In this document: piece after piece, positions 1-64,000 of the stretch
How positions within the stretch are numbered: the first letter of the stretch is position 1
How the letters are laid out: each line of letters starts with the position of its first letter
Assembly: GCF_000787835.1 (NCBI RefSeq)
Contig: NZ_BBPP01000002.1
Span: 249,437 to 313,436 of the forward strand
From: Streptacidiphilus melanogenes
GTDB taxonomy: Bacteria; Actinomycetota; Actinomycetes; Streptomycetales; Streptomycetaceae
Length of the DNA stretch: 64,000 nt
Direction: 5' to 3'
Made by a program: the position numbers and the translations under genes
Notes under the pieces: generated by a model
Seen by the model: the letters and a program-made list of their open reading frames with translations, nothing else
Databases searched by the model: none
What the model was told of the DNA's origin: nothing

Positions 1-105
1 GTGGACACCGGTCGCCCGCCGGCGTGCTCCCTGGTCCAGGTCGCGGCCCTGGTCCACCCGGAATTCCGGGTGGAGATCGACGCGCTGGCGGTAGTGTCCG
101 GCTGA
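1..105 (+). CDS. RidA-family protein, C-terminal fragment (cut by window edge)
   Basis: Frame 1 is open from the first base to TGA at 103-105 and encodes about 34 residues. The segment CSLVQVAALVHPEFRVEIDA resembles the C-terminal strand-helix of the RidA/YjgF (enamine/imine deaminase) family, which usually ends in a Leu-Val-Glu-Ile-Glu-Ala-like strand. The start and the catalytic Arg region lie outside the window. A GTG opens the window, but the remaining length is too short for a full RidA (about 130 aa), so it is probably internal. The next gene on the same strand starts 118 nt later. Confidence 0.6.
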   Translation: MDTGRPPACSLVQVAALVHPEFRVEIDALAVVSG

Positions 106-223
106 CCTGCCCGTGGCGGCCAAAGGGCCTGAGCCGCCTGAAGCAACGGGCGTCGACGGACGCCGCCTCCGCGAAGTGCCACCGTCCACGAAGACGCCAC
201 CGTTCAGAAAGGCGTGCGCATCC

Positions 224-1099
224 GTGACTGACAGCGAAGCCACCGTCCCTCTCGCCGTGCCCGGCCCCCTCGTCGACACCGGATGGTTGTCCCGGCACCT
301 GGGCACGCCGGGGCTGCTGGTGCTCGACGCCAGCGTCGGGTCACACCGGCGTGAGGTCGCCGCGATACCGAGCGCCCGGGTCTTCGACCTGGACGGCCCG
401 CTCTCCGCCCCGGACAGCCCGCTGCCGCACACCATGCCGGGGCCCGAGCAGTTCGAACGCGAGCTGCGCGGGCTCGGCCTCAACGGGACCGGCACCGTCG
501 TGTTCTACGACAACGCCGGTCTCTACTCGGCGGCACGCGGCTGGTGGATGTTGCGCGCCATGGGCTTCGACCGTGTGGCCGTGCTCGACGGCGGCCTGCC
601 CGCGTGGACGTCGGCCGGGTTGCCGCAGCAGGCGACCAGCCCGAGCCCACCCGCGCCCGGGGACTTCACCGCGCGCCCCCGCTCGGGCATGTTCGTCGAC
701 AGCTCGGCGGTCCTCGCCGCCCTCGCCGACCCGACGGGCGTCGTCCTGGACGCCCGCGCGGCCGACCGGTTCCAGGGATCGGCTCCGGAACCCCGTCCCG
801 GCCTGCGCAGCGGTCACATGCCCGGCGCGGTCAACCTGCCCTTCACGACCATCCAGGACGACGCCGGCCTGCTCCTCCCCCGGGACACGCTGCGGAACCG
901 CTTCGCCGAGGCGCTGGGCACCGAAGCCTCCGCCGAGGCAACAGCGGCCGGGCCGAGGCGCCTGCTGTTCAGCTGCGGCTCCGGCGTCACCGCCTGCGTT
1001 CTCGCCCTGGGCGCGACCGTCGCAGGCTACCGCGAGCTCGCGGTCTACGACGGCTCCTGGAGCGAGTGGGGCCAGCCCTCAGACCTGCCGGTCGAGTGA
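224..1099 (+). CDS. Sulfurtransferase, two rhodanese domains (SseA/TST type)
   Basis: This 291-aa protein has two tandem rhodanese domains. The first (about residues 20-130) is inactive-like. The second carries the active-site loop CGSGVTA at about 251-257, with the Cys that takes the persulfide. The loop matches thiosulfate and 3-mercaptopyruvate sulfurtransferases, which move sulfane sulfur from thiosulfate or mercaptopyruvate to cyanide or thiol acceptors; the sequence does not decide the donor. I chose the GTG at 224 because GAAAGG lies about 11 nt upstream and the protein then begins like its family. A longer open frame to 113 adds an unrelated basic stretch. Its stop overlaps the GTG of the next gene by four bases, so the two are probably co-translated. 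Confidence 0.85.
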   Translation: MTDSEATVPLAVPGPLVDTGWLSRHLGTPGLLVLDASVGSHRREVAAIPSARVFDLDGPLSAPDSPLPHTMPGPEQFERELRGLGLNGTGTVVFYDNAGLYSAARGWWMLRAMGFDRVAVLDGGLPAWTSAGLPQQATSPSPPAPGDFTARPRSGMFVDSSAVLAALADPTGVVLDARAADRFQGSAPEPRPGLRSGHMPGAVNLPFTTIQDDAGLLLPRDTLRNRFAEALGTEASAEATAAGPRRLLFSCGSGVTACVLALGATVAGYRELAVYDGSWSEWGQPSDLPVE

Positions 1100-1680
1100 G
1101 CGCCACGTCACTGCCGTCCCCGAACACCCCACAGGGACGGCCGGTGCTGATGCTCGACGTCGACGGGCCCCTCAACCCCTTCGGGGCCATGCCGGACCAC
1201 CGACCCGACGGGTTTCAGGAGCACTTCCTCATGCCGCCGAGCTGGGCCGCGCTCGAGGACGTCCGCATCGCGGCCTCTCCTCGCCGCCGCGAGCCGACGC
1301 CGCTGCCTGTCTGGCTCAACCCCGACCACGGCGCGCAACTGCTCGACCTCCCGTTCCAGCTGGTCTGGGCCACGACCTGGGAGGCGGAGGCGAACGAGTT
1401 CATCGCACCGCTCCTCGGTCTGCCCGAGCTCCCCTACATCCCCTGGCAGACGCCACGTCCGGTGCCGCAAGGGCGGGGCTGCTGGAAGACGCCCGAGATC
1501 GTCGCCTGGGCGGCCGGGCGGCCGTTCGCCTGGGTCGACGACGAGATCTCCCAGGCCGACGGCGACTGGATCGTTCGGCACCACCCCGGCCCGGCCCTGC
1601 TCCGCCAGGTCGATGCCCGCAGCGGCCTCGGACCTGAGGACTTCGCGGACCTGTCCGCATGGGCTGCGGAGCTCGATTGA
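1096..1680 (+). CDS. HAD-like protein (Swiss-Army-Knife RNA repair-associated HAD type)
   Basis: The 194-aa protein has an N-terminal HAD motif I, MLDVDGPLN, with the two Asp at about residues 21 and 23. A late acidic motif, WVDDEI, fits HAD motif IV. The rest resembles short actinobacterial HAD proteins annotated after a domain first seen in RNA-repair fusions. The likely activity is Mg-dependent phosphate hydrolysis on an unknown substrate. GTG at 1096 overlaps the sulfurtransferase stop (GTGA), which supports translational coupling. An in-frame GTG at 1144 would delete the N-terminal tail but keep motif I. Confidence 0.7.
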   Translation: MSATSLPSPNTPQGRPVLMLDVDGPLNPFGAMPDHRPDGFQEHFLMPPSWAALEDVRIAASPRRREPTPLPVWLNPDHGAQLLDLPFQLVWATTWEAEANEFIAPLLGLPELPYIPWQTPRPVPQGRGCWKTPEIVAWAAGRPFAWVDDEISQADGDWIVRHHPGPALLRQVDARSGLGPEDFADLSAWAAELD

Positions 1681-1858
1681 GCACCCCTGACGGCGGACCT
1701 CGCGACGGACGTTCCGTCAACCAGGTCCGCCGTTACAGGCCCTGGTCGCGTTTGCGGGCACAGGAGCAGCCCCGCCCCGAGGCCCTGCGGTGCGGGTCGG
1801 GCGCAGCACCGCAGCAGAGCGGGACGCCCGGTCGGATCACGCTCCGTCAGACGCGCGC
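1681..1858. other. Gene-poor interval after the HAD gene
   Basis: I see no convincing gene here. Open frames on both strands have low-complexity Arg/Pro/Gly translations and no ribosome site. The interval leads into the hairpin at 1859-1895. Confidence 0.5.
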
Positions 1859-1895
1859 CTGGGCCCTGGGCCACCGGGGATGGCCCAGGGCCCAG
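1859..1895. terminator. Strong hairpin (15-bp stem)
   Basis: CTGGGCCCTGGGCCA at 1859-1873 pairs perfectly with 1881-1895 across a 7-nt loop. There is no U-tract, as is common for actinobacterial terminators. It probably ends transcription from the plus-strand genes upstream, although it lies about 180 nt beyond their last stop. Confidence 0.6.
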
Positions 1896-2003
1896 CTTCG
1901 ACACCGTTCCACCCTCTTCGGAGACCCTCACGGTGCATGTATGACGCACATCACAGTGGCAGGTCGACAGTGGCGAGACGGGGTTGGTTCATCGCCGACA
2001 CGA

Positions 2004-2039
2004 CAGAGGCCCTGCCCGATTTCTCGGGCAGGGCCTCTG
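2004..2039 (-). terminator. tRNA-Ala terminator hairpin (16-bp stem)
   Basis: CAGAGGCCCTGCCCGA at 2004-2019 and its exact reverse complement at 2024-2039 flank a TTTC loop. The hairpin begins 7 nt beyond the 3' end of the minus-strand tRNA, where a tRNA terminator is expected. Confidence 0.8.
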
Positions 2040-2044
2040 CGTTG

Positions 2045-2120
<76 letters not shown>

Positions 2121-2166
2121 AACGAGAAGAAACTCTAGCAGGTCCGAGGGGGTGCTTGCGCACGGG

Positions 2167-3255
2167 TTACTCGTTGGCGGCGCGGGGGGTGCCCTCGGCG
2201 TACTGGTCGAAGAGCGGCGTGGCCGGCTTCGGCGCCGGACGGCGGGGCGCAGGGGCCGGGGCCTTCCGCTCCTGTTGCGACGGCGGGGTCGGCCGAGCGC
2301 GGGCCGAGGAGTAGGTGTCCGGCGCGGTCAGGTCCAGCCCAAGCGTCGCGCGCGGGGCGACGGGGGCCGTGACGTAGGTCGGCAGCGGAACCGGGACTGG
2401 GTCCCAGCCCTGATCCCCGCGGTCTGCCGACGGCGCCGCCCCACCCGCGTGCTCGGGACGGTCGTCATCCGCCCACGACTCGGCGTGGTTCGCGCCGAGC
2501 GCCCCGGTGCCGGACGTGGTCGGGCCGACCTGGCCCGGCTCGTCCGCCACGCGCGAGGGCACGGCCTCCGCCCACTCCCGGCCTGACTCCTGCGCCGCAG
2601 CGGCCGTCGCGGCCTCACGACGCGCCACGGCCTGCTGGCGGACGCGCTGGGCGGCCTCCGCCGCGCGACGGCGGTCGAGCTTGACCTCGTAGCGGCGGTG
2701 CTCCTGGCGCCGCATCTGCGCGATGTAGATCGAGAACAGGACGGCCGGCAGGGCCGGAATCCACAGCAGCGCGACGCCGCCGACGGCCGCGACCACCATC
2801 CCGGCCGTGAACGCCGCGAAGAGGATCACCACCATGCGCCGACGCCTCGCAAGAAGCGCCGCCCGGCGACGGGACGCCACGGCCGGCGACGGTCCGACCT
2901 GGTGCCCGGCAGGGCTCGACGCGGGCGACGGGGCCGGCGCGGACGGGACGGCGGCGGGTTCGCCGAGCTCCTGCGCCTCGGCAGGGCCCTTCTGTCCGTC
3001 ACTCCCGGCGGCCGCGCCGGGGCCGTGCGGGGAATGCGGATGCGGGGTCGGCACAGCGAGCGGCTGTGTCTCCTCCAGCTGCCGGGAGATCTTCCGCTCC
3101 ATGGCGGCCCGGCCGGACAGCAGGCGGATCGCCGTGCTGAAACGCTCCGTCGGCCGGGCCTCGTTGAGCTCGTCCTGACGGCGGAGCCACATGGGAACCA
3201 GATACGCGGCCCAGGCCCCGACGATGACCGCGTAAATGAGGCCGCTACTGCTCAC
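2167..3255 (-). CDS. glpR: GlpR-like membrane receptor for gephyrin-like Glp
   Basis: The 362-aa protein starts MSSSGLIYAVIVGAWAAYLV, an N-terminal membrane segment followed by a basic MWLRRQDELNEARPTERFS region. Two further helices lie near residues 140-180, and a long cytoplasmic tail rich in Ala, Arg and Pro follows. This layout matches the actinobacterial receptor GlpR, which in Corynebacterium binds the MoeA-like protein Glp at division sites (established for Corynebacterium; inferred here). It is the last gene of the minus-strand block that contains the glp candidate, and tRNA-Ala lies downstream. The function is assigned from layout and context, because no catalytic motif exists to check. 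Confidence 0.75.
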   Translation of the reverse strand: MSSSGLIYAVIVGAWAAYLVPMWLRRQDELNEARPTERFSTAIRLLSGRAAMERKISRQLEETQPLAVPTPHPHSPHGPGAAAGSDGQKGPAEAQELGEPAAVPSAPAPSPASSPAGHQVGPSPAVASRRRAALLARRRRMVVILFAAFTAGMVVAAVGGVALLWIPALPAVLFSIYIAQMRRQEHRRYEVKLDRRRAAEAAQRVRQQAVARREAATAAAAQESGREWAEAVPSRVADEPGQVGPTTSGTGALGANHAESWADDDRPEHAGGAAPSADRGDQGWDPVPVPLPTYVTAPVAPRATLGLDLTAPDTYSSARARPTPPSQQERKAPAPAPRRPAPKPATPLFDQYAEGTPRAANE

Positions 3256-3333
3256 GCTTCACACCGTACGGGCGTGAGGGACGGCCCGGCGGCAATTTCG
3301 GGCGGTGTGTCGCTGAATCTTCTTCATATCGAC

Positions 3334-3948
3334 CTATTTATGGTGATGATGGCTCTGGAATCCACTGTTGCCGCGCCAGCGCGCGAGCATTCCCTCCGGT
3401 ACCTCGTCCGCGGTCAACGCGTAGACGAGGTGGTCCCGCCAGCCTCCGTCGATGTGCAGATAGCGCGGGCGGAGTCCCTCCTCCCGGAAGCGGAGTTTCT
3501 CGACCACGCGACGGCTCGGCAGATTCTCCGGACGGATGCAGATCTCGATCCGGTGCAGTCCCATCGTGCGGAAGCAGTAGTCGGTGGCGAGTGCGACGGC
3601 TGCCGGGATGATTCCGCGCCCGGCGTGCCCCTGGTCGACCCAGTAACCGATATTCGCCGAGCACATCGATCCCCAGGTGATTCCGCCCACCGTGAGCTGC
3701 CCGACGAGCTCCCCCTCGTAGGTCACGACGAACGGCAGCATCCGCCCTGCATTCGCCTCCGACCGCAGGAAGCGCACCATCTGACGGTAGGTCGGGCGCG
3801 GGCTCTGCGGATGGCCGGGCGGCGGTGGCGGCACGGTGGCCTCCCAGCGGCGCAGCCAGTCCCGGTTACGGCGGCTGACGTCCTGCCAGGCCCGCTGGTC
3901 GCGCACCTTGATCGGGCGCAGCCCGACCGGCCCCTCCCGCAACTCCAC
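3334..3948 (-). CDS. GNAT N-acetyltransferase (RimJ/RimL type)
   Basis: This 204-aa GNAT enzyme transfers acetyl from acetyl-CoA, typically to a protein N-terminus such as ribosomal Ala. IGYWVDQGHAGRGIIPAAVALATDY contains the acetyl-CoA pyrophosphate-binding motif A (Q/R-x-x-G-x-G/A, here QGHAGRG). It is followed by the RimJ-type helix RIEICIRPENLPSRRVVEKL. GTG at 3948 is the likely start and sits 14 nt after the mogA stop. The C-terminus ends in HHHHK. It lies between mogA and glpR in one transcription unit, an arrangement typical of Streptomyces. Confidence 0.85.
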   Translation of the reverse strand: MELREGPVGLRPIKVRDQRAWQDVSRRNRDWLRRWEATVPPPPPGHPQSPRPTYRQMVRFLRSEANAGRMLPFVVTYEGELVGQLTVGGITWGSMCSANIGYWVDQGHAGRGIIPAAVALATDYCFRTMGLHRIEICIRPENLPSRRVVEKLRFREEGLRPRYLHIDGGWRDHLVYALTADEVPEGMLARWRGNSGFQSHHHHK

Positions 3949-3962
3949 CGGCCAGAAGGCGT

Positions 3963-4481
3963 TCAGTGCCGGCCCCCTCTCCCGTCGGCGCCCTCCGACG
4001 CCCCGGGCGCGTGGTCGCCACCGCCGACCTGGTCGACGGCGTGGGCCAGCAGCGGCCCCAGAACGGCAAGACCGTCCCTGACCCCGCCGGGCGAGCCCGG
4101 CAGGTTGATGACCAAGGTCCTGCCCGCCAGCCCTGAGAGGCCCCGCGAGAGCGCCGCCGTCGGAACGCCGTGGTCGCGCCCGTAGGCGCGGATCGCCTCC
4201 GCGATCCCCGGCACGGGCCGGGTGATCACCTGCTGCGTCATCTCCGGTGTAAGGTCCAGCGGCGTCAGACCCGTGCCGCCGGTGGTGACGACGACGTCAT
4301 AGCCGTCCGCCACGGCCTTCCGCAGCGCCACGAGCACCGGGTCCCCGTCCGGCACCACGACCGGGCCGACGACCATGCAGCCGAGCTCCGCGAGCCCGGA
4401 CGCCAGGATCGGCCCGCCGCGGTCCTCGTAGACCCCGGCGTGGGCCCGGTTCGACACAGTGAGCACGAACGCGCGCATCAT
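3963..4481 (-). CDS. mogA: Molybdopterin adenylyltransferase-like protein
   Basis: The 172-aa protein belongs to the MoaB/Mog fold, which adenylylates molybdopterin before molybdenum insertion. Visible motifs are TTGGTGLTPLDLTPE near residues 69-83 and the later NLPGSPGGVRDGL loop, both typical of molybdopterin binding. The start is an ATGATG at 4481. Its first ATG overlaps the moaC TGA by four bases, so translation is probably coupled. Together with moaC and glp/moeA upstream it makes a compact molybdenum-cofactor block. The glycine-rich end (after about residue 155) looks disordered. Confidence 0.9.
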   Translation of the reverse strand: MMRAFVLTVSNRAHAGVYEDRGGPILASGLAELGCMVVGPVVVPDGDPVLVALRKAVADGYDVVVTTGGTGLTPLDLTPEMTQQVITRPVPGIAEAIRAYGRDHGVPTAALSRGLSGLAGRTLVINLPGSPGGVRDGLAVLGPLLAHAVDQVGGGDHAPGASEGADGRGGRH

Positions 4482-5035
4482 GCCTGCGCTCCCGGCTCCG
4501 GCCGGGCGGGCTCGGCGACGGCGGAGGTGTCGCCGAGGTCGGCACGACGCCAGTCGCCGCTCTTGCCGCCGGTCTTCTCCTCGACCTGCACGGCGTCGAT
4601 CCTGGCGCCCTTGTCGACCGCCTTGACCATGTCGATCACGGTGAGGCCGGCGACCGCCACCGCGGTGAGCGCCTCCATCTCGACGCCGGTGCGGTCCGCG
4701 GTGCGGACGGTCGCGGTGATCTCCACGGCGTCGTCGGCGACCACGAGATCCACCGTCACGCCGGAGACGGCGATGGGGTGGCACAGCGGGATCAGATCAG
4801 GCGTGCGCTTGGCTCCCATGATCCCGGCGATCCGGGCCACCGACAGCGCGTCCCCCTTCGGCACGCCCTCCCCGCGGAGCAGTTCGACGACGCGCGGCGA
4901 GACCAGCACGCGTCCGGTGGCGCGAGCCGTCCGAGCCGTCGTCGCCTTCTCCGAGACGTCGACCATGCGTGCCGCGCCCGAGGCGTCGACGTGAGTCAAC
5001 CCGGACCCGGACGGAACGGGGCTGGTGCTGTGCAC
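4478..5035 (-). CDS. moaC: Cyclic pyranopterin monophosphate synthase
   Basis: The 185-aa protein matches MoaC, which with MoaA turns GTP into cyclic pyranopterin monophosphate, the first molybdenum-cofactor intermediate. Key family stretches are LTHVDASGAARMVDVSEK near the N-terminus, LIPLCHPI (conserved Cys-His), EMEALTAVAVAGLTVIDMVK, and the terminal EKTGGKSGDW. I selected GTG at 5035 because CAGGAG lies 6 nt upstream and the N-terminus then fits the family. An upstream open extension to 5104 looks untranslated. It overlaps mogA by four bases. No moaA, moaE or moaD is in the window. Confidence 0.93.
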   Translation of the reverse strand: MHSTSPVPSGSGLTHVDASGAARMVDVSEKATTARTARATGRVLVSPRVVELLRGEGVPKGDALSVARIAGIMGAKRTPDLIPLCHPIAVSGVTVDLVVADDAVEITATVRTADRTGVEMEALTAVAVAGLTVIDMVKAVDKGARIDAVQVEEKTGGKSGDWRRADLGDTSAVAEPARPEPGAQA

Positions 5036-5171
5036 TGGCGCTCCTGCGATCGTGACGGCGGGGGTGCGGCGCCAGAGTATCGCTGCCCGGCCGAAGCGTC
5101 CCATCGGCGGCGGGAGCGGATGCCCGCACCTGTGGACCGGCCGCCGAACCGTCGACCGAGCGGCCGCGACC

Positions 5172-6560
5172 TCAGTCGAGCAGGATCACGCGCACCTCGG
5201 CGTCCGCGTCGAGCGAGGTGGTCTCCTCGTCGACCACCAGCAGGGCGTCGGCCTGGGCCAGCGCGCCGAGAAGATGCGAGCCCGATCCGCCCACCGGCGT
5301 CACCGTGCCGGTCTCGGCGTCGTAGGCGGCGCGCAGGAACTGGCGGCGACCGGCCGGCGAGGAGGCGACGCCCTCGGTCAGGCGGGCGGTCACCTCCCGG
5401 CGGTGGATCTCGGTCAGGCCGAGCATCGCCCGGATCGCGGGGCGGACGAAGAGCTCGAACGAGATGTAGGCGCTGACCGGATTGCCGGGGAGCGCGAGCA
5501 GCGGCACACCGCCGTCCGAGCCCTCCAGCACCCCGAAGCCCTGCGGCTTGCCCGGCTGCATCCGCAGCTTGCGGAACGAGATCTGCTCGCCGAACGCCTC
5601 CTTGACCACGTCGTACGCTCCGACGCTGACCCCACCGCTGGTCACGATGAGGTCGGCCCGGATCAGCTGGTCGTCGACGATCTCCCGCAACCGGTCGGCG
5701 TCGTCCGGCACGCCGCCGACACGGAAGGCGAGGGCACCGGCGTCCCGCGCGGCAGCGGTGAGGGCGAAGCTGTTGGAGTCCGGGATCTGGCCCGGCCCGA
5801 TCGGCGTGCCCGGCTGGACCAGCTCGCTGCCGGTGGACAGCACGACGACGCGCGGTCGCGGCCGGACCCGGACCCGGTCGTGCCCGGTCGCGGCGAGCAG
5901 CCCGATCTGTGTCGGCCCGAGACAGGTCCCGGCGGGCAGCAGCGCCTGGCCGGCCGTGATGTCCTCGCCGTGACGGCGCACGAAGCCGCCGAGCTCGACC
6001 GGCTGGAAGATCCGCACCTCGCCACCGGTGGCGACCGGGGCCGCACCCTGCGGGTCCATCGTGGTGGCCACCTCGCCGGAGCCGGTTCCGGCGTCGGTCC
6101 ACTCGACCGGAACGACGGCCTCCGCTCCGGGCGGCAGCGGCGCACCGGTCATGATCCGCGCGCACTGGCCGGGGCCGATGACCGGCAGCGAGGCGGCGCC
6201 CGCGGCGACGTCACCGACGACGGTGAGCACGGACGGGTAGTCCTTCGTGGCGCCGGCGAGGTCGGCCACCCGGACCGCGTATCCGTCCATCGAGCTGTTG
6301 TCGAACGGCGGCAGGGCGACCGCCGAGACGATCTCCTCGACGGTCAGGCAACCCTGGGCCTCCAGCAGCTGGAGCTCCAGCGGCGGCAGCGGGGAGACGG
6401 CGGCGAGCACCTGCGCGAGGTGCTCCTCGACGGTCCACTGACGCTCGGCGGCTGGCTCCGCGGCACACGGGTCCGCGAGACCGGCGCCGTGACCGTGCTC
6501 GTGGCCGTGCTCACGCCGGTGGCCGTGGTCGTGCCCGTGCTGCTCCTGCAGGTCGGTCAT
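5172..6560 (-). CDS. glp: Gephyrin-like molybdotransferase Glp (MoeA family), His-rich N-terminus
   Basis: The 462-aa protein has MoeA N, MoCF-binding and C domains. Family signatures include DNSSMDGYAVR, GQCARIMTGAPLPPGA, TSGGVSVGAYD and ALPGNPVSAYISFEL. MoeA inserts molybdate into adenylyl-molybdopterin. In Actinobacteria a paralogue next to glpR (Glp) serves as a division scaffold, and the glpR neighbour here favours that name. ATG at 6560 follows GGGGGAAGG. Residues about 5-30 hold an unusual His-rich run (HGHDHGHRREHGHEHGHG) before the first domain, possibly for metal binding. It follows galU and precedes moaC in the same direction. Confidence 0.88.
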   Translation of the reverse strand: MTDLQEQHGHDHGHRREHGHEHGHGAGLADPCAAEPAAERQWTVEEHLAQVLAAVSPLPPLELQLLEAQGCLTVEEIVSAVALPPFDNSSMDGYAVRVADLAGATKDYPSVLTVVGDVAAGAASLPVIGPGQCARIMTGAPLPPGAEAVVPVEWTDAGTGSGEVATTMDPQGAAPVATGGEVRIFQPVELGGFVRRHGEDITAGQALLPAGTCLGPTQIGLLAATGHDRVRVRPRPRVVVLSTGSELVQPGTPIGPGQIPDSNSFALTAAARDAGALAFRVGGVPDDADRLREIVDDQLIRADLIVTSGGVSVGAYDVVKEAFGEQISFRKLRMQPGKPQGFGVLEGSDGGVPLLALPGNPVSAYISFELFVRPAIRAMLGLTEIHRREVTARLTEGVASSPAGRRQFLRAAYDAETGTVTPVGGSGSHLLGALAQADALLVVDEETTSLDADAEVRVILLD

Positions 6561-6687
6561 GGTGCCTTCCCCCATGGTCGTGCGGTGCGGTCGCCGCTCA
6601 GGCGCCGGGTCCCGGGGCTCCGACCGGGGCCGTCAGCCGGCGTGATGCCGGTGACCGCCCCGGCCGTTGTTCCGGTGACGCTTTCGG

Positions 6688-7641
6688 TCAGATCTTCTGG
6701 GCCCCGCCGTCCAGCTCGCCGGTGCCGACGAACTCCTTGAGCCAGGCGCGGAACTCCGGACCCAGGTCCTCACGCTCGCAGGCGAGGCGAACGATCGCAC
6801 GCAGGTAGTCGCCCTTGTCGCCGGTGTCGTAGCGACGACCCCGGAAGATCACGCCATGGACGGGACCGCCGCGCCCCGGGGTGCGCTGGGCGAGCACCCG
6901 CAGCGCGTCGGTCAGCTGGATCTCGCCGTTCTTGCCCGGCGGGGTCTCGTGCAGCACGTCGAAGACGCTGGGGTCGAGCACGTACCGGCCGATGACGGCG
7001 TAGTTGCTCGGGGCCTCGCCGGGGGCGGGCTTCTCGACGAGGTCCGTGATCCGGACGATGTCCTCGTCGACCCCGTGGGTGCCGTGGTACTCGGCGGGGC
7101 GGATCGAGGCGCAGCCGTAGAGGTGGGCCAGAGCCGGGTCGACCTCGATGAGAGCGACGACGCTGCCGCCGAGCTCGCTCTGGACCTCGATCATCTTTGA
7201 GAGCAGCGGGTCACGCGGGTCGATGAGGTCGTCGCCGAGCAGCACCGCGAAGGGCTGGTCCGCGACGTGCGGCTCCGCACAGAGGACGGCGTGGCCGAGG
7301 CCCTTCGGGTCACCCTGGCGGACGTAGTGCATGGTGGCCAGCTCGCTCGACTCGCGGACGCGGTCGAGCTTGTGCTGGTCCCCCTTGCGGGAGAGCTGCT
7401 CCTCCAGCTCGTAGGCACGGTCGAAGTGGTCCTCGAGCGGCCGCTTGTTCCGACCGGTGATCATCAGCACGTCGGTCAGCCCGGCCGACGCCGCCTCCTC
7501 CACCACGTACTGGATCGCCGGTTTGTCGACGACCGGAAGCATCTCCTTCGGGGTCGCTTTGGTGGCGGGCAGGAAGCGGGTGCCGAGTCCGGCAGCCGGG
7601 ATGACCGCCTTGGAGATCTGGCGCGCACGAGCTTTCGTCAT
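6688..7641 (-). CDS. galU: UTP-glucose-1-phosphate uridylyltransferase
   Basis: The 317-aa enzyme makes UDP-glucose from UTP and glucose-1-phosphate, feeding cell-wall glycans, trehalose and glycolipids. The nucleotide-binding signature is VIPAAGLGTRFLPATKATPKEMLPVVDKP near residues 13-41. GDDLIDP and EKPAPGEAPSNYAVIGRYVL are the metal and sugar-binding regions. Its ATG overlaps the stop of the GGDEF gene by four bases. The glp gene follows 127 nt later on the same strand. A galE homologue lies at 27821, so UDP-hexose conversion is encoded in the same region. Confidence 0.95.
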   Translation of the reverse strand: MTKARARQISKAVIPAAGLGTRFLPATKATPKEMLPVVDKPAIQYVVEEAASAGLTDVLMITGRNKRPLEDHFDRAYELEEQLSRKGDQHKLDRVRESSELATMHYVRQGDPKGLGHAVLCAEPHVADQPFAVLLGDDLIDPRDPLLSKMIEVQSELGGSVVALIEVDPALAHLYGCASIRPAEYHGTHGVDEDIVRITDLVEKPAPGEAPSNYAVIGRYVLDPSVFDVLHETPPGKNGEIQLTDALRVLAQRTPGRGGPVHGVIFRGRRYDTGDKGDYLRAIVRLACEREDLGPEFRAWLKEFVGTGELDGGAQKI

Positions 7642-8336
7642 ACCGATGACTCTAGCTTCCCCTGCGTGTCGGCCGGCTGTCTCTCCGCTGTCAGAGACTT
7701 GTCGGCGGCCCTCAACAGAAGAGCGGCATGCGAACCGTCCTGCGGCAGCAAGCCGATCCCGACACGTGCGGAGAGGCCGTTGCCTGGGAGCGCACCGCCC
7801 TCATCCGCGAGCACCGGGACGGAGGGCAGGGCGAGCGGGTGCCGACGGACCGTCCACGCCAGGCGGTCCGCCACCGTGCGAGCACCTGCCTCGCCGGTGT
7901 CCGGCAACAGGACCAGGAACTCCTCCCCGCCGTAACGGCCGAAGACGTCCTCCTCGCGGACCTCCATGGCCAGCCGCTGCGCGAGGTCGCGCAGCACCGC
8001 CCCGGCCCGCTGGTAGCCGTGTTCGCGACGGATCTCGACGAAGCCGTCGATCTCCAGCAGCAGCACGGCGAGCACCCGCTCCGCCGGACGCCGCTTGCAG
8101 CGCGCGACCTCCCGGTCCAGGGCCAGCTGGAGGTACCGGTAGTTCCACACGCCGGTCAACGCGTCCGTGCAGGAGGTCCGCTCGAGCTCCTTCCGCCCGG
8201 CACGGAGTTGCGCCAGCTCCGCGGCCTGAGCCGTCCCCCGCGCCCGTGCCCGTGCCCTCCCACGCGCCAACACCGCGACAGCGAGCAGCGCCGGGAGGCA
8301 GAGAGCAGCAAGGATGTCCGCGAGGACGGGCGGCAT
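7638..8336 (-). CDS. GGDEF-domain protein, probable diguanylate cyclase
   Basis: The 232-aa protein has one N-terminal membrane helix (about residues 8-25), an Arg/Ala-rich linker that may be coiled coil, then a GGDEF domain starting at CTDALTGVWNYRYLQLALDRE. The active-site loop is RYGGEEF, intact for c-di-GMP synthesis from two GTP. I see no I-site RxxD just upstream, so product inhibition may be absent. ATG at 8336 follows GGAGGGA. The stop overlaps galU by four bases (ATGA), so this protein and galU are probably translated together. The 54-nt gap to the divergent 8391 gene must hold both promoters. Confidence 0.88.
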   Translation of the reverse strand: MPPVLADILAALCLPALLAVAVLARGRARARARGTAQAAELAQLRAGRKELERTSCTDALTGVWNYRYLQLALDREVARCKRRPAERVLAVLLLEIDGFVEIRREHGYQRAGAVLRDLAQRLAMEVREEDVFGRYGGEEFLVLLPDTGEAGARTVADRLAWTVRRHPLALPSVPVLADEGGALPGNGLSARVGIGLLPQDGSHAALLLRAADKSLTAERQPADTQGKLESSV

Positions 8337-8390
8337 GTCGTCCCTCCGCACAGTGCTGGCCGGTAACGAGACGGAAGGCCGTCCCATCCG

Positions 8391-8975
8391 ATGTTCAACG
8401 AGAAGAAGGCGATCAGGACACGGCTGCTCGCCGAACGGGCCGCGATGTCACCCGGGCAGCGGGAAGTGGCTGCGGCCGCGCTGGCCGACGCCGCACGTGC
8501 ACTGGTCTCGGCCGCGGGCGCCCGGACGGTCGCCTGCTATGTCTCGATGGGCTCCGAGCCTGGAACCCGCCCCCTGCTGGACGCCCTGCGCACGGGCGGG
8601 GTCCGGGTCCTGCTGCCGGTCCTCCTGCCGGACAACGACCTGGACTGGGCCGAGTACGAGGGCTTCGGACGGCTGACCCCGGCCCGCCTCGGCCTTCTGG
8701 AGCCGTCCGGGCCGCACCTCGGCCCGGACGCGGTCAGCGAGGTGGACGTCGTGCTGCTTCCGGGCCTGGCGGTCGATCCGGCCACCGGTGTGCGCCTGGG
8801 GCGCGGCGGCGGCAGTTACGACCGGGTCCTGTCCCGGCTAGCGGCATCCGGCTCGCCCGCGCGACTGGTCACCCTGCTCTTCGACAGCGAGCTCGTCCCG
8901 GGCCTCCCGGCGGAGCCGCACGACCGGCCGGTGGACGCCGTGGTCACACCGCGGCAGACGCTCCGATTCCGCTGA
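8391..8975 (+). CDS. 5-formyltetrahydrofolate cyclo-ligase
   Basis: The 194-aa enzyme converts 5-formyl-THF to 5,10-methenyl-THF with ATP, recycling stored one-carbon folate. Signatures are the N-terminal KKAIRTRLLAERAAMSP, CYVSMGSEPGTRPLLDAL, and the C-terminal ATP loop LGRGGGSYDRVL. It is divergent from the GGDEF/galU operon, the usual Streptomyces arrangement. It ends before a perfect 18-bp hairpin shared with the convergent acylase gene. Confidence 0.92.
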   Translation: MFNEKKAIRTRLLAERAAMSPGQREVAAAALADAARALVSAAGARTVACYVSMGSEPGTRPLLDALRTGGVRVLLPVLLPDNDLDWAEYEGFGRLTPARLGLLEPSGPHLGPDAVSEVDVVLLPGLAVDPATGVRLGRGGGSYDRVLSRLAASGSPARLVTLLFDSELVPGLPAEPHDRPVDAVVTPRQTLRFR

Positions 8976-9080
8976 CGATGCCCGCCGGAACCCGACGGAG
9001 CAGCACCTCGCCACGGCGCGCCGCAGCCGACGCATCGGCACCAGGCGCTCCCGAAGCAACGCGCCGTGTTCCCTGAAACG

Positions 9081-9120
9081 CCAGGGGCGTGGGGAACCTG
9101 CTGGTTCCCCACGCCCCTGG
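9081..9120. terminator. Bidirectional terminator (18-bp perfect stem)
   Basis: CCAGGGGCGTGGGGAACC at 9081-9098 pairs exactly with 9103-9120 across TGCT. It lies between convergent genes. The arm is close to the arm of the larger palindrome at 52814-52931, so both may belong to one dispersed Streptomyces palindrome family. Confidence 0.85.
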
Positions 9121-9142
9121 GCGGTGCTCACCCCTGCTGGGC

Positions 9143-11986
9143 CTATGGCGTCAGCGTGAGCTTGTCCTTCGCCGTCGCGTCGATCGCCTGGCGGCTGTAC
9201 GACCAGGTCAGCAGCTGGCCGTTGACCCAGAGCTGCATCTGGTCGTCGTAGTTCGGGCTGAACGCGTGCCCGGAGGCTCCGCCGATGTTGATCCAGTGCG
9301 AGGAGTCGAAGTCGGACAGGTCGACGACCATCCGCATCGACGGCGCCTCGTCCACCGTGAAGCCGTTGGCAGCGTCCCAGCTGGCCGCGTCAACGGCAGC
9401 GCTACCGCCGTTGAGCTGGTAGGGACCACGGTTCAGCAGCCAGTGCACCAGCCCCGAGGCGATCGAGGAGTCGTCCGTGCCGAGGGTGCGCTCCTTGAGC
9501 TGGAGCGTGTGGATCCGGCCCCAGCTCCAGCCGCTGATGTCCTTGCCCATGAGCGAGGTCAGCTGCTTGCGGGCGTCGATCATGGCTTCCTTGAGCAGGG
9601 TGTCCCTGCCCTGGTACTGCTTGCCGTTGCCGTCGGTCCAGTTCCACCACTCGTTGGTGGGATCGGTCAACAGCTTGCCGACGACGGTCGTCCACTGGTC
9701 GCTGCCGTCGGGCTGCGCCGTGATGTCGTCGCGCAGACCGCAGGTGCGCACGCGCTGGGCCTTGCCGTTGACGTCGTCCTGCGGGATGCCGGCCTTGTCG
9801 GCCGGGACGACCATGATGCAGTCGGTGGTGCTGCGCACCTCGGCGGGGAACTTCTGGTCGAAGGCCAGGTGCAGCAGGTTCGACCAGACCGCGTTGTAGT
9901 AGGCCGCGGCGGCCGAGCCGGAGTCCTGCTGGTCGTTCCAGCCGCGCAGCAGATCCTGCGCCTGCTTGTAGTAGGGCTCCGTGATCGGGATCTTGAGCAG
10001 GTACGGCACGAGGGTCTTGGCGAAGACGCTGGTGTCGTCCAGCTGAATGGAGGCCATGTCCTCCGGCGAGATCTTGCCGCCGCCGGCCAGCTTGCCCTTG
10101 ATCAACGTGGTGATCTGCGCGGCACGCGTGCCGTAGTCCCAGTCCTTGGTGATCAGGTACTTGTACGAGGAGTCCACGGCAGCCTGATTGGCCGTAACGA
10201 TGTAGCCGGAGCTCGGGTTCTCCTCCCAGGGCAACGCGCTGAAGGACACGAACCTGGTCTGCCCCGTGGCGTCCTTCTCCCACTGGTAGCGGGAGTCCCA
10301 ACCGGGCTGCGGGTAGGTGCCGTCGGAGGCCGCACCGTCGACGCTCGGACGGATCGGGATGTCGCCGGGCATCTGGTAGCCGATGTTGCCCCGGGTGTCC
10401 GCGTAGATCAGGTTCTGCGCGGGGACCGCGAAGTCCTGGGCTGCGGAGCGGAACTGGGAGAAGTCGCCCGCCTTGTCCAGGGCGAAGACGGCGTCCATGG
10501 TCTTGTTGGGAATCAGGGCCGTCCACTTGAGCGCGATGGCGTAACCGCCCCCGCGAGGCGGGGCCGAGCCGTCGACCGGCGCGCTGACGCCGACGCTCTG
10601 CTCCTGCGTGTCGTGGTCGGAGATGATCGGCATGCCGTCGGCGGTGCGCACGGTGATCGTCTGATCCGAGCCGCCCGCCACCTTGATGGTCTCCTGGCGG
10701 GTGACGAACGGGACGTTCTTCCCGTCGAGCAGGTAGGTGCCGTCGCTGTTGACCTGCTCCAGGTAGAGGTCCTGGACGTCCGCACCGAGGTTCGTGAACC
10801 CCCAGGCGACGTTCTGGTTGTGACCGATGATCACGCCGGGCATACCCGGGAAGGTGAAGCCGGTGACGTCGAAGGGGCACGACGCGCTGACCGTGGTGCA
10901 GTGCAGACCCATCTGGTACCAGATGGACGGAATCCCGGGCGCCAGGTGCGGATCGTTCGCCAGCAGCGGCTTGCCGGTGGTGGTGTGGTTGCCGTCGACG
11001 ACCCAGGAGTTGGAGCCGATGCCCGCGGCCCCGGGGCGGCCGAGCATGGTCGGCAGCACGGACAGGTTGTCGGCGAGCGCCAGCGCTGCCTGCTGCGCGC
11101 CCTGGACGGCGGGCTTGCCCTGCGCGGTCCTGTAGGCAGCCGGCACGGTCCCGGATCCGCTGCTGGTCGCACCGTTCGAGGTCGACGTGCCCGAAGCGCC
11201 CGTCGCGCCCGAGCTGCCGGTGGGCGTCTTCGCGCCGTCAGCGGGGACGTACGCGTCGTTCTTGACCTCGCCGGTCTTCGCGATGATCGTGCCGTTCGCC
11301 GTGGGGTACGGCGGGTAGAGGTCACTGATCTGCTGCGAGGTGAACGTCCCGGCCAGCAGCGAGCGGTCGATCTCCTGCTGCATGTTCCCGCTGAGGTCCC
11401 AGGCCATCGCCTTGAGCCAGGAGATCGAGTCCACCGGCGTCCAGGGGGCCGGCTTGTAGCCCCCGTAGACCGTTCCCAGCAGGGCGTACTCGAGCGAGGC
11501 GCCCGCACCACCGGGGTGCTGTCCGAGCCAGGCGTTGACGCCGTTCGTGTAGGCCTGCAGGTACTTCTTGGTGGTGTCCGAGAGCTGGGTGTTCCACTCC
11601 TTCTGCGCCACCCCCTGCCAGTCCATGGTGCGGATGAACGCGTCGGTCTGCACCTGCCCGGAGCCGAACATCGAGGCGAGGGTGCCCGAGGTGATGTGCC
11701 GGTTCACGTCCATCTGCCAGAACCGGTCCTGTGCCTGCACATAGCCCTGGGCCATGTACAGGTCCTCGGGGGTGGACGCGTAGACCTGAGGGATGCCCTT
11801 GTCGTCCCGGACGACGTCGACCGGGCCGGACAGGCCCTGAAGGTGGATGCTGCCGGTGGTCTGCGGGTAGGAGGCGTGCACCTGCTGCACGCCGTACCAG
11901 CCGCCGACTGCTACACCGGCCACCAGCAGCAGCACGACCAGCACCACCAGCAGGCGCAGACGGCGGACTTTCTTGGAGCGGGGCAT
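9143..11986 (-). CDS. Penicillin acylase-family N-terminal nucleophile hydrolase, membrane-anchored
   Basis: The 947-aa precursor starts MPRSKKVRRLRLLVVLVVLL, a basic N-terminus plus one membrane helix, so the enzyme probably faces outward. The alpha-chain region has IPQVYASTPEDLYMAQGYVQAQDRFWQMD. The likely autocleavage point is before Ser in GIGSNSWVVDG (near residue 340), where the new N-terminal Ser would be the nucleophile. A Ser/Thr/Gly-rich linker (about residues 255-295) precedes it, as expected for an excised spacer. The substrate is unknown: family members cut penicillins, N-acyl-homoserine lactones or cyclic lipopeptides. It is convergent with the cyclo-ligase gene, and antiporter is divergent. 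Confidence 0.88.
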   Translation of the reverse strand: MPRSKKVRRLRLLVVLVVLLLVAGVAVGGWYGVQQVHASYPQTTGSIHLQGLSGPVDVVRDDKGIPQVYASTPEDLYMAQGYVQAQDRFWQMDVNRHITSGTLASMFGSGQVQTDAFIRTMDWQGVAQKEWNTQLSDTTKKYLQAYTNGVNAWLGQHPGGAGASLEYALLGTVYGGYKPAPWTPVDSISWLKAMAWDLSGNMQQEIDRSLLAGTFTSQQISDLYPPYPTANGTIIAKTGEVKNDAYVPADGAKTPTGSSGATGASGTSTSNGATSSGSGTVPAAYRTAQGKPAVQGAQQAALALADNLSVLPTMLGRPGAAGIGSNSWVVDGNHTTTGKPLLANDPHLAPGIPSIWYQMGLHCTTVSASCPFDVTGFTFPGMPGVIIGHNQNVAWGFTNLGADVQDLYLEQVNSDGTYLLDGKNVPFVTRQETIKVAGGSDQTITVRTADGMPIISDHDTQEQSVGVSAPVDGSAPPRGGGYAIALKWTALIPNKTMDAVFALDKAGDFSQFRSAAQDFAVPAQNLIYADTRGNIGYQMPGDIPIRPSVDGAASDGTYPQPGWDSRYQWEKDATGQTRFVSFSALPWEENPSSGYIVTANQAAVDSSYKYLITKDWDYGTRAAQITTLIKGKLAGGGKISPEDMASIQLDDTSVFAKTLVPYLLKIPITEPYYKQAQDLLRGWNDQQDSGSAAAAYYNAVWSNLLHLAFDQKFPAEVRSTTDCIMVVPADKAGIPQDDVNGKAQRVRTCGLRDDITAQPDGSDQWTTVVGKLLTDPTNEWWNWTDGNGKQYQGRDTLLKEAMIDARKQLTSLMGKDISGWSWGRIHTLQLKERTLGTDDSSIASGLVHWLLNRGPYQLNGGSAAVDAASWDAANGFTVDEAPSMRMVVDLSDFDSSHWINIGGASGHAFSPNYDDQMQLWVNGQLLTWSYSRQAIDATAKDKLTLTP

Positions 11987-12255
11987 CAGGGTCCTTGTGA
12001 GGGGCAGTGACTGTACCGCGACGGGCCGCCGGGCAAGGCGGCGGTGCTGACGCTAACACCCGAAGCGGAACCGGTGGTGCGCGGGCGCTGGGAGGGGCGT
12101 GTGGTACGCCGCCTCAGCGCGCCTCGGCCACGGGCTCACTTCGTACACCGCGACTGCCCAGCCCTTGGACGAGCCAGGAGTTCCAAGAGGCAGAACGGTA
12201 AAATCTTGCTCCAATCAAGCGGAAGCAACGATTCTCCAGCGCGAGGTGCCCCTGC

Positions 12256-13755
12256 GTGTCCGTCCACCGGCTCGACCTGCTCCTCCTGCTGTTCTCGCTG
12301 GTATTGCTGGTGGCCGTGGCGGCGGTCCGGCTCTCCTCCCGCAGCGGGCTCCCCAGTCTGCTCATCTATCTGGGAATCGGCGTCCTGCTCGGACAGGACG
12401 GCGTCGCGGGCATCACCTTCAACAACGCCCAACTGGCGCAGGTGCTCGGCTATGCGGCCCTCGTGGTGATCCTGGCCGAGGGCGGCCTCGGCACCCGCTG
12501 GCACGACATCAGACCGGCCGTCCCCGCCGCGGCCGTGCTCGCCACCGTCGGCACGGCGATCAGCGTCGGGGTGGTCGCCGTCGGGGCGCGCCTGCTGACC
12601 GACAGCGACTGGCGTATCTCGTTGCTGATGGGCGCCGTGGTCTCCTCCACGGACGCCGCGGCCGTCTTCTCGGTGCTGCGGCGCGTACCCCTGCCGGCCC
12701 GGTTGAGCGGCCTGCTCGAGGCGGAGTCCGGTTTCAACGACGCGCCGGTGGTCATCCTGGCCGTGGCCTTCGCGACGGCCGGACCGATCGACTCCTGGTG
12801 GATCCTGGTCGGCACCGTGCTGCTGGAGCTGGCCATCGGCTCGGCGGTCGGCCTGGCAGTGGGCCGCTTGGGCGCCCTCGCCCTGCGCCACGTGGCGCTG
12901 CCGTCGTCGGGTCTCTACCCGATCGCCGTGGTCGCCCTTACATTGCTGGCCTATGCAGGCGGGGCCCTGGGGCACGGCTCCGGCTTTCTCGCCGTGTACG
13001 TGTGCGCCCTGGTGCTGGGCAACGCCCGCCTGCCGCACGGACCGGCGACCCGTGGCTTCGCCGAGGGACTGGCCTGGATCGCGCAGATCAGCATGTTCGT
13101 CATGCTGGGGCTGCTGGTGAATCCGCGGACGATGGCGGACGCTGTGGTCCCGGCCCTGGTGGTCGGCCTGGTGCTGGTCCTGGTGGCCCGACCCCTCTCG
13201 GTGCTGTTGACGCTGACCCCGTTCCGGGTGGCCTGGCGCGAGCAGGCCCTGCTGAGCTGGGCCGGTCTGCGAGGGGCGGTCCCGATCGTGCTGGCGACCA
13301 TTCCGGTCGTGCACGCGGTGCCGGGCGCCGGGCAGCTGTTCAACACCGTGTTCCTGCTCGTGGTGGTGTTCACGCTGATCCAGGGCCCGACCCTGCCCCT
13401 TGTGGCGAAGGTGCTGCGGATCTCGGATGCCGCCCACGCCGACGACCTGGCGGTCGAGTCGGCTCCGCTGGATCGGCTGCACGGTCACCTGCTCTCGGTC
13501 TCGATCGGCCCGGAGTCCCGTCTTGCGGGCGTCGAGGTCAGCGAGCTGCGCCTGCCGAAGGGCGCGGCGGTGACACTGGTGGTGCGCGAAGGGGCGAGCT
13601 TCGTCCCCGGCCCCACGACCTCGCTCAGACACGGTGACGATCTGCTCGTGGTCACCACCGACCAGGTCCGGGACCGGGCGGAGCGGCGGCTTCGGGCCGT
13701 CGACCGGGGCGGCAAGCTGGCTGGCTGGCTCAGCGGCACCCGCGGAGAGTACTGA
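12256..13755 (+). CDS. CPA1-type K+(Na+)/H+ antiporter with C-terminal TrkA-C-like domain
   Basis: The 499-aa protein has about 12 membrane helices and then a soluble tail. Family features are VVSSTDAAAVFSVLR (the acidic ion-site helix), AESGFNDAPVVILAVAF and SWAGLRGAVPIVLAT. The tail from about residue 415 resembles RCK_C/TrkA-C domains, which sense ligands such as c-di-AMP or nucleotides in NhaP2/CvrA-type K+/H+ antiporters. GTG at 12256 is the likely start, with a GCGAGG-like site upstream. No second gene is coupled to it, and the FmdB gene follows after 94 nt. Confidence 0.9.
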   Translation: MSVHRLDLLLLLFSLVLLVAVAAVRLSSRSGLPSLLIYLGIGVLLGQDGVAGITFNNAQLAQVLGYAALVVILAEGGLGTRWHDIRPAVPAAAVLATVGTAISVGVVAVGARLLTDSDWRISLLMGAVVSSTDAAAVFSVLRRVPLPARLSGLLEAESGFNDAPVVILAVAFATAGPIDSWWILVGTVLLELAIGSAVGLAVGRLGALALRHVALPSSGLYPIAVVALTLLAYAGGALGHGSGFLAVYVCALVLGNARLPHGPATRGFAEGLAWIAQISMFVMLGLLVNPRTMADAVVPALVVGLVLVLVARPLSVLLTLTPFRVAWREQALLSWAGLRGAVPIVLATIPVVHAVPGAGQLFNTVFLLVVVFTLIQGPTLPLVAKVLRISDAAHADDLAVESAPLDRLHGHLLSVSIGPESRLAGVEVSELRLPKGAAVTLVVREGASFVPGPTTSLRHGDDLLVVTTDQVRDRAERRLRAVDRGGKLAGWLSGTRGEY

Positions 13756-13849
13756 GCCTCACACCCGGATCAGTGGACTTATCGACCAGGAATACAGCAT
13801 CATTGAGGATCGTTAGCACTCACAGCCTTAGAGTGCCAGGAGGAAACAA

Positions 13850-14164
13850 GTGCCGACGTACCAGTACCAGTGCACCGCGTGCGGCAACGGCCTCGAGGCC
13901 GTCCAGAAGTTCACGGACGCCGCACTGACCGAGTGCCCCGAGTGCGGCGGCAAGCTGCGCAAGATCTTCTCCGCGGTGGGCGTGGTCTTCAAGGGCTCCG
14001 GCTTCTACCGGACCGACAGCCGCTCGTCGTCGAGCAGCAGCATCTCGTCGAACTCCACCTCGTCGAGCACGCCCTCGACGTCGTCCACGCCGAGCTCGTC
14101 CGGCTCGTCGAGCTCCTCCTCGTCGACGTCCTCCTCGTCCGGCTCGTCGGGTTCCGCCGCCTGA
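13850..14164 (+). CDS. FmdB-family zinc ribbon protein with Ser-rich tail
   Basis: The 104-aa protein begins MPTYQYQCTACGNGLE and has two CxxC pairs (CTAC at residues 8-11 and CPEC about 29-32), a zinc ribbon of the FmdB putative regulatory family. Residues 58-104 are almost only Ser, Thr, Gly and Pro, coded largely by TCG, TCC and AGC runs, and are probably disordered. AGGAGGAAA precedes the ATG. MtnP follows 28 nt later and may be co-transcribed. The family function is not established. Confidence 0.9.
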   Translation: MPTYQYQCTACGNGLEAVQKFTDAALTECPECGGKLRKIFSAVGVVFKGSGFYRTDSRSSSSSSISSNSTSSSTPSTSSTPSSSGSSSSSSSTSSSSGSSGSAA

Positions 14165-14192
14165 GCATGCTCCCCCGGCTACGCTGCCGCGC

Positions 14193-15068
14193 ATGACAGA
14201 CCAGTCAGCAGTCGCGGCAACGGCCGAGATCGGCATCATCGGCGGCACGGGGCTCTATGCCCTCGTGGACGACCTCGACGAAGTCGTCGTCGACACCCCT
14301 TACGGGGCACCGAGCGACTCGCTTCTCGTGGGTGAGTTCGCGGGGCGCCGTGTGGCGTTTCTCCCCCGGCACGGACGGGCTCACCGGATTCCCCCGCACG
14401 GCATCAACTACCGGGCGAACCTGTGGGCGCTGCGCTCGCTCGGCGTCCGGCAGGTCCTCGGCCCTTGCGCGACGGGCGGCCTGCGGCCCCAGTACGGCCC
14501 TGGCACCCTGCTGGTCCCCGACCAGTTGGTGGACCGGACCTACGGCCGGGTCCAGACCTTCTACGACGGCCGGACCCGCGCCGACGGGGTCACTCCCGAG
14601 GTCGTCCACGTCTCCGCCGCCGATCCCTACTGCCCGCGCGGCCGGTCGGCGGCCCTCGTCGGCGCCCGATCCTCGGGCTGGGCGCCTGTCGACGGCGGCA
14701 CGATGGTGGTGATCGAGGGCCCCCGGTTCTCCACCCGGGCCGAGTCGCGCTGGTACAGCTCCCAGGGCTGGTCCGTGGTCGGGATGACCGGTCACCCGGA
14801 GGCCGTCCTCGCCCGCGAGCTGGCGCTCTGTTACACCTCGCTCGCGCTGGTGACGGACCTTGACGCGGGTGTGGAGACGGGCCAGGGCGTGACGCACGCA
14901 GAGGTCCTGGCCGAGTTCGGCCGCAACATCGACCGACTGCGCGGTGTGCTGGCGGCCACGGTGGCGGCCCTGCCGGCGACGGAGGAACGCGAGTGCATCT
15001 GCGTTCACGCGCTGGACGGGGTGACCACCGGTCTTGGGGTGGAACGGGACTCCTGCGCAGCAGCGTAG
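14193..15068 (+). CDS. mtnP: S-methyl-5'-thioadenosine phosphorylase-like protein
   Basis: The 291-aa protein belongs to the PNP/MTAP family, which splits methylthioadenosine (or a related nucleoside) with phosphate. Signatures are IGIIGGTGLYAL, FLPRHGRAHRIPPHGINYRANLWAL and VIEGPRFSTRAES, which carries the substrate loop. TGHPEAVLARELALCYTSLALVTDLDAGVE holds the catalytic Asp region. The C-terminus has ECICVHALDG, a Cys-x-Cys-x-His pattern. MTA as substrate is the family default; other purine nucleosides cannot be excluded. Confidence 0.88.
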   Translation: MTDQSAVAATAEIGIIGGTGLYALVDDLDEVVVDTPYGAPSDSLLVGEFAGRRVAFLPRHGRAHRIPPHGINYRANLWALRSLGVRQVLGPCATGGLRPQYGPGTLLVPDQLVDRTYGRVQTFYDGRTRADGVTPEVVHVSAADPYCPRGRSAALVGARSSGWAPVDGGTMVVIEGPRFSTRAESRWYSSQGWSVVGMTGHPEAVLARELALCYTSLALVTDLDAGVETGQGVTHAEVLAEFGRNIDRLRGVLAATVAALPATEERECICVHALDGVTTGLGVERDSCAAA

Positions 15069-15126
15069 GACGTCGGCAAGCGACTGCGGAAGGCCCTTCG
15101 GGCGGCTTCACTCGGGCGTGGAGAAG

Positions 15127-15152
15127 TTTTCCACAGGGGCTGGTTATCCACA
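15127..15152 (+). promoter_or_regulatory. Two DnaA-box-like 9-mers in tandem
   Basis: TTTTCCACA at 15127-15135 and TTATCCACA at 15144-15152 lie in the same orientation, with starts 17 nt apart. The second is identical to the E. coli R1 box; the Streptomyces box is usually TTGTCCACA. They sit between mtnP and the small gene at 15251. This may be DnaA binding or titration, not an origin: there is no AT-rich unwinding element and no dnaA or dnaN nearby. Confidence 0.4.
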
Positions 15153-15250
15153 GCCTGTGAGGGCCTCACTTGGCCCGGTCACCGGTCAGCGGCACCGTGG
15201 TGTGCACAGCGGATCCCTTCCCGGAGGGGTTCCCCACCACGGAGGTCAGC

Positions 15251-15529
15251 ATGTCCCTCTCCATTCCGCCCACCTACTGCATCGCGTCCTTCCCGCCGAT
15301 CCTGGCCGGCCGTGGGCGGCATCGGCTGCCCACGCCGGTACGGCGGCGCCCCGGCCCCATCGCCGCCGGACTGCTCGTCGCGGCCACCACACTCGCCGTG
15401 GGATCCATGCGACAGTTCCCCGATTCGAGTGAAAAGGGGGCGACCGCAAGCGCGCGCCCCCATCAGCCGTCCGGAACGTTTCCTCAGGTGGAACCGGGCA
15501 CGGAAGCCGCCACAGCGCCGCACGGGTGA
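15251..15529 (+). CDS. Small hypothetical protein with one membrane helix; possible SAF/CpaB-like remnant
   Basis: The 92-aa product begins MSLSIPPTYCIASFPPILA after a good GGAGG site 6 nt upstream of ATG. It has an Arg-rich stretch (about residues 24-37) and a hydrophobic helix, GPIAAGLLVAATTLAVG. In other Streptomyces the place between mtnP and mscL often holds a longer membrane protein with a SAF/CpaB-like domain. Here the C-terminus is short and Pro/Ser-rich, so a truncated relative is possible. No function can be assigned. Confidence 0.55.
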   Translation: MSLSIPPTYCIASFPPILAGRGRHRLPTPVRRRPGPIAAGLLVAATTLAVGSMRQFPDSSEKGATASARPHQPSGTFPQVEPGTEAATAPHG

Positions 15530-15573
15530 ATCGCTCCCGTGCCCAGGTGTCCGGAGAACTGCCGTAACTTCCG

Positions 15574-16011
15574 ATGCCCATGAAGGGCTTCAAGGCATTC
15601 CTGCTCCGCGGCAACGTCGTGGACCTCGCTGTGGCCGTCGTCATCGGCGCCGCATTCACGAAGATCATCAATTCCATCGTCGACGGGGTCATCAATCCCA
15701 TCGTCGGCGCCTTCGGTACGCAGGACCTCAACGCGTACACGACGTGTCTCAAGGGAACCTGCCTGGTCGACAAGGCCACCGGCAAGGTCGACGGCATCCT
15801 GATCCAGTGGGGCTCGGTCCTCGGCGCCGCGCTCAGCTTCGTGATCACCGCCGCCGTCGTCTACTTCTGCCTCGTTCTGCCCATGAACGCGTTCATGAAG
15901 CGCTACATGGCCAAGAAGGAGGTCCCGGCCCAGGAGTCCAAGTCGCCCGAGGTCACCGAGGTGGCCATCCTCAGCGAGATCCGCGACCTGCTCGTCGCCC
16001 AGAACGGCTGA
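15574..16011 (+). CDS. mscL: Large-conductance mechanosensitive channel MscL
   Basis: The 145-aa protein starts MPMKGFKAFLLRGNVVDLAVAVVIGAAFTKII, the conserved MscL N-terminal helix and gating TM1. A second helix is at about residues 86-110 and a charged C-terminal bundle, ESKSPEVTEVAILSEIRDLL, follows. The channel opens under membrane tension during hypo-osmotic shock. The periplasmic loop carries two Cys (TTCLKGTC), seen in some actinobacterial MscL. The next ATG (15580) is an alternative start. Confidence 0.95.
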   Translation: MPMKGFKAFLLRGNVVDLAVAVVIGAAFTKIINSIVDGVINPIVGAFGTQDLNAYTTCLKGTCLVDKATGKVDGILIQWGSVLGAALSFVITAAVVYFCLVLPMNAFMKRYMAKKEVPAQESKSPEVTEVAILSEIRDLLVAQNG

Positions 16012-16035
16012 GACCAACCCGACAGCACCGCCCCG

Positions 16036-16248
16036 TCACTTTTCCCCGTGGTGCGGCGGGGCCTCGCGCAGGTACCAGTCCCTGTCACGCGAGCCCTCGC
16101 CGCGCTCGCCGCCCCAGCCGGCATCCGAGTCGTCCCGGCTGCGGCCGCTCATCGGGTCGTCGAAGACGATCCGGCGCTTGGCCCTCTCAGAGCGCTTCGC
16201 ATCGCTCTCAAGGCCCGGCTTCATGTTCTGCTGCTCGCCACCACTCAC
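16036..16248 (-). CDS. Small conserved-looking hydrophilic protein
   Basis: The 70-aa protein, MSGGEQQNMKPGLESDAKRSERAK..., is charged, without membrane segment or Cys. It ends 25 nt from the convergent mscL stop. GTG at 16248 starts a frame with good actinobacterial codon bias. It resembles small Streptomyces hypothetical proteins but has no known fold or function. Confidence 0.55.
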   Translation of the reverse strand: MSGGEQQNMKPGLESDAKRSERAKRRIVFDDPMSGRSRDDSDAGWGGERGEGSRDRDWYLREAPPHHGEK

Positions 16249-16330
16249 ATGTCCAGAGTAGGCGCAGGCGAGGGGCGGCCCGAGTCAGCGGTCACTCGGG
16301 CTCGCACGCCCGGCCGGGCCGTCCGCCGGG

Positions 16331-16747
16331 TCAGTGGTCGCTCGGGCCGAAGCGCCAGACGGCCAGGGCGACAAGGAAGGACAGGCCCTCGAAGCCGGTG
16401 CACCACCAGGCGGTCGAGGTGTGCCCCTCCATCCACTCGTCCACGCCGACGCCGAGCGCCCAGAGTTGGCCCGCGACGACACTGAGCACCACGACGAGCC
16501 GGCCGGTGAGCATCGCCGAGCGTTCGGGGTTGTGGTCGGTCCCGGCGTCAGGGCCGGGTCCGCTGTGCCGGATCCGGGAGTCTCCGTAGCCGCTGGTCGA
16601 CCGGATCTGCGGATACCGGTCGGTGACGGGGCGGTTCAACCGCGGCTGGGCGCTGCCCGGGGCGCTCCAGGAGGCCGCGGTCCCGGGGAGAACACCGGAG
16701 TGCGGATCGCTCGCGAACCGCTCGGGACGGTCTGCGGAATGTGCCAT
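16331..16747 (-). CDS. Hypothetical membrane protein, two C-terminal helices
   Basis: The 138-aa protein has a hydrophilic Pro/Ser/Asp-rich half (residues 1-75), with GYGDSRIRHSGPGPD, then two helices (about 79-97 and 118-133) ending GLSFLVALAVWRFGPSDH. ATG at 16747 follows a GAGGAG about 10 nt upstream. The gene upstream (16753-17013) ends 5 nt before it, so the two form a small operon of membrane proteins. Function unknown. Confidence 0.65.
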   Translation of the reverse strand: MAHSADRPERFASDPHSGVLPGTAASWSAPGSAQPRLNRPVTDRYPQIRSTSGYGDSRIRHSGPGPDAGTDHNPERSAMLTGRLVVVLSVVAGQLWALGVGVDEWMEGHTSTAWWCTGFEGLSFLVALAVWRFGPSDH

Positions 16748-16752
16748 GGGGG

Positions 16753-17013
16753 TCAGCTCCTCGCCGCATTGGGGCAGGCCACACGGCCGAGCCGGATGCC
16801 CGAATCCTTGGCGTTCAGCTCACGGCAGGCCGCATGGAGCCGGCTCTCGGACACGCCGAAGGCGAGGAAGACCGTCGCGACCGCGTACGGGAGCAGTGCG
16901 GAGTCGAAGTCCCTCAGACCGCGGCTGCCGAGCAGGATCGCCACGACCAGCGCCACCGACACCAGGGCGCCCACCAGGGCGGCGCGCTGACGCAGCTTCC
17001 GTCTGTCGACCAC
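16753..17013 (-). CDS. Hypothetical membrane protein, two helices
   Basis: The 86-aa protein begins MVDRRKLRQRAALVGALVSV. It has one helix at about 12-28, a short polar turn (GSRGLRDFDSAL), and a second helix at about 41-53, then a Cys-containing tail (SRLHAACRELNAK...RVACPN). It begins the two-gene operon continued by 16331-16747. No family is recognised. Confidence 0.6.
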   Translation of the reverse strand: MVDRRKLRQRAALVGALVSVALVVAILLGSRGLRDFDSALLPYAVATVFLAFGVSESRLHAACRELNAKDSGIRLGRVACPNAARS

Positions 17014-17086
17014 CGCAGATCCCCTCGTCGTCCATCTGCGGCGAGCCTAAGGGGGACATAACAGCCCAAGCGGGATGAGAAGGACC

Positions 17087-17127
17087 AAAAGAGCCCCCGC
17101 CACACCTGCTCGGCGTAACGGAGGCTC
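17087..17127 (-). terminator. Intrinsic terminator downstream of hrdD
   Basis: Read on the minus strand, GAGCCTCCG pairs with CGGGGGCTC (one wobble) across a 19-nt loop, and TTTT follows (plus AAAA at 17087-17090). It begins 34 nt after the hrdD stop, a normal position. Confidence 0.65.
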
Positions 17128-17160
17128 CGAAGGAGACTCGAGAGAGTCGGGGACTACGGC

Positions 17161-18132
17161 CTACGCGGCCTCGAAGCCCGCATGGTCGGCGATCTTGCGC
17201 AGCTCGGCCAGCGCGTGCTTCTCGATCTGGCGGATGCGCTCACGGGTGAGGCCGTGCTGCTTGCCGACCTCGGTCAAGGTCCGCTCGCGACCGTCCTCCA
17301 TCCCGTAGCGGGAGCGGATGATCGAGGCGGTGCGGTCGTCGAGACGGTCGATCAGGGCGTCCAGCTCCTCACGGCGGAGCATCACCAGCACCGCGTCCTC
17401 CGGGGAGGTGGCGCCGGTGTCCTCGACAAGGTCGCCGAACTGGGTCTCGCCGTCGTCGTCGACGGTCATGTTGAGGCTCACCGGGTCACGCGCCCAGTCG
17501 AGCACGTCCTTGATGCGGTCCTCGGTGGTGTCCAGCTCGGCCGCGACCTCGGCCGGCTCGGCCTCGCGGCCCAGCTCCTTGGACTTCTCGCGCTGGACGC
17601 GCCGGATCCGGCCGAGCTCCTCGACCAGGTGGACGGGCAGCCGGATGGTGCGGGACTGGTCAGCGATGGAGCGCGTGATCGCCTGGCGGATCCACCAGGT
17701 CGCGTAGGTGGAGAACTTGTAGCCCTTGCTGAAGTCGAACTTCTCGACCGCCCGGACCAGGCCGGCATTGCCCTCCTGGATGAGGTCGAGCAGCGGCAGC
17801 CCACTGCGCGGGTACCGGCGGGCGACGGCGACCACGAGGCGGAGGTTGGAGCGGATGAACACGTCCTTGGCGCGCTGTCCGTCGGCGGCCACGGCCCGCA
17901 GCTCGTCCTCCGTCGCCCCGGCCGCGGTCCGCCCCTCCTCGAGCAGCTGCTCGGCGAAGACACCCGCCTCGATCCGGGTCGACAGCTCGACCTCCTGCGC
18001 CGCGTCGAGCAGCGGGGTGCGCGCGATCTCGTCCAGGTACATACCGACGAGGTCTCGGTCGGCCTCACCTGCGGTCGGGCGCGCGGTGCGCGTCCGATCG
18101 GCCTTGTCGCGGACGACGGCACGGGTGGCCAT
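17161..18132 (-). CDS. hrdD: RNA polymerase sigma factor, HrdD-like (group 2 sigma-70)
   Basis: The 323-aa protein has sigma regions 1.2 (RDLVGMYLDEIARTPLLDAAQEVELS), 2 (FIRSNLRLVVAVARRYP...LLDLIQEGNAGLVRAVEKFD, KFSTYATWWIRQAITRSI), 3 and 4 (RTLTEVGKQHGLTRERIRQIEKHALAELRK). It lacks the long N-terminal region of the principal HrdB. MATRAV at the N-terminus and the overall match indicate HrdD of Streptomyces, a sigma factor that reads many -35/-10 promoters but is usually dispensable. It is divergent from a PAP2 phosphatase. A hairpin plus U-run follows it. No anti-sigma gene is beside it. Confidence 0.9.
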   Translation of the reverse strand: MATRAVVRDKADRTRTARPTAGEADRDLVGMYLDEIARTPLLDAAQEVELSTRIEAGVFAEQLLEEGRTAAGATEDELRAVAADGQRAKDVFIRSNLRLVVAVARRYPRSGLPLLDLIQEGNAGLVRAVEKFDFSKGYKFSTYATWWIRQAITRSIADQSRTIRLPVHLVEELGRIRRVQREKSKELGREAEPAEVAAELDTTEDRIKDVLDWARDPVSLNMTVDDDGETQFGDLVEDTGATSPEDAVLVMLRREELDALIDRLDDRTASIIRSRYGMEDGRERTLTEVGKQHGLTRERIRQIEKHALAELRKIADHAGFEAA

Positions 18133-18421
18133 ACGAACTCCCTCGGGTGACCTGACGGGCCTGGCTGGCCCGTACCTGGGAACTGTTTACGTAACGACTG
18201 AACGACGATGTCCGAGGAAACATTCCCGAAGCGGTGTTTTTCTTCGCATGTAGCAGTATGCTGTGCGATTCGCCCGCGATCGTCAGCAGAGCGTCATCGC
18301 TCGAACACAGCGCGGCGGGCGTCCAGTTCTGTCACTCTCTGGGACGATTGTCCGCCCCGTAACAGTTCCCCGCGCGGTGAGTCGGGGAAGGGGAAAACCC
18401 CGGAGTGGAGAGGTGGCAGGC

Positions 18422-19168
18422 GTGCGTTGGAAGCAGTCCTGGCTGCTCTGGGCGGGTGCGGCGGCCTGCCTGGCGATCTTCGGCCTGCTGCTGGCGCTCA
18501 TCGAAAGAGGCTGGGGCCCCCTGGTGCGCTTCGACCTGTCGGTCGACCGCGGCCTGCACACGACGGCGCTGCACCACGCCGCCTGGACCGGGTCGATGCG
18601 CACTGTCACCTCGGTGCTCTCACCGACGGTGCTCCGCGTGATCCTCGGCGTGCTGGTCGTCTGGCTCTGGTGGCGCGGAGCCCGGATCGCCGCGCTGTGG
18701 GCGGCGGCGTGCGGGGTGGTGCAGGCGGCGCTGGAGGTGGGCGTCAAGCAGGCGGTCGCCCGTCCCCGGCCGCTTCTGCCGCAGCCCGTCTCCACGGCAA
18801 CCGGCTGGAGCTTCCCCTCCGGCCACGCCATGACGTCGGCGACAGTGATCCCGCTGCTGGTCGTCGTCGCCTGGCCTCACCTGCGCAGACGTGCGACACG
18901 TGCGGTGACGGCCGGGGTGGCCGCGGCGCTCGTGTTCCTCGTGGGGTGGACGCGGATCGGGCTGGGCGTGCACTGGCCCTCCGACATCCTGGGCGGATGG
19001 CTGCTCGCCGGCTTCACGCTCTGCGCCGTGACCGCCGCCGTCGACACCTGGCGCCCGACGATGCGCGAGGCCGAGCTGCACCGGCTGACCTCACGGGCCG
19101 CCCAACGGGTGCAGCGACGGCAGGTGCAGCGACGGCAGGCACAACGACGGGGCGCGGCCCCGTCCTGA
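18422..19168 (+). CDS. PAP2-family phosphatase, integral membrane
   Basis: The 248-aa protein has about six hydrophobic helices and the three-part PAP2 signature: KQAVARPRP, PSGHAMTS (catalytic His region) and GWTRIGLGVHWPSDILGGW (with the second His). Such enzymes dephosphorylate phosphatidate, undecaprenyl diphosphate or other lipid phosphates at the membrane outer face. The tail has a repeated basic RQVQRRQAQRR segment. I chose GTG at 18422, with GGAGAGG ending 8 nt before it; GTG at 18413 would add three residues. The 290-nt gap from hrdD carries the divergent promoters, not resolved further. Confidence 0.87.
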   Translation: MRWKQSWLLWAGAAACLAIFGLLLALIERGWGPLVRFDLSVDRGLHTTALHHAAWTGSMRTVTSVLSPTVLRVILGVLVVWLWWRGARIAALWAAACGVVQAALEVGVKQAVARPRPLLPQPVSTATGWSFPSGHAMTSATVIPLLVVVAWPHLRRRATRAVTAGVAAALVFLVGWTRIGLGVHWPSDILGGWLLAGFTLCAVTAAVDTWRPTMREAELHRLTSRAAQRVQRRQVQRRQAQRRGAAPS

Positions 19169-19218
19169 AGACGGACCCGCGCCCTGTCGGTCGGTCGGCT
19201 CCGACCGGACTCAGTGGC

Positions 19219-21633
19219 TCAGGCGGTGCACTCGTACAGCGTCTCGCCGGAGGCGGCGCTGCCGGCCGACGTGGCGGAGGTGGCGGAGCTTCCGGCACCT
19301 CCGGACGTCCCGGCCGACGTGGTCGACGTGGTCGACGACGAGCCGGTCGACGACGTTCCGCCGTAGGCCGAGGCGCTGACCGCCTTGCAGGCCGACTTCA
19401 CGTAGTTCGTCGCCGCGCTGTTGGCCTGGCCGCCACCGGGGCCGCCGCCCATGCCGCCGACGCCGCCGGAATCGAGCAGCACGTAGCGCAGCTTGCCGGA
19501 GGAGACGAGCGACTTCAGCTTGGTCAGGCTCATCGCCGGGTCACTTCCGGTGAAGCCGCCCATGGCGATCACTGGCTTGCCGGACTGGAGGATCATCTCT
19601 GACGCCGACTGGGCGCTGGAGACCGCGACCAGCCAGGTGGCCCCGCCCTGGTTCTTCTCCAGGTAGGAAAGAAGCGCCGAGCTGACCGCGCCTCCGCCCA
19701 TGGGGCCGAAGCCGCCCGCGCCACCGAAGCCTCGGGTGCGCTCGCTCCCGCCGGACGTCCCGCCCGGCATGCCGTCGGCCACACCGCCAGGAAGTCCGCC
19801 CTGCCCGGCCGCACCGGCTGAGCCGGACGAGCCCGACGGACCGAACGAACCGGATACACCGGACCCGCCGGGCGCACCGGAGGTTGCGGCCGGGCCGCCT
19901 GCGGCGCCGGACGACGTCCCGCCGGGGAAGCCCCCGAATCCACCCGCGCCGCCTGCGCCCTCCGCGCCGCCGCGGCCACCACCGCCGACCGAGCCGCCGA
20001 AACCGCCCGCACCGCCCGGGAACTCACCACTGCGCATACCGCCAGGGAAGCCGCCACGCATGCCGCCCCCCGGACCGCCGAAGCCGTCGCCCGAGGAGGG
20101 GCCGGCCGTCGGGTTGGTTCCCTGGATGGCGCCCCCGGTCACGGTGTCCGCTGCATAGGCGGCCGGTCCGGCCACCAGGGCCAGCGCCGCCGCGATCGCC
20201 CCGACCGCGAGGACCCGCTTGCGCACCGCGCCTGCGACCGAAGCCCCGCCGAAGCGCGCGATCATCAGCGCCGCCACGCCGCCCACCGCCAGCAGGGCGA
20301 CGACCGGCCACAGCCAGGGCGCGAAGCTCGTGGTCCGCCGGAGCAGCAGCACCGCCCAGATGGCCGACACGACCACGCCCGCCGGCAGCACCGCTGCCCA
20401 CAGGGCCTTGCGCGAGGGTGAGCGCAGCGCGCGCAGCAGCATCGTGCCGCCCGCGCCGGTGAGTGCGGCGATCGCGGGAGCCAGCATCGTCGTGTAGTAC
20501 GGGTGGAACGTTCCGGAGGAGAAGCTGAAGACCACGTAGTGGGTGAGCAGCCACATCCCCCACAGCAGCAGGGAGGCCCGCTGCATGTCGGTGCGGCGGC
20601 GACGGCCGCGGAGCACGAGCGCGCCGACGAGCGCGACCACCGCGAAGGGGATCAGCCAGGAGATCTGGCCGCCGAGGATGTCGTTGAAGAGGCGCCCCGC
20701 GCCGGAGGTACCGCCGAAGTTGGCCCCACCACCGCCACCACCGCCACCCACGCGGCCGCCGGCGCTCCCGGTCACGTTGCCGGCGTTGGCGCCGAGCACG
20801 CGCTCCAGGCCGTTGTAGCCGATGACCAGATTCCACACGGTGCCGTCCGAGCTGGAACCGATGAACGGGTGGTCCTTGATCGAGTCGACGATCACCATCC
20901 ACCAGCCGCTGGAGACCACCAGGACGACCCCGGCGATCAGCAGGTTCCGTGCCCGGATCAGCCAACTCCCCCGCGCCGCCCAGGCATAGGCGAGGAACAG
21001 CGCCGGGATCACCATGTACGCCTGCAGCATCTTGGTGTTGAAGGCGAAGCCGACCAGGACGGCGGAGATCACCAGGTGGCGCAGCGTGCCACGGCGGATC
21101 GCCTCCAGGCAGAACCACGCCGCGGAGACGGTGAGCAGCACCAGGACCGGGTCCGGGTTGTTGTCGCGGTTGATGGCCACGGTGATCGGGGTGAGTGCCA
21201 GCACCACACCGGACACGGTCGCCGCGACGGGGCCGAAGCTGCGGCGGACCGCGCTGTGGAGAACGGCCACGGCGGCGATGCCGCAGCCGGCGATCGGCAG
21301 CAGCATCTGCCAACTGCCGAAGCCGAACACGCGGCAGGAGATCTCCATCAGCCACAGCGCGAACGGCGGCTTGTCGACCGTGATGAAGTTGCCCGCGTCG
21401 AGGGAGCCGTAGAACATCGCGGACCAGCTCTTCGTGCCGCTGAGCACCGCCGCCGCGTAGTAGGAGTTGGCGTTCCCGTTCTGGCCCAGGCCGTAGCAGT
21501 AGACCAGCGCTGCGAGGGCCAGCGTCCCCCAGTAGGCGGGGCGGACCCAACGCGGGCGGCGCGGTCGCCGAAGCGAGCCGGTATGCGGGGGGACGGCGGC
21601 CGACTCCGTCGGGGCTTCGATGTAGGCGCTCAC
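19219..21633 (-). CDS. GT39/ArnT-type membrane glycosyltransferase with long Gly-rich loop
   Basis: The 804-aa protein belongs to the GT-C class that uses polyprenyl-phosphate sugar donors. About 11 to 12 helices precede residue 490. The first outer loop has NSYYAAAVLSGTKSWSAMFYGSLDAGNFITVDKPPFALW, with the acidic residues and the DKPP motif typical of PMT/ArnT enzymes. From about residue 515 there is a long low-complexity Gly/Ser/Ala region, then a soluble domain (ATWLVAVSSAQSASEMILQSGKPVIAMGG). GTG at 21633 follows AGGAGG and overlaps the GT2/GtrA stop (GTGA). The upstream partner probably makes its lipid-linked donor. The acceptor is unknown. Confidence 0.87.
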   Translation of the reverse strand: MSAYIEAPTESAAVPPHTGSLRRPRRPRWVRPAYWGTLALAALVYCYGLGQNGNANSYYAAAVLSGTKSWSAMFYGSLDAGNFITVDKPPFALWLMEISCRVFGFGSWQMLLPIAGCGIAAVAVLHSAVRRSFGPVAATVSGVVLALTPITVAINRDNNPDPVLVLLTVSAAWFCLEAIRRGTLRHLVISAVLVGFAFNTKMLQAYMVIPALFLAYAWAARGSWLIRARNLLIAGVVLVVSSGWWMVIVDSIKDHPFIGSSSDGTVWNLVIGYNGLERVLGANAGNVTGSAGGRVGGGGGGGGANFGGTSGAGRLFNDILGGQISWLIPFAVVALVGALVLRGRRRRTDMQRASLLLWGMWLLTHYVVFSFSSGTFHPYYTTMLAPAIAALTGAGGTMLLRALRSPSRKALWAAVLPAGVVVSAIWAVLLLRRTTSFAPWLWPVVALLAVGGVAALMIARFGGASVAGAVRKRVLAVGAIAAALALVAGPAAYAADTVTGGAIQGTNPTAGPSSGDGFGGPGGGMRGGFPGGMRSGEFPGGAGGFGGSVGGGGRGGAEGAGGAGGFGGFPGGTSSGAAGGPAATSGAPGGSGVSGSFGPSGSSGSAGAAGQGGLPGGVADGMPGGTSGGSERTRGFGGAGGFGPMGGGAVSSALLSYLEKNQGGATWLVAVSSAQSASEMILQSGKPVIAMGGFTGSDPAMSLTKLKSLVSSGKLRYVLLDSGGVGGMGGGPGGGQANSAATNYVKSACKAVSASAYGGTSSTGSSSTTSTTSAGTSGGAGSSATSATSAGSAASGETLYECTA

Positions 21634-23081
21634 CGGCGGGCCTCCTGGTCGGTGCGGTGGTCGGAGTGCTGCCCGGCGTGACGGGCGACCCCGTCGGCGG
21701 CGCGGGAGGACGAGGACGGGGAGGACGAAGCCACGGAGGACGCATGCACAGACGTGGGAGCCGAGGACGAGGGCATCGAGGACGAGGGCGCGGGGCACGA
21801 GGACGCCGAGCACGTGGACAGCGAGGAGAGCTCCGACAGATCGGCCTCGCGGGCGTTCCTGGCCGTGCGGTGAGGGTTGAAGACCCAGGCGCGCAGCAGG
21901 ACGAAGCGCACCACGGTGGCCAGTGCGTTCGCCGCGACCAGCCAGCCGAGCTCGGCTGCGTGGGAAGCGCCGGGTGCGACGGCGTGGGAGACGGCGAGAG
22001 CGACCGTGCTCAGCACCAGGCCGATCACGAAGGCGATGCCGCCCTCGACCTGATGACGCAGCGCATCGCGCGGGCCGGTGACGCCGAAGGTGAAGCGACG
22101 GTTGGCGGCGGTGTTGGCGACCGCCGTCGTCAACAGCGCGAACGCGTTGGCCAGGACGGCCGGCGCCGCCTGTCGCGCCAGAAGGTAGAGCCCCAGGTAG
22201 GCGAGGGTGCTGAGGACGCCGATCACCGCGAAGCTGGAGAGCTGCCAGCGCATGCCGGTCGGCAGCTGAGCCTGGAGCACGCGCGGTGGAACGGGCATCC
22301 GGGTGGCCCCGAACGCGGCCTTCTTGCCCACCCGCCACATGCCCTTGAGGTCGTCCTTGACCGTGCGGACGATGTCGACGCGGCTGTCGGGGTCGTCGAT
22401 CCAGTCGACCGGAACCTCGTGGATGCGCAGACCGCTGCGCTCGGCGAGAAGCAGCAACTCGGTGTCGAAGAACCAGGTCTGGTCCTCGACGTCGGCGAGC
22501 AGCGCCTGGACGACCTCGGTCCTGGCTGCCTTGAAGCCGCACTGGGCGTCGGAGAACTTGGCAGCGAGCGTGGCCCGGAGCAGCAGGTTGTAGGTCCGGG
22601 AGATGAACTCGCGCTTGGGTCCGCGGACCACGGCCGAACCACGGTGGAGCCGGCTGCCGATGGCGAGGTCGCTGTGCCCGGAGAGCAGCGGTGCGACCAG
22701 CGGCAGGAAGGCGTCGAGCCCCGTGGAGAGGTCCACGTCCATGTAGGCCACGACGTCGGCGTCGCTGCTGCCCCAGACCGTGCGCAGGGCGCGACCGCGC
22801 CCCTTCTGGTCCAGATGGACGGCGCGGACCTCGGGGAGCTCCGCGGCGAGTCCGGACGCGACCTGCCAGGTGGCGTCGACGCTCGCGTTGTCGGCGATCG
22901 TGATGCGGAACGGGTAGGGGAAGTGCTCACGCAGGTAGCCGTGCAGGGTGCGCACGCTGCGGGCGAGCACGAGCTCCTCGTTGTAGACGGGGACGACCAC
23001 CTCGACCAGCTCGGTGCGAGTGCCGTCCCGGCCTGCGACGGGAGGGGCGGCGTGTGCCGCCGGCGAGGACGAATGGTTCAT
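21630..23081 (-). CDS. Bifunctional GT2 glycosyltransferase plus GtrA membrane domain
   Basis: The 483-aa protein starts with a dolichol-phosphate-mannose-type GT2 domain (residues 25-260): VVVPVYNEE, ADNASVDATW, AYMDVDLSTGLDA (DxD) and QCGFKAAR. A GtrA-like four-helix membrane domain follows (about 285-410). It should transfer a hexose to polyprenyl phosphate and help flip it. The last 60 residues are an almost pure Ser/Ala/Pro/His tail (SLSTCSASSCPAPSSSMPSS...), probably disordered. It is the first gene of a two-gene unit with the GT39 protein; the stop overlaps the next start. Confidence 0.88.
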   Translation of the reverse strand: MNHSSSPAAHAAPPVAGRDGTRTELVEVVVPVYNEELVLARSVRTLHGYLREHFPYPFRITIADNASVDATWQVASGLAAELPEVRAVHLDQKGRGRALRTVWGSSDADVVAYMDVDLSTGLDAFLPLVAPLLSGHSDLAIGSRLHRGSAVVRGPKREFISRTYNLLLRATLAAKFSDAQCGFKAARTEVVQALLADVEDQTWFFDTELLLLAERSGLRIHEVPVDWIDDPDSRVDIVRTVKDDLKGMWRVGKKAAFGATRMPVPPRVLQAQLPTGMRWQLSSFAVIGVLSTLAYLGLYLLARQAAPAVLANAFALLTTAVANTAANRRFTFGVTGPRDALRHQVEGGIAFVIGLVLSTVALAVSHAVAPGASHAAELGWLVAANALATVVRFVLLRAWVFNPHRTARNAREADLSELSSLSTCSASSCPAPSSSMPSSSAPTSVHASSVASSSPSSSSRAADGVARHAGQHSDHRTDQEARR

Positions 23082-23179
23082 GCCCTGAAGCCTTGGGCGC
23101 GGCGCTGTGCCGTACCTGTGGAGCGTTTAGGGCCTGGCTGGCAGATCCTGCGCCGTTCGTGGCCGTGGCGGCGGACAGC

Positions 23180-24763
23180 TCAGCCCCGGAGCTTGCGCAG
23201 CTCCCCCTTGAGGACCTTGCCGGAGGCGTTGCGCGGCAGCTCGTCGACGAAGACCACCTCGCGCGGGACCTTGTAGTTGGCCATCTCCCGGCGGCACCAG
23301 TCCACCAGCTCGGACGCCGCGGCCGGTGAGGGCTGCTGACGTGGGATCACGAATGCGCGGCCCACCTCGCCGAGGCGCGGGTCGGGGACACCGACCACCG
23401 CCGAGTCGGCGACGAGCGGGTGGCGGGCCAGGATGCGTTCGATCTCGGCCGGGTACGCGTTGAAGCCGCCGACGGTGTACATGTCCTTGAGGCGGTCCGT
23501 GATCCTCAGGTTGCCGCCGGCGTCGAGGACGCCGATGTCACCGGTGCGGAGCCAGCCGTCGTCGGTGAAGGTCTCCGCGGTGGCGGCCGGGTCCTCGAAG
23601 TAGCCGCGCATCACCGTGTAGCCGCGCACCTGGACCTCCCCCGCTTCGCCGAGCGGGACGTCCTTGCCGTCCGCGTCGCGGACGCGGACCTCGACGTCGG
23701 GGATGGCGCGGCCGGACGTCGAGGCCACGGTGGCGGGGGTGTCGTCGCGGCGGCACATGGTGACCATGCCGCAGCTCTCGGTCAGGCCGTAGGCGGTGAG
23801 CACCGTGGTGAAGCCGAGGTCGTCGCGGATTCGGTGGACCAGCTCGAGCGGGACGACGGCGGCGCCGGTCACAGCGAGGCGCAGCGAACCGAGTGCGTAC
23901 TGGTCGCGTGCGGGGTGGTCGAGCAGGGCCTGGTAGACGGTGGGTGCGCCGGGCAGGACCGTGACGCCTTCCGTGGCGATCTTGGCGAGGACGGCCTCGG
24001 GGTCGAAGACGGGCTGCGGGAGGATCGTCGCGCCGCGCATGAGGCCGGCCAGGACACCGGCCTTCCAGCCGAAGGTGTGGGTGAAGGGATTGACCACCAG
24101 GTAGCGGTCTCCTTCGGCCAGTCCGGCCAGGTCGGCCCAGGTACCGAAGGCGCGCAGGGTCTGGGCGTGGCTGGTCACGGCCCCCTTGGGCAGTCCGGTG
24201 GTGCCGGAGGTGAACATGATGTCGGCCGGGTCCTCGGGGCGGACGGCGGCGATGCGCGCCTGGACGGAGCGCTCGGGGATGTCCGCGCCCGCGCCGAGGA
24301 AGGCGCGCCAGGAGAGCAGGCCGTCGGGCACGGTCTCGGTGTCGCCGAGGACGACGGTGGTGCGCAGGTCCGGCAGCGGCCCGGCGGCCCGCAGCGCGGA
24401 CACGTAGCTGACGCCCAGGAAGGTGGAGGTGACGAACAGCAGCGAGGCCTTGGTCCGCCGCAGCAGTTCGGCTGCCTCGCCGCCCTTGAGCCGGGTGCCC
24501 AACGGGACCAGCACCGCTCCCGCACTGACCGCGCCGAGGGCCGCGACGACGTAGTCGGGGGTGTTCGGCGCCCAGATGCCGACCCGGTCGCCGGGCCGGA
24601 CGCCGGCCGCCATGACGCCCGCCGCCGCACGGCGGACCCGGCGCGCCAGCTCGGTGTAGTCGCACCGGGTGCGCGGGCCGACCACCGCCTCGCGGCCGCC
24701 GTAGCGGGTGCCCGCCGCCTGGACCAGGTTCGCGATCGTGCCCCACTCCAGATCCCCGCGCAT
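23180..24763 (-). CDS. AMP-forming acyl-CoA synthetase, FadD3-like
   Basis: The 527-aa ligase activates a carboxylic acid through acyl-AMP to acyl-CoA. ANL motifs are visible: MFTSGTTGLPKGA (P-loop, A3), AYGLTESCGM (A5), GWLRTGDIGVLD (A7) and RITDRLKDMYTVGGFNAYPAEIE (A8). The catalytic Lys is in NASGKVLKGELR. The A8 segment MYTVGGFNAYP resembles FadD3, which in mycobacteria loads a steroid C/D-ring acid; substrate transfer to this protein is inference. ATG at 24763 follows GGGAAGG. A TCTGACG-type half-conserved operator lies 38 nt upstream at 24801-24817, so it is a probable regulon member. Confidence 0.9.
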   Translation of the reverse strand: MRGDLEWGTIANLVQAAGTRYGGREAVVGPRTRCDYTELARRVRRAAAGVMAAGVRPGDRVGIWAPNTPDYVVAALGAVSAGAVLVPLGTRLKGGEAAELLRRTKASLLFVTSTFLGVSYVSALRAAGPLPDLRTTVVLGDTETVPDGLLSWRAFLGAGADIPERSVQARIAAVRPEDPADIMFTSGTTGLPKGAVTSHAQTLRAFGTWADLAGLAEGDRYLVVNPFTHTFGWKAGVLAGLMRGATILPQPVFDPEAVLAKIATEGVTVLPGAPTVYQALLDHPARDQYALGSLRLAVTGAAVVPLELVHRIRDDLGFTTVLTAYGLTESCGMVTMCRRDDTPATVASTSGRAIPDVEVRVRDADGKDVPLGEAGEVQVRGYTVMRGYFEDPAATAETFTDDGWLRTGDIGVLDAGGNLRITDRLKDMYTVGGFNAYPAEIERILARHPLVADSAVVGVPDPRLGEVGRAFVIPRQQPSPAAASELVDWCRREMANYKVPREVVFVDELPRNASGKVLKGELRKLRG

Positions 24764-24800
24764 GGCCGTCCTTCCCGTCGTTCGGCTCTGGCGCCGCGCA

Positions 24801-24817
24801 TGTGACTGATCGTCAGA
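24801..24817. promoter_or_regulatory. Catabolic-regulon operator (fadD3-like promoter)
   Basis: TGTGACTGATCGTCAGA has an intact right half (CGTCAGA) and a left half that matches TCTGACG at 5 of 7 positions. It is 38 nt upstream of the minus-strand ligase start. Confidence 0.55.
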
Positions 24818-24860
24818 TTAGGCTGACGACGGACTTCCCGAAAGATGGCGGTGACCCTAT

Positions 24861-24877
24861 TCTGACGCTACGTCAGA
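24861..24877. promoter_or_regulatory. Catabolic-regulon operator, perfect palindrome
   Basis: TCTGACGCTACGTCAGA is a perfect 7+3+7 palindrome. It lies 50 nt upstream of the plus-strand thiolase start and 98 nt from the divergent ligase start. Confidence 0.8.
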
Positions 24878-24926
24878 AGATCTTCCTCTGCGGCTGACCG
24901 CCGTATCGGAGTTCGGGGAGCCGTCC

Positions 24927-26069
24927 ATGCTCAGGGACCGCACGGCCATCGTCGGCATCGGCCAGACCCGCTTCGCCAAACATCTGGAGGAGTCCGAGAA
25001 GGCGCTCGCCTGCCGGGCCGTGCTTGCCGCCCTGGACGACGCCGGGATCGAGCCGCACGAGGTGGACGCCCTGGCCTCCTACACCATGGAGGAGACCGAC
25101 GAGGTCGAGCTCGCCAAGGCGATCGGCGCCGGGGACGTGACCTTCTTCTCGCGGATCGGCTTCGGCGGCGGCGGTTCCTGCGCCACCGTCGCCCACCTGG
25201 CCATGGCCGTCGCCACCGGACAGGCCGGCGTGGGCGTCGCCTGGCGCAGCCGGAAGCGCGGCAGCGGCAGACGGCCCTGGACCAACACGGTCCAGCAACT
25301 GCCCACACCGGCCCAGTGGACCCGGCCCTTCGGCCTGCTGCGCCCGGCCGACGAGATCGGCATGCTGGCCCGCCGCTACATGCACGAGTTCGGCGCCACC
25401 CGCGACCACCTGTTCAACGTCGCACTGGCCTGCCGCAACCGTGCCAACCAGAACCCCGACGCGATCATGTACGAGCGGCCGCTGACCCGCGAGATGTACA
25501 TGGACGCACGGTGGATCAGCGAACCGCTCTGCCTGTACGACAACTGCCTGGAGACCGACGGCGCCCTCGCCTGCGTCGTGGTCAGCGCGGAGCGCGCCCG
25601 GGACTGCCGGCACCGGCCCGTCTACGTCCACTCCGCAGCCCAGGGACTGCCCGCGCAGCACCACGGCATGGTCAACTACTGGAACGACGACCCGCTGACC
25701 GGCCCCGCCTGGACCGCGGCGCGACAGCTGTGGAAGACCGCCGACTTCGGCCCCGAGGACGTCGACGTCGCGCAGATCTACGACGCCTTCACCCCGCTGA
25801 TCCCGCTCTCCCTGGAGGGGTACGGATTCTGCGGCCGAGGCGAAGGGGCGGCCTTCACCGAGGGCGGCGCGCTGGAGTTGGGCGGCCGACTGCCGATCAA
25901 CACGGGCGGCGGAGGTCTCTCCGAGGGCTATGTCCACGGGTTCAACCTGATCAACGAGGGCGTCAAGCAGCTGCGTGGCGCCTCCACCGCCCAGGTGCCC
26001 GACGCCGCCACCTGCCTGGTCACCGCGGGCGAGGGCGTGCCCACCTCCGCGCTGCTGCTGCGCGGCTGA
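24927..26069 (+). CDS. Thiolase-fold lipid-transfer protein (Ltp/SCP-x type)
   Basis: The 380-aa protein has the thiolase fold of lipid-transfer proteins: AIVGIGQTRFAK at the start, GGGGSCATVAHLAMAVATGQ at the nucleophile region, YDAFTPLIPLSLEGYGFCGRGEGAAFTEGG and LPINTGGGGLSEGYVHG near the end. Homologues such as Ltp2 act as retro-aldolases or thiolases on CoA thioesters of steroid or polyketide-like acids and need a DUF35 partner. The DUF35 protein follows at 26220. ATG at 24927 has GGGGAG 7 nt upstream. A perfect operator is 50 nt upstream of the start. Whether it cuts by thiolysis or aldol cleavage cannot be seen. Confidence 0.85.
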   Translation: MLRDRTAIVGIGQTRFAKHLEESEKALACRAVLAALDDAGIEPHEVDALASYTMEETDEVELAKAIGAGDVTFFSRIGFGGGGSCATVAHLAMAVATGQAGVGVAWRSRKRGSGRRPWTNTVQQLPTPAQWTRPFGLLRPADEIGMLARRYMHEFGATRDHLFNVALACRNRANQNPDAIMYERPLTREMYMDARWISEPLCLYDNCLETDGALACVVVSAERARDCRHRPVYVHSAAQGLPAQHHGMVNYWNDDPLTGPAWTAARQLWKTADFGPEDVDVAQIYDAFTPLIPLSLEGYGFCGRGEGAAFTEGGALELGGRLPINTGGGGLSEGYVHGFNLINEGVKQLRGASTAQVPDAATCLVTAGEGVPTSALLLRG

Positions 26070-26219
26070 ACCGCGCTCCTGGCTGCACATCCGCGTCCGC
26101 TCGTCCGACGCGCGCACGGCAACGGAATTCCTACGCATTTCATGCATTCCGAAGGCGCTTCCCCAGGCGGACGCGCAGTCGGCGTGCAGTCGGAGCGAGC
26201 CGAGAGAGAGGGTGCCGGG

Positions 26220-26681
26220 ATGGACACCATGACCGCGGAGGGGCTGCTGCTCCCCTGGCCCGACGACGACGGCGAGCCGTTCTGGGAGCACGCCCGCCGC
26301 GGTGAGCTGCGCATACAGGCGTGCGCGGACTGCGGAAGGCTCCGCTTCCCGCCCCGCCCCTGCTGCCCGCAGTGCGGCAGTTTCGACGACGAGTGGCGGC
26401 TCATGTCCGGGCGAGGACGGCTCTGGTCCTACGTGGTCGCCCACCCGCCGCTGCTCCCCGCGTACGCGGAGCTGGCCCCTTACCCGGTGGCGCTGGTGGA
26501 GTTGGAGGAGGACCCGCGGATCCGACTGGTGGGGACGCTGACGAACTCCGTCCGCAGGCCAGGCGCACCGTGGAACGCGGTGCCGCCCGGAAGGCTGCGG
26601 ATCGGGGCGCCGGTCCAGGCGGTCTTCCAGGTGCTGACGCCCGAGGTGACCGTCGTACGCTGGGCCCTGTGCAGCGGCTGA
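26220..26681 (+). CDS. DUF35 Zn-ribbon/OB-fold protein, partner of the thiolase
   Basis: The 153-aa protein has an N-terminal zinc ribbon (CADCGRLRFPPRPCCPQCG, with CxxC pairs at about residues 36-39 and 50-53) and an OB-fold with SGRGRLWSYVVAHPPLLPAYAELAPYPVALVELEEDPRIRLVGTL. DUF35 proteins bind thiolase-fold Ltp proteins and can channel CoA thioesters. It lies 150 nt after the Ltp gene. ATG at 26220 follows AGAGAGAGGG. No copy of the operator was seen before it; an inverted CGGAAT/ATTCCG pair lies at about 26123-26151. Confidence 0.85.
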   Translation: MDTMTAEGLLLPWPDDDGEPFWEHARRGELRIQACADCGRLRFPPRPCCPQCGSFDDEWRLMSGRGRLWSYVVAHPPLLPAYAELAPYPVALVELEEDPRIRLVGTLTNSVRRPGAPWNAVPPGRLRIGAPVQAVFQVLTPEVTVVRWALCSG

Positions 26682-26947
26682 ACCCCGGCCTCGTACGCCG
26701 ACTTCGTGCGTACCCGGCCGACGCGGGACCGGACAGGACCGGTCAAGCGTGCGGGCCGCGGAGGGATCCTCCGTCCGGGTGAAACCGAAGCAGTGGCTCC
26801 TGGCCTGGGAACAGTGCGTTGCGCAGCGGTGAACTTACCCCACTCCTCACCGAACGTCTGCTTCGATCTACTACAGTGCAACGTCGTCCGAGCCCTGTCC
26901 CCGCGCAGTTGCACGGCCGGACCCCGTAATCAGGACCAGGAGTCATC

Positions 26948-27718
26948 GTGACCATCCCCGCCGCTCTTCCCGACGACTGGGCGGACACGCCCGTCACCGT
27001 CGTCATGCCGACGTACAACGAGATCGGCAGCCTGGAGGCGACGGTCGAGCAGGTCATGGCCCTGCCGCTGCCCGGCCTGCACCTCAAGGTCGTCGACGAC
27101 AGCAGCCCCGACGGCACCGGCGAGCTGGCGGAGAAGCTCGCGCAGCGCCACCTGCTGGACGGAAAGCCCCGCATCAGCGTGCTGCACCGCAAGGGCAAGG
27201 ACGGCCTCGGCAAGGCCTATGCGGCGGGCATGGCGCTCGCCGTCGAGGAGGGCGCCCGGTTCGTCGTCCAGATGGACGCCGACGGCAGCCACCCGGCGAG
27301 TGCGATCCCGCAGATGCTCGGCACCGCCCTCTCCACCGGCGCCGGCGTGGTCGTCGGCAGCCGCTACGTCCCGGGCGGGGAGCTCGCCGAGGAGTGGGGC
27401 TGGCACCGCCGCCTGCTGTCGCGCTGGGCCAACGCCTACGCCGGCACCATCCTCTCGACCCGCGTCCGCGACATCACCGCCGGCTTCAACCTGTGGAGCG
27501 CGGACGCGCTGCACGCGGTCGACCTGGCCACGCTCGCAAGCGCCGGATACAGCTTCCAGGTCGAGCTGAAGTTCCGTGCCGTGCACGCCGGTTTCAGCGC
27601 GCTGGAGATCCCGATCCGCTTCGAGGAGCGCCGCGCCGGCGAGTCCAAGATGAGCCTCTCGGTGCAGCTCGAGTCCGCGGTCGTGCCGTGGCGTCTGCGG
27701 CTGCGTGCGCGCAAGTAG
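26948..27718 (+). CDS. Polyprenol monophosphomannose synthase
   Basis: The 256-aa GT2 enzyme transfers mannose from GDP-mannose to polyprenyl phosphate. Signatures are VVMPTYNEIGSLE, VVDDSSPDGTGE, QMDADGSHPASAIPQML (DxD) and ITAGFNLWSADAL, as in actinobacterial Ppm1 without the acyltransferase domain. GTG at 26948 has AGGAG upstream. The product could feed mannosylation of secreted proteins by GT39/PMT enzymes; the GT39 at 19219 is a possible but unproven user. The upstream gap of about 265 nt holds its promoter and no gene. Confidence 0.9.
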   Translation: MTIPAALPDDWADTPVTVVMPTYNEIGSLEATVEQVMALPLPGLHLKVVDDSSPDGTGELAEKLAQRHLLDGKPRISVLHRKGKDGLGKAYAAGMALAVEEGARFVVQMDADGSHPASAIPQMLGTALSTGAGVVVGSRYVPGGELAEEWGWHRRLLSRWANAYAGTILSTRVRDITAGFNLWSADALHAVDLATLASAGYSFQVELKFRAVHAGFSALEIPIRFEERRAGESKMSLSVQLESAVVPWRLRLRARK

Positions 27719-27820
27719 GGCGCATCTGACGTAGTCGGTCGCCGAGCGAGCGACGGTCACCCGTTGCCGCCGGTCCGTCACTCCGCGCGTCCGCAATCCG
27801 GACGCCGCTAGAGTGTCGGG

Positions 27821-28786
27821 ATGACTTGGCTTGTCACCGGCGGTGCCGGCTACATCGGAGCACACGTCGTCCGCGCGATGGTCGAGGCCGGCCACGGCGT
27901 GGTCGTCCTCGACGACCTCAGCACGGGCGACCCGGCGCGGCTGCCAGCGGGCGTGCCGCTGGTCCAGGGTTCGACCCTGGACCAGCCGCTGCTCGCCTCG
28001 GTGCTGCGCGACCACGACGTCACCGGTGTGCTGCACATCGCCGCGAAGAAGCAGGTCGGCGAGTCGGTCGAGAAGCCGCTCTGGTACTACCGCGAGAATG
28101 TCGAGGGCCTCCGGGTCGTCCTGGAGGCGGCGGCCGAGGCCGGTGTGCGGCGCTTCCTGCTGTCCTCCTCGGCTGCGGTCTACGGCATGCCGGACGTCGA
28201 CCTCGTCACCGAGGAGACCCCCTGCCGCCCCATGAGCCCCTACGGCGAGACCAAGCTCGTCGGCGAGTGGCTGGTCCGGGCCGCAGGCCGCGCCCACGGC
28301 ATGGGCACCGTGTCGCTGCGCTACTTCAACGTGGCCGGTGCGGCGACGCCCGAGCTGGGCGACCCTGGCGTCTTCAACCTCGTCCCCATGGTCTTCGAGC
28401 GCCTGGACGCGGGCGAACCCCCGCGTATCTTCGGCGCCGACTACCCCACGCCGGACGGCACCTGCATTCGCGACTACATCCACGTGGCCGACGTCGCGGA
28501 GGCGCACGTCGCCGCGGTGCGGCGACTCACGGCCGACCCGGACGGCACCGATCTCATCCTCAACATCGGCCGCGGCGAAGGCGTCTCCGTCCGGCAGATG
28601 CTCGACGTCATCGGGGAGGTCACCGGTCTCGACACGACGGGAGAGGTCACCCCGCGCCGCGCGGGCGACCCGGCCCGCGTGGTCGCCTCGGCCGAGCGCA
28701 TCGCCCAGGAGCTCGGCTGGAAGGCGCGGTTCGACGTGCGCGAGATGATCAGCTCCGCGTGGGCGGGCTGGCGCCTGCGCCACTGA
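27821..28786 (+). CDS. galE: UDP-glucose 4-epimerase family protein
   Basis: The 321-aa extended-SDR protein shows the NAD motif VTGGAGYIGAHV, the catalytic pair YGETK (Tyr-x-x-x-Lys) and LRYFNVAGA. CIRDYIHVADVAEAHVAA fits GalE, which interconverts UDP-glucose and UDP-galactose. The gene stands 102 nt after the phosphomannose synthase on the same strand and probably serves envelope sugars. A 39-bp repeat lies after it. Confidence 0.85.
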   Translation: MTWLVTGGAGYIGAHVVRAMVEAGHGVVVLDDLSTGDPARLPAGVPLVQGSTLDQPLLASVLRDHDVTGVLHIAAKKQVGESVEKPLWYYRENVEGLRVVLEAAAEAGVRRFLLSSSAAVYGMPDVDLVTEETPCRPMSPYGETKLVGEWLVRAAGRAHGMGTVSLRYFNVAGAATPELGDPGVFNLVPMVFERLDAGEPPRIFGADYPTPDGTCIRDYIHVADVAEAHVAAVRRLTADPDGTDLILNIGRGEGVSVRQMLDVIGEVTGLDTTGEVTPRRAGDPARVVASAERIAQELGWKARFDVREMISSAWAGWRLRH

Positions 28787-28829
28787 CGCGCAGGAGCCGC
28801 GCCCGCCGAGGCGTCCCGCCCACGTCGCC

Positions 28830-28990
28830 CCTGCGGTCACCACGGGGCGAGTTCCGGGACCCGCGGCCATGCAGTCACCGCAGCGGCGAGTTCCGGGACC
28901 CGCGGCCGTGCAGTCACCGCAGCGGCGAGTTCCCGGACCCGCGGCTGCGCGGTCACCGCGGGCAAGTTCCGGGACCCGCGGCTGTGCGGG
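28830..28990. repeat. Tandem repeat, about 39-bp unit, four copies
   Basis: The core GTTCCGGGACCCGCGG recurs at 28851, 28890, 28929 (one changed base) and 28966. The spacings are 39, 39 and 37 nt, with linkers of the type CCATGCAGTCACCGCAGCGGCGA. It fills the convergent gap between galE and the kinase gene, where no gene is needed. Confidence 0.85.
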
Positions 28991-29153
28991 AGACCACCCG
29001 GCGCAGGCGGGTCCGAACAACCAGACGGCCCGAGACGCCCGACGCCCCGAACGCCCGGAACCGTCGGCGCCCGGCGCCGTACCTCCGGCGGCAGGCGGCC
29101 CTGGTGGCCCGCCGCCACTGCTGCTACTCACCCCCGCAGCGGCGCTGCAGCGC

Positions 29154-31877
<2,724 letters not shown>

Positions 31878-32320
31878 GTCCTCAGCACCTCCCCGTTGGG
31901 TCGAAAGCGCCGTCGGTAGGAGAAGCAGGACAGACGCAGCACTGATTCTCCACGGCCGGACGCCCCACAGGCCAACCCGCCGGGCGGGACATGGGACACA
32001 CCCTCGCCACAATCGCGCCACAGACCGGCAACCGTGCGGCGGGGCTGCGGAAACTAGGCCGGTCGGACCGCTAGGGCGGCGCGACGCGCGACCGAGTCGC
32101 GACGAATCCTCCACGCCGTGGCGTCGACGATCTAGATTGGTGACGTAGCAACTTCTGCACCGGCTCCGTGGTGGGCCCGCGCCGTTCCGGGTACACGCCC
32201 GGCGGCCGCGCTCCGGTGCGCCCCGCACGGCACGAACGACTGCGCACCACCCGCACCACCCGCACCACCCGCATCGCCTGCACCACCTTCGAGCGGCCTG
32301 ACGATCCTCGAGGAGTCGTG
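31878..32320. other. Divergent promoter region of kinase and cyclopropane-synthase genes
   Basis: This 443-nt interval between two divergent starts has no convincing gene. It has a short run of near-identical CACCACCCG units (about 32243-32275) near the methyltransferase start. No operator of the catabolic type is present. Confidence 0.55.
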
Positions 32321-33727
32321 ATGAGTGACAGTGCCCTGGCCCTGCGCGCACTGCTGACGGAGTTGATCGGCGTCGAGCCGCCGTTCCGCATCCGCACCTG
32401 GGACGGCGCCGAGGCCGGACCGGCCGACGCGCCGCTGCTGGCGTTGACGGACCGGCGGGCCCTGCGGCACCTCCTCTGGGCGCCGAACGAGCTCGGCCTC
32501 GTCCGCGCCTATGTCTCGGGCGCCATCACGCTCCCCGGCGAGGACGACGACGCCGACAACACCGAGCTCTACGAGCTGCTGCGCCGCCTCGCCGCGCTCG
32601 CCGAGGACCGGCCGGAGCTGTCGCTGCGGCCGACGCTGCGCCCGGTGCCGGGTTCCGCGCTCGCGCCGGGCAACCTGAAGGCGCTGTTCGGCCCGGACTC
32701 CCGCCGGATGGTCGCGACGGCGGCCAGGCTCGGTGCGATCGGGCCGCGCCCGCCGATCCCGCCGGAGGAGGTGCGGCGTTCGCGCGGGCCGGTGCACACG
32801 CTGCGCCGCGACCGGGCGGCGATCAGTCACCACTACGACGTGGGCAACGACTTCTACCGGTTGGTGCTGGGCCCCTCCATGGTCTACTCGTGCGCCTACT
32901 GGCCGCCGGGCACCACCACGCTGGAGGCGGCGCAGGAGGCCAAGCTGGACCTGGTCTGCCGCAAGCTCGGCCTGCACCGGCTGCCGCCGGGCTCCCGGCT
33001 GCTCGACGTCGGCTGCGGCTGGGGCTCGATGCTGCTGCACGCGGCGCGGCACTACGGCGTCACCGGGGTCGGGGTCACGCTCTCCGCCGAGCAGGCGCGG
33101 ATGGCCCGCGAGCGGATCGCGGACGCGGGCCTGACGGACCGGGTGGAGATCCGGCTGCAGGACTACCGCGAGGTCGTTGACGGCCCGTTCGACGCGATCT
33201 CCAGTATCGGCATGGCCGAACACGTGGGCTCGGCCATGTACCTGCGCTACGCGAAGACCCTCCACGGCCTGCTGCGGCCGGGCGGACGGCTGCTCAACCA
33301 CCAGATCGGCCGGCGGCCGACGACCCCCGGCGAGCCCTACCGGCTGAGCCCCTTCATCGCCGCCTACGTCTTCCCCGACGGCGAGCTGGCGCCGATCGGC
33401 ACCACGGTCTCGCTGCTGGAGCAGGCCGGATTCGAGGTCCGCGACGTGGAGTCGCTGCGCGAGCACTACGCGCTGACGCTGCGCCGCTGGGTCGCCAACC
33501 TCCAGGAGGAGTGGACGCAGGCGGTCAAGCTGGTGGGGCTCGGACGGGCCCGGGTCTGGCGCCTCTACATGGCCGCGTGCGCGCTCGCGTTCGAGGAGAA
33601 CCGGATCGGCGTCAACCAGGTCCTGGCCGTCAGGACGGGCTCGGGAGGCGCCAGCGGACTGCCGCTCAGTCGCGGCGCGTGGCTGGAAGACGCCCCTGCG
33701 CGGCCGGAAGAGGACGAAGGCGCCTGA
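32321..33727 (+). CDS. Cyclopropane-fatty-acid/mycolic-acid synthase-type SAM methyltransferase
   Basis: The 468-aa protein has an N-terminal lipid-binding-like segment, then the CFA core: RAAISHHYDVGNDFYRLVLGPSMVYSCAYW (conserved), AQEAKLDLVCRKLGL, RLLDVGCGWGSML (SAM motif I) and SSIGMAEHVG. The enzyme transfers a methylene from SAM to unsaturated phospholipid or lipid-CoA chains. ATG at 32321 has AGGAG about 6 nt upstream; GTG at 32318 is an equal alternative. It precedes the TetR gene by 149 nt. A link to the regulon is not visible, since no operator is found upstream. Confidence 0.87.
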   Translation: MSDSALALRALLTELIGVEPPFRIRTWDGAEAGPADAPLLALTDRRALRHLLWAPNELGLVRAYVSGAITLPGEDDDADNTELYELLRRLAALAEDRPELSLRPTLRPVPGSALAPGNLKALFGPDSRRMVATAARLGAIGPRPPIPPEEVRRSRGPVHTLRRDRAAISHHYDVGNDFYRLVLGPSMVYSCAYWPPGTTTLEAAQEAKLDLVCRKLGLHRLPPGSRLLDVGCGWGSMLLHAARHYGVTGVGVTLSAEQARMARERIADAGLTDRVEIRLQDYREVVDGPFDAISSIGMAEHVGSAMYLRYAKTLHGLLRPGGRLLNHQIGRRPTTPGEPYRLSPFIAAYVFPDGELAPIGTTVSLLEQAGFEVRDVESLREHYALTLRRWVANLQEEWTQAVKLVGLGRARVWRLYMAACALAFEENRIGVNQVLAVRTGSGGASGLPLSRGAWLEDAPARPEEDEGA

Positions 33728-33876
33728 GGGGGCCGGAGTGACAGCCGTGACGGGAGTGGCTGATCAGAGGCCTGGAGCGGCCCGAGAAGGGCTCTAGCAG
33801 AGGCCTCGTCAGCCTGACGGAGCATTCACATTTCCCGCCGAATAGCGCCCGGATCTTGCCACGGTAAACTGACGGC

Positions 33877-34524
33877 ATGACAGGACAAGTTCGCACCGTC
33901 GATGGGCGTGTCGCCGGGCGACGCGGACAGGCCACGCGGCAGAAGCTGCTGGACTGCCTCCGCGAGATGCTCGCGACCTCGCCCTACCGGGACGTCAAGG
34001 TCATCGACGTCGCCCGGATGGCGGGTACCTCCCCCGCAACCTTCTACCAGTACTTCCCCGACGTCGAGGGCGCTGTCCTCGAGATCGCGGATGAAATGGC
34101 CAAGGACGGCGCCGGCCTCAAGGACCTGGTCGCCGACAAGTCGTGGGTCGGCAAGGCCGGCTACCAGACGGCGGAGGAGCTGGTTGACGGCTTCCTCTCC
34201 TTCTGGCGCGACAACGAGGCCATCCTGCGTGTGGTGACGCTGGGTGCGGCCGAAGGGGACAAGCGGTTCTTCAAGATCCGCATGAAGATCCTCAACGCCG
34301 TGACCAACTCCCTCACGGACTCCCTCAAGGCCATGCAGGCCTCCGGCAAGGCGGACAAGTCGGTCAGCGCACCGGCTGTGGCCGGTTCGCTGGTGGCGAT
34401 GCTGGCCGCCGTCGCGGAGCACCAGAAGGGGTTCGACTCCTGGGGCGTCAAGGCGAAGGAGCTGACGCCCAACCTGGCTCTGCTGGTCTACCTCGGCATG
34501 ACGGGCAAGAAGCCCCCGAAGTAG
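33877..34524 (+). CDS. TetR-family regulator (candidate controller of the TCTGACG regulon)
   Basis: The 215-aa protein has an N-terminal TetR helix-turn-helix (residues 16-65; RGQATRQKLLDCLREML, VIDVARMAGTSPATFYQYFPD) and a larger ligand domain (66-215). ATG at 33877 is preceded by TAAACT at 33865-33870 and no ribosome site, so the message may be leaderless. Upstream at 33807-33819, CGTCAGCCTGACG holds the operator half-sites in everted order. It is the only TetR in the window and is adjacent to the catabolic operons, so it is the best candidate for binding the nine palindromes. A terminator follows at 34651. Confidence 0.85.
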   Translation: MTGQVRTVDGRVAGRRGQATRQKLLDCLREMLATSPYRDVKVIDVARMAGTSPATFYQYFPDVEGAVLEIADEMAKDGAGLKDLVADKSWVGKAGYQTAEELVDGFLSFWRDNEAILRVVTLGAAEGDKRFFKIRMKILNAVTNSLTDSLKAMQASGKADKSVSAPAVAGSLVAMLAAVAEHQKGFDSWGVKAKELTPNLALLVYLGMTGKKPPK

Positions 34525-34650
34525 GCCTCTCCGGCCACCACAACACCATCACTGCGGAGCGGTGGGGCCCGGTCGCCTGTCCGCCGGCGTGAGCGCCGGG
34601 GCTGTGCCTCGGGGGAGGTAGGTCCTGCGCGCCCACGGCCCGTCCCGCTC

Positions 34651-34700
34651 GGGCGGCATCGTCGATGACCTGACGATGCCGCCCTTTCCTTTGCCTTTTG
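34651..34700 (+). terminator. Intrinsic terminator after the TetR gene
   Basis: GGGCGGCATCGTC at 34651-34663 pairs perfectly with GACGATGCCGCCC at 34672-34684 across 8 nt. A T-rich tail follows to 34700. It lies about 126 nt after the TetR stop. Confidence 0.85.
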
Positions 34701-34859
34701 CACCACCCGGTCTCGCACTGTTCGGGGGCGGCGGCCGCCTGCCGGGAGCCTGTCGTGCGGCTCGGGGCGCGACCGAAGCACCTGCCGCACATTCGGCACC
34801 TTCCGCACCTGGCGCACCGCCGTCTGGGCCTCGGGCCCGGCCGGGCCGCCGGACGCGGC

Positions 34860-35327
34860 CTAGCGCGGCTCCAGGCGGAAGATGCGGATCTCGCGCTCGA
34901 CCCGAGCCTGGTAGGAGGCGTACGGGGGCCACATCGCCAGCAGTGCCGACCAGGCCGTGGCGCGCTCGTCGCCGGAGAGCAGCCTGGCACGGACCGGGAC
35001 GGTGCGGCCGCGGTGTTCGACGACGGCGTCGCCGTCGGCGAGCAGGTTGCCGGTCCAGGCGGGGTGGGAGGTGCGGCCGAAGTTGCTGCCGACGACCAGG
35101 AAGGTCTCCCCCTGCGGGAGGCAGGCCAGCGGGGTGGTGCGGGGCTCGCCGCTCCTGCGCCCGGTCGTGGTCAGGAAGAGCGAGGGCAGCATCCACTGAC
35201 TCAGCATGAACTTGCCGCCGCTCAGCCGGTGCACCGCCTTGTCCAGGCGGGGCACGATCGACGGGGCGACCCGGGCGAAGGCCGGCGTCGCCGAGACCTT
35301 CTGCATGGCGTTCTCCAGCGCCCTCAT
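34860..35327 (-). CDS. Nitroreductase/deazaflavin-dependent oxidoreductase (DDN/FDOR-A type)
   Basis: The 155-aa protein matches the F420-dependent split-barrel family: FLTTTGRRSGEPRTTPLACLPQGETFLVVGSNFGRTSHPAWTGNLLADGDAVVEHRGRTVPVRARLL. These proteins use F420H2 or a flavin to reduce quinones, enones or nitro groups. ATG at 35327 overlaps the stop of the acyl-CoA dehydrogenase (ATGA), so the two are coupled. A redox partner role in the catabolic block is likely but the substrate is unknown. Confidence 0.85.
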   Translation of the reverse strand: MRALENAMQKVSATPAFARVAPSIVPRLDKAVHRLSGGKFMLSQWMLPSLFLTTTGRRSGEPRTTPLACLPQGETFLVVGSNFGRTSHPAWTGNLLADGDAVVEHRGRTVPVRARLLSGDERATAWSALLAMWPPYASYQARVEREIRIFRLEPR

Positions 35328-36553
35328 CGTGTCGGTCCTCCCGCTTCCGTTCCGGTCCGGGCGAGCACGCCGGCCAGCTCCGCCGCGCGCGCCCGCAGCA
35401 GGTGGGGCGGGCCGAAGAACAGCTCGTCCGCCGCGGCCCGCTTGAAGTAGAGATGGGCGTCGTGTTCCCAGGTGATCGCGATGCCGCCGTGCAACTGGAT
35501 GGCCTCGGCGGCCGCCGCGCGCCCGGCCGTCAGCGCGTGGGCGAGGGCCAGGAGCGCGGGGACGGGGTCGTCGGGATCGGTGGTCGCGGACCAGGCGGCG
35601 AAGAGCGTCGCCGAGCGTGCGGTCTCGACGGCCACGTAGACGTCGGCAAGCCGGTGCTTGACCGCCTGGAAGGAGCCCACCGGGCGTCCGAACTGCTGCC
35701 TGACCTGAACGTACTCCACGGTTCGGGCGAGTGCCTGGGCGGCCGCGCCGACCGCCTCCGCGGCCACGGCGAGAGCCGCCGCGCGGCCCACCCGGGCCAG
35801 GGCCGGGGCCGCGTCCAGCGCCGGATCGCCGAGGGGGCGGGCGGTGACGTCGCGCAGCTCGACGCGGGCGACGCTGCGCGTCTGGTCGATGCCGGCGCTG
35901 CGTTCGCGGCGCAGGCCGGGGGCGCCCGCCGTGTCGACGGCGAACAGGACGGTGCGGCTGCGCGGGAAACCGCCCGCATGGGCGGCGACGACGAGCAGGT
36001 CGGCGCGGGCGCCGTCGAGGACGTGGGCGGCCTCGCCGTAGAGGATCCACAGGCCGTCGCCCGCCGGTCTGGCCTGGATTCCCCCGGCCCGCCCGCCGCC
36101 CGCCGGAACGTCGCCGGGCAGCATGCGCGGGTTCCCGTCCGGCACCAGGCCGAGGGCGAGGGCGGGCGTGCCGGGGAGGGCAAGGGCGGCCGTGCCGGAG
36201 CCGGAGGCGAGGGGCGGCAGCAGTTCGTCGCGCTGGTCCTCGGTGCCGCCCGCGGTGATCGCTCCGGCGGCGAGCACGGAGCTGGCGAGCAGCGGCGAGG
36301 GCAGCAGGACGCGTCCGGCCTCCTCGCAGGCGAGGGCCAGCTCGACCGGGCCGAGCCCGGAGCCCCCGTGCCGCTCCGGGAGGGCGAGGCCGGCCAGTCC
36401 CGGCTGCTTGGCGAGCCGCCGCCACAGCTCGGTGTCGTATCCGGTCGCCGAGGCCGCGGCGCGGCGGACCTCCTCCGGACCGGCCTGCTTGGCGAGCACG
36501 TCGCGCAGGGCGCGGGCGATCTCATCCTGTTCCTGGGTGAGCGCGGGATCCAT
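35324..36553 (-). CDS. Acyl-CoA dehydrogenase family protein (variant, small-subunit-like)
   Basis: The 409-aa protein has the FadE fold: N-terminal helices (QEQDEIARALRDVLA), the flavin region, and the C-terminal segment VEYVQVRQQFGRPVGSFQAVKHRLADVYVAVETARSATLFAAW followed by EAIQLHGGIAITWEHDAHLYFKRA. It lacks the canonical C-terminal YEG-type catalytic segment and ends soon after LFFGPPHLLRARAAEL, like partner subunits of two-subunit acyl-CoA dehydrogenases. ATG at 36553 lies 53 nt downstream of the nearest operator (36606-36622). The nitroreductase follows by four-base overlap. Confidence 0.85.
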   Translation of the reverse strand: MDPALTQEQDEIARALRDVLAKQAGPEEVRRAAASATGYDTELWRRLAKQPGLAGLALPERHGGSGLGPVELALACEEAGRVLLPSPLLASSVLAAGAITAGGTEDQRDELLPPLASGSGTAALALPGTPALALGLVPDGNPRMLPGDVPAGGGRAGGIQARPAGDGLWILYGEAAHVLDGARADLLVVAAHAGGFPRSRTVLFAVDTAGAPGLRRERSAGIDQTRSVARVELRDVTARPLGDPALDAAPALARVGRAAALAVAAEAVGAAAQALARTVEYVQVRQQFGRPVGSFQAVKHRLADVYVAVETARSATLFAAWSATTDPDDPVPALLALAHALTAGRAAAAEAIQLHGGIAITWEHDAHLYFKRAAADELFFGPPHLLRARAAELAGVLARTGTEAGGPTR

Positions 36554-36605
36554 GCCGCCTCCTGGCTTCCAGCCGCTTCGTTGACGTCTACAGGTAGAAC
36601 GTAGA

Positions 36606-36622
36606 TCTGACGGTTCGTCATA
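36606..36622. promoter_or_regulatory. Catabolic-regulon operator (acyl-CoA dehydrogenase promoter)
   Basis: TCTGACGGTTCGTCATA matches the palindrome at 13 of 14 half-site bases and lies 53 nt upstream of the minus-strand dehydrogenase start. Confidence 0.75.
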
Positions 36623-36666
36623 CTAGGTTCCACCGTGTGCGCCGGACAGGGGCGCGCGGCAGCGGA

Positions 36667-36683
36667 TCTGATGTACCGTCAGA
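36667..36683. promoter_or_regulatory. Catabolic-regulon operator directly before thiolase ATG
   Basis: TCTGATGTACCGTCAGA matches at 13 of 14 half-site bases. It ends 3 nt before the ATG of the plus-strand thiolase. The spacing to the operator at 36606 is 61 nt, so the divergent promoter holds two sites. Confidence 0.75.
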
Positions 36684-36686
36684 TTT

Positions 36687-37931
36687 ATGACAGCTTCCGG
36701 CCCCTCGGCCTCGCCCAGCGGCTCCGGCCCGCTCCGTCACCCCGTCCCGAGCGACGGCGCGGCCCGCGGGCGGCGCCGGGTGGCGGTGGTCGGGGTGGCA
36801 CTGAGCGACTGCGGGCGGGTTGACGACGCCACGCCGTTCCAGCTGCACGCCCAGGCCGCACGGCGCGCGCTCACCGACTCCGGGCTGCCGCGGGACGTGA
36901 TCGACGGCGTGGCCTCGGCCGGGCTCGGCATCCTGGCGCCGGTGGAGGTCTCCGAATACCTGGGCCTGCGGCCCACCTGGACCGATTCCACCTCGGTCGG
37001 CGGCTCGACCTGGGAGGTCATGGCCGCCCACGCCGCCGACGCGATAGCGGCGGGCCATGCCAACGCCGTCCTGCTGGTCTACGGCTCCACCGCCCGCGCG
37101 GACCTCAAGGCGCGCCGTCGCACCGCCGCGCTCTCGCTCGGCGCACGCGGCCCGCTCCAGTTCGAGGCCCCCTACGGGCACACCCTGATTGCCAAGTACG
37201 CCATGGCCGCCCGTCGGCACATGCACGAATACGGGACGACGGCCGAGCAGTTGGCGGGCGTCGCCGTCCAGGCCCGCACCAACGCCGCCGCCAACCCGGA
37301 CGCGATGTACCGGACCCCGATCAGCGTCGACGACGTCCTTTCCGGCCCGATGGTCGCCGACCCCTTCACCAAACTGCACTGCTGCATCCGCTCGGACGGC
37401 GGCTGCGCGGTGCTGCTCGCGGCGGAGGACTACGTGCCGGACACCCGGCACGAACCGATCTGGATCCTGGGCACGGGCGAGGCGCTCAGCCACAGCACGA
37501 TGTCGGACTGGGAGGACTTCACCGTCTCCCCCGCCGCGCTCTCCGGCCGCCTCGCCCTCGAACGGGCGGGCGTCTCCCCGGCGGACGTCGACCTGTGCGA
37601 GCTCTACGACGCGTTCACCTACATGCCCCTGGTGATGCTGGAGGACCTCGGCTTCTGCGCCAAGGGCGAGGGCGGCCCCTTCGTCGAGGCCAAGGCGGGC
37701 CGTCTGCTGCGCGACGGCGAACTGCCCACCAACACCGACGGCGGCGGCCTCTCCGCCTGCCACCCGGGCATGCGCGGCCTCTTCCTCATCGTCGAGGCCG
37801 TACGCCAACTCCGCCACGACTACGCGACCTCCGCGCCCGACCGCCAGGTCCCGGGCGACCCGCAGCTGGCGCTGGTCAGCGGCACGGGCGGCTGGTTCTG
37901 CTCCTCGGGGACGCTCGTCCTGGGGCGGTAG
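36687..37931 (+). CDS. Thiolase-fold lipid-transfer protein (second copy)
   Basis: The 414-aa protein has a Pro/Ser-rich N-terminal 30 residues and then VAVVGVALSDCGRVDD, MAAHAADAIAAGHANAVLLVYGS, CELYDAFTYMPLVMLEDLGFCAKGEGGPFVEA and LPTNTDGGGLSACHPGMRG. It is related to the 24927 protein but not near-identical. No ribosome site precedes ATG 36687, so a leaderless message or a GTG start near 36780 (VAVVGVAL) is possible. A DUF35 gene is at 41974-42417. The last codons (GTGGWFCSSGTLVLGR) reappear in decayed form at 39271-39316. Confidence 0.8.
   Translation: MTASGPSASPSGSGPLRHPVPSDGAARGRRRVAVVGVALSDCGRVDDATPFQLHAQAARRALTDSGLPRDVIDGVASAGLGILAPVEVSEYLGLRPTWTDSTSVGGSTWEVMAAHAADAIAAGHANAVLLVYGSTARADLKARRRTAALSLGARGPLQFEAPYGHTLIAKYAMAARRHMHEYGTTAEQLAGVAVQARTNAAANPDAMYRTPISVDDVLSGPMVADPFTKLHCCIRSDGGCAVLLAAEDYVPDTRHEPIWILGTGEALSHSTMSDWEDFTVSPAALSGRLALERAGVSPADVDLCELYDAFTYMPLVMLEDLGFCAKGEGGPFVEAKAGRLLRDGELPTNTDGGGLSACHPGMRGLFLIVEAVRQLRHDYATSAPDRQVPGDPQLALVSGTGGWFCSSGTLVLGR
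37877..37923 (+). repeat. 3' end of thiolase gene, parent of the decayed copy at 39271-39316
   Basis: The bases coding SGTGGWFCSSGTLVLG share about 85% identity with 39271-39316 after small gaps. This is the left arm of an imperfect direct repeat that brackets the hypothetical gene. Confidence 0.7.
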
Positions 37932-38063
37932 CCGCGGGTGCCGGCACCGGCGCCGGATGTGTGAGCGTCACCATCATGGCAGGTCAGCGCGGGTTTTAGT
38001 AGGACCGATCGCACACGAGTGGAGCCTTGTTGGGCGGGATCCGCAGGGTCGAACATCTCCGTC

Positions 38064-39269
38064 ATGACTTCTGCCGAGAGCATCCATCCCGACATGGTCA
38101 TCCGAGCCCGAGTGAAGCTCCTGACGTCCGACAAACCGACCCTGCGAGACAAGGTGTGGGCCTATCGCATCCTCGCCCGCGTCGAGACCGGCTACCTGCC
38201 TCGACTCGTGGGCGCCCTGGTGCTGTGGGGCTACCAGGCCCCCGAAGGGCCGTACCGCCTGACCGTGTTCGACGAGGCGGTCGCCGCCGCGCGTCTCGTC
38301 GACAAGACGGAACCGAAGCGTGGTGAACTCCTGCTGCAGGCGCTCGACGCCCGGCAGAGGTGCCTCTACGGGTCGGGCCGACGCACCGAAGGCCTTGCCG
38401 TCCGCGAGGAGATGGCCTCCCTCGGCCGTCCGCAGCCGCTCGCTGCGGCGCTCGCCGAGGAGGGCCGCCACGACGAGTCCGCGAAGATCCATGACCGGCT
38501 GGCCGAGGGCGGCGCCGGCACCCCGTCCGACTGGGCTCTCATCGCACGGTCCGCGGAGTTGGAGGCCTGCGGGCGACTTGCCACAGCCGCCGAGGTCGCG
38601 TCGACGCTCGCCTCGCGGACGCGCGGCCGTCTGTCCGGGACGGGCGCGCCGCTGGCGCGTCTGTGCTGGGAACTGACACACCTGTCGCGCCTCCTGGACG
38701 TCCAGGGCGAGTCGGACCGGAGGCGCGAGGTCGACCGCGAGACCGTCCGCCGGCTCCAGGAGTTGGCGGCGACCGGAGAACGAAGGAGCTGGAGCAACAT
38801 TCTGTCGTGGTGGACTGTTCTCCTCGGCGTCTCCGGCCGGGCCGACGAGCCCGTGCGGCCAGGTCGGCCCAGTCCCGCCTTCGGCGAGGACGTGCTCCAG
38901 TGGTCTCCCGACGTGCGCAGGGCCTACCTCGACAGCCGGTTCGAGCTCGCCGCAGGCCTCGCCGACCTGACCCCGCGGGCGGAAGCCGATCCGCGAAAGC
39001 ATCTGCACGCTCTCGTGACGACGCAGCGTCGGCTCACGATCCGCGAGACCTTCTACTGGACCAACCGGACCTACCGGATCGCGGAGCCGCTGCGGCCGGT
39101 TTTCGACCGCAGCGTCGACCTGACGCGTCGACTCGCCGCGTCCGACCCGGCAAGGGGAACGGCTCTCCTGACCCGCGCTCTCACGGACCGGTCGGGCTTC
39201 CACCTCGCGGCACGCGAGTATGCCCCGGCTCTCGCCGACTTCCGCGAAGCGGTCGACCTCCGGGGCTGA
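38064..39269 (+). CDS. Hypothetical helical (TPR-like) protein
   Basis: The 401-aa protein is helix-rich, with repeating units such as LLQALDARQRCLYGSGRRTEGLAVREEM, LAAALAEEGRHDESAKIHDRLAEG and LWELTHLSRLLDVQGESDRRREVDRETVRRLQEL. They look like divergent tetratricopeptide helices, and the spacing is plausible for TPR. No catalytic motif, signal or membrane segment is evident. ATG at 38064 starts MTSAESIHPDMV; an upstream open extension to 38019 lacks a site. A decayed copy of the preceding gene's end lies just downstream, so its arrival may be recent. Function unknown. Confidence 0.6.
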   Translation: MTSAESIHPDMVIRARVKLLTSDKPTLRDKVWAYRILARVETGYLPRLVGALVLWGYQAPEGPYRLTVFDEAVAAARLVDKTEPKRGELLLQALDARQRCLYGSGRRTEGLAVREEMASLGRPQPLAAALAEEGRHDESAKIHDRLAEGGAGTPSDWALIARSAELEACGRLATAAEVASTLASRTRGRLSGTGAPLARLCWELTHLSRLLDVQGESDRRREVDRETVRRLQELAATGERRSWSNILSWWTVLLGVSGRADEPVRPGRPSPAFGEDVLQWSPDVRRAYLDSRFELAAGLADLTPRAEADPRKHLHALVTTQRRLTIRETFYWTNRTYRIAEPLRPVFDRSVDLTRRLAASDPARGTALLTRALTDRSGFHLAAREYAPALADFREAVDLRG

Positions 39270-39270
39270 T

Positions 39271-39316
39271 CAGGGCCACGCACGGCTGGTTCTGCCCCTC
39301 GGGACGCCCGTCCTGG
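39271..39316 (+). repeat. Decayed copy of thiolase 3' end
   Basis: CAGGGCCACGCACGGCTGGT begins a stretch that aligns with 37877-37923. It lacks one G of GGGGA, which would shift the frame. It starts 2 nt after the hypothetical gene's stop and cannot code. Confidence 0.7.
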
Positions 39317-39535
39317 CACGAGCGTCCCTTCCAGGAGTGAACCCCGCGGAGCCGAGAGGCTTCGACACGCACCCCAACCCATGGCGTCCACGCTGTGGGC
39401 TGGGGGAGCCGCGCCTCTGCCGCAGTGGCGAGCGCACACCACGCAGGCGGAGGTGTTCGGGACGCCGCGCCCTGGAACCAGGGCGGCGGGCCGCTCACCC
39501 CGCCTGCCGTGACGGGCGGGTCGACCGCGCCGCGT
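39317..39535. other. Gap between thiolase-like fragment and KAS III gene
   Basis: This stretch is noncoding-looking. It may be further decayed sequence from the same event; no homology is visible by eye. Confidence 0.4.
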
Positions 39536-40480
39536 TCAGGGGCAGCGGACGACCTGGCCGGCGTAGGCGAGGCCGCCGCCGAAGCCGAAGAGGAGGGCGG
39601 GGCCACCGGAGCGGAGTTCGCCGCGTTCCGAGAGGCGGGAGAGGGCGAGGGGGACGGAGGCCGCGGAGGTGTTGCCCGAGTCGACCACGTCGCGGGCGAC
39701 GACGCAGTCCGGCGAGAGGCCGAGCTTGCCGGCGATGGCGTCGATGATGCGCAGGTTGGCCTGGTGCGGGACGAAGGCGACCAGCTCGTCCGGGCGAACC
39801 CCCGCGCGCTCGCAGGCCTCGCGGGCGATCGGGGCGAGCTGGGTGGTGGCCCACCGGAAGACGGCCTGGCCCTGCTGGCTGATGGTCGGATCCCAGCCGT
39901 CGATGCGGACGGCGTCGCCCTTGGTGGGGTCGGAGCCCCAGACGACGGGGCCGACGCCCTCGAAGTCGTCCGTCGCCTCCAGGACGGCCGCACCCGCGCC
40001 GTCGGCGAAGATCACGCAGGTGGAGCGGTCGGTCCAGTCGATCGTGTCGGACATCTTCTCCGCGCCCACGACCAGGGCGCGGCGCGCGGCGCCCGCACGC
40101 ACGGCGTGGTCGGCGGTGGCGAGCGCGTAGGAGAAGCCCGAGCAGACGGTGTTCACGTCGTACGCCGCCGGGGTCGGGATGCCGAGGCGGGCGGCGACCT
40201 GGGCGGCGGTGTTGGGGCTGCGGTCCATCGCAGTGCAGGTGGCGACGACGACCAGGTCCACGCTCTGCGGGTCGAAGCCGCTGGCGGCCAGCGCCTTGGC
40301 GGCGGCGCGGGAGGCCATGTCGGCGACCGTCTCGTCGGGCGCCGCGATGTGCCGGGTGCGGATGCCCACGCGCGAGGTGATCCACTCGTCGCTGGTGTCG
40401 ACCAGCGACGCGAGATCGTCGTTGGTGAGGACCTTGGACGGCTGGTAGTGACCCAACGCGACGATGCGGGAACCTGTCAT
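39536..40480 (-). CDS. Beta-ketoacyl-ACP synthase III (FabH-like)
   Basis: The 314-aa enzyme starts MTGSRIVALGHYQPSKVLTN and has an intact Cys-His-Asn triad: Cys113 (VNTVCSGFSYAL), His239 (VPHQANLRI) and Asn270 (DSGNTSAASV). KAS III condenses an acyl-CoA with malonyl-ACP to start fatty acid or polyketide synthesis. I chose ATG at 40480 over GTG at 40489 because it fits family N-termini and has GGGAG close by. It stands alone, with no FAS genes near, so it may supply a special starter or act as an acyl-CoA handler in this region; that is inference. Confidence 0.88.
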   Translation of the reverse strand: MTGSRIVALGHYQPSKVLTNDDLASLVDTSDEWITSRVGIRTRHIAAPDETVADMASRAAAKALAASGFDPQSVDLVVVATCTAMDRSPNTAAQVAARLGIPTPAAYDVNTVCSGFSYALATADHAVRAGAARRALVVGAEKMSDTIDWTDRSTCVIFADGAGAAVLEATDDFEGVGPVVWGSDPTKGDAVRIDGWDPTISQQGQAVFRWATTQLAPIAREACERAGVRPDELVAFVPHQANLRIIDAIAGKLGLSPDCVVARDVVDSGNTSAASVPLALSRLSERGELRSGGPALLFGFGGGLAYAGQVVRCP

Positions 40481-40590
40481 GGCTCCCACTCAAGCTGATT
40501 ACCGATGGGTCTCCCGGAGAGGCTTGGCACAGGATCCACCGATGGGAGCTGTAGATCCCGGACAAACCCTCACAACGTGCGACGTTCGCG

Positions 40591-41664
40591 TCACTGTGCG
40601 AGCGAGGCCGCGTCGCCCATCACGATCACCGGGTGCTTGGACGGGTCCAGCGCCTGCAGCAGCGCCCGCATGTCCGCCTTGGCCAGCGCGACGCAGCCGT
40701 GCGTGGGACCGCCGTGGTCGACGTGGACCCAGATGCCGCCGCCGCGCGAGGCCCCCATCGGGCGCTCCGCGCTCAGCGGGGAGGTGCCGGGGACGTGGTT
40801 GTAGTTGATGGCGACGACGTAGTCGAAGGCGTCCGCCAGCGACTCGCCCTCGAAGCCCGTGCCCGGGGCCTGGAACGCGGAGGAGTGCGTGTACGGGAGC
40901 TTGGTGCCCGGGTTCGCGTCGAGGCCGCCGGCGTCGGTGAGGGAGAAGACGCCGATCGGGCTGTGCAGGTCGCCCGCGTGGTGATCGGTGGTCCAGCCGT
41001 CCTTGGCGTTGCGCGCGACCCAGGTGGGACCGGGCAGCCAGCCGCCCCCGGCGGTACGGGTGAACAGGACAGCCGTACCGGTGTTCTGGTTCTTGCCCTT
41101 GCCGGTGACCAGCAGCACCTGCTGCGCGTCGGCCGGCACCTTCGCGAGGAAGGCCGCACCGAGACCGGGCAGTTGCTTCACCTCGGCCGCGGGGGTCGCC
41201 CGGTCGACCGAGCGGGAGGCGTCGCCCACGCCGGTGCGCCCGGCGACCGGGACGGCCGAGGAGTCCGCCTGCGCCCCGGGGTTCGCGTCGTGGTGCGGGT
41301 TCACGAAACCGGCCACCGCTATCACCGCGACGGCGGCGACCGAGCCGACACCGAGGAAGCTGGTGCGCTTCAGGCGCTTGCGCCGCGCCCGCGCACGGGC
41401 CGCGACACGCGCCTGGGCACGCGTCTGCCGGGGGGAGCCGGACTCCTCACGGGGTGCCGCCACGCGCCCCTCGTACGCCGCGTCACGGTAAGTGGCGTCG
41501 CCGTAGGCCGTGTCGGCGTACCCACCGTCACCGAAGGCCCCGTCACCGTAGGCCGCGTCGATGTACGCGGCGTCGCCGTAGGCGGCGCTCCCGTCGAAGG
41601 GCGCGTCGGGGTGCGGCAGGGTGGCGGGCCGAGGCGCGGAGCCGGGACGGGCGTGGCTGGACAT
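40591..41664 (-). CDS. L,D-transpeptidase family protein with YGD repeats
   Basis: The 357-aa protein has three parts. Residues about 20-75 carry Tyr-Gly-Asp-Ala-type repeats (AAYGDAAYIDAAYGDGAFGD and on). A basic Arg-rich linker and one membrane helix follow at about 125-145. The C-terminal YkuD-like domain (from about 185) has SPIGVFSLTDAGG and the active-site HVDHGGPTHGCVAL (His and Cys). It probably cross-links peptidoglycan outside the membrane, with the repeats inside. ATG at 41664 has a weak GAGGA site. A 12-bp inverted repeat lies in its promoter region. It is not part of the catabolic set. Confidence 0.87.
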   Translation of the reverse strand: MSSHARPGSAPRPATLPHPDAPFDGSAAYGDAAYIDAAYGDGAFGDGGYADTAYGDATYRDAAYEGRVAAPREESGSPRQTRAQARVAARARARRKRLKRTSFLGVGSVAAVAVIAVAGFVNPHHDANPGAQADSSAVPVAGRTGVGDASRSVDRATPAAEVKQLPGLGAAFLAKVPADAQQVLLVTGKGKNQNTGTAVLFTRTAGGGWLPGPTWVARNAKDGWTTDHHAGDLHSPIGVFSLTDAGGLDANPGTKLPYTHSSAFQAPGTGFEGESLADAFDYVVAINYNHVPGTSPLSAERPMGASRGGGIWVHVDHGGPTHGCVALAKADMRALLQALDPSKHPVIVMGDAASLAQ

Positions 41665-41779
41665 AGCTGGATCCTCGCAGGTGGTCGACGTGACGCGGGC
41701 CGGTGAGCCGCAGGCCACCACCTCTCAGTCCCTCCGCCCGCACCTTGCTGTGCAGGCGTCACCGGCGTCACGCTACCCC

Positions 41780-41922
41780 CATCGGGTGATCGTGGAGGGC
41801 ATCGGCGTGTCTGGAACCGCAGGTTTCTGAGCGCCGGTCAATCCGCGACACGCCGTGTCCGCCAGGGGCGACCGGGCACTGCCTGCAACCACGCACCGTC
41901 AGCACACGGATCACCCGATGTG
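41780..41922. promoter_or_regulatory. 12-bp inverted repeat in the L,D-transpeptidase promoter region
   Basis: CATCGGGTGATC at 41780-41791 is the exact reverse complement of GATCACCCGATG at 41911-41922. The spacing is 119 nt, and the left arm lies about 116 nt upstream of the transpeptidase start. It may be a looping operator pair. Apart from it, the 309-nt gap to 41973 shows no gene. Confidence 0.55.
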
Positions 41923-41973
41923 TCTAAGGTCACAGCTACTACACAGCGTCAGGCTACCGGGTGGGCGCGCCTT

Positions 41974-42417
41974 TCAGGGCTTTGACGGGGCCCGACGGGC
42001 TGTCGGGCGAAACACGGGCACCCTGGGACCCGATTCACCTTCTACAGCAAAAGCGACAAAATCAGCATAGAGCTCCATATCCACCTGAAGGAGCGTCGGA
42101 TCGCAGTCCACGACCGTCGTCATCATCCGCGGCCCCTCAGCCAACTCGACGACGGCGGCGACGTAGGGCAGCCGGTCCCGGAAGGGCGGCAGGTCGTTGG
42201 CGTGGACGACGGACCAGGTGTAAAGGGTGGCCCGGCCGCTCGCCTGCTCCCAGGAGACGTCCTCGCTCCAGCAGCGCGGGCAGAACCCACGCGGGTAGTG
42301 GTGCGCGGCCCCGCAAGCCCGGCAGCGGCGCAGCAGCAGCCGGCCCTCGGCGGCGGCATCCCAGTAGGGCTGGGTGAACGCGTCCGGCTCGGGGAGGTCG
42401 GTGCGGGGGGTGGACAT
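41974..42417 (-). CDS. DUF35 Zn-ribbon/OB-fold protein (second copy)
   Basis: The 147-aa protein has a zinc ribbon (CRACGAAHHYPRGFCPRCW; CxxC at about 32-35 and 46-49) and an OB-fold with SGRATLYTWSVVHANDLPPFRDRLPYVAAVVEL. It is the partner type for Ltp thiolases such as 36687-37931, which lies elsewhere on the opposite strand. ATG at 42417 follows GGAGACG. It is downstream of the broken DoxX-like gene on the same strand and shares its operator at 42997-43013. Confidence 0.85.
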   Translation of the reverse strand: MSTPRTDLPEPDAFTQPYWDAAAEGRLLLRRCRACGAAHHYPRGFCPRCWSEDVSWEQASGRATLYTWSVVHANDLPPFRDRLPYVAAVVELAEGPRMMTTVVDCDPTLLQVDMELYADFVAFAVEGESGPRVPVFRPTARRAPSKP

Positions 42418-42473
42418 CAGGCGTCTCCGTCGGTCGGTTCGATGCGGACGGCTCCTGCGCGGGCGCTCCCGGC

Positions 42474-42937
42474 TCACGCGCCGAAGAGGTGCAGAACCCG
42501 GTCGAGGGACCAGCACTGCCAGCTCATGGCGAGCAGGCAGACCAGGGAGATCAGCGCCATCATCAGGTTCTGCCCCTGCTCGGCCCAGTCGTGGATCATC
42601 AGCACGAAGTACAGGAGGTTGAGCAGCAGCCCGGCCGCCAGCGCGATCGGGCTGAGCAGACCGAGGGTGAGCCGAGGCCGAGGGCCAGCTCGGCGAGGAC
42701 GACGACGTAGGCCATCAACCGGGGCCGCGGGGCCACCACGCGGTCGAAGGAGTCGCGGACGAAGGCCCAGCGGTGCCGGGAGGCGACGCCCCTGGCCCAC
42801 TCGATCCCGCTGGACCGCTGCAGCCAGCCCTTCTTGTCCTTGTGGCGCCAGCTCTCCAGCCACCACAGGCCGAGCCCGATCCGCAGCACCGCGAACCACT
42901 GGGCCGCCGACAGTCCGTAGGTGTGCACCGTCTGCAC
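42474..42937 (-). pseudogene. DoxX-like membrane protein gene with one frameshift
   Basis: Two reading frames together make one membrane protein. The first (start GTG 42937 after GGGGAGG, or ATG 42952) reads VQTVHTYGLSAAQWFAVLRIGLGLWWLESW...LAELALGLG. The second continues LTLGLLSPIALAAGLLLNLLYFVLMIHDWAEQGQNLMMALISLVCL to the stop at 42474. The break is near 42672, in GCCTCGG-CTCACC, consistent with loss of one C. As written it truncates the protein after about 95 usable residues. A sequencing error in this GC-rich run is possible. DoxX proteins accompany quinone or thiol redox. Confidence 0.75.
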
Positions 42938-42996
42938 GTGCGGCCTCCCCATCCGGTAGCGCGCCGGTGGCGCGGTGTGCGCGACAGAGACTGTTT

Positions 42997-43013
42997 ACTG
43001 ACGCTCCGTCAGT
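42997..43013. promoter_or_regulatory. Catabolic-regulon operator (DoxX/DUF35 promoter)
   Basis: ACTGACGCTCCGTCAGT is a perfect palindrome of the same core, differing from the consensus only at both outer bases. It is 60 nt upstream of the minus-strand start at 42937. Confidence 0.78.
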
Positions 43014-43047
43014 TCGGTGTCTTCCTGCAAAGCTCCGCTGACAGTAA

Positions 43048-43064
43048 TCTGATGGTACGTCAGA
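43048..43064. promoter_or_regulatory. Catabolic-regulon operator (acyl-CoA synthetase promoter)
   Basis: TCTGATGGTACGTCAGA matches at 13 of 14 half-site bases. It lies 38 nt upstream of the ATG at 43102, and 51 nt start to start from the operator at 42997, so this divergent promoter also has two sites. Confidence 0.78.
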
Positions 43065-43101
43065 TTCCAGAGAGCGGCACAGACCGGATCGGAGGCGCGC
43101 C

Positions 43102-45258
43102 ATGCGGGAGACGGACACCGTGACCGACGCGAGCGGACGGCCGCTCCGACCGCGGCCGGTGGATCTGGACCGCTTCTTCCGGCCCTCGTCCGTCGCCGTC
43201 ATCGGCGCGTCCGACACGCCGGGCCGGCCCAACACCGGGATCACCCGGCAGCTGCGGGCCTGGTCGGAGCGGGTCGGAGCGCGGATGTACCCGGTCAACC
43301 CCGGGCGGGACGAGGTCGACGGCCTGCCCTGCTACCCGGACCTCGCCGCCATCCCGGCCGACCCGGACGCGGACCCGATCGACCTGGCCGTGATCCTGCT
43401 CGCCGATCCGGCGGCCGTCGTGCCGCAGCTGGTCGAGGCGAAGGTCAAGTTCGCCGTCGCCTTCGCCTCGGGCTTCGCGGAGACCGGCGAGAGCGGGCGT
43501 GAGGCGCAGCGGCGGCTGGAGGGCCTGGTCGCGGAGGCGCCGACGGGCCTGCGGCTGCTCGGCCCGAACACCAACCTCAACGCGTTCGAGCGGTTCCGCG
43601 ACGACCTGACCGGGCCGGCGATCGCGCTGATCACCCAGTCCGGCCACCAGGGCCGTCCGCTGTTCACGCTGCAGGAGCTCGGCATCCGGCTCAGCCACTG
43701 GGCGCCGACGGGGAACGAGGCGGACCTGGAGGTCGCCGACTTCGTGCAGTGGTTCGCCGACCAGCCCGAGATCGGCGCGATCGCCGCCTACATCGAAGGC
43801 ATCAAGGACGGCCGGGCCTTCCTGCTCGCGGCGGACCACGCGGCCAGACGCGGTGTCCCCGTGGTCGCCGTCAAGGTCGGCCGCACCGACGAGGGCGCGC
43901 GGATGGCGCAGTCCCACACCGGCAAGCTGACCGGCGCGGACGACGTCGTGGACGCGGCCTTCCGCCAGTTCGGCGTGATCCGCGTCGAGGGGCTGGACGA
44001 ACTGCAGGACACCGCGGCCCTGCTGGCGCGCGCCAAGCCGCCGAAGGCGCCCGGCGTGGTCGTCTACTCCATCTCCGGAGGGACCGGCGCGCACCTCGCC
44101 GACATGGCCTCGGCGACCGGGCTGGTCCTGCCCCGGCTCTCCCAGGCCAAGCAGGACGAGCTGCACCAGTGGATCCCCGAGTACCTGAGCGTCGCCAACC
44201 CCGTCGACAACGGCGGCCACCCGGTGGGCGACTGGCGCGGGCGCAGGATCCTCGACGCGATCCTGGACGACCCGGAGGTCGGCGTCCTCATCTGCCCGAT
44301 CACCGGGCCGTTCCCGCCGATGAGCGACAAGCTGGCGAAGGACCTGGTCGAGGTCGCCGAGACCACGGACAAGCTGGTCTGCGTCATCTGGGGCTCGCCG
44401 GTCGGCACCGAGGCGGCCTACCGGGAGACGCTGCTCGGCTCCTCGCGGGTCGCCGTCTTCCGCACCTTCGGCAACTGCGTCCGCGCGGTCGCCGCCTACC
44501 TGGACCACCACGCATTCGTGCGCTCCTACCGCTCCCCCTTCGACGAGGCCCCGCGCGAGCCCTGCGCCGGCAAGGCGAAGGCCCAGCGACTGTTCCGCGA
44601 GGGCGAGAAGCTGAGCGAGTTCGCCGCCAAGCAGCTGCTGCGCTCCTACGGCATCCGGGTGCCGCGCGAGCAGTTGGTGACCAGCGCGGCGGGCGCGGTG
44701 CGGGCCGCCGGGGTGGTCGGCTACCCGGTGGTACTCAAGGGCTCCGCGCCCGGCGTCGCGCACAAGACCGAACTGGGTCTGGTGAAGGTCGGTCTGACCA
44801 GCGCGAGCCAGGTGCGCGAGGCGTTCCGGGAGTTGACGGAGAACGCGCGGGCCGGCGGCATTCCCCGACTCGACGGCGTGCTGGTCTGCCAGATGGTGGA
44901 GGCGGGCGTCGAGATGGTCGTCGGCGTCACGGACGACGCGGTGTTCGGGCCGACCGTGACGGTCGGCATGGGCGGTGTGTTCGTCGAGGTGATGCGCGAC
45001 ACCACGGTGCTGGTCCCGCCGTTCGGCCCCGGCGACGTGCGCGCGGCGCTGGCCCGGCTGCGATGTCGCCCGCTGCTGGACGGCGTGCGCGGGCTGCCGC
45101 CGATGGACGTCGACGCGCTGGTCGAGGTGGTGCTGCGGGTCCAGCGCATGGCGCTGGACCTGGGCGACCAGCTCGCGGAGTTGGACATCAACCCGCTGGT
45201 GGTGCTGGAACGCGGAAAGGGAGTCGTGGCCTTGGACGCGTTGGCGGTGTGCCGATGA
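43102..45258 (+). CDS. ADP-forming acyl/acetate-CoA ligase family (CoA-binding plus ATP-grasp)
   Basis: The 718-aa single-chain protein has a CoA-binding Rossmann domain (FFRPSSVAVIGASDTPGRPNTG), succinyl-CoA-ligase-like domains with ALITQSGHQG, and His272 in QSHTGKLTGADD, the expected phospho-His. Its C-terminal ATP-grasp has YGIRVPREQLVTS, YPVVLKGSAPGVAHKTELGLVKVGL and LDINPLVVLE. It makes acyl-CoA from acid, ATP and CoA, or the reverse. TQSGHQG differs from the common SQSGA. ATG at 43102 follows GGAGGCG. The hydratase follows by four-base overlap. Two operators precede it. Confidence 0.85.
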   Translation: MRETDTVTDASGRPLRPRPVDLDRFFRPSSVAVIGASDTPGRPNTGITRQLRAWSERVGARMYPVNPGRDEVDGLPCYPDLAAIPADPDADPIDLAVILLADPAAVVPQLVEAKVKFAVAFASGFAETGESGREAQRRLEGLVAEAPTGLRLLGPNTNLNAFERFRDDLTGPAIALITQSGHQGRPLFTLQELGIRLSHWAPTGNEADLEVADFVQWFADQPEIGAIAAYIEGIKDGRAFLLAADHAARRGVPVVAVKVGRTDEGARMAQSHTGKLTGADDVVDAAFRQFGVIRVEGLDELQDTAALLARAKPPKAPGVVVYSISGGTGAHLADMASATGLVLPRLSQAKQDELHQWIPEYLSVANPVDNGGHPVGDWRGRRILDAILDDPEVGVLICPITGPFPPMSDKLAKDLVEVAETTDKLVCVIWGSPVGTEAAYRETLLGSSRVAVFRTFGNCVRAVAAYLDHHAFVRSYRSPFDEAPREPCAGKAKAQRLFREGEKLSEFAAKQLLRSYGIRVPREQLVTSAAGAVRAAGVVGYPVVLKGSAPGVAHKTELGLVKVGLTSASQVREAFRELTENARAGGIPRLDGVLVCQMVEAGVEMVVGVTDDAVFGPTVTVGMGGVFVEVMRDTTVLVPPFGPGDVRAALARLRCRPLLDGVRGLPPMDVDALVEVVLRVQRMALDLGDQLAELDINPLVVLERGKGVVALDALAVCR

Positions 45259-46088
45259 GCGGCGACGCCGTGCTGCTGGTGGAGGACGCCGCGACCGGGG
45301 TGCGGCGGCTGACGCTGAACCGCCCCGAGGCGCTGAACGCCGTCACGGCGGAGCTGCGGGAGCGGCTGATCGCCGCACTCGACGAGGCCTCCGCCGACCG
45401 GGCGGTGCGGGTCGTCGTCCTGACGGGCGCGGGCCGGGCGTTCTGCTCGGGCGCGGACCTCAGCGGCGGCACGGGCAGCGTCACGCGCAGCACGACTGCT
45501 CCCGCGACGGCTCCCGCTCCCCCGGTGGCCGGTGACGTGGCGCGGATGCTGCGGCGGGGTGTGCAGCGCATGGTCGCCTCGGTGCTGGACTGCGAGAAGC
45601 CGGTGCTGTGCGCGCTGAACGGCGTGGCGGCCGGGGTCGGCGTCCAGCTGGCGCTGGCGTGCGACCTGGTCGTCGCCGCCGAGGAGGCGTCCCTGGTGCA
45701 GGTCTTCGCCAAGCGCGGCCTGGTTCCGGACGGCGGCGCCGCCTGGCTGCTGCCGCGGCTCGTGGGCGCGCAACGGGCGAAGGAGCTGCTGTTCTTCGGC
45801 GAGAAGGTCCGCGCGGCGGAGGCGGAACGCCTGGGGCTGGTCAACCGCGTGGTGCCGGAAGCGGAGCTGGACAAGGCGGTGGCGGAATGGTCCGAGCGCC
45901 TCGCCGCCGGCCCGACGCGCGCGTTCGCACTGACGAAGGCCCTGGTCAACGCATCTCTGGACGTGGACCGCGCCACGTCCTTCGCGGCGGAGGCGACGGC
46001 ACAGGAGATCAACATGATGACGCACGACGCCCAGGAGGGCGTCCGGGCCTTCGTGGAGCGGCGCGACGCCGGATTCGAGGGCCGGTAG
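45255..46088 (+). CDS. Enoyl-CoA hydratase/isomerase
   Basis: The 277-aa crotonase shows GAGRAFCSGADL (about residues 57-68), NGVAAGVGVQLALACDLVVAA (oxyanion hole) and KRGLVPDGGAAWLLPRLVG, with Asp in the second acid-base position as in PaaG/isomerase-like members. An insert of Thr, Ala and Pro (STTAPATAPAPPV) follows the first motif. It hydrates or shifts the double bond of enoyl-CoA. ATG overlaps the ligase stop by four bases, so the two are co-translated under operators 42997 and 43048. Confidence 0.87.
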   Translation: MSGDAVLLVEDAATGVRRLTLNRPEALNAVTAELRERLIAALDEASADRAVRVVVLTGAGRAFCSGADLSGGTGSVTRSTTAPATAPAPPVAGDVARMLRRGVQRMVASVLDCEKPVLCALNGVAAGVGVQLALACDLVVAAEEASLVQVFAKRGLVPDGGAAWLLPRLVGAQRAKELLFFGEKVRAAEAERLGLVNRVVPEAELDKAVAEWSERLAAGPTRAFALTKALVNASLDVDRATSFAAEATAQEINMMTHDAQEGVRAFVERRDAGFEGR

Positions 46089-46123
46089 AGGCACCGCCTC
46101 CTCTTCAGGGCCACGGCTTCCGC

Positions 46124-46140
46124 TCTGACAAATCATCAGA
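46124..46140. promoter_or_regulatory. Degenerate catabolic-regulon operator (flavin reductase promoter)
   Basis: TCTGACAAATCATCAGA keeps 12 of 14 half-site bases; both inner G/C bases are A. It lies 37 nt upstream of the flavin reductase start and 36 nt after the hydratase stop. Confidence 0.6.
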
Positions 46141-46176
46141 TTCAATGGGCAGGACCACACCCGGAGGAGCGAACCC

Positions 46177-46794
46177 ATGGGGCACGAAGGAATGGCGGTC
46201 GCGGCCGTCCGCTACCTGCGGGCGGCGGGTGCGCCGCTGAGCGTCGCGCCCGTGGTGGCGGAGGCCGTCGCAGGGCCGGAGCTGCAGGCGGACGCGGACG
46301 CGCGGGTCCTGCGGGACGCCCTCGGGCACTTCGCCACCGGGGTGACGGTCATCACCGCCGCGGGCGAGGACGGGCAGCCGGTGGGGTTCGCCTGCCAGTC
46401 CTTCGCCTCGCTGTCCCTCGACCCGCCGCTGATCTGCTTCAACGTGGCCCGGACCTCCTCCAGTTGGCCGCGCATCGCGCGCGCCGGGGCGTTCTGCGTG
46501 AACGTGCTCGCCGAGGACCAGGGCGCACTGTGCCGGTCGTTCGCCGTCAGCGCGTCGACCGGCGCGGACAAGTTCGCGGGCGTGGCCTGGGAGGCAGCGC
46601 CCGCGACGGGCTCGCCGCGGCTGGAGGGCGCGCTGGCGTGGGTCGACTGCACCATCCACGCCGTTCACACCGGCGGGGACCACCTGATCGTGCTCGGCCG
46701 GGTGCGTGAACTCGCCGCGCCGCGCGGCGGGGAGGCCGGGCCGCTGGTCTTCTACCGCAGCGGCTTCAGACAGTTGCTGGAACCGCAGGACTGA
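46177..46794 (+). CDS. Flavin reductase-domain protein (HsaB-like)
   Basis: The 205-aa protein has a 30-residue Ala-rich leader, then a split-barrel flavin reductase domain: ALGHFATGVTVITAAGEDGQPVGFACQSFASLSLDPPLICFNVARTSSSWPRI and FCVNVLAEDQGAL. These supply reduced FMN to a two-component monooxygenase; HsaB does so in actinobacterial steroid degradation. No oxygenase subunit is in the window. Its 3' end overlaps the convergent MFS gene by 29 nt. The operator at 46124 supports regulon membership. Confidence 0.82.
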   Translation: MGHEGMAVAAVRYLRAAGAPLSVAPVVAEAVAGPELQADADARVLRDALGHFATGVTVITAAGEDGQPVGFACQSFASLSLDPPLICFNVARTSSSWPRIARAGAFCVNVLAEDQGALCRSFAVSASTGADKFAGVAWEAAPATGSPRLEGALAWVDCTIHAVHTGGDHLIVLGRVRELAAPRGGEAGPLVFYRSGFRQLLEPQD

Positions 46795-48145
46795 GCACCG
46801 CGGAATCGCCGCCGTCCGGTCTGCGCAGCATCAGCGAGCACGCCGCCGCGACCGCACACAGCGCGCCCGCGCCGTACCAGGCGAGGTCGTAGCTGCCGAG
46901 CTGGTCGCGGATCACGCCGGCCACGGCGGCGACGATCGCCGCGCCCACCTGGTGGCCGCAGAGCACCCAGCCGAAGACGACCGGCGCGTCCTCGCCGAAC
47001 CACTCGCGGCACAGCGCGACCGTCGGCGGCACGGTGGCAACCCAGTCCAGGCCGTAGAACATGATGAAGATGACCATGCTCGGGTGCACGGTCCTGGCGA
47101 ACAGGACGGGCAGCACCAGCAGCGAGGCCCCGCGCAGCAGGTAGTAGACCCCGAGCAGGCGGCGGGAGTCGAGCCGGTCGGTGAGCCATCCGGAGAAGAC
47201 CGTGCCGACCACGTCGAAGATCCCGACGAGCGCGAGCAGGGAGGCCGCGGCGGTCTCCGGCATGCCGTGGTCGCCCGCGGCCGGGATGAAGTGGGTCCCG
47301 ACCAGGCCGTTGGTGGTCGCCCCGCAGATCGCGAAGGACCCCGTCAGCAGCCAGAACGCGCGCTTGCGCGCCGCCTCGCGCAGGACCCGCAGGGCACGCA
47401 GGCCACGTCCGGCGGCCGCCTGCGGCTCGATGTGGTCCTCGGGCGCGCCGTAGGGCAGCAGTCCGAGGTCGGACGGGCGCTCGCGCATGAGCAGAGCGAC
47501 GACCGGAACCACGGCCAGTGCGCAGACCGCGACCGTGACCGAGGCGCTGCGCCACCCGTACTGCTGCACCAGCCAGGCCAGCACCGGCAGGAACACCAGG
47601 TTGCCCGCGGCGCTCGCCGCCGTCAGGACCCCGGTCACCAGCCCGCGCTGCCCCACGAACCACCGACTGGTGACCGTCGCGCTGAACGCCAGCGCCATCG
47701 AGCCGGAGCCGAGGCCGACGAGGAAGCCCCACCCCAGCAGCAGCTCCCAGGGCTGGTCCATGACGACGGTCACCCCCGCGCCGAGCGCCATCACCGCGAG
47801 TGCGACGGAGACCACGAGCCGGATCCCGAAGCGGTCCATGAGCGCGGCGGCGAACGGCGCCGCGAGGCCGTTGAGCAGCACGTTGATCGAGACGGCCGCG
47901 CCGACCAGGCCGTGCGACCAGCCGAACTCGTGGTGCAGCGGCTCCATCAGGAGCGACGGCGTCGAACGGAAACCCGCCGCGCCGACGAGGACGACGAGCG
48001 CGACGGCGGCGACGATCCACGCGTAGTGCAGATGCGGCCCACGCGGGGGGCGTGAGCGGCGCGGCCTGCCGAAGGGGCGCTGCGCGCGCGGGCGGGTGTG
48101 GCCGGAAGGCTCGACGGCGGAGGCGGGGGGCAGCTGATCGGTCAC
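46766..48145 (-). CDS. MFS transporter
   Basis: The 459-aa protein has a basic 40-residue N-terminus and about 12 hydrophobic helices, with motif-A-like LMDRFGIR after helix 2 and a repeat in the second half (WLTDRLDSRRLLG). The oxalate/monocarboxylate-like subgroup is the closest impression. It could import or export the regulon's acid, but no TCTGACG site precedes it. It is divergent from the GlxA-type regulator; a separate palindrome at 48182-48197 lies between. The 3' end overlaps the flavin reductase end. Confidence 0.85.
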   Translation of the reverse strand: MTDQLPPASAVEPSGHTRPRAQRPFGRPRRSRPPRGPHLHYAWIVAAVALVVLVGAAGFRSTPSLLMEPLHHEFGWSHGLVGAAVSINVLLNGLAAPFAAALMDRFGIRLVVSVALAVMALGAGVTVVMDQPWELLLGWGFLVGLGSGSMALAFSATVTSRWFVGQRGLVTGVLTAASAAGNLVFLPVLAWLVQQYGWRSASVTVAVCALAVVPVVALLMRERPSDLGLLPYGAPEDHIEPQAAAGRGLRALRVLREAARKRAFWLLTGSFAICGATTNGLVGTHFIPAAGDHGMPETAAASLLALVGIFDVVGTVFSGWLTDRLDSRRLLGVYYLLRGASLLVLPVLFARTVHPSMVIFIMFYGLDWVATVPPTVALCREWFGEDAPVVFGWVLCGHQVGAAIVAAVAGVIRDQLGSYDLAWYGAGALCAVAAACSLMLRRPDGGDSAVLSPAVPATV

Positions 48146-48181
48146 CCGCAGAGCTTGCCCGGTGGCCCGTAGCGGCTTCGA

Positions 48182-48197
48182 GTGGCCGGAAGGCCAC
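48182..48197. promoter_or_regulatory. Palindrome between MFS and GlxA-type regulator
   Basis: GTGGCCGGAAGGCCAC is a 6+4+6 palindrome, 37 nt upstream of the MFS start and 38 nt upstream of the GlxA start. It may be an autoregulatory operator. Confidence 0.5.
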
Positions 48198-48234
48198 CTT
48201 GCGCAAAGATCGGGCCACGAGGCAGGCTGACGTC

Positions 48235-49257
48235 ATGGCCCCCAGCACCGCCGAGACCATCGATACCACCGACACGACCCGGGCTCAGGCCCGCCCGCAC
48301 GAGATCGCCGTCCTGGCGCTGGACGGCGTGGTGGCCTTCGAGCTGTCGACGCCGTCGCGCATCTTCGAGTCCGCGCACGAACGCGGGGACGCGCCCCACT
48401 ACCGGGTGCGCACCTGCTCGTTGGACGGCGGGTCGGTGCGGACCAGCACCGACTTCAGGGTCCTCGTCGACCACGGCCCGGAGCTGCTCGCGCAGGCCGA
48501 CACGGTGATCGTCCCGGCTTCCTTCGAGCTCGGCCCGGTCTTCGACGAGGGCCGCCTGCCCGCCGCGCTGGAACGCGCGCTCGCCCACGTCAGGCCCGGC
48601 ACGCGGATGGTCTCCATCTGCACCGGCTCCTTCGTCCTCGCCGCGGCGGGCCTGCTCGACGGCCGCCGCGCGACGACGCACTGGCGCTACACCGAGCAGT
48701 TCCGGCAGCTCTTCCCGCAGGTCCTGCTCGACCCCGACGTGCTGTTCACCGACGACGGCGAGGTGCTGACGTCGGGCGGCGTCGCGGCCGGAATCGACCT
48801 GTGCCTGCACGTCGTCCGCCGCGACCTCGGTTCCGCCGTGGCCAACCACGTCGCCCGCCGCTGCGTGGTCGCGCCCTGGCGCGAGGGCGGCCAGGCCCAG
48901 TACGTCGACGTCGCCGTCCCCGAGATCGGCGCCTCCGGCACGGCCCCGGCCCGCGCCTACGCGCTGCAGCACCTCGCCGACAACCTCACCCTCGGCCTGC
49001 TGGCGGAGCGCTGCGGCATGAGCGTGCGCACCTTCACCCGTCGCTTCCGCGAGGAGACCGGCCAGAGCCCCGTGCAGTGGCTGCTGGTCCAACGCGTGCA
49101 CCGGGCCCGCCGGCTGCTGGAGGAAGGGGAGCTGACGGTGGACCGGATCGCCCACCAGGTCGGCTTCGGCAGCGCGGCGGGCCTGCGGCAGCACATGCAC
49201 ACGGTGCTCGGGGTCTCCCCGACGGCCTACCGCAGGACCTTCCGCGCGGTCGTCTGA
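48235..49257 (+). CDS. GlxA-family AraC-type transcriptional regulator
   Basis: The 340-aa protein has an N-terminal DJ-1/PfpI-like domain (about residues 20-190: EIAVLALDGVVAFELSTPSRIFE, ICTGSFVLAAAGLLDGRRATTHW) and a C-terminal AraC pair of helix-turn-helix motifs (LGLLAERCGMSVRTFTRRFREETGQSPVQWLL, and RIAHQVGFGSAAGLRQHMHTVLGVSPTAYRR). The nucleophile-elbow Cys of ICTG is intact but such domains are usually sensors. It is divergent from the MFS gene and probably controls it. Confidence 0.87.
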   Translation: MAPSTAETIDTTDTTRAQARPHEIAVLALDGVVAFELSTPSRIFESAHERGDAPHYRVRTCSLDGGSVRTSTDFRVLVDHGPELLAQADTVIVPASFELGPVFDEGRLPAALERALAHVRPGTRMVSICTGSFVLAAAGLLDGRRATTHWRYTEQFRQLFPQVLLDPDVLFTDDGEVLTSGGVAAGIDLCLHVVRRDLGSAVANHVARRCVVAPWREGGQAQYVDVAVPEIGASGTAPARAYALQHLADNLTLGLLAERCGMSVRTFTRRFREETGQSPVQWLLVQRVHRARRLLEEGELTVDRIAHQVGFGSAAGLRQHMHTVLGVSPTAYRRTFRAVV

Positions 49258-49419
49258 CGGCCGGACGGACGCCGGGGCGGGCCCTCCGGGGCGCGAGAAG
49301 GAGGCGCGCGACAGGCCCTCGCCGGCCCGAGGCCGACGCCGGGATGCCGCCGCCGTGGGCTCGGCACCGCCCTGGCAGAAGGGCGGCGCAGCGCCACGGG
49401 CGGCGGCGTCCGGGCGGCG

Positions 49420-50064
49420 CTACCCCACCACGGCGAAGTTGAAGTCCCCCGTCCCCAGCAGGCCGTAGAGGCGAACCCAGAGGCCGACCAGTTGCTCGAC
49501 CGAGCGCGCGCTGGTGAGGTCGCCGAGGTCGAGGATCTGGTCGTCCGACCAGCCGAAGGACTGGAGCAAGGCGCTCACCTCGGCCTTCGCCTCCGCGTCG
49601 TCGCCGCTGAGGAACACGTTGTGGTGGCCCGGCACCCGGCTCGGGTCGACCATGACCGCGTTGTTCATCGTGTTCAGCGTCTTCACCACCCGGGCCTCCG
49701 GGAAGGCGCGCTGGAGCTGCTCGGCGACGCTGACGCCGTCCGGGGTGACGATCTTCGGCGGGAAGCCCTCCGAGAAGTCCAGCGGGTTGGAGACGTCGAC
49801 GACGACCTTGCCGCGCAGGTTCTCCGCGCCCGCCGCGGTCAGCGCCGCCAGGGAGACGAGGCCCCCGGTCGCGTTGACGACCAGGTCGGCGCCGGCCGCC
49901 GCCTCGGCGAAGGTGCCGTGGGCGGCGGCGTTGGCCTCCGCCCACTCCTTGGCGGCGGCGTTGTCGGCGGTCCGCGAGCCCATGGTGACCTGGTGCTCCA
50001 GCCCGGCGAGCCTCGTGGCGAGCGTGCGGCCGACCTCGCCCGTGCCGAGGACTGCGATCTTCAT
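49420..50064 (-). CDS. NADPH-dependent F420 reductase-type (F420:NADP oxidoreductase) protein
   Basis: The 214-aa protein begins MKIAVLGTGEVGRTLATRLA, a Rossmann fold with GTGEVG. GSRTADNAAAKEW is the NADP region, and KTLNTMNNAVMVDP and DDAEAKAEVSALLQSFGW are typical. It may exchange hydride between NADPH and F420, supplying the F420-type nitroreductase at 34860; that link is inferred. It is in line with ADH and ALDH on the minus strand. The convergent gap from GlxA (49258-49419) has only a weak CCGCCC hairpin near 49370. Confidence 0.8.
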   Translation of the reverse strand: MKIAVLGTGEVGRTLATRLAGLEHQVTMGSRTADNAAAKEWAEANAAAHGTFAEAAAGADLVVNATGGLVSLAALTAAGAENLRGKVVVDVSNPLDFSEGFPPKIVTPDGVSVAEQLQRAFPEARVVKTLNTMNNAVMVDPSRVPGHHNVFLSGDDAEAKAEVSALLQSFGWSDDQILDLGDLTSARSVEQLVGLWVRLYGLLGTGDFNFAVVG

Positions 50065-50179
50065 GCGCGTTCCCTGTCTGCTCTGTGGTGTGCCTGACCG
50101 GTGTGTCCAGACCGATCATGCAGCGGCGCGGCGCGTCCCGCAGGCAGTTCCGGCGTCGTCGACCGAAAGGGGCCGGGAG

Positions 50180-51253
50180 TCAGAAGGTGAGCACCGCCCG
50201 GGCGACTCCGCCGGTGTGGGTGGCCTCGGCCGCTGCCTCGAACTCGGTGACCGGGAAGGTGCAGGTGACGAGTTCGTCCAGGAGCAGCCGACCGGAGGCG
50301 TAGAGCTGGGCGTAGCGGGCGATGTCGCGCTGCGGGCGCGACGAGCCGTACCGGCAGCCGAGGATGGACTTGTCCAGGAAGAGCTCCGCGGGGCGGAAGG
50401 AGGCCTCCGCGTCGGCCGCGGGCATGCCCAGCAGGACCGCCTGGCCGTGGCGGTCCAGCATGTCGATGGCCTGGCGGGTCAGCAGGGTTGGGCCGACGCA
50501 CTCGAAGGCGTGGTCCACGCCGTTCGGGACGAGGGCCTTGACCGCCGCGACCGTGTCCTGGACGGCGCGCGCATCGACGAAGTCGGTCGCGCCGAAGGTG
50601 CGGGCGACGCCCTCCTTGCCGGCGACGGCGTCGATCGCCACGATCCGGGAGGCGCCCGCGATCCGCGCGCCCTGGATGACGTTGAGGCCGATACCGCCGC
50701 AGCCGATGACGGCGACCGTGTCGCCGGTCTCCACCCGGGCCCGGTTCAGCACCGCGCCGACCCCGGTCAGCACGCCGCAGCCGATCAGGGCGGCGGAGGT
50801 GAAGGGGATCGCCGGGTCGATCGGCACGACCTGGACGGCCTTGACCACGGTGCGCTCCGCGAAGACGGAGGTGGAGGCGAAGTTGTAGAGCTCCTGGCCA
50901 CTCCCGTCGCGCGTGAACGGCTTGGTCGGCATGCCGATCGCCTTGCGGCACATGGTCGGCCGCCCCAGCGCGCACTCGCGGCAGGTGCCGCAGCTGGCGA
51001 GGGTGGAGAGCGCGACGTGGTCGCCCGGCTTGACGTGGGTGACGCCCGCGCCGACCGCCTCGACCGTCCCCGCGCCCTCGTGCCCGAGCACCACCGGGAC
51101 GGGAAAGGGGATGGTCCCGTCGATCACGGACAGGTCGCTGTGGCAGAGGCCTGCGGCGGCGATCCGCACCAGCACCTCGCCGGGCCCCGCGTCACGGACC
51201 GTCAGGTCGTCGACCACCGAAGGAGCCTTGCCGTCGAAGATGACACCTTTCAT
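50180..51253 (-). CDS. Zn-dependent alcohol dehydrogenase (MDR family)
   Basis: The 357-aa protein has catalytic-zinc residues Cys37 and His58-Glu59 (GHEGAGTVEAVG) and structural-zinc Cys at 88, 91, 94 and 102. The Rossmann motif is VIGCGGIGLNVIQGARIAGASRIVAID. It oxidises an alcohol to an aldehyde with NAD(P). ALDH is 36 nt upstream on the same strand, so alcohol to acid is a natural two-step path. No TCTGACG site was seen before this operon. Confidence 0.88.
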   Translation of the reverse strand: MKGVIFDGKAPSVVDDLTVRDAGPGEVLVRIAAAGLCHSDLSVIDGTIPFPVPVVLGHEGAGTVEAVGAGVTHVKPGDHVALSTLASCGTCRECALGRPTMCRKAIGMPTKPFTRDGSGQELYNFASTSVFAERTVVKAVQVVPIDPAIPFTSAALIGCGVLTGVGAVLNRARVETGDTVAVIGCGGIGLNVIQGARIAGASRIVAIDAVAGKEGVARTFGATDFVDARAVQDTVAAVKALVPNGVDHAFECVGPTLLTRQAIDMLDRHGQAVLLGMPAADAEASFRPAELFLDKSILGCRYGSSRPQRDIARYAQLYASGRLLLDELVTCTFPVTEFEAAAEATHTGGVARAVLTF

Positions 51254-51288
51254 GCTGCCCGAACCTCACTCTCTGCTCTCCAGCCCTG

Positions 51289-52776
51289 TCAGGACTGCCA
51301 GACGATGGCCTGCTGCTCGCTGTAGGCGTGCAGACCGAAGGAGCCGCCGTCGCGGCCTACCCCGCTCTGCTTGAAGCCGCCGAAGGGCGTCTCCGGGTGG
51401 CGCTGGGCGGTGTTGATGCCGACGTTGCCGCTGCGCAGGCGTGCGGCGAGCGCGTAGGCGCGGGCGGTGTCGGCGGTGAAGACGTAGTCGTAGAGCCCGT
51501 ACTCGGTGGAGCCGGCGATGGCCAGGGCCTCCTCGTCGTCCTCGAACGGGATCACCACGACGACCGGACCGAAGACCTCCTCGCGGGCGATCGTCATCCG
51601 CGGCGTCACCTCCGCGAGCAGCGTGGGCGCGACGAAGAAGCCGGTGCCAGGGAGTTCGGGCGTGTCCGGGGTGTGCTCCTTGCGGGTGCCGCCGAGCACC
51701 AGCCGGGCCCCCTCGGCGAGGGCGCCGGTGATGTAGCCCTCGACACGGTCGCGGTGCGCGGCGGAGATGACCGGGCCGACGACCGTCGTCTGCAGCAGCG
51801 GATCCCCGACGGGCAGCCGGGCGGCGAAGCGGGCCAGGCCCGCGACCAACTCGTCGTAGCGGGACCGGTGCACGAGCGCCCGGGTGGGCGCGGTGCAGAT
51901 CTGACCGGAGTGGAAGGCCCAGGTGGAGCCGATCGCCGGGATCGCCTTGGTCAGGTCGGCGTCCTGAAGGACGATCGCCGCTCCCTTGCCGCCGAGCTCC
52001 ATCAGCAGCCGCTTCATGGTGGCGCCGCCGTCGGTGGCGATGCGGCGGCCGACGGTGGTCGAGCCGGTGAAGCTGATCATGTCGACGTCGGGCGAGGCGA
52101 CGAGGGCGGCTCCGGCGGCCGCGCCGGAGTCGGTGACGACGTTGAACAGCCCGGCGGGGGCGCCCGCCTCGACGAAGATCTCGCCGAGCTTGAGGCAGGC
52201 GAGAGGGTCCTGCGGGGCGGGCTTGGCAACGACGGTGTTGCCCATCGCGAGCGCCGGGGCGAGCTTTCCGGCGAGGTTGACGATCGGGAAGTTGTAGGAG
52301 GTGATGCAGCCGACGACGCCGACGGGCCGCCGGGCTGCGGCGGCGTTGGTGAGGCCGCCGGCGGCGAGGGGCGTGGCCGCGACGGGGTGGGCCGGGAACG
52401 ACTCGACGGTGGGCTCCAGCGCGCCGCGCGCGTAACGGCGGAAGCGGTCGGCGACGACGGGCAGTTGCATGGTCGAGGCGACGCGCATCGTGGCACCGGT
52501 CTCGGCTTGGAGCAGTGGTACGAAATCGGCCGCGTGCTCCATCACGAGATCGGCGATCCGCTCCAAGAGCGCCGCTCGCATCGCGGGCGCGGTCGCCGCC
52601 CACGCCCCTTGCGCCGCACGGGCGGCGGCGACGGCGTCCGCGACGTCCGAGGCGGAGGCCTCGGGCGCGTGGCCGACGAGGCTTTCCGTGCCGGGGTTGA
52701 TGACGGGATAGGCACCGGCGCCGCCTTCTCGCCACTCGCTGGCGATGAAGAGCCGGTGCGGAGTTGGTTCGGTCAT
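51289..52776 (-). CDS. Aldehyde dehydrogenase
   Basis: The 495-aa enzyme has Glu260 (MELGGKG) and catalytic Cys294 (HSGQICTAPTRA), plus the NAD motif FTGSTTVGRRI. EVFGPVVVVIPFEDDEEAL and FGGFKQSGVGRDGG complete the family set. It oxidises an aldehyde to the acid, the likely next step after the ADH gene 35 nt downstream. It is the first gene of the ALDH-ADH-F420-reductase unit. A palindrome at 52814-52931 separates it from the acyl-CoA dehydrogenase behind. Confidence 0.9.
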   Translation of the reverse strand: MTEPTPHRLFIASEWREGGAGAYPVINPGTESLVGHAPEASASDVADAVAAARAAQGAWAATAPAMRAALLERIADLVMEHAADFVPLLQAETGATMRVASTMQLPVVADRFRRYARGALEPTVESFPAHPVAATPLAAGGLTNAAAARRPVGVVGCITSYNFPIVNLAGKLAPALAMGNTVVAKPAPQDPLACLKLGEIFVEAGAPAGLFNVVTDSGAAAGAALVASPDVDMISFTGSTTVGRRIATDGGATMKRLLMELGGKGAAIVLQDADLTKAIPAIGSTWAFHSGQICTAPTRALVHRSRYDELVAGLARFAARLPVGDPLLQTTVVGPVISAAHRDRVEGYITGALAEGARLVLGGTRKEHTPDTPELPGTGFFVAPTLLAEVTPRMTIAREEVFGPVVVVIPFEDDEEALAIAGSTEYGLYDYVFTADTARAYALAARLRSGNVGINTAQRHPETPFGGFKQSGVGRDGGSFGLHAYSEQQAIVWQS

Positions 52777-52813
52777 GGTCTGGAGCCCCCCACTTGGAGA
52801 TCAAGGGTGAGTT

Positions 52814-52931
52814 GCACGGCCAGGGGCGCGGGGAACTGCGCGACGAGCCACCCACGAAGCAGGTTCGCCGAACGAGCAGGGCCATCCGCCCCCGGTGGTT
52901 CTCGCGCCGTTCCCCGCGCCCCTGGCCGTGC
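52814..52931. repeat. 118-nt palindrome (23-bp perfect outer arms), probable terminator
   Basis: Arms at 52814-52836 and 52909-52931 are exact reverse complements, with core CCAGGGGCGCGGGGAAC. The 72-nt centre also pairs in part (GACGAGCCACC with GGTGGTTCTCGCG). The right arm ends 2 nt from the stop of the minus-strand dehydrogenase, and ALDH begins 38 nt past the left arm. It looks like a dispersed Streptomyces palindrome serving as terminator. Confidence 0.8.
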
Positions 52932-52933
52932 AG

Positions 52934-54088
52934 CTAACGCGGCAGTCCGAGGACCCGTTCGGCGATGATGTTGCGTTGGATCTGGTCGCTGCCGCCATAG
53001 ATGGTGTCCGCGCGGGAGAAGAGCAGCGTGTGCTGGGCCGGGGTGAGCGGGTACCGGTCCGGATCGTGCGCGCGTCCGTCGGCGAAGGCGCCCGGGAGGC
53101 CGCGCACGCGGAGCGCCAGCTCCCCGAGCCGCTGGTGCCAGTTGCCCCACACCAGCTTCGCCACCGCCGCCGTGCCGGGCTCCGCCCGGCCCAGTGTGCG
53201 CAGCGCGTTCGCGCGCATCACCCACAGGTCCGCCCACTGGCGCGTCAGCGCCTCCCGCAGGACGGGGTCGCGGTCCGCGCCCGAGTTCGCCGCCGCCCGC
53301 AGGACGGCGTCGAGTTCGCGCTGGTAGCCGATCTGGCGACCCAGCATGCCCGCGCCGCGTTCGAAGGAGAGCAGCGTCATGGCGACCCGCCAGCCCTCGC
53401 CGACCGCGCCGAGGACGTCGACGGCCCGCGCCCGGTCGAAGAAGACCTCGCTGAACTCGCTGACGCCGTCGAGCTGCCGGATCGGGCGGACCTCGATGCG
53501 TCCCGGCTCCTGGTGCATCGGCATCAGCAGCAGGCTGAGGCCGGTGTGGCGGCGTGAGCCGGGCTCGGTGCGGGCCAGCACGAAGCACCAGTCGGCCCAC
53601 TGGGACAGCGACGTCCACGTCTTCTGCCCGCTGACGAGCCAACCGTCACCGTCCGCCGCCGGCTCGCCCACGGTGCGGACGTTCGCGAGGTCGGAGCCGG
53701 CGTCGGGTTCGCTGTAGCCCTGGCACCAGATCTCGGTGCCGTCGGCGATGCCGGGCAGGTAGCGGTCGCGCTGCGCCTGTGTGCCGTGCAGCAGCAGGGT
53801 CGGGGCGAGCAGTTGCTCGCCGACGATGCCCAGCGGGTCGGGGGCCCCGGCCCGCGCGTACTCCTCGAACCAGACGACCTGCCGGGTCAGGCTGGACTCG
53901 GGCCAGCCGATGCCGATCCAGCCGCCCGTGCCCAGCTCGCGTTCCCAGGTCCGGCGCCGGTCGGCGTCCTCGGGCGTCCTGACGCCGCGCAGGTCGGCGA
54001 AGGCCCCGCCGGGGCCGAGCCGCTCGTCGAGCCATTGCCGTGCCCGCGCGCGGAACTCCTCGTCCGCCGCGTCGAAGCCGAAGTCCAT
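52934..54088 (-). CDS. Acyl-CoA dehydrogenase (FAD-binding, large-subunit-like)
   Basis: The 384-aa protein shows IWCQGYSEPDAGSDLANVRT (FAD/acyl motif), TSLSQWADWCFVLART, MTLLSFERG and SRADTIYGGSDQIQRNIIAERVLGLPR. The classical Glu of YEG is Gly (YGGSDQIQ), a change seen in two-subunit FadE enzymes, where the base lies elsewhere. ATG at 54088 (or GTG at 54091) has GGGAG upstream. The SDR lies 18 nt upstream on the same strand, probably the same message from 55015. Confidence 0.87.
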   Translation of the reverse strand: MDFGFDAADEEFRARARQWLDERLGPGGAFADLRGVRTPEDADRRRTWERELGTGGWIGIGWPESSLTRQVVWFEEYARAGAPDPLGIVGEQLLAPTLLLHGTQAQRDRYLPGIADGTEIWCQGYSEPDAGSDLANVRTVGEPAADGDGWLVSGQKTWTSLSQWADWCFVLARTEPGSRRHTGLSLLLMPMHQEPGRIEVRPIRQLDGVSEFSEVFFDRARAVDVLGAVGEGWRVAMTLLSFERGAGMLGRQIGYQRELDAVLRAAANSGADRDPVLREALTRQWADLWVMRANALRTLGRAEPGTAAVAKLVWGNWHQRLGELALRVRGLPGAFADGRAHDPDRYPLTPAQHTLLFSRADTIYGGSDQIQRNIIAERVLGLPR

Positions 54089-54106
54089 CACCGGTCTCCC
54101 AACCGT

Positions 54107-55015
54107 CTACGCATTGGGACGTTCCTTCGCGGCCGCCGCCTTCGCCATGACCTCCAGCTGCTGGAGCATCGGCATCGGGTCGACGCCGACCGTGCCGGGC
54201 AGGAAGTCCGCGATGCGCTCCGGGGTCCACGAGCCCGACGCGGCGTACATGGCCCGCAGTTCACGCGGCTGGGCCCAGACGGCGATCTTCGGCCCGGCGA
54301 CGGTGTAGACCTGCCCGGTGATCTCCTTGGCGGCGTCGGAGAGCAGGTAGACCACGAGCGCGGCCACGTCCTCCGGCTCGCCGATCTCCTTGAGCTCCAT
54401 CGGGACGTTCGCGGACATGCGCGTGCGGGCCACCGGGGCCACGCAGTTGGCGGTGACGCCGTACTTGTTCAGGCCGAGGGCGGCGCTGCGGACCAGCGAG
54501 ATGATTCCGCCCTTGGCCGCGCTGTAGTTGGCCTGGCTGACGGAGCCCTGGTGGTTCCCGCTGGTGAAACCGATGAGACTGCCGCCACCCTGCTGGCGCA
54601 TCAACGCGGCGGCGGCGCGGAAGACGGTGAAGGTGCCCTTGAGGTGGGTGGCGATGACCGGGTCCCACTCCTGTTCGGACATGTTGAAGAGCATCCGCTC
54701 GCGCAGGATGCCTGCGACGCAGACGACACCGTCCAGCCGCCCGAAGGCCTCGACGGCCGTGCGCACGACGCGCTCGCCGCCCGCCATGGTGGCGATGTCG
54801 TCGGCGACGGCCACCGCCCGGCCGCCGGCGGCCTCGATCTCCTTGACGACCTCGTCGGCGACCTCGCTGGCCGGGGCGGAGCCGTCGATGCCGACGCCGT
54901 AGTCGTTGACCACGACAGCGGCTCCCTCGGCGGCGCAGGCGAGCGCCACCGCGCGCCCGATGCCGCGTCCGGCGCCGGTCACCGCGACCGTCTTGCCGCG
55001 CAGGAACTCAGCCAC
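54107..55015 (-). CDS. SDR, MFE2/17-beta-HSD4-like hydroxyacyl-CoA dehydrogenase
   Basis: The 302-aa protein has VTGAGRGIGRAVALACAAEGAAVVVNDYG (NAD motif), VCVAGILRERMLFNMSEQEWD, and catalytic SNYSAAKGG-like SQANYSAAKGGIISL (Tyr-x-x-x-Lys). It resembles the peroxisomal multifunctional enzyme type 2 dehydrogenase domain, which oxidises hydroxyacyl-CoA. GTG at 55015 has AGGAGGGG 7 nt upstream. The operator at 55031-55057 begins 16 nt upstream of the GTG. Confidence 0.87.
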   Translation of the reverse strand: MAEFLRGKTVAVTGAGRGIGRAVALACAAEGAAVVVNDYGVGIDGSAPASEVADEVVKEIEAAGGRAVAVADDIATMAGGERVVRTAVEAFGRLDGVVCVAGILRERMLFNMSEQEWDPVIATHLKGTFTVFRAAAALMRQQGGGSLIGFTSGNHQGSVSQANYSAAKGGIISLVRSAALGLNKYGVTANCVAPVARTRMSANVPMELKEIGEPEDVAALVVYLLSDAAKEITGQVYTVAGPKIAVWAQPRELRAMYAASGSWTPERIADFLPGTVGVDPMPMLQQLEVMAKAAAAKERPNA

Positions 55016-55030
55016 GCCGTACCCCTCCTC

Positions 55031-55057
55031 AAGAATCTGACGGACCGTTAGATTCTT
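55031..55057. promoter_or_regulatory. Catabolic-regulon operator, extended 27-bp near-palindrome
   Basis: The core TCTGACGGACCGTTAGA (55036-55052) is flanked by AAGAA and TTCTT, so the whole 27 bp is almost self-complementary. It lies 16 nt upstream of the SDR start and 40 nt upstream of the divergent cyclase start. One site could repress both. Confidence 0.85.
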
Positions 55058-55096
55058 GCCGATGGGAACTCCCAGGGGAAGAGGAGGCGAGGGACC

Positions 55097-56032
55097 GTGC
55101 CCGCACCGTCCGAGTTCGACGAGTTCCGCGAGATCGCCAAGCGCGTCAACAACTGGGGGCGCTGGGGCGCCGACGACGAGATCGGGACACTCAACCTGAT
55201 CACCCCGGAGGTGGTCCGCGCCGCGGCGGCGTGCGTCCGTTCCGGCCGGCGCTTCGACCTCGCCCTGCCGCTGCGGCAGCAGGGCGTGCAGACGGGCATG
55301 ATCCCGGGCCGGGTCAACCCGCTGCACACGATGGTGGCGCTGAACTTCGAGATGTTCGGGCCCGGTTCCATCGCCACCAGCGACGACGTCGCCACGCTCG
55401 GCCTGCAGGCGGCCACTCACTGGGACGGCCTCGGGCACGTCAGCCACGGTGGCCGGATCTACAACAACCGCCCCGCCGACAGCATCAACGCGCAGGAGGG
55501 GGCGACCCGCTCGGGCATCGAGAAGGCCGGCCCGCTGGTCACCCGGGGCGTGCTGCTCGACGTGGCCCGCGTGCACGGGGTCGGGCGGCTGCCGGGCGAC
55601 CACGTCGTCACGCCCGAGGACCTGGACGCCGCCGAGGCCTTGGCCGGCACGACGGTCCGGGCCGGGGACGTGGTGCTGGTCCGCACCGGCCAGATGCAGT
55701 TCTACCTGGGCGGGGACCGCGAGGCCTACGCCTTCCCCTCCCCCGGCCTGGGCCTGCGCTGTCCGGCGTGGTTCCATGCGCGCGACGTCGCGGCGGTCGC
55801 CAACGACACGCTGACGTTCGAGACCTTCCCGCCCGAGGTCGACGGCCTCTACCTGCCCGTCCACGCACTGGACCTGGTGGAGATGGGGATGATGCAGGGC
55901 CAGAACTGGAACCTGGAGGCCCTGGCCGCGGACTGCGCGGCGGACGGCGTCCACGCGTTCCTGCTGGCCGCCGCGCCCGAGCCCTTCGTCGGCGGCGTGG
56001 GGGCGCCGGTCGCGCCGGTCGCGGTCAAGTAG
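55097..56032 (+). CDS. Cyclase-family hydrolase (kynurenine formamidase-like, PF04199)
   Basis: The 311-aa protein has the cyclase-family motif as AATHWDGLGHVSHGGRIYN (residues about 95-114), close to the usual His-x-Gly-Thr-His-x-Asp-x-Pro-x-His. VRAGDVVLVRTGQMQF and CPAWFHARDVAAVAND follow. Family members hydrolyse amides, lactones or rings with zinc or manganese. A ring-opening step in the pathway is a reasonable guess. GTG at 55097 starts it. It is divergent from the SDR across the 27-bp operator. Confidence 0.82.
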   Translation: MPAPSEFDEFREIAKRVNNWGRWGADDEIGTLNLITPEVVRAAAACVRSGRRFDLALPLRQQGVQTGMIPGRVNPLHTMVALNFEMFGPGSIATSDDVATLGLQAATHWDGLGHVSHGGRIYNNRPADSINAQEGATRSGIEKAGPLVTRGVLLDVARVHGVGRLPGDHVVTPEDLDAAEALAGTTVRAGDVVLVRTGQMQFYLGGDREAYAFPSPGLGLRCPAWFHARDVAAVANDTLTFETFPPEVDGLYLPVHALDLVEMGMMQGQNWNLEALAADCAADGVHAFLLAAAPEPFVGGVGAPVAPVAVK

Positions 56033-56105
56033 CCGACCGGGCAACGCGGACGAACAACGCGGTCAAACAACGACACACAAGCGGATATGAGCGGGCGATC
56101 GGATG

Positions 56106-56150
56106 GCGGGACGCCGTGCGCGGATGACTCCACGCGTCACGGCGCCCCGC
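56106..56150. terminator. Hairpin after cyclase gene
   Basis: GCGGGACGCCGTG at 56106-56118 pairs with CACGGCGCCCCGC at 56138-56150 (12 of 13). It lies 74 nt after the cyclase stop. The remainder of the gap to 56373 shows no gene. Confidence 0.5.
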
Positions 56151-56373
56151 CACCAGCCCCCGAACCTGAGGCCGGGGGTGCCCCCGTCGGCGCCGACGTG
56201 CCCTGAACAAGCGCCGACGCGATTCGCACTCGCCAAGGAAGCGGACAGCATGAAGGCCGGGCGCGCCCTTGGCGTCCCCTCGCAACGAATCGCTGAATCC
56301 AAGCGTGATCAGGCGGACACGTCACGTCAATGGCTTGTCCGGAATTCGGATTGGTTGCGTACCGTTTGAGACT

Positions 56374-57447
56374 TCATCTGTTCGTTGTCCGAGTCGGCGT
56401 CAACCCGCGTCGGCCGGAGATGTCGATCTCCGCATAACGTCGGCCCATCTCCTGCTGGTGGGCCGCGTCGGGATGCAGACCGTCCGGCAGGACACCGCGG
56501 CCTGCGTCGTCGGCGGAGCAGAGTTCGCGGCCGTCGAGCCAGGTCAAGGCGGTGTCACCGCGCCTGCGGTGGAGTTGGACGGCATCGTGCAGCTGCTCCC
56601 TGAGCGCTCCGAGCGTCAGGTCCCCGAAGGCCTCGGACATTCCGTCCGTCAGTTCGGACTCGCGCGCTCCGCCGAACACCGGCCCGAGAACGGTCACCGG
56701 CACCCCGGGCTGCCGGGAGCGAATTTCGGCCAGCAGACCGTGCACGGCGGGCAGAAAGGTCCGTTCCCGCAAGGCGGCCGAGTTGTAGACGTTGATGCCG
56801 AGTTCGAGCGTTATGAATTCCGCGGAGTGATTTGCCAGCATTCGCCCGACCAGCGGATCGAGCAGGCACGCGCCGCCGTAGCCGAGGTTGGTGAGGTTGC
56901 GGCCCAACAGGCGTGCGGCGGTGGCCGGCCAGGTCTGCGTCGGCGTGGCCTGGTAGCCGTGGCTGATACTGCTGCCGTAGACCGTCCAGCGCGGCCGGTC
57001 GTCGGGCAGCGGGTGCAGTGCCTCCCCGTCGAGCGCGCGCACGCCGCGGAGCCGCACCGCAGGGCAGATCGGCAGGGCGATCTCGACGTCCTTCGGTCCC
57101 GGCGGCAGACCGCCGAAGACGACTCCCGCGACGCCGAGGGCGGTGGACCGCACGACCTCGCCGTCCACGGCCAGGTCGCACCAGGCCTCGAAGACCGGCC
57201 CGCCCTGGAGCCGCACCGACTCGGCGTCCAGCAGCAGCCGCCGGGACGCGGTCCGCAGCCGCAGCCGCACGCCGCTCGGGCACATCGCGGGCAGCACGAG
57301 ATCGCGGTGGTGGAGCTCCAGATCCGCGAAGGGGAGCCGCCACGGCTGGAACCAGGACCCGTCCGCGGCCCACTCGAGGTCGATCGCTCCCGCAAGGGCG
57401 CGAGCCGTGGCAGCGGCGTTCCAAGCCGACACGGGCGAAACCTTCAT
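56374..57447 (-). CDS. SGNH/GDSL-type esterase or hydrolase
   Basis: The 357-aa protein has an N-terminal beta-rich half (FADLELHHRDLVLPAMCPSGV) and a C-terminal SGNH domain: YGSSISHGYQ (Ser nucleophile, block I), LGYGG (Gly), ELGINVYN (Asn) and VLPDGLHPD (Asp-x-x-His). It hydrolyses ester or acyl groups. ATG at 57447 has GGGAAGG 8 nt upstream; an upstream TTG at 57480 is less likely. No signal peptide is visible. It is not linked to an operator. Confidence 0.83.
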   Translation of the reverse strand: MKVSPVSAWNAAATARALAGAIDLEWAADGSWFQPWRLPFADLELHHRDLVLPAMCPSGVRLRLRTASRRLLLDAESVRLQGGPVFEAWCDLAVDGEVVRSTALGVAGVVFGGLPPGPKDVEIALPICPAVRLRGVRALDGEALHPLPDDRPRWTVYGSSISHGYQATPTQTWPATAARLLGRNLTNLGYGGACLLDPLVGRMLANHSAEFITLELGINVYNSAALRERTFLPAVHGLLAEIRSRQPGVPVTVLGPVFGGARESELTDGMSEAFGDLTLGALREQLHDAVQLHRRRGDTALTWLDGRELCSADDAGRGVLPDGLHPDAAHQQEMGRRYAEIDISGRRGLTPTRTTNR

Positions 57448-57509
57448 GTGGAGGGCCTTCCCGTCGAGCGCGACGATCAACCTTGGCGATCAACCGCGGC
57501 GCCTGCGGC

Positions 57510-57971
57510 TCAGGTGGGGCAGCTGACCGCGGTGGCGGAGGCGGGGGCCGGCTGCTCCTCCGGGACGAGCTCGCACCAGACGCGCTTGCCGCTGCCGTCA
57601 GGGAACCAGCCCCAGCGGTCCGTCAGCACGCTCACCAGCTCCAGGCCGCGCCCGCCGGTCGCCTCGGCGGGGGCGACGCGCTGCGCGGGCGGCGCCCCGC
57701 TCGCGTCGGTGACCTCCACGCGGACCGGGCGCCGCTCCGCGCCCTGCCCGACCGGGAAGACGAGCCGGAGCACGGCGGGCGAACCGGTGTGCACCACGGC
57801 GTTGGTCACCAGCTCGGACACGACCAGAACCAGGGTGTCGGCGAGGGACTCGCCGAGGTCGACGCCGCAGCCGGTGAGGCGACTGCGGGCCCAGCGGCGG
57901 GCCCGGCCGACCTCGGCCGGGTCGGCCTCGACCGCCGTCTGGACTTGAAGCACCTGTGCCTGAACCTGCAC
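57510..57971 (-). CDS. ATP-binding protein, RsbW/SpoIIAB-like HATPase
   Basis: The 153-aa protein has VVSELVTNAVVHTGSPAVLRLVF (N-box), EVTDASGAPP (G1) and GGRGLELVSVLTDRWGWFPDGSGKRVWCEL (G2). This is the Streptomyces-type anti-sigma or regulatory histidine-kinase-like fold. Its sigma partner and antagonist are absent here. It starts just before a 300-nt gap and may be transcribed with the SGNH gene downstream. Confidence 0.88.
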   Translation of the reverse strand: MQVQAQVLQVQTAVEADPAEVGRARRWARSRLTGCGVDLGESLADTLVLVVSELVTNAVVHTGSPAVLRLVFPVGQGAERRPVRVEVTDASGAPPAQRVAPAEATGGRGLELVSVLTDRWGWFPDGSGKRVWCELVPEEQPAPASATAVSCPT

Positions 57972-58283
57972 CTGTCACACCACCCGTGCTTGCGGGATCA
58001 GCCGGGCCGGACCGCCGCGCGAGCCGCGTACCGGCAGGTATGCGTACAAGGATGATCCGGCCTCATGGCCAGGAGCATGGTCTTCGGGCATATTCCAGCC
58101 GATGGGGCACCCAGGGGTGCATACTGCCCCTGCCGATCTGTCCCCGGCGGTCTCCGGGTCGGCGGCCACGTCGACCTCGTGGGCGGACTGCTTGCTGCGC
58201 ACCCCCGTGAGCGTAACCGAACCGGACCCCGACGCCCGGAAGCCGGGAGGCGTCGCGGCAAAAACACCCTTACGACACCAGTG
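57972..58283. other. Gap between HATPase start and acyl-CoA dehydrogenase end
   Basis: No convincing gene was found; open frames are Arg/Pro-rich shadows. The gap must hold the HATPase promoter. No TCTGACG operator is present. Confidence 0.5.
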
Positions 58284-59168
58284 CTACAAGTGCGCGGCCA
58301 GCTCGTCCAGGCAGCGCTCGCGGTCCGCACCGGCCTGCTCCCACGCCCATGCCCGCTTGAGCAGCCGGTGCACCCGCGCCTCCCAGGTGAACCCCATGCC
58401 CCCGTGAACCTGCAGGCAGTCGCGCGCGCCGCGGACGGCCGCCTCGTCGGCGAGCAGCTTCGCCCCCGCGATCTCCTCCACGTCGCCCGACACCGCGGCG
58501 GCGTAGACGGCGACCCGGGCCAGCTCCGCGCGGGCCAGCATGTCCGCGCACAGGTGCTGCACCGCCTGGAACGCTCCGATCGGTTGTCCGAACTGGGCGC
58601 GCGTGCGCGCGTACCCGACCGCCTCGGTGACGGTGCGGGCGGCCAGGCCCGCCTGCAGGGCGGCGGTCAGCAGCGTCGTGTCGGCGGCGACGCGACGCGC
58701 TTCGCCCTCGGGCAGGCCTTCCCCGGCCGGAAGCTCTCCCTCCAGCCGCCACAGCGGCCGGTCCGGGTCGACGGCGGGTGCGGGCGCCGCGTCCAGGGCG
58801 GCGGCCGGCAGGACGACGAGGGAGTCGTCCGGGCGCAGCAGGAGGACGTGGTCCAGCTGCGGCAACTGCGGGACGAGCACCGGGCCCCGCGCGGGAACGC
58901 GGACCACCTCGGCCCGGCCGCGCAGACCGAGCCTGGCTGCCGCCACCTCCGTGCCGACCAGCGGCCCGGACAGGAGGGCGCGCCCCGCCTCCTCGAAGAC
59001 CAGCACGGCCTCGGGCAGCCCGAGGCCCAGCCCGCCGTCCCGCTCCGGCACCCGGAGCTGGAAGATGCCGACGTCGGTCAGCTCCTCCCACGTGAGTTGA
59101 CGGTCCGACAGGATGTCGCGTAGGCCGTGCCGGAGCCGGTCCTGGTCGTCGGTCAGCCGGAACTCCAT
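58284..59168 (-). CDS. Short acyl-CoA dehydrogenase (small-subunit type)
   Basis: The 294-aa protein begins MEFRLTDDQDRLRHGLRDIL and has the C-terminal FadE segment VGYARTRAQFGQPIGAFQAVQHLCADMLARAEL and CLQVHGGMGFTWEARVHRLLKRA. The middle beta domain is shortened compared with a normal 380-aa FadE. It probably pairs with the 382-aa protein immediately upstream (3-nt gap). Confidence 0.85.
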   Translation of the reverse strand: MEFRLTDDQDRLRHGLRDILSDRQLTWEELTDVGIFQLRVPERDGGLGLGLPEAVLVFEEAGRALLSGPLVGTEVAAARLGLRGRAEVVRVPARGPVLVPQLPQLDHVLLLRPDDSLVVLPAAALDAAPAPAVDPDRPLWRLEGELPAGEGLPEGEARRVAADTTLLTAALQAGLAARTVTEAVGYARTRAQFGQPIGAFQAVQHLCADMLARAELARVAVYAAAVSGDVEEIAGAKLLADEAAVRGARDCLQVHGGMGFTWEARVHRLLKRAWAWEQAGADRERCLDELAAHL

Positions 59169-59171
59169 GCC

Positions 59172-60320
59172 TCAACGCCCCTTCGGCAGGCCCAGGATGC
59201 GCTGGGCGACGATGTTGCGCTGGATCTGGGAGGTGCCGGCGGCGATGGTGTAGGAGAGGCCCTGCAGCCGCTGCGCGGTCCACGGACCGTCCAGCAGCGC
59301 GTCGGCGCCGACGACGCGGGCCGCGACGTCGTGGAGCCGCTGACGCGCCTCGCTGAAGCGGAGCTTGAACACGCTGCCGCCTGCTCCCGGGACGCCCCGC
59401 GCGGCGGCCTCGGAGACGTTCCACTGCACGAGCCGCCACAGCGCCGTGAACTCGGCAGCCAGCCCCGCGAGTTCGCGACGCAGCTCGAGGTCGTCCCAGG
59501 CGCCGTTCGCGCGTGCCACGCGGGCGAGTCGGCGCACCTCGCGGCGGCAGCCGACCGCCTCGGAGGCGAAGGCGGTGCCGCGCTCGAAGGAGAGGGTGAC
59601 CATGGTGACCCGCCACCCGTCGTTCTCCGCGCCGAGCCGGTCCCCCACCGGGACGCGGACCTCGTCGAGGAACAGCTCGGCGAACTCGGTCGTCCCGGCG
59701 AGCGTGCGCAGCGGCCGCACGGTGACTCCCGGCGCGTCCATCCGCATGGCCAGCCAGCTGATGCCCCGGTGCTTCGGCGCGTCGGGGTCCGTGCGGACCA
59801 GCAGCTCGCACCAGTCGGCGACTTCGGCGTGCGAGGTCCAGATCTTGCTGCCGGTGACGACGTACTCGTCCCCCTCCCTGACCGCGCGGGTACGCAGGGC
59901 GGCGAGGTCGCTGCCCGCGTCCGGCTCGCTGAAGCCCTGGCACCAGATCTCGTCCCCCCGGAGGATCGGCGGGAGGAACCGCGCCCGCTGGTCCGGTGTG
60001 CCCTCGGTGGCGACGGTCGGCCCGGCGTGCAGCAGCCCGACGAAGTTGGCCCCGACATAGGGGGCGCCGGCGAGTTCGGTCTCCTCGAGGAAGATCAGGT
60101 GTTCCGACGGGGTCGAGCCGCGGCCGCCGGCGTCCACGGGCCAGTGGATGCCCGCATATCCGGCGTCGAAGAGCCGCCGCTGCCAGGCGGTGTCGTAGGA
60201 GCGGCGACCAGGCCAGTCGGAGGGGTCCGGCGCGGGCGGCAGCTCCGGGAGGGTCTTGCCGAGCCACTCCCGGAGCCGTCGGCGGAAGTCGGCCTCGGCA
60301 GGCGTGTCACTGAGCTGCAT
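59172..60320 (-). CDS. Acyl-CoA dehydrogenase (large-subunit type)
   Basis: The 382-aa protein has IWCQGFSEPDAGSDLAALRT, TSHAEVADWCELLVRT, VTLSFERGTAF and YTIAAGTSQIQRNIVAQRILGLPKGR. At the YEG position it has AAG, so, as in the 52934 protein, the usual Glu is missing. The short partner follows 3 nt later, and the amidohydrolase is 24 nt upstream. The three genes form one operon under the operator at 61584-61600. Confidence 0.87.
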   Translation of the reverse strand: MQLSDTPAEADFRRRLREWLGKTLPELPPAPDPSDWPGRRSYDTAWQRRLFDAGYAGIHWPVDAGGRGSTPSEHLIFLEETELAGAPYVGANFVGLLHAGPTVATEGTPDQRARFLPPILRGDEIWCQGFSEPDAGSDLAALRTRAVREGDEYVVTGSKIWTSHAEVADWCELLVRTDPDAPKHRGISWLAMRMDAPGVTVRPLRTLAGTTEFAELFLDEVRVPVGDRLGAENDGWRVTMVTLSFERGTAFASEAVGCRREVRRLARVARANGAWDDLELRRELAGLAAEFTALWRLVQWNVSEAAARGVPGAGGSVFKLRFSEARQRLHDVAARVVGADALLDGPWTAQRLQGLSYTIAAGTSQIQRNIVAQRILGLPKGR

Positions 60321-60344
60321 GGGTGCACTCCCGTCGGGCCGAGG

Positions 60345-61556
60345 TCAGCGCAGGTGCCGGTCGAGGTCCAGTTCCAGCATCCTGATCGCGTTCCCGCGCA
60401 TGATCTTGTAGATCACGTCCGGCGCCAGCCCCTTCACGTGGTCCAGCGCCACCGCCTTCGTCTCCGGCCAGGTGGAGTCCACGTGCGGGTAGTCCGTCTC
60501 GAAGGTCACGTTGTCGACCCCGACCGCGTCCAGCGAGGCGACCCCGTGCTTGTCGCGGAAGAAGCAGGCGAAGATCTGCCGGTAGTAGTACGTCGACGGC
60601 GGCTCGGGGATCAGGTCGCGGACCCCACCCCAGGCGCGGTGCTCGCGCCAGACGTCGTCCGCGCGTTCCAGCGCGTACGGGATCCAGCCCATCTGGCCTT
60701 CGCTGTAGGCGAGTTTGAGCCTCGGATGGCGCACCAGGACGCCGCTGAAGAGGAAGTCCGTCATGGAGGCCATCGCGTTGTTGAAGCTCAGTGTCGCCTG
60801 CACGGCCGGAGGGGCGTCCGGCGAGGCCGCGGGCATCTGCGAGGAGGAGCCGATGTGCATGCAGACGACCGTCCCGGTGGCCTCGCACTCGGCGAAGAAC
60901 GGGTCCCAGTAGCCGGTGTGGATGCTGGGCAGGCCGAGGTGGGTCGGGATCTCGCTGAAGCAGACCGCCCGGACGCCCCGCGCCGCGTTCCGCTTGATCT
61001 CGGCGACGGCCAGCTCCACGTCCCAGAGCGGGATCAGGCACAGCGGGATGAGGCGCCCGCCGCTGTCGCCGCACCACTCGTCGACCATCCAGTCGTTGTA
61101 GGCGCGGACGCAGGCGAGGGCGACCTCCTTGTCGTGCGCCTCGGCGAAAGTCTGGCCGCAGAAGCGCGGGAAGGTCGGAAAGCAGAGGGAGGCCTCGACG
61201 TGGTTGTTCTCCATGTCGAGCAGGCGCGCCTTCGGGTCCCAGCAGCCGCGGCGCATCTCGTCGCGGGTGATGCCCTCCAGCGTCATCTCGTCGCGGTCGA
61301 AGCCGACCGCGGCGATGTTGCGCTTGTAAGGGAACTGCAGGTCCTCGTAGATCCACCAGTCCGTCGGCGGGCCGTCGGGGTCCATGGAGATGCGGTACTT
61401 GCCGCCGATGTACTCCAGCTGGCCGATGCCCGCGCGCAGCGGCTTCGGACCACGGTCGTGGTACTTGGCCGGCAACCAGGTCTCGAAGAGGTGCGCCGGC
61501 TCGATCACGTGGTCGTCGACGCTCACCACCATGGGCAGTTCGGCAGAGCTTTCCAT
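60345..61556 (-). CDS. Amidohydrolase-superfamily metal-dependent hydrolase (Amidohydro_2)
   Basis: The 403-aa TIM-barrel protein starts MESSAELPMVVSVDDHVIEP (metal-site Asp-Asp-His). VVCMHIGSSSQ and VTFETDYPHVDSTWPETK (metal Asp) mark the barrel ends. Members decarboxylate or hydrolyse cyclic or aromatic acids. It is first in the operon with the two-subunit acyl-CoA dehydrogenase, so it may act on a ring acid in the same path. The start lies 28 nt downstream of the operator. Confidence 0.86.
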   Translation of the reverse strand: MESSAELPMVVSVDDHVIEPAHLFETWLPAKYHDRGPKPLRAGIGQLEYIGGKYRISMDPDGPPTDWWIYEDLQFPYKRNIAAVGFDRDEMTLEGITRDEMRRGCWDPKARLLDMENNHVEASLCFPTFPRFCGQTFAEAHDKEVALACVRAYNDWMVDEWCGDSGGRLIPLCLIPLWDVELAVAEIKRNAARGVRAVCFSEIPTHLGLPSIHTGYWDPFFAECEATGTVVCMHIGSSSQMPAASPDAPPAVQATLSFNNAMASMTDFLFSGVLVRHPRLKLAYSEGQMGWIPYALERADDVWREHRAWGGVRDLIPEPPSTYYYRQIFACFFRDKHGVASLDAVGVDNVTFETDYPHVDSTWPETKAVALDHVKGLAPDVIYKIMRGNAIRMLELDLDRHLR

Positions 61557-61583
61557 TCAAGGCTCCCTCTCCACGACCCTTTA

Positions 61584-61600
61584 CCTGACGGTCCGTCAGA
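61584..61600. promoter_or_regulatory. Catabolic-regulon operator (amidohydrolase/isochorismatase-like promoter)
   Basis: CCTGACGGTCCGTCAGA has a 15-bp core with perfect arms, CTGACGG-T-CCGTCAG. It lies 28 nt upstream of the minus-strand amidohydrolase start and 48 nt upstream of the plus-strand gene at 61648. Confidence 0.82.
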
Positions 61601-61647
61601 TTCAGACTAGTCACGGACCCCTGAAGCGGCAAGCGAGCGAGGACCGG

Positions 61648-62283
61648 ATGGCCGTCGTACTCACGGAACTTCTCGACCCGGCGGTCACCGCCGTGGTCAC
61701 CTGCGAGTGCCAGCAGAGCGTGCTCGGCGAGGACGCGGTCTTCCCGGCGCTCGCCGCGGCCGCCGCCAGGACCGACCTGGTCGGAAACGTCGCCCGGCTC
61801 TGCGCCGCCGCGCGCGGGCTCGGCGTGCCCGTCGTGCACTGCACGGCGGAGCGGCGCGCGGACGGCCGCGGGGCCAACACCAACGCCCGCCTCTTCGCCG
61901 CCGCCGCCCGGGCCGCGACGCCGTTCGACCCGGCGCTCCACCCCGGGCTCGGCGCTGATCCCGCACGCGACCTCGTCCTCCCCCGCCTGCACGGCCTCGG
62001 CCCGTTCCAGGACACGGGGCTCTCGTCCCTGCTGCGCAACCTCGGGGCGACCACGCTCGTCGTCACCGGGGTCTCGCTCAACGTCGCGCTGCTGGAGCTG
62101 ACCCTCGGCGCCGTCGACGCCGGGCTCCAGGTCGTGGTCCCGACCGACGCCGTCGCCGGAACCCCGCCCGAGTACGCGGAAGCCGTCCTCGCGCACACCC
62201 TCGCCCTCGTCGCGACCCTGAGCAGCACGCGCGAGGTCATCGGCGCCCTCACCACCCCCGGGACAGACGGGAGAGACTCGTGA
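61648..62283 (+). CDS. Isochorismatase-fold protein with altered catalytic triad
   Basis: The 211-aa protein has the cysteine-hydrolase fold but the triad Asp-Lys-Cys is changed. Glu20 stands where Asp is expected (VTCECQQ), Arg113 where Lys is expected (LPRLHGLGPF), and Ala147 replaces the Cys (TGVSLNVALLE). It may bind a ligand or act by another mechanism. ATG at 61648 has a weak upstream site. The ligase start overlaps its stop by four bases (GTGA), so the two work together. The operator at 61584 precedes it. Confidence 0.8.
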   Translation: MAVVLTELLDPAVTAVVTCECQQSVLGEDAVFPALAAAAARTDLVGNVARLCAAARGLGVPVVHCTAERRADGRGANTNARLFAAAARAATPFDPALHPGLGADPARDLVLPRLHGLGPFQDTGLSSLLRNLGATTLVVTGVSLNVALLELTLGAVDAGLQVVVPTDAVAGTPPEYAEAVLAHTLALVATLSSTREVIGALTTPGTDGRDS

Positions 62284-63866
62284 CCACCACCGACGCGGGA
62301 AGCCTGTGGGACCTGCTCGAGCGACGCGTCGTGGCGACGCCGGACGCGCCCATGCTGATCGAGGCCGGCACCGGAAGCACCGGCGAGGGCGAGGGTGAAC
62401 CCGACCGGCGGCTCAGCTACCGCGAGGTGCGCGACCGGGCCGAGCGGATCGCGGCCGGGCTGCGCGCCGAGTACGGCGTCGAGGACGGGACGCCGGTGGC
62501 CTGGCAGTTGCCGACCCGGATCGAGACCGTGCTCGTCTCGCTCGCGCTCTCCCGGCTCGGCGCGGTGCAGACGCCGATCATCGCGATCTACCGGGGCGCC
62601 GAGGTCGGCCACATCCTCGGTGAGTCCCGGGCCCGGCTCTACCTCGTGCCGGGCGTCTGGCGCGGATTCGACTACGTGAAGATGGCCGAGGAGCTGACCG
62701 GGGGCTGGGCCCGGCCGCCGGCCGTGCGGGTCCTGTACTCCGACGCCGACCTGCCCGACGGCGACCCGTCACTGCTGCCGCCCCCGCCGCGCGCCGACCT
62801 GGACGACGCGCACGCTCCCGTGCGCTGGGTCTACTACACCTCCGGGATCACCTCCGCGCCCAAGGGCGCCCGGCACACCGACCGGACGCTGATTGCGGGC
62901 GGCAGCGGCTTCGCGCTCGCGCTGGACATGAGTCCGCAGGACGTCGGGTCGATCGCCTTCCCCTACGCGCACATCGGCGGCCCCGACTACCTCGTCGCCG
63001 TGCTGGTGCACGGCTTCCCGGCGCTGCTGGTCGAGGTGTTCGCGCTGCCGGACGTGCTGCCCGCCTACCGGCGCAACGGCGTGACCATGGCCGGCGGCAG
63101 CACCGCCTTCTACTCCGCCTTCCTCGCCGAGCAACGCACGCTGCCCCCGGGCGAGCGGCTCGTGCCCACCCTGCGCATCCTCTCCGGCGGCGGCGCGCCG
63201 ATGCCGCCGGAGCTGTACCGGGAGGTGACCGAGGAGATGGGCGTGGTGCTGGCCCACGGCTACGGCATGACGGAGGCCCCCGCCATCTGCATGGGCTCCC
63301 CCCGCGACACCCCCGAACAGCTCGCGTACACCGAAGGCCACCCGGTGCGCGGCTGCGAGGTGCGGGTGGTCGACGGGGAGATGTGGCTGCGCGGCCCGAT
63401 GGTCTGCCGCGGCTACACCGACCCCGCCCTGACCGCTGAGGCGTTCACCGCCGACGGCTGGTTCCGCACCGGTGACCTCGGTCACGTCCGCCCCGACGGG
63501 CACGTCCGGCTGACCGGACGGCTCAAGGACATCATCATCCGCAAGGGGGAGAACATCTCCGCCAAGGAGATCGAGGACCTGCTCTACCAGGACCCGCGCG
63601 TGGGCGACGTGGCCGTGATCGGCCTGCCCGACCCGGTACGCGGCGAGCGCGTCTGCGCAGTGGTCGAGCGCAGGCCCGGCGTGGAGCCGCCGACGCTGGC
63701 GGAGGTCGCAACACGGCTGCGGGCGGCCGGGCTGATGACGCAGAAGATCCCCGAGCAGCTGGAGGTGGTGGACGCGCTGCCGCGCAACGAGACCCTGCGG
63801 AAGGTGCTGAAGCACCGGCTGCGGGACATGTTCGCGGCACTGCCGTGGCAGGAACGACAACCCTGA
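62280..63866 (+). CDS. AMP-forming acyl-CoA synthetase (second)
   Basis: The 528-aa ligase has YYTSGITSAPKGA (P-loop with Ile for Thr), AHGYGMTEAPAICMG (A5), GWFRTGDLGHVRPDGHVRLTGRLKDIIIRKGENISAKEIED (A7, A8) and the C-terminal ALPRNETLRKVLKHRL. The usual NxxGKVLK catalytic Lys motif reads NETLRKVLK here, so the lysine alignment should be checked. GTG at 62280 overlaps the upstream stop. It is probably under operator 61584-61600 with the isochorismatase-fold gene. Confidence 0.87.
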   Translation: MTTTDAGSLWDLLERRVVATPDAPMLIEAGTGSTGEGEGEPDRRLSYREVRDRAERIAAGLRAEYGVEDGTPVAWQLPTRIETVLVSLALSRLGAVQTPIIAIYRGAEVGHILGESRARLYLVPGVWRGFDYVKMAEELTGGWARPPAVRVLYSDADLPDGDPSLLPPPPRADLDDAHAPVRWVYYTSGITSAPKGARHTDRTLIAGGSGFALALDMSPQDVGSIAFPYAHIGGPDYLVAVLVHGFPALLVEVFALPDVLPAYRRNGVTMAGGSTAFYSAFLAEQRTLPPGERLVPTLRILSGGGAPMPPELYREVTEEMGVVLAHGYGMTEAPAICMGSPRDTPEQLAYTEGHPVRGCEVRVVDGEMWLRGPMVCRGYTDPALTAEAFTADGWFRTGDLGHVRPDGHVRLTGRLKDIIIRKGENISAKEIEDLLYQDPRVGDVAVIGLPDPVRGERVCAVVERRPGVEPPTLAEVATRLRAAGLMTQKIPEQLEVVDALPRNETLRKVLKHRLRDMFAALPWQERQP

Positions 63867-64000
63867 GAACCCCGGACGAGCCCTTAGGGGATCCCCCCGC
63901 CGTTCGGGTGTTCGGAGTTCATCCGTTGGTATGAAGAGGTTTTTCAGCCGGTCGGTAGTCTCGAGGGAGCTTGCTTTTTCCACCCGTTAGTCGCACCCGG
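63867..64000. other. Right-end interval, no gene seen
   Basis: This 134-nt tail contains GTATGAAGAGG and an ACGAGCCCTTAGG stretch. It may hold the promoter of a gene outside the window; no start is visible. Confidence 0.4.

Follow-up and report, generated by a model that had tools for sequence, protein, structure and literature searches.

We report that the direct repeat of a thiolase gene end found downstream of a TPR-like gene in Streptacidiphilus melanogenes is genuine and not a product of chance, and that the TPR-like gene is an acquisition whose body, as judged from aligned identities, is no longer that of the sister species. We propose, with an even chance of being right, that the second copy of the repeat is a DNA-repair scar, left when this accessory gene was replaced by a foreign body. 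The window (the whole 64,000-nt stretch of DNA analysed) carries successively an acyl-CoA dehydrogenase gene (minus strand), the thiolase gene (plus), the TPR-like gene (plus) and the KAS III gene (minus), beyond which lie the genes of an OB-fold/ChsH2-type protein and of an acyl-CoA synthetase-like protein. The features of the locus are as follows:

36687 to 37931, plus strand: thiolase-like gene, 414 aa (Thiolase_C_1, Pfam PF22691, E 1e-52), the source of the repeat
37868 to 37923, plus strand: repeat copy 1, about 56 nt of the thiolase coding 3' end, stopping 8 nt before the end of the stop codon
37955 to 38063, plus strand: conserved upstream element of the TPR gene, single in each genome and laid out alike before family members of other genera
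38064 to 39269, plus strand: TPR-like alpha-solenoid gene, 401 aa, of a patchy orphan family of Streptomycetaceae and relatives
38064 to 38123, plus strand: codons 1 to 20 of the TPR gene, about 95% identical to those of the related genomes G010, G008 and G002
39262 to 39316, plus strand: repeat copy 2, a decayed thiolase 3' end that provides the stop codon of the TPR gene
39317 to 39535, no strand: leftover spacer before the KAS III gene, containing a hairpin (39372-39405)
39536 to 40489, minus strand: KAS III gene (3-oxoacyl-ACP synthase III; Pfam PF08545/PF08541 and synteny)

In a local alignment, the two copies match over 56 columns with 8 mismatches and one 1-nt gap. The score of the pair is 65, as compared with 20.4 ± 3.0 (maximum 37) for 2000 dinucleotide shuffles and with 46 for the runner-up, an unrelated place in the whole window, and the repeat stretch matches the thiolase end of G010 with an E value of 7e-9 (9.4-Mb genome). 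The direct repeat noticed in the first-pass annotation is therefore real, and its second copy is indeed decayed and frame-broken, by 8 substitutions and one deleted base. The 3' limits first given (37923 and 39316) also stand, while the left edge of 37877 and the length of about 47 nt have to be extended to 37868 and about 56 nt. As to the second copy, it does not begin 2 nt past the stop of the 401-aa gene, as previously placed, but overlaps the stop codon: it starts 8 nt before the end of this codon, and the TGA (39267-39269) lies inside it. Copy 2 has a boundary on either side and adjoins the junction between the foreign body and the resident spacer.

The same annotation had suggested looking in relatives for a thiolase locus with a single gene end and no TPR-like gene, and such a locus was found in seven congeners outside the clade of the window (G003, G004, G006, G009, G011, G012 and G013), where the thiolase and KAS III genes are directly convergent across a gap of 55-142 bp. 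This empty site identifies the TPR gene as an insertion. The window genome groups with Streptacidiphilus, the gene order is kept within the genus, and synteny finds KAS III as the convergent neighbour across it. In G010, G008 and G002 (the latter corresponding to S. pinicola, as G004 does to S. fuscans), the window's upstream element and TPR start directly follow the thiolase gene; G007 has only the beginning of the element, with other sequence after it. In a tree built from this same locus, from which the species relationships are taken, the window groups with G007 and G010 (support 100), G007 being nearest (support just 68%), and G008 and G002 fall outside. As the element and TPR start are present across these genomes in the locus tree, the insertion predates the splits between the window, G007, G010, G008 and G002. 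Together, these comparisons show that an ancestor of the clade gained the TPR-like gene, along with the element upstream of it, in the spacer that separates the thiolase gene from the KAS III gene facing it. Unrelated genes adjoin the thiolase gene in G005 and G001 (L044 5480-6070; L047 5300-6230), so that the spacer evidently tolerates insertions. G010 and G007 also carry, between thiolase and KAS III, a remnant of a helix-turn-helix (antitoxin-like) gene (L038 2900-3325; L041), of which G008 has traces.

The inserted unit consists of a single ORF preceded by the element, which comprises in the window CATCATGGCAGGTCA (37972-37986), TTTTAGTAGGAC (37994-38005) and GCACA, then TTGTTG (38027-38032), 18 nt, GAACAT (38051-38056), 7 nt and the ATG. 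This layout is consistent with a leaderless promoter with upstream boxes for a putative binding protein. In other genera, the element reads CATCATGNCAGNTC, 13 nt, GTAGG and, further on, GCAC, followed in the long forms of the gene by TTGTCC, 18 nt, CAGAAT, 7 nt and ATG. The pattern occurs in 53 of 298 genomes, and nowhere in the reversed control. A regulon was rejected, because the window's genome has a single element and no other genome more than one, and so was an RNA leader: no Rfam family reached threshold, and the consensus fold had an unfavourable covariation term and a single compensated pair.

The protein itself has no match among the Pfam, NCBIfam and PADLOC families. Any single TPR model is matched, weakly, by up to 3 of 11 relatives (by the window protein, none in Pfam), and the family profile matches designed PPR/TPR solenoids. 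A single-sequence structure model (pLDDT 51) is confident just for residues ~10-120, all helical. We would guess that the protein is a helical scaffold or regulator acting under its own promoter. A phage origin was rejected, as tblastn against phages gave no match, and a defence gene likewise, as PADLOC gave none. The family, matched in 75 of the 298 related genomes at E 1e-15, mostly comes in two forms, long (~400 aa) and short (~105-130 aa), which were not seen together in one genome at that threshold; long forms also occur on Streptomyces linear plasmids, with neighbours that are not conserved. Stand-alone homologues of the long-form N-terminus, of ~105-130 aa, were observed to be widespread in Streptomycetaceae (L182-L201). 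This work thus brings to light an orphan TPR family, as yet unnamed, whose upstream element is strikingly conserved.

The window gene is a chimera. First, over the element core and codons 1-20 the window matches G010, G008 and G002 at ~95% of positions (90-95% at third codon positions in the pairs that include the window). Second, past codon 20 the window is only about 50-65% identical to the same three genomes; over codons 21-40, it is 56% identical to G010, as compared with 86% for G010 versus G008 and 75-86% among G010, G008 and G002 themselves. Third, the third-position identity between the window and G010 over codons 21-95 is ~50%, versus 84.6% in the flanking genes (P about 6e-12). Fourth, the TPR form of G010 and G008 is the short one, of about 105-115 residues. 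Owing to this collapse of identity and to the short forms of G010 and G008, the window body is not the vertical counterpart of theirs; on these alignments, what follows codon 20 was shown not to be the sister species' version, and a recombination breakpoint probably lies near 38124, where the identity collapses. The left joint is thus homologous (the ~95% identical block), and the right joint has no recognisable homology except for copy 2. Since the G010 and G008 bodies past codon 40 also diverge beyond expectation (P 0.008), the locus may be generally mosaic. The search for a donor of the window body, in genomes and plasmids, gave no match above about 48% protein identity.

Where copy 2 came from can be judged from its differences, which fall 3/4/1 on codon positions 1/2/3, and from its closest matches, the thiolase ends of the window, G010, G007 and G008; those of G002 and the outgroups are less close. 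The first-pass annotation had considered a remnant of a former neighbouring thiolase paralogue, and a deletion could indeed leave only such a 3' end. A paralogue would be expected to show coding-type divergence from the resident thiolase, but the differences do not favour third positions and are distributed as in non-coding decay, so that copy 2 is best regarded as a decayed copy of the resident gene; moreover, its best match is the resident clade's own gene and the congeners examined have no paralogue directly beside the thiolase. We find this origin scarcely credible.

Copy 2 looks younger than the original TPR insertion, on slender evidence: G010 and G008 lack it, and it has the GGCG found in the thiolase ends of the inner clade (window, G010, G007 and G008) where G002 and G004 read CGCC. 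This dating relies on two sites and 8 substitutions. No second thiolase end was found in G010, G008 or G007, the G007 spacer being partly unread, and G002 ends at a contig edge. The 8 differences in 55 positions are somewhat high for an event later than the G010 split (third positions differ by ~8% per branch), and would fit an older one.

The idea that the thiolase 3' end had been used for duplication or integration survives in its first half only, the duplication of the end being confirmed and its use for integration not supported. A tandem duplication, or the single-crossover integration of a circle, of the segment running from the thiolase end through the element to the TPR gene would directly place another thiolase end behind the TPR gene, provided that the second element and gene were later deleted; simple tandem duplications of the thiolase end do occur in Streptomyces (e.g. 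122 nt in L102). This scheme requires, however, a deletion whose start lies no more than about 8 nt from the copied stop codon, and neither a second element nor a second gene 5' end can be traced between copy 2 and KAS III; we regard it as unlikely. In three Streptomyces, the spacer downstream of the thiolase gene has independently received short copies of its 3' end (L102 7053-7312; L082 7101-7182; L122 7186-7250), which also count in favour of the repair-scar proposal.

A second scheme takes copy 2 for the displaced resident end: incoming DNA bearing a thiolase 3' end, the element and the TPR gene would have recombined within the thiolase gene and been joined illegitimately ~60 nt before the resident stop. 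For Vibrio T6SS arrays, it has been suggested that comparable one-sided events leave the older 3' parts in place downstream of a newly arrived module (PMC5361080). Yet the resident last codons and stop expected after copy 2 are not recognisable there, and the spacer has no clear match to empty-site spacers (z at most 2.4), which makes this scheme quite doubtful. The spacer hairpin is similar to one in G010 (weakly significant).

Turning to mobility of the unit, DNA homology among ~36 long-form loci is mostly limited to the stretch running from about -95 to -145 upstream through the stop codon, even where pairs are 88-91% identical and their surroundings unrelated; the short forms follow the same rule. 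This promoter-plus-ORF confinement recurs in two orphan genes taken as controls from neighbouring plasmid loci, one for an MpaB-type oxygenase and the other for a 2'-5' RNA ligase. A dedicated mobile TPR unit was therefore rejected: as control genes behave alike, the confinement is a general property of accessory genes that calls for no special mechanism. Orphan accessory genes of Streptomyces seem to share only promoter plus ORF between unrelated loci (L238-L250 and L252-L255).

Insertion of the unit itself, in an attachment-site or transposition-like manner, could have generated a ~60-nt target duplication, and in another genome the TPR unit of one long-form locus, L163, is flanked by a direct repeat of 63 nt (84% identical) that consists of a gene 3' end. 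On a background of 4 such repeats in 2525 window pairs, 3 of them from one locus, the chance of at least one further flanking-repeat case is about 0.03-0.05, so that this recurrence, while hinting at another mechanism, is suggestive only. Against it, 33 of 35 long-form loci have no such repeat, L163 being the only case among the 34 other than the window; G010 and G008 have the same insertion point without the copy; and the L163 fragments resemble coding-diverged gene ends, one of them frame-shifted. A target duplication is thus very unlikely, and use of the thiolase end as an attachment site is not supported. Both L163 copies (1288-1350 and 2803-2864) are similar to the final ~17 codons of a gene on the minus strand. 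In agreement with the first-pass annotation, the genes inspected near the site include no integrase, and neither integrase nor transposase was seen in or near the unit; the duplications of the 2 long-form loci out of 35 are unrelated in sequence. We consider it most improbable that the element and TPR gene form a recombinase-less mobile unit that settles by gene 3' ends at one copy per genome, leaving a ~60-nt target duplication. We also rejected a general role of the thiolase end as a site of integration: 97 thiolase loci had only short tandem duplications besides the window.

The repair-scar proposal, to which we return, would involve one homologous and one end-joined junction. A divergent full-length homologue would have entered by recombination in the shared upstream element and first 20 codons, and its far end, devoid of homology, would have been sealed by end joining. 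In this process, ~56 nt from the thiolase 3' end, 1.4 kb away, would have been copied or captured as junction filler, which would have chanced to provide the TPR stop codon and then decayed. The filler origin is suggested by the shape of the junction, and neither donor nor intermediate of the gene replacement was found. If true, it would lend weight to the suggestion that end joining aids the establishment of foreign genes, and the window would be a natural case, timed by relatives, of what looks like repair-type filler at the joint of a horizontally replaced actinomycete gene. On present evidence, neither the scar nor the orphan TPR family alters the known picture.

Three known systems bear comparison with the window. 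Streptomyces accessory single-gene indels (PMC6722414) likewise place a gene between conserved genes, variably in close relatives, with the family in unrelated contexts; they differ from the window, whose insertion is flanked by two conserved lipid-metabolism genes and carries a repeat at one of its joints. Homology-facilitated illegitimate recombination and 3' displacement (PMC3240628, PMC5361080) also combine a conserved 5' block with a foreign 3' part through one homologous and one non-homologous joint, as found here, donor DNA excepted; the window has no toxin-immunity or Rhs features, and its leftover comes from a neighbour gene, not from the displaced gene. Finally, non-homologous end joining (NHEJ) at induced breaks in S. 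ambofaciens gave three scars with insertions, two of 42 or 83 bp from nearby (PMC5869714). As in the window, a short resident piece (30-83 bp), in two cases from near the break, sits at the junction, and Ku is present here too, in two clear genes (PF02735, E 2e-49 and 1e-43); the S. ambofaciens breaks were induced and their scars fresh, whereas the window event would be old and decayed. The window repeat is thus of an event type already known in related bacteria, unusual only in being dated by relatives.
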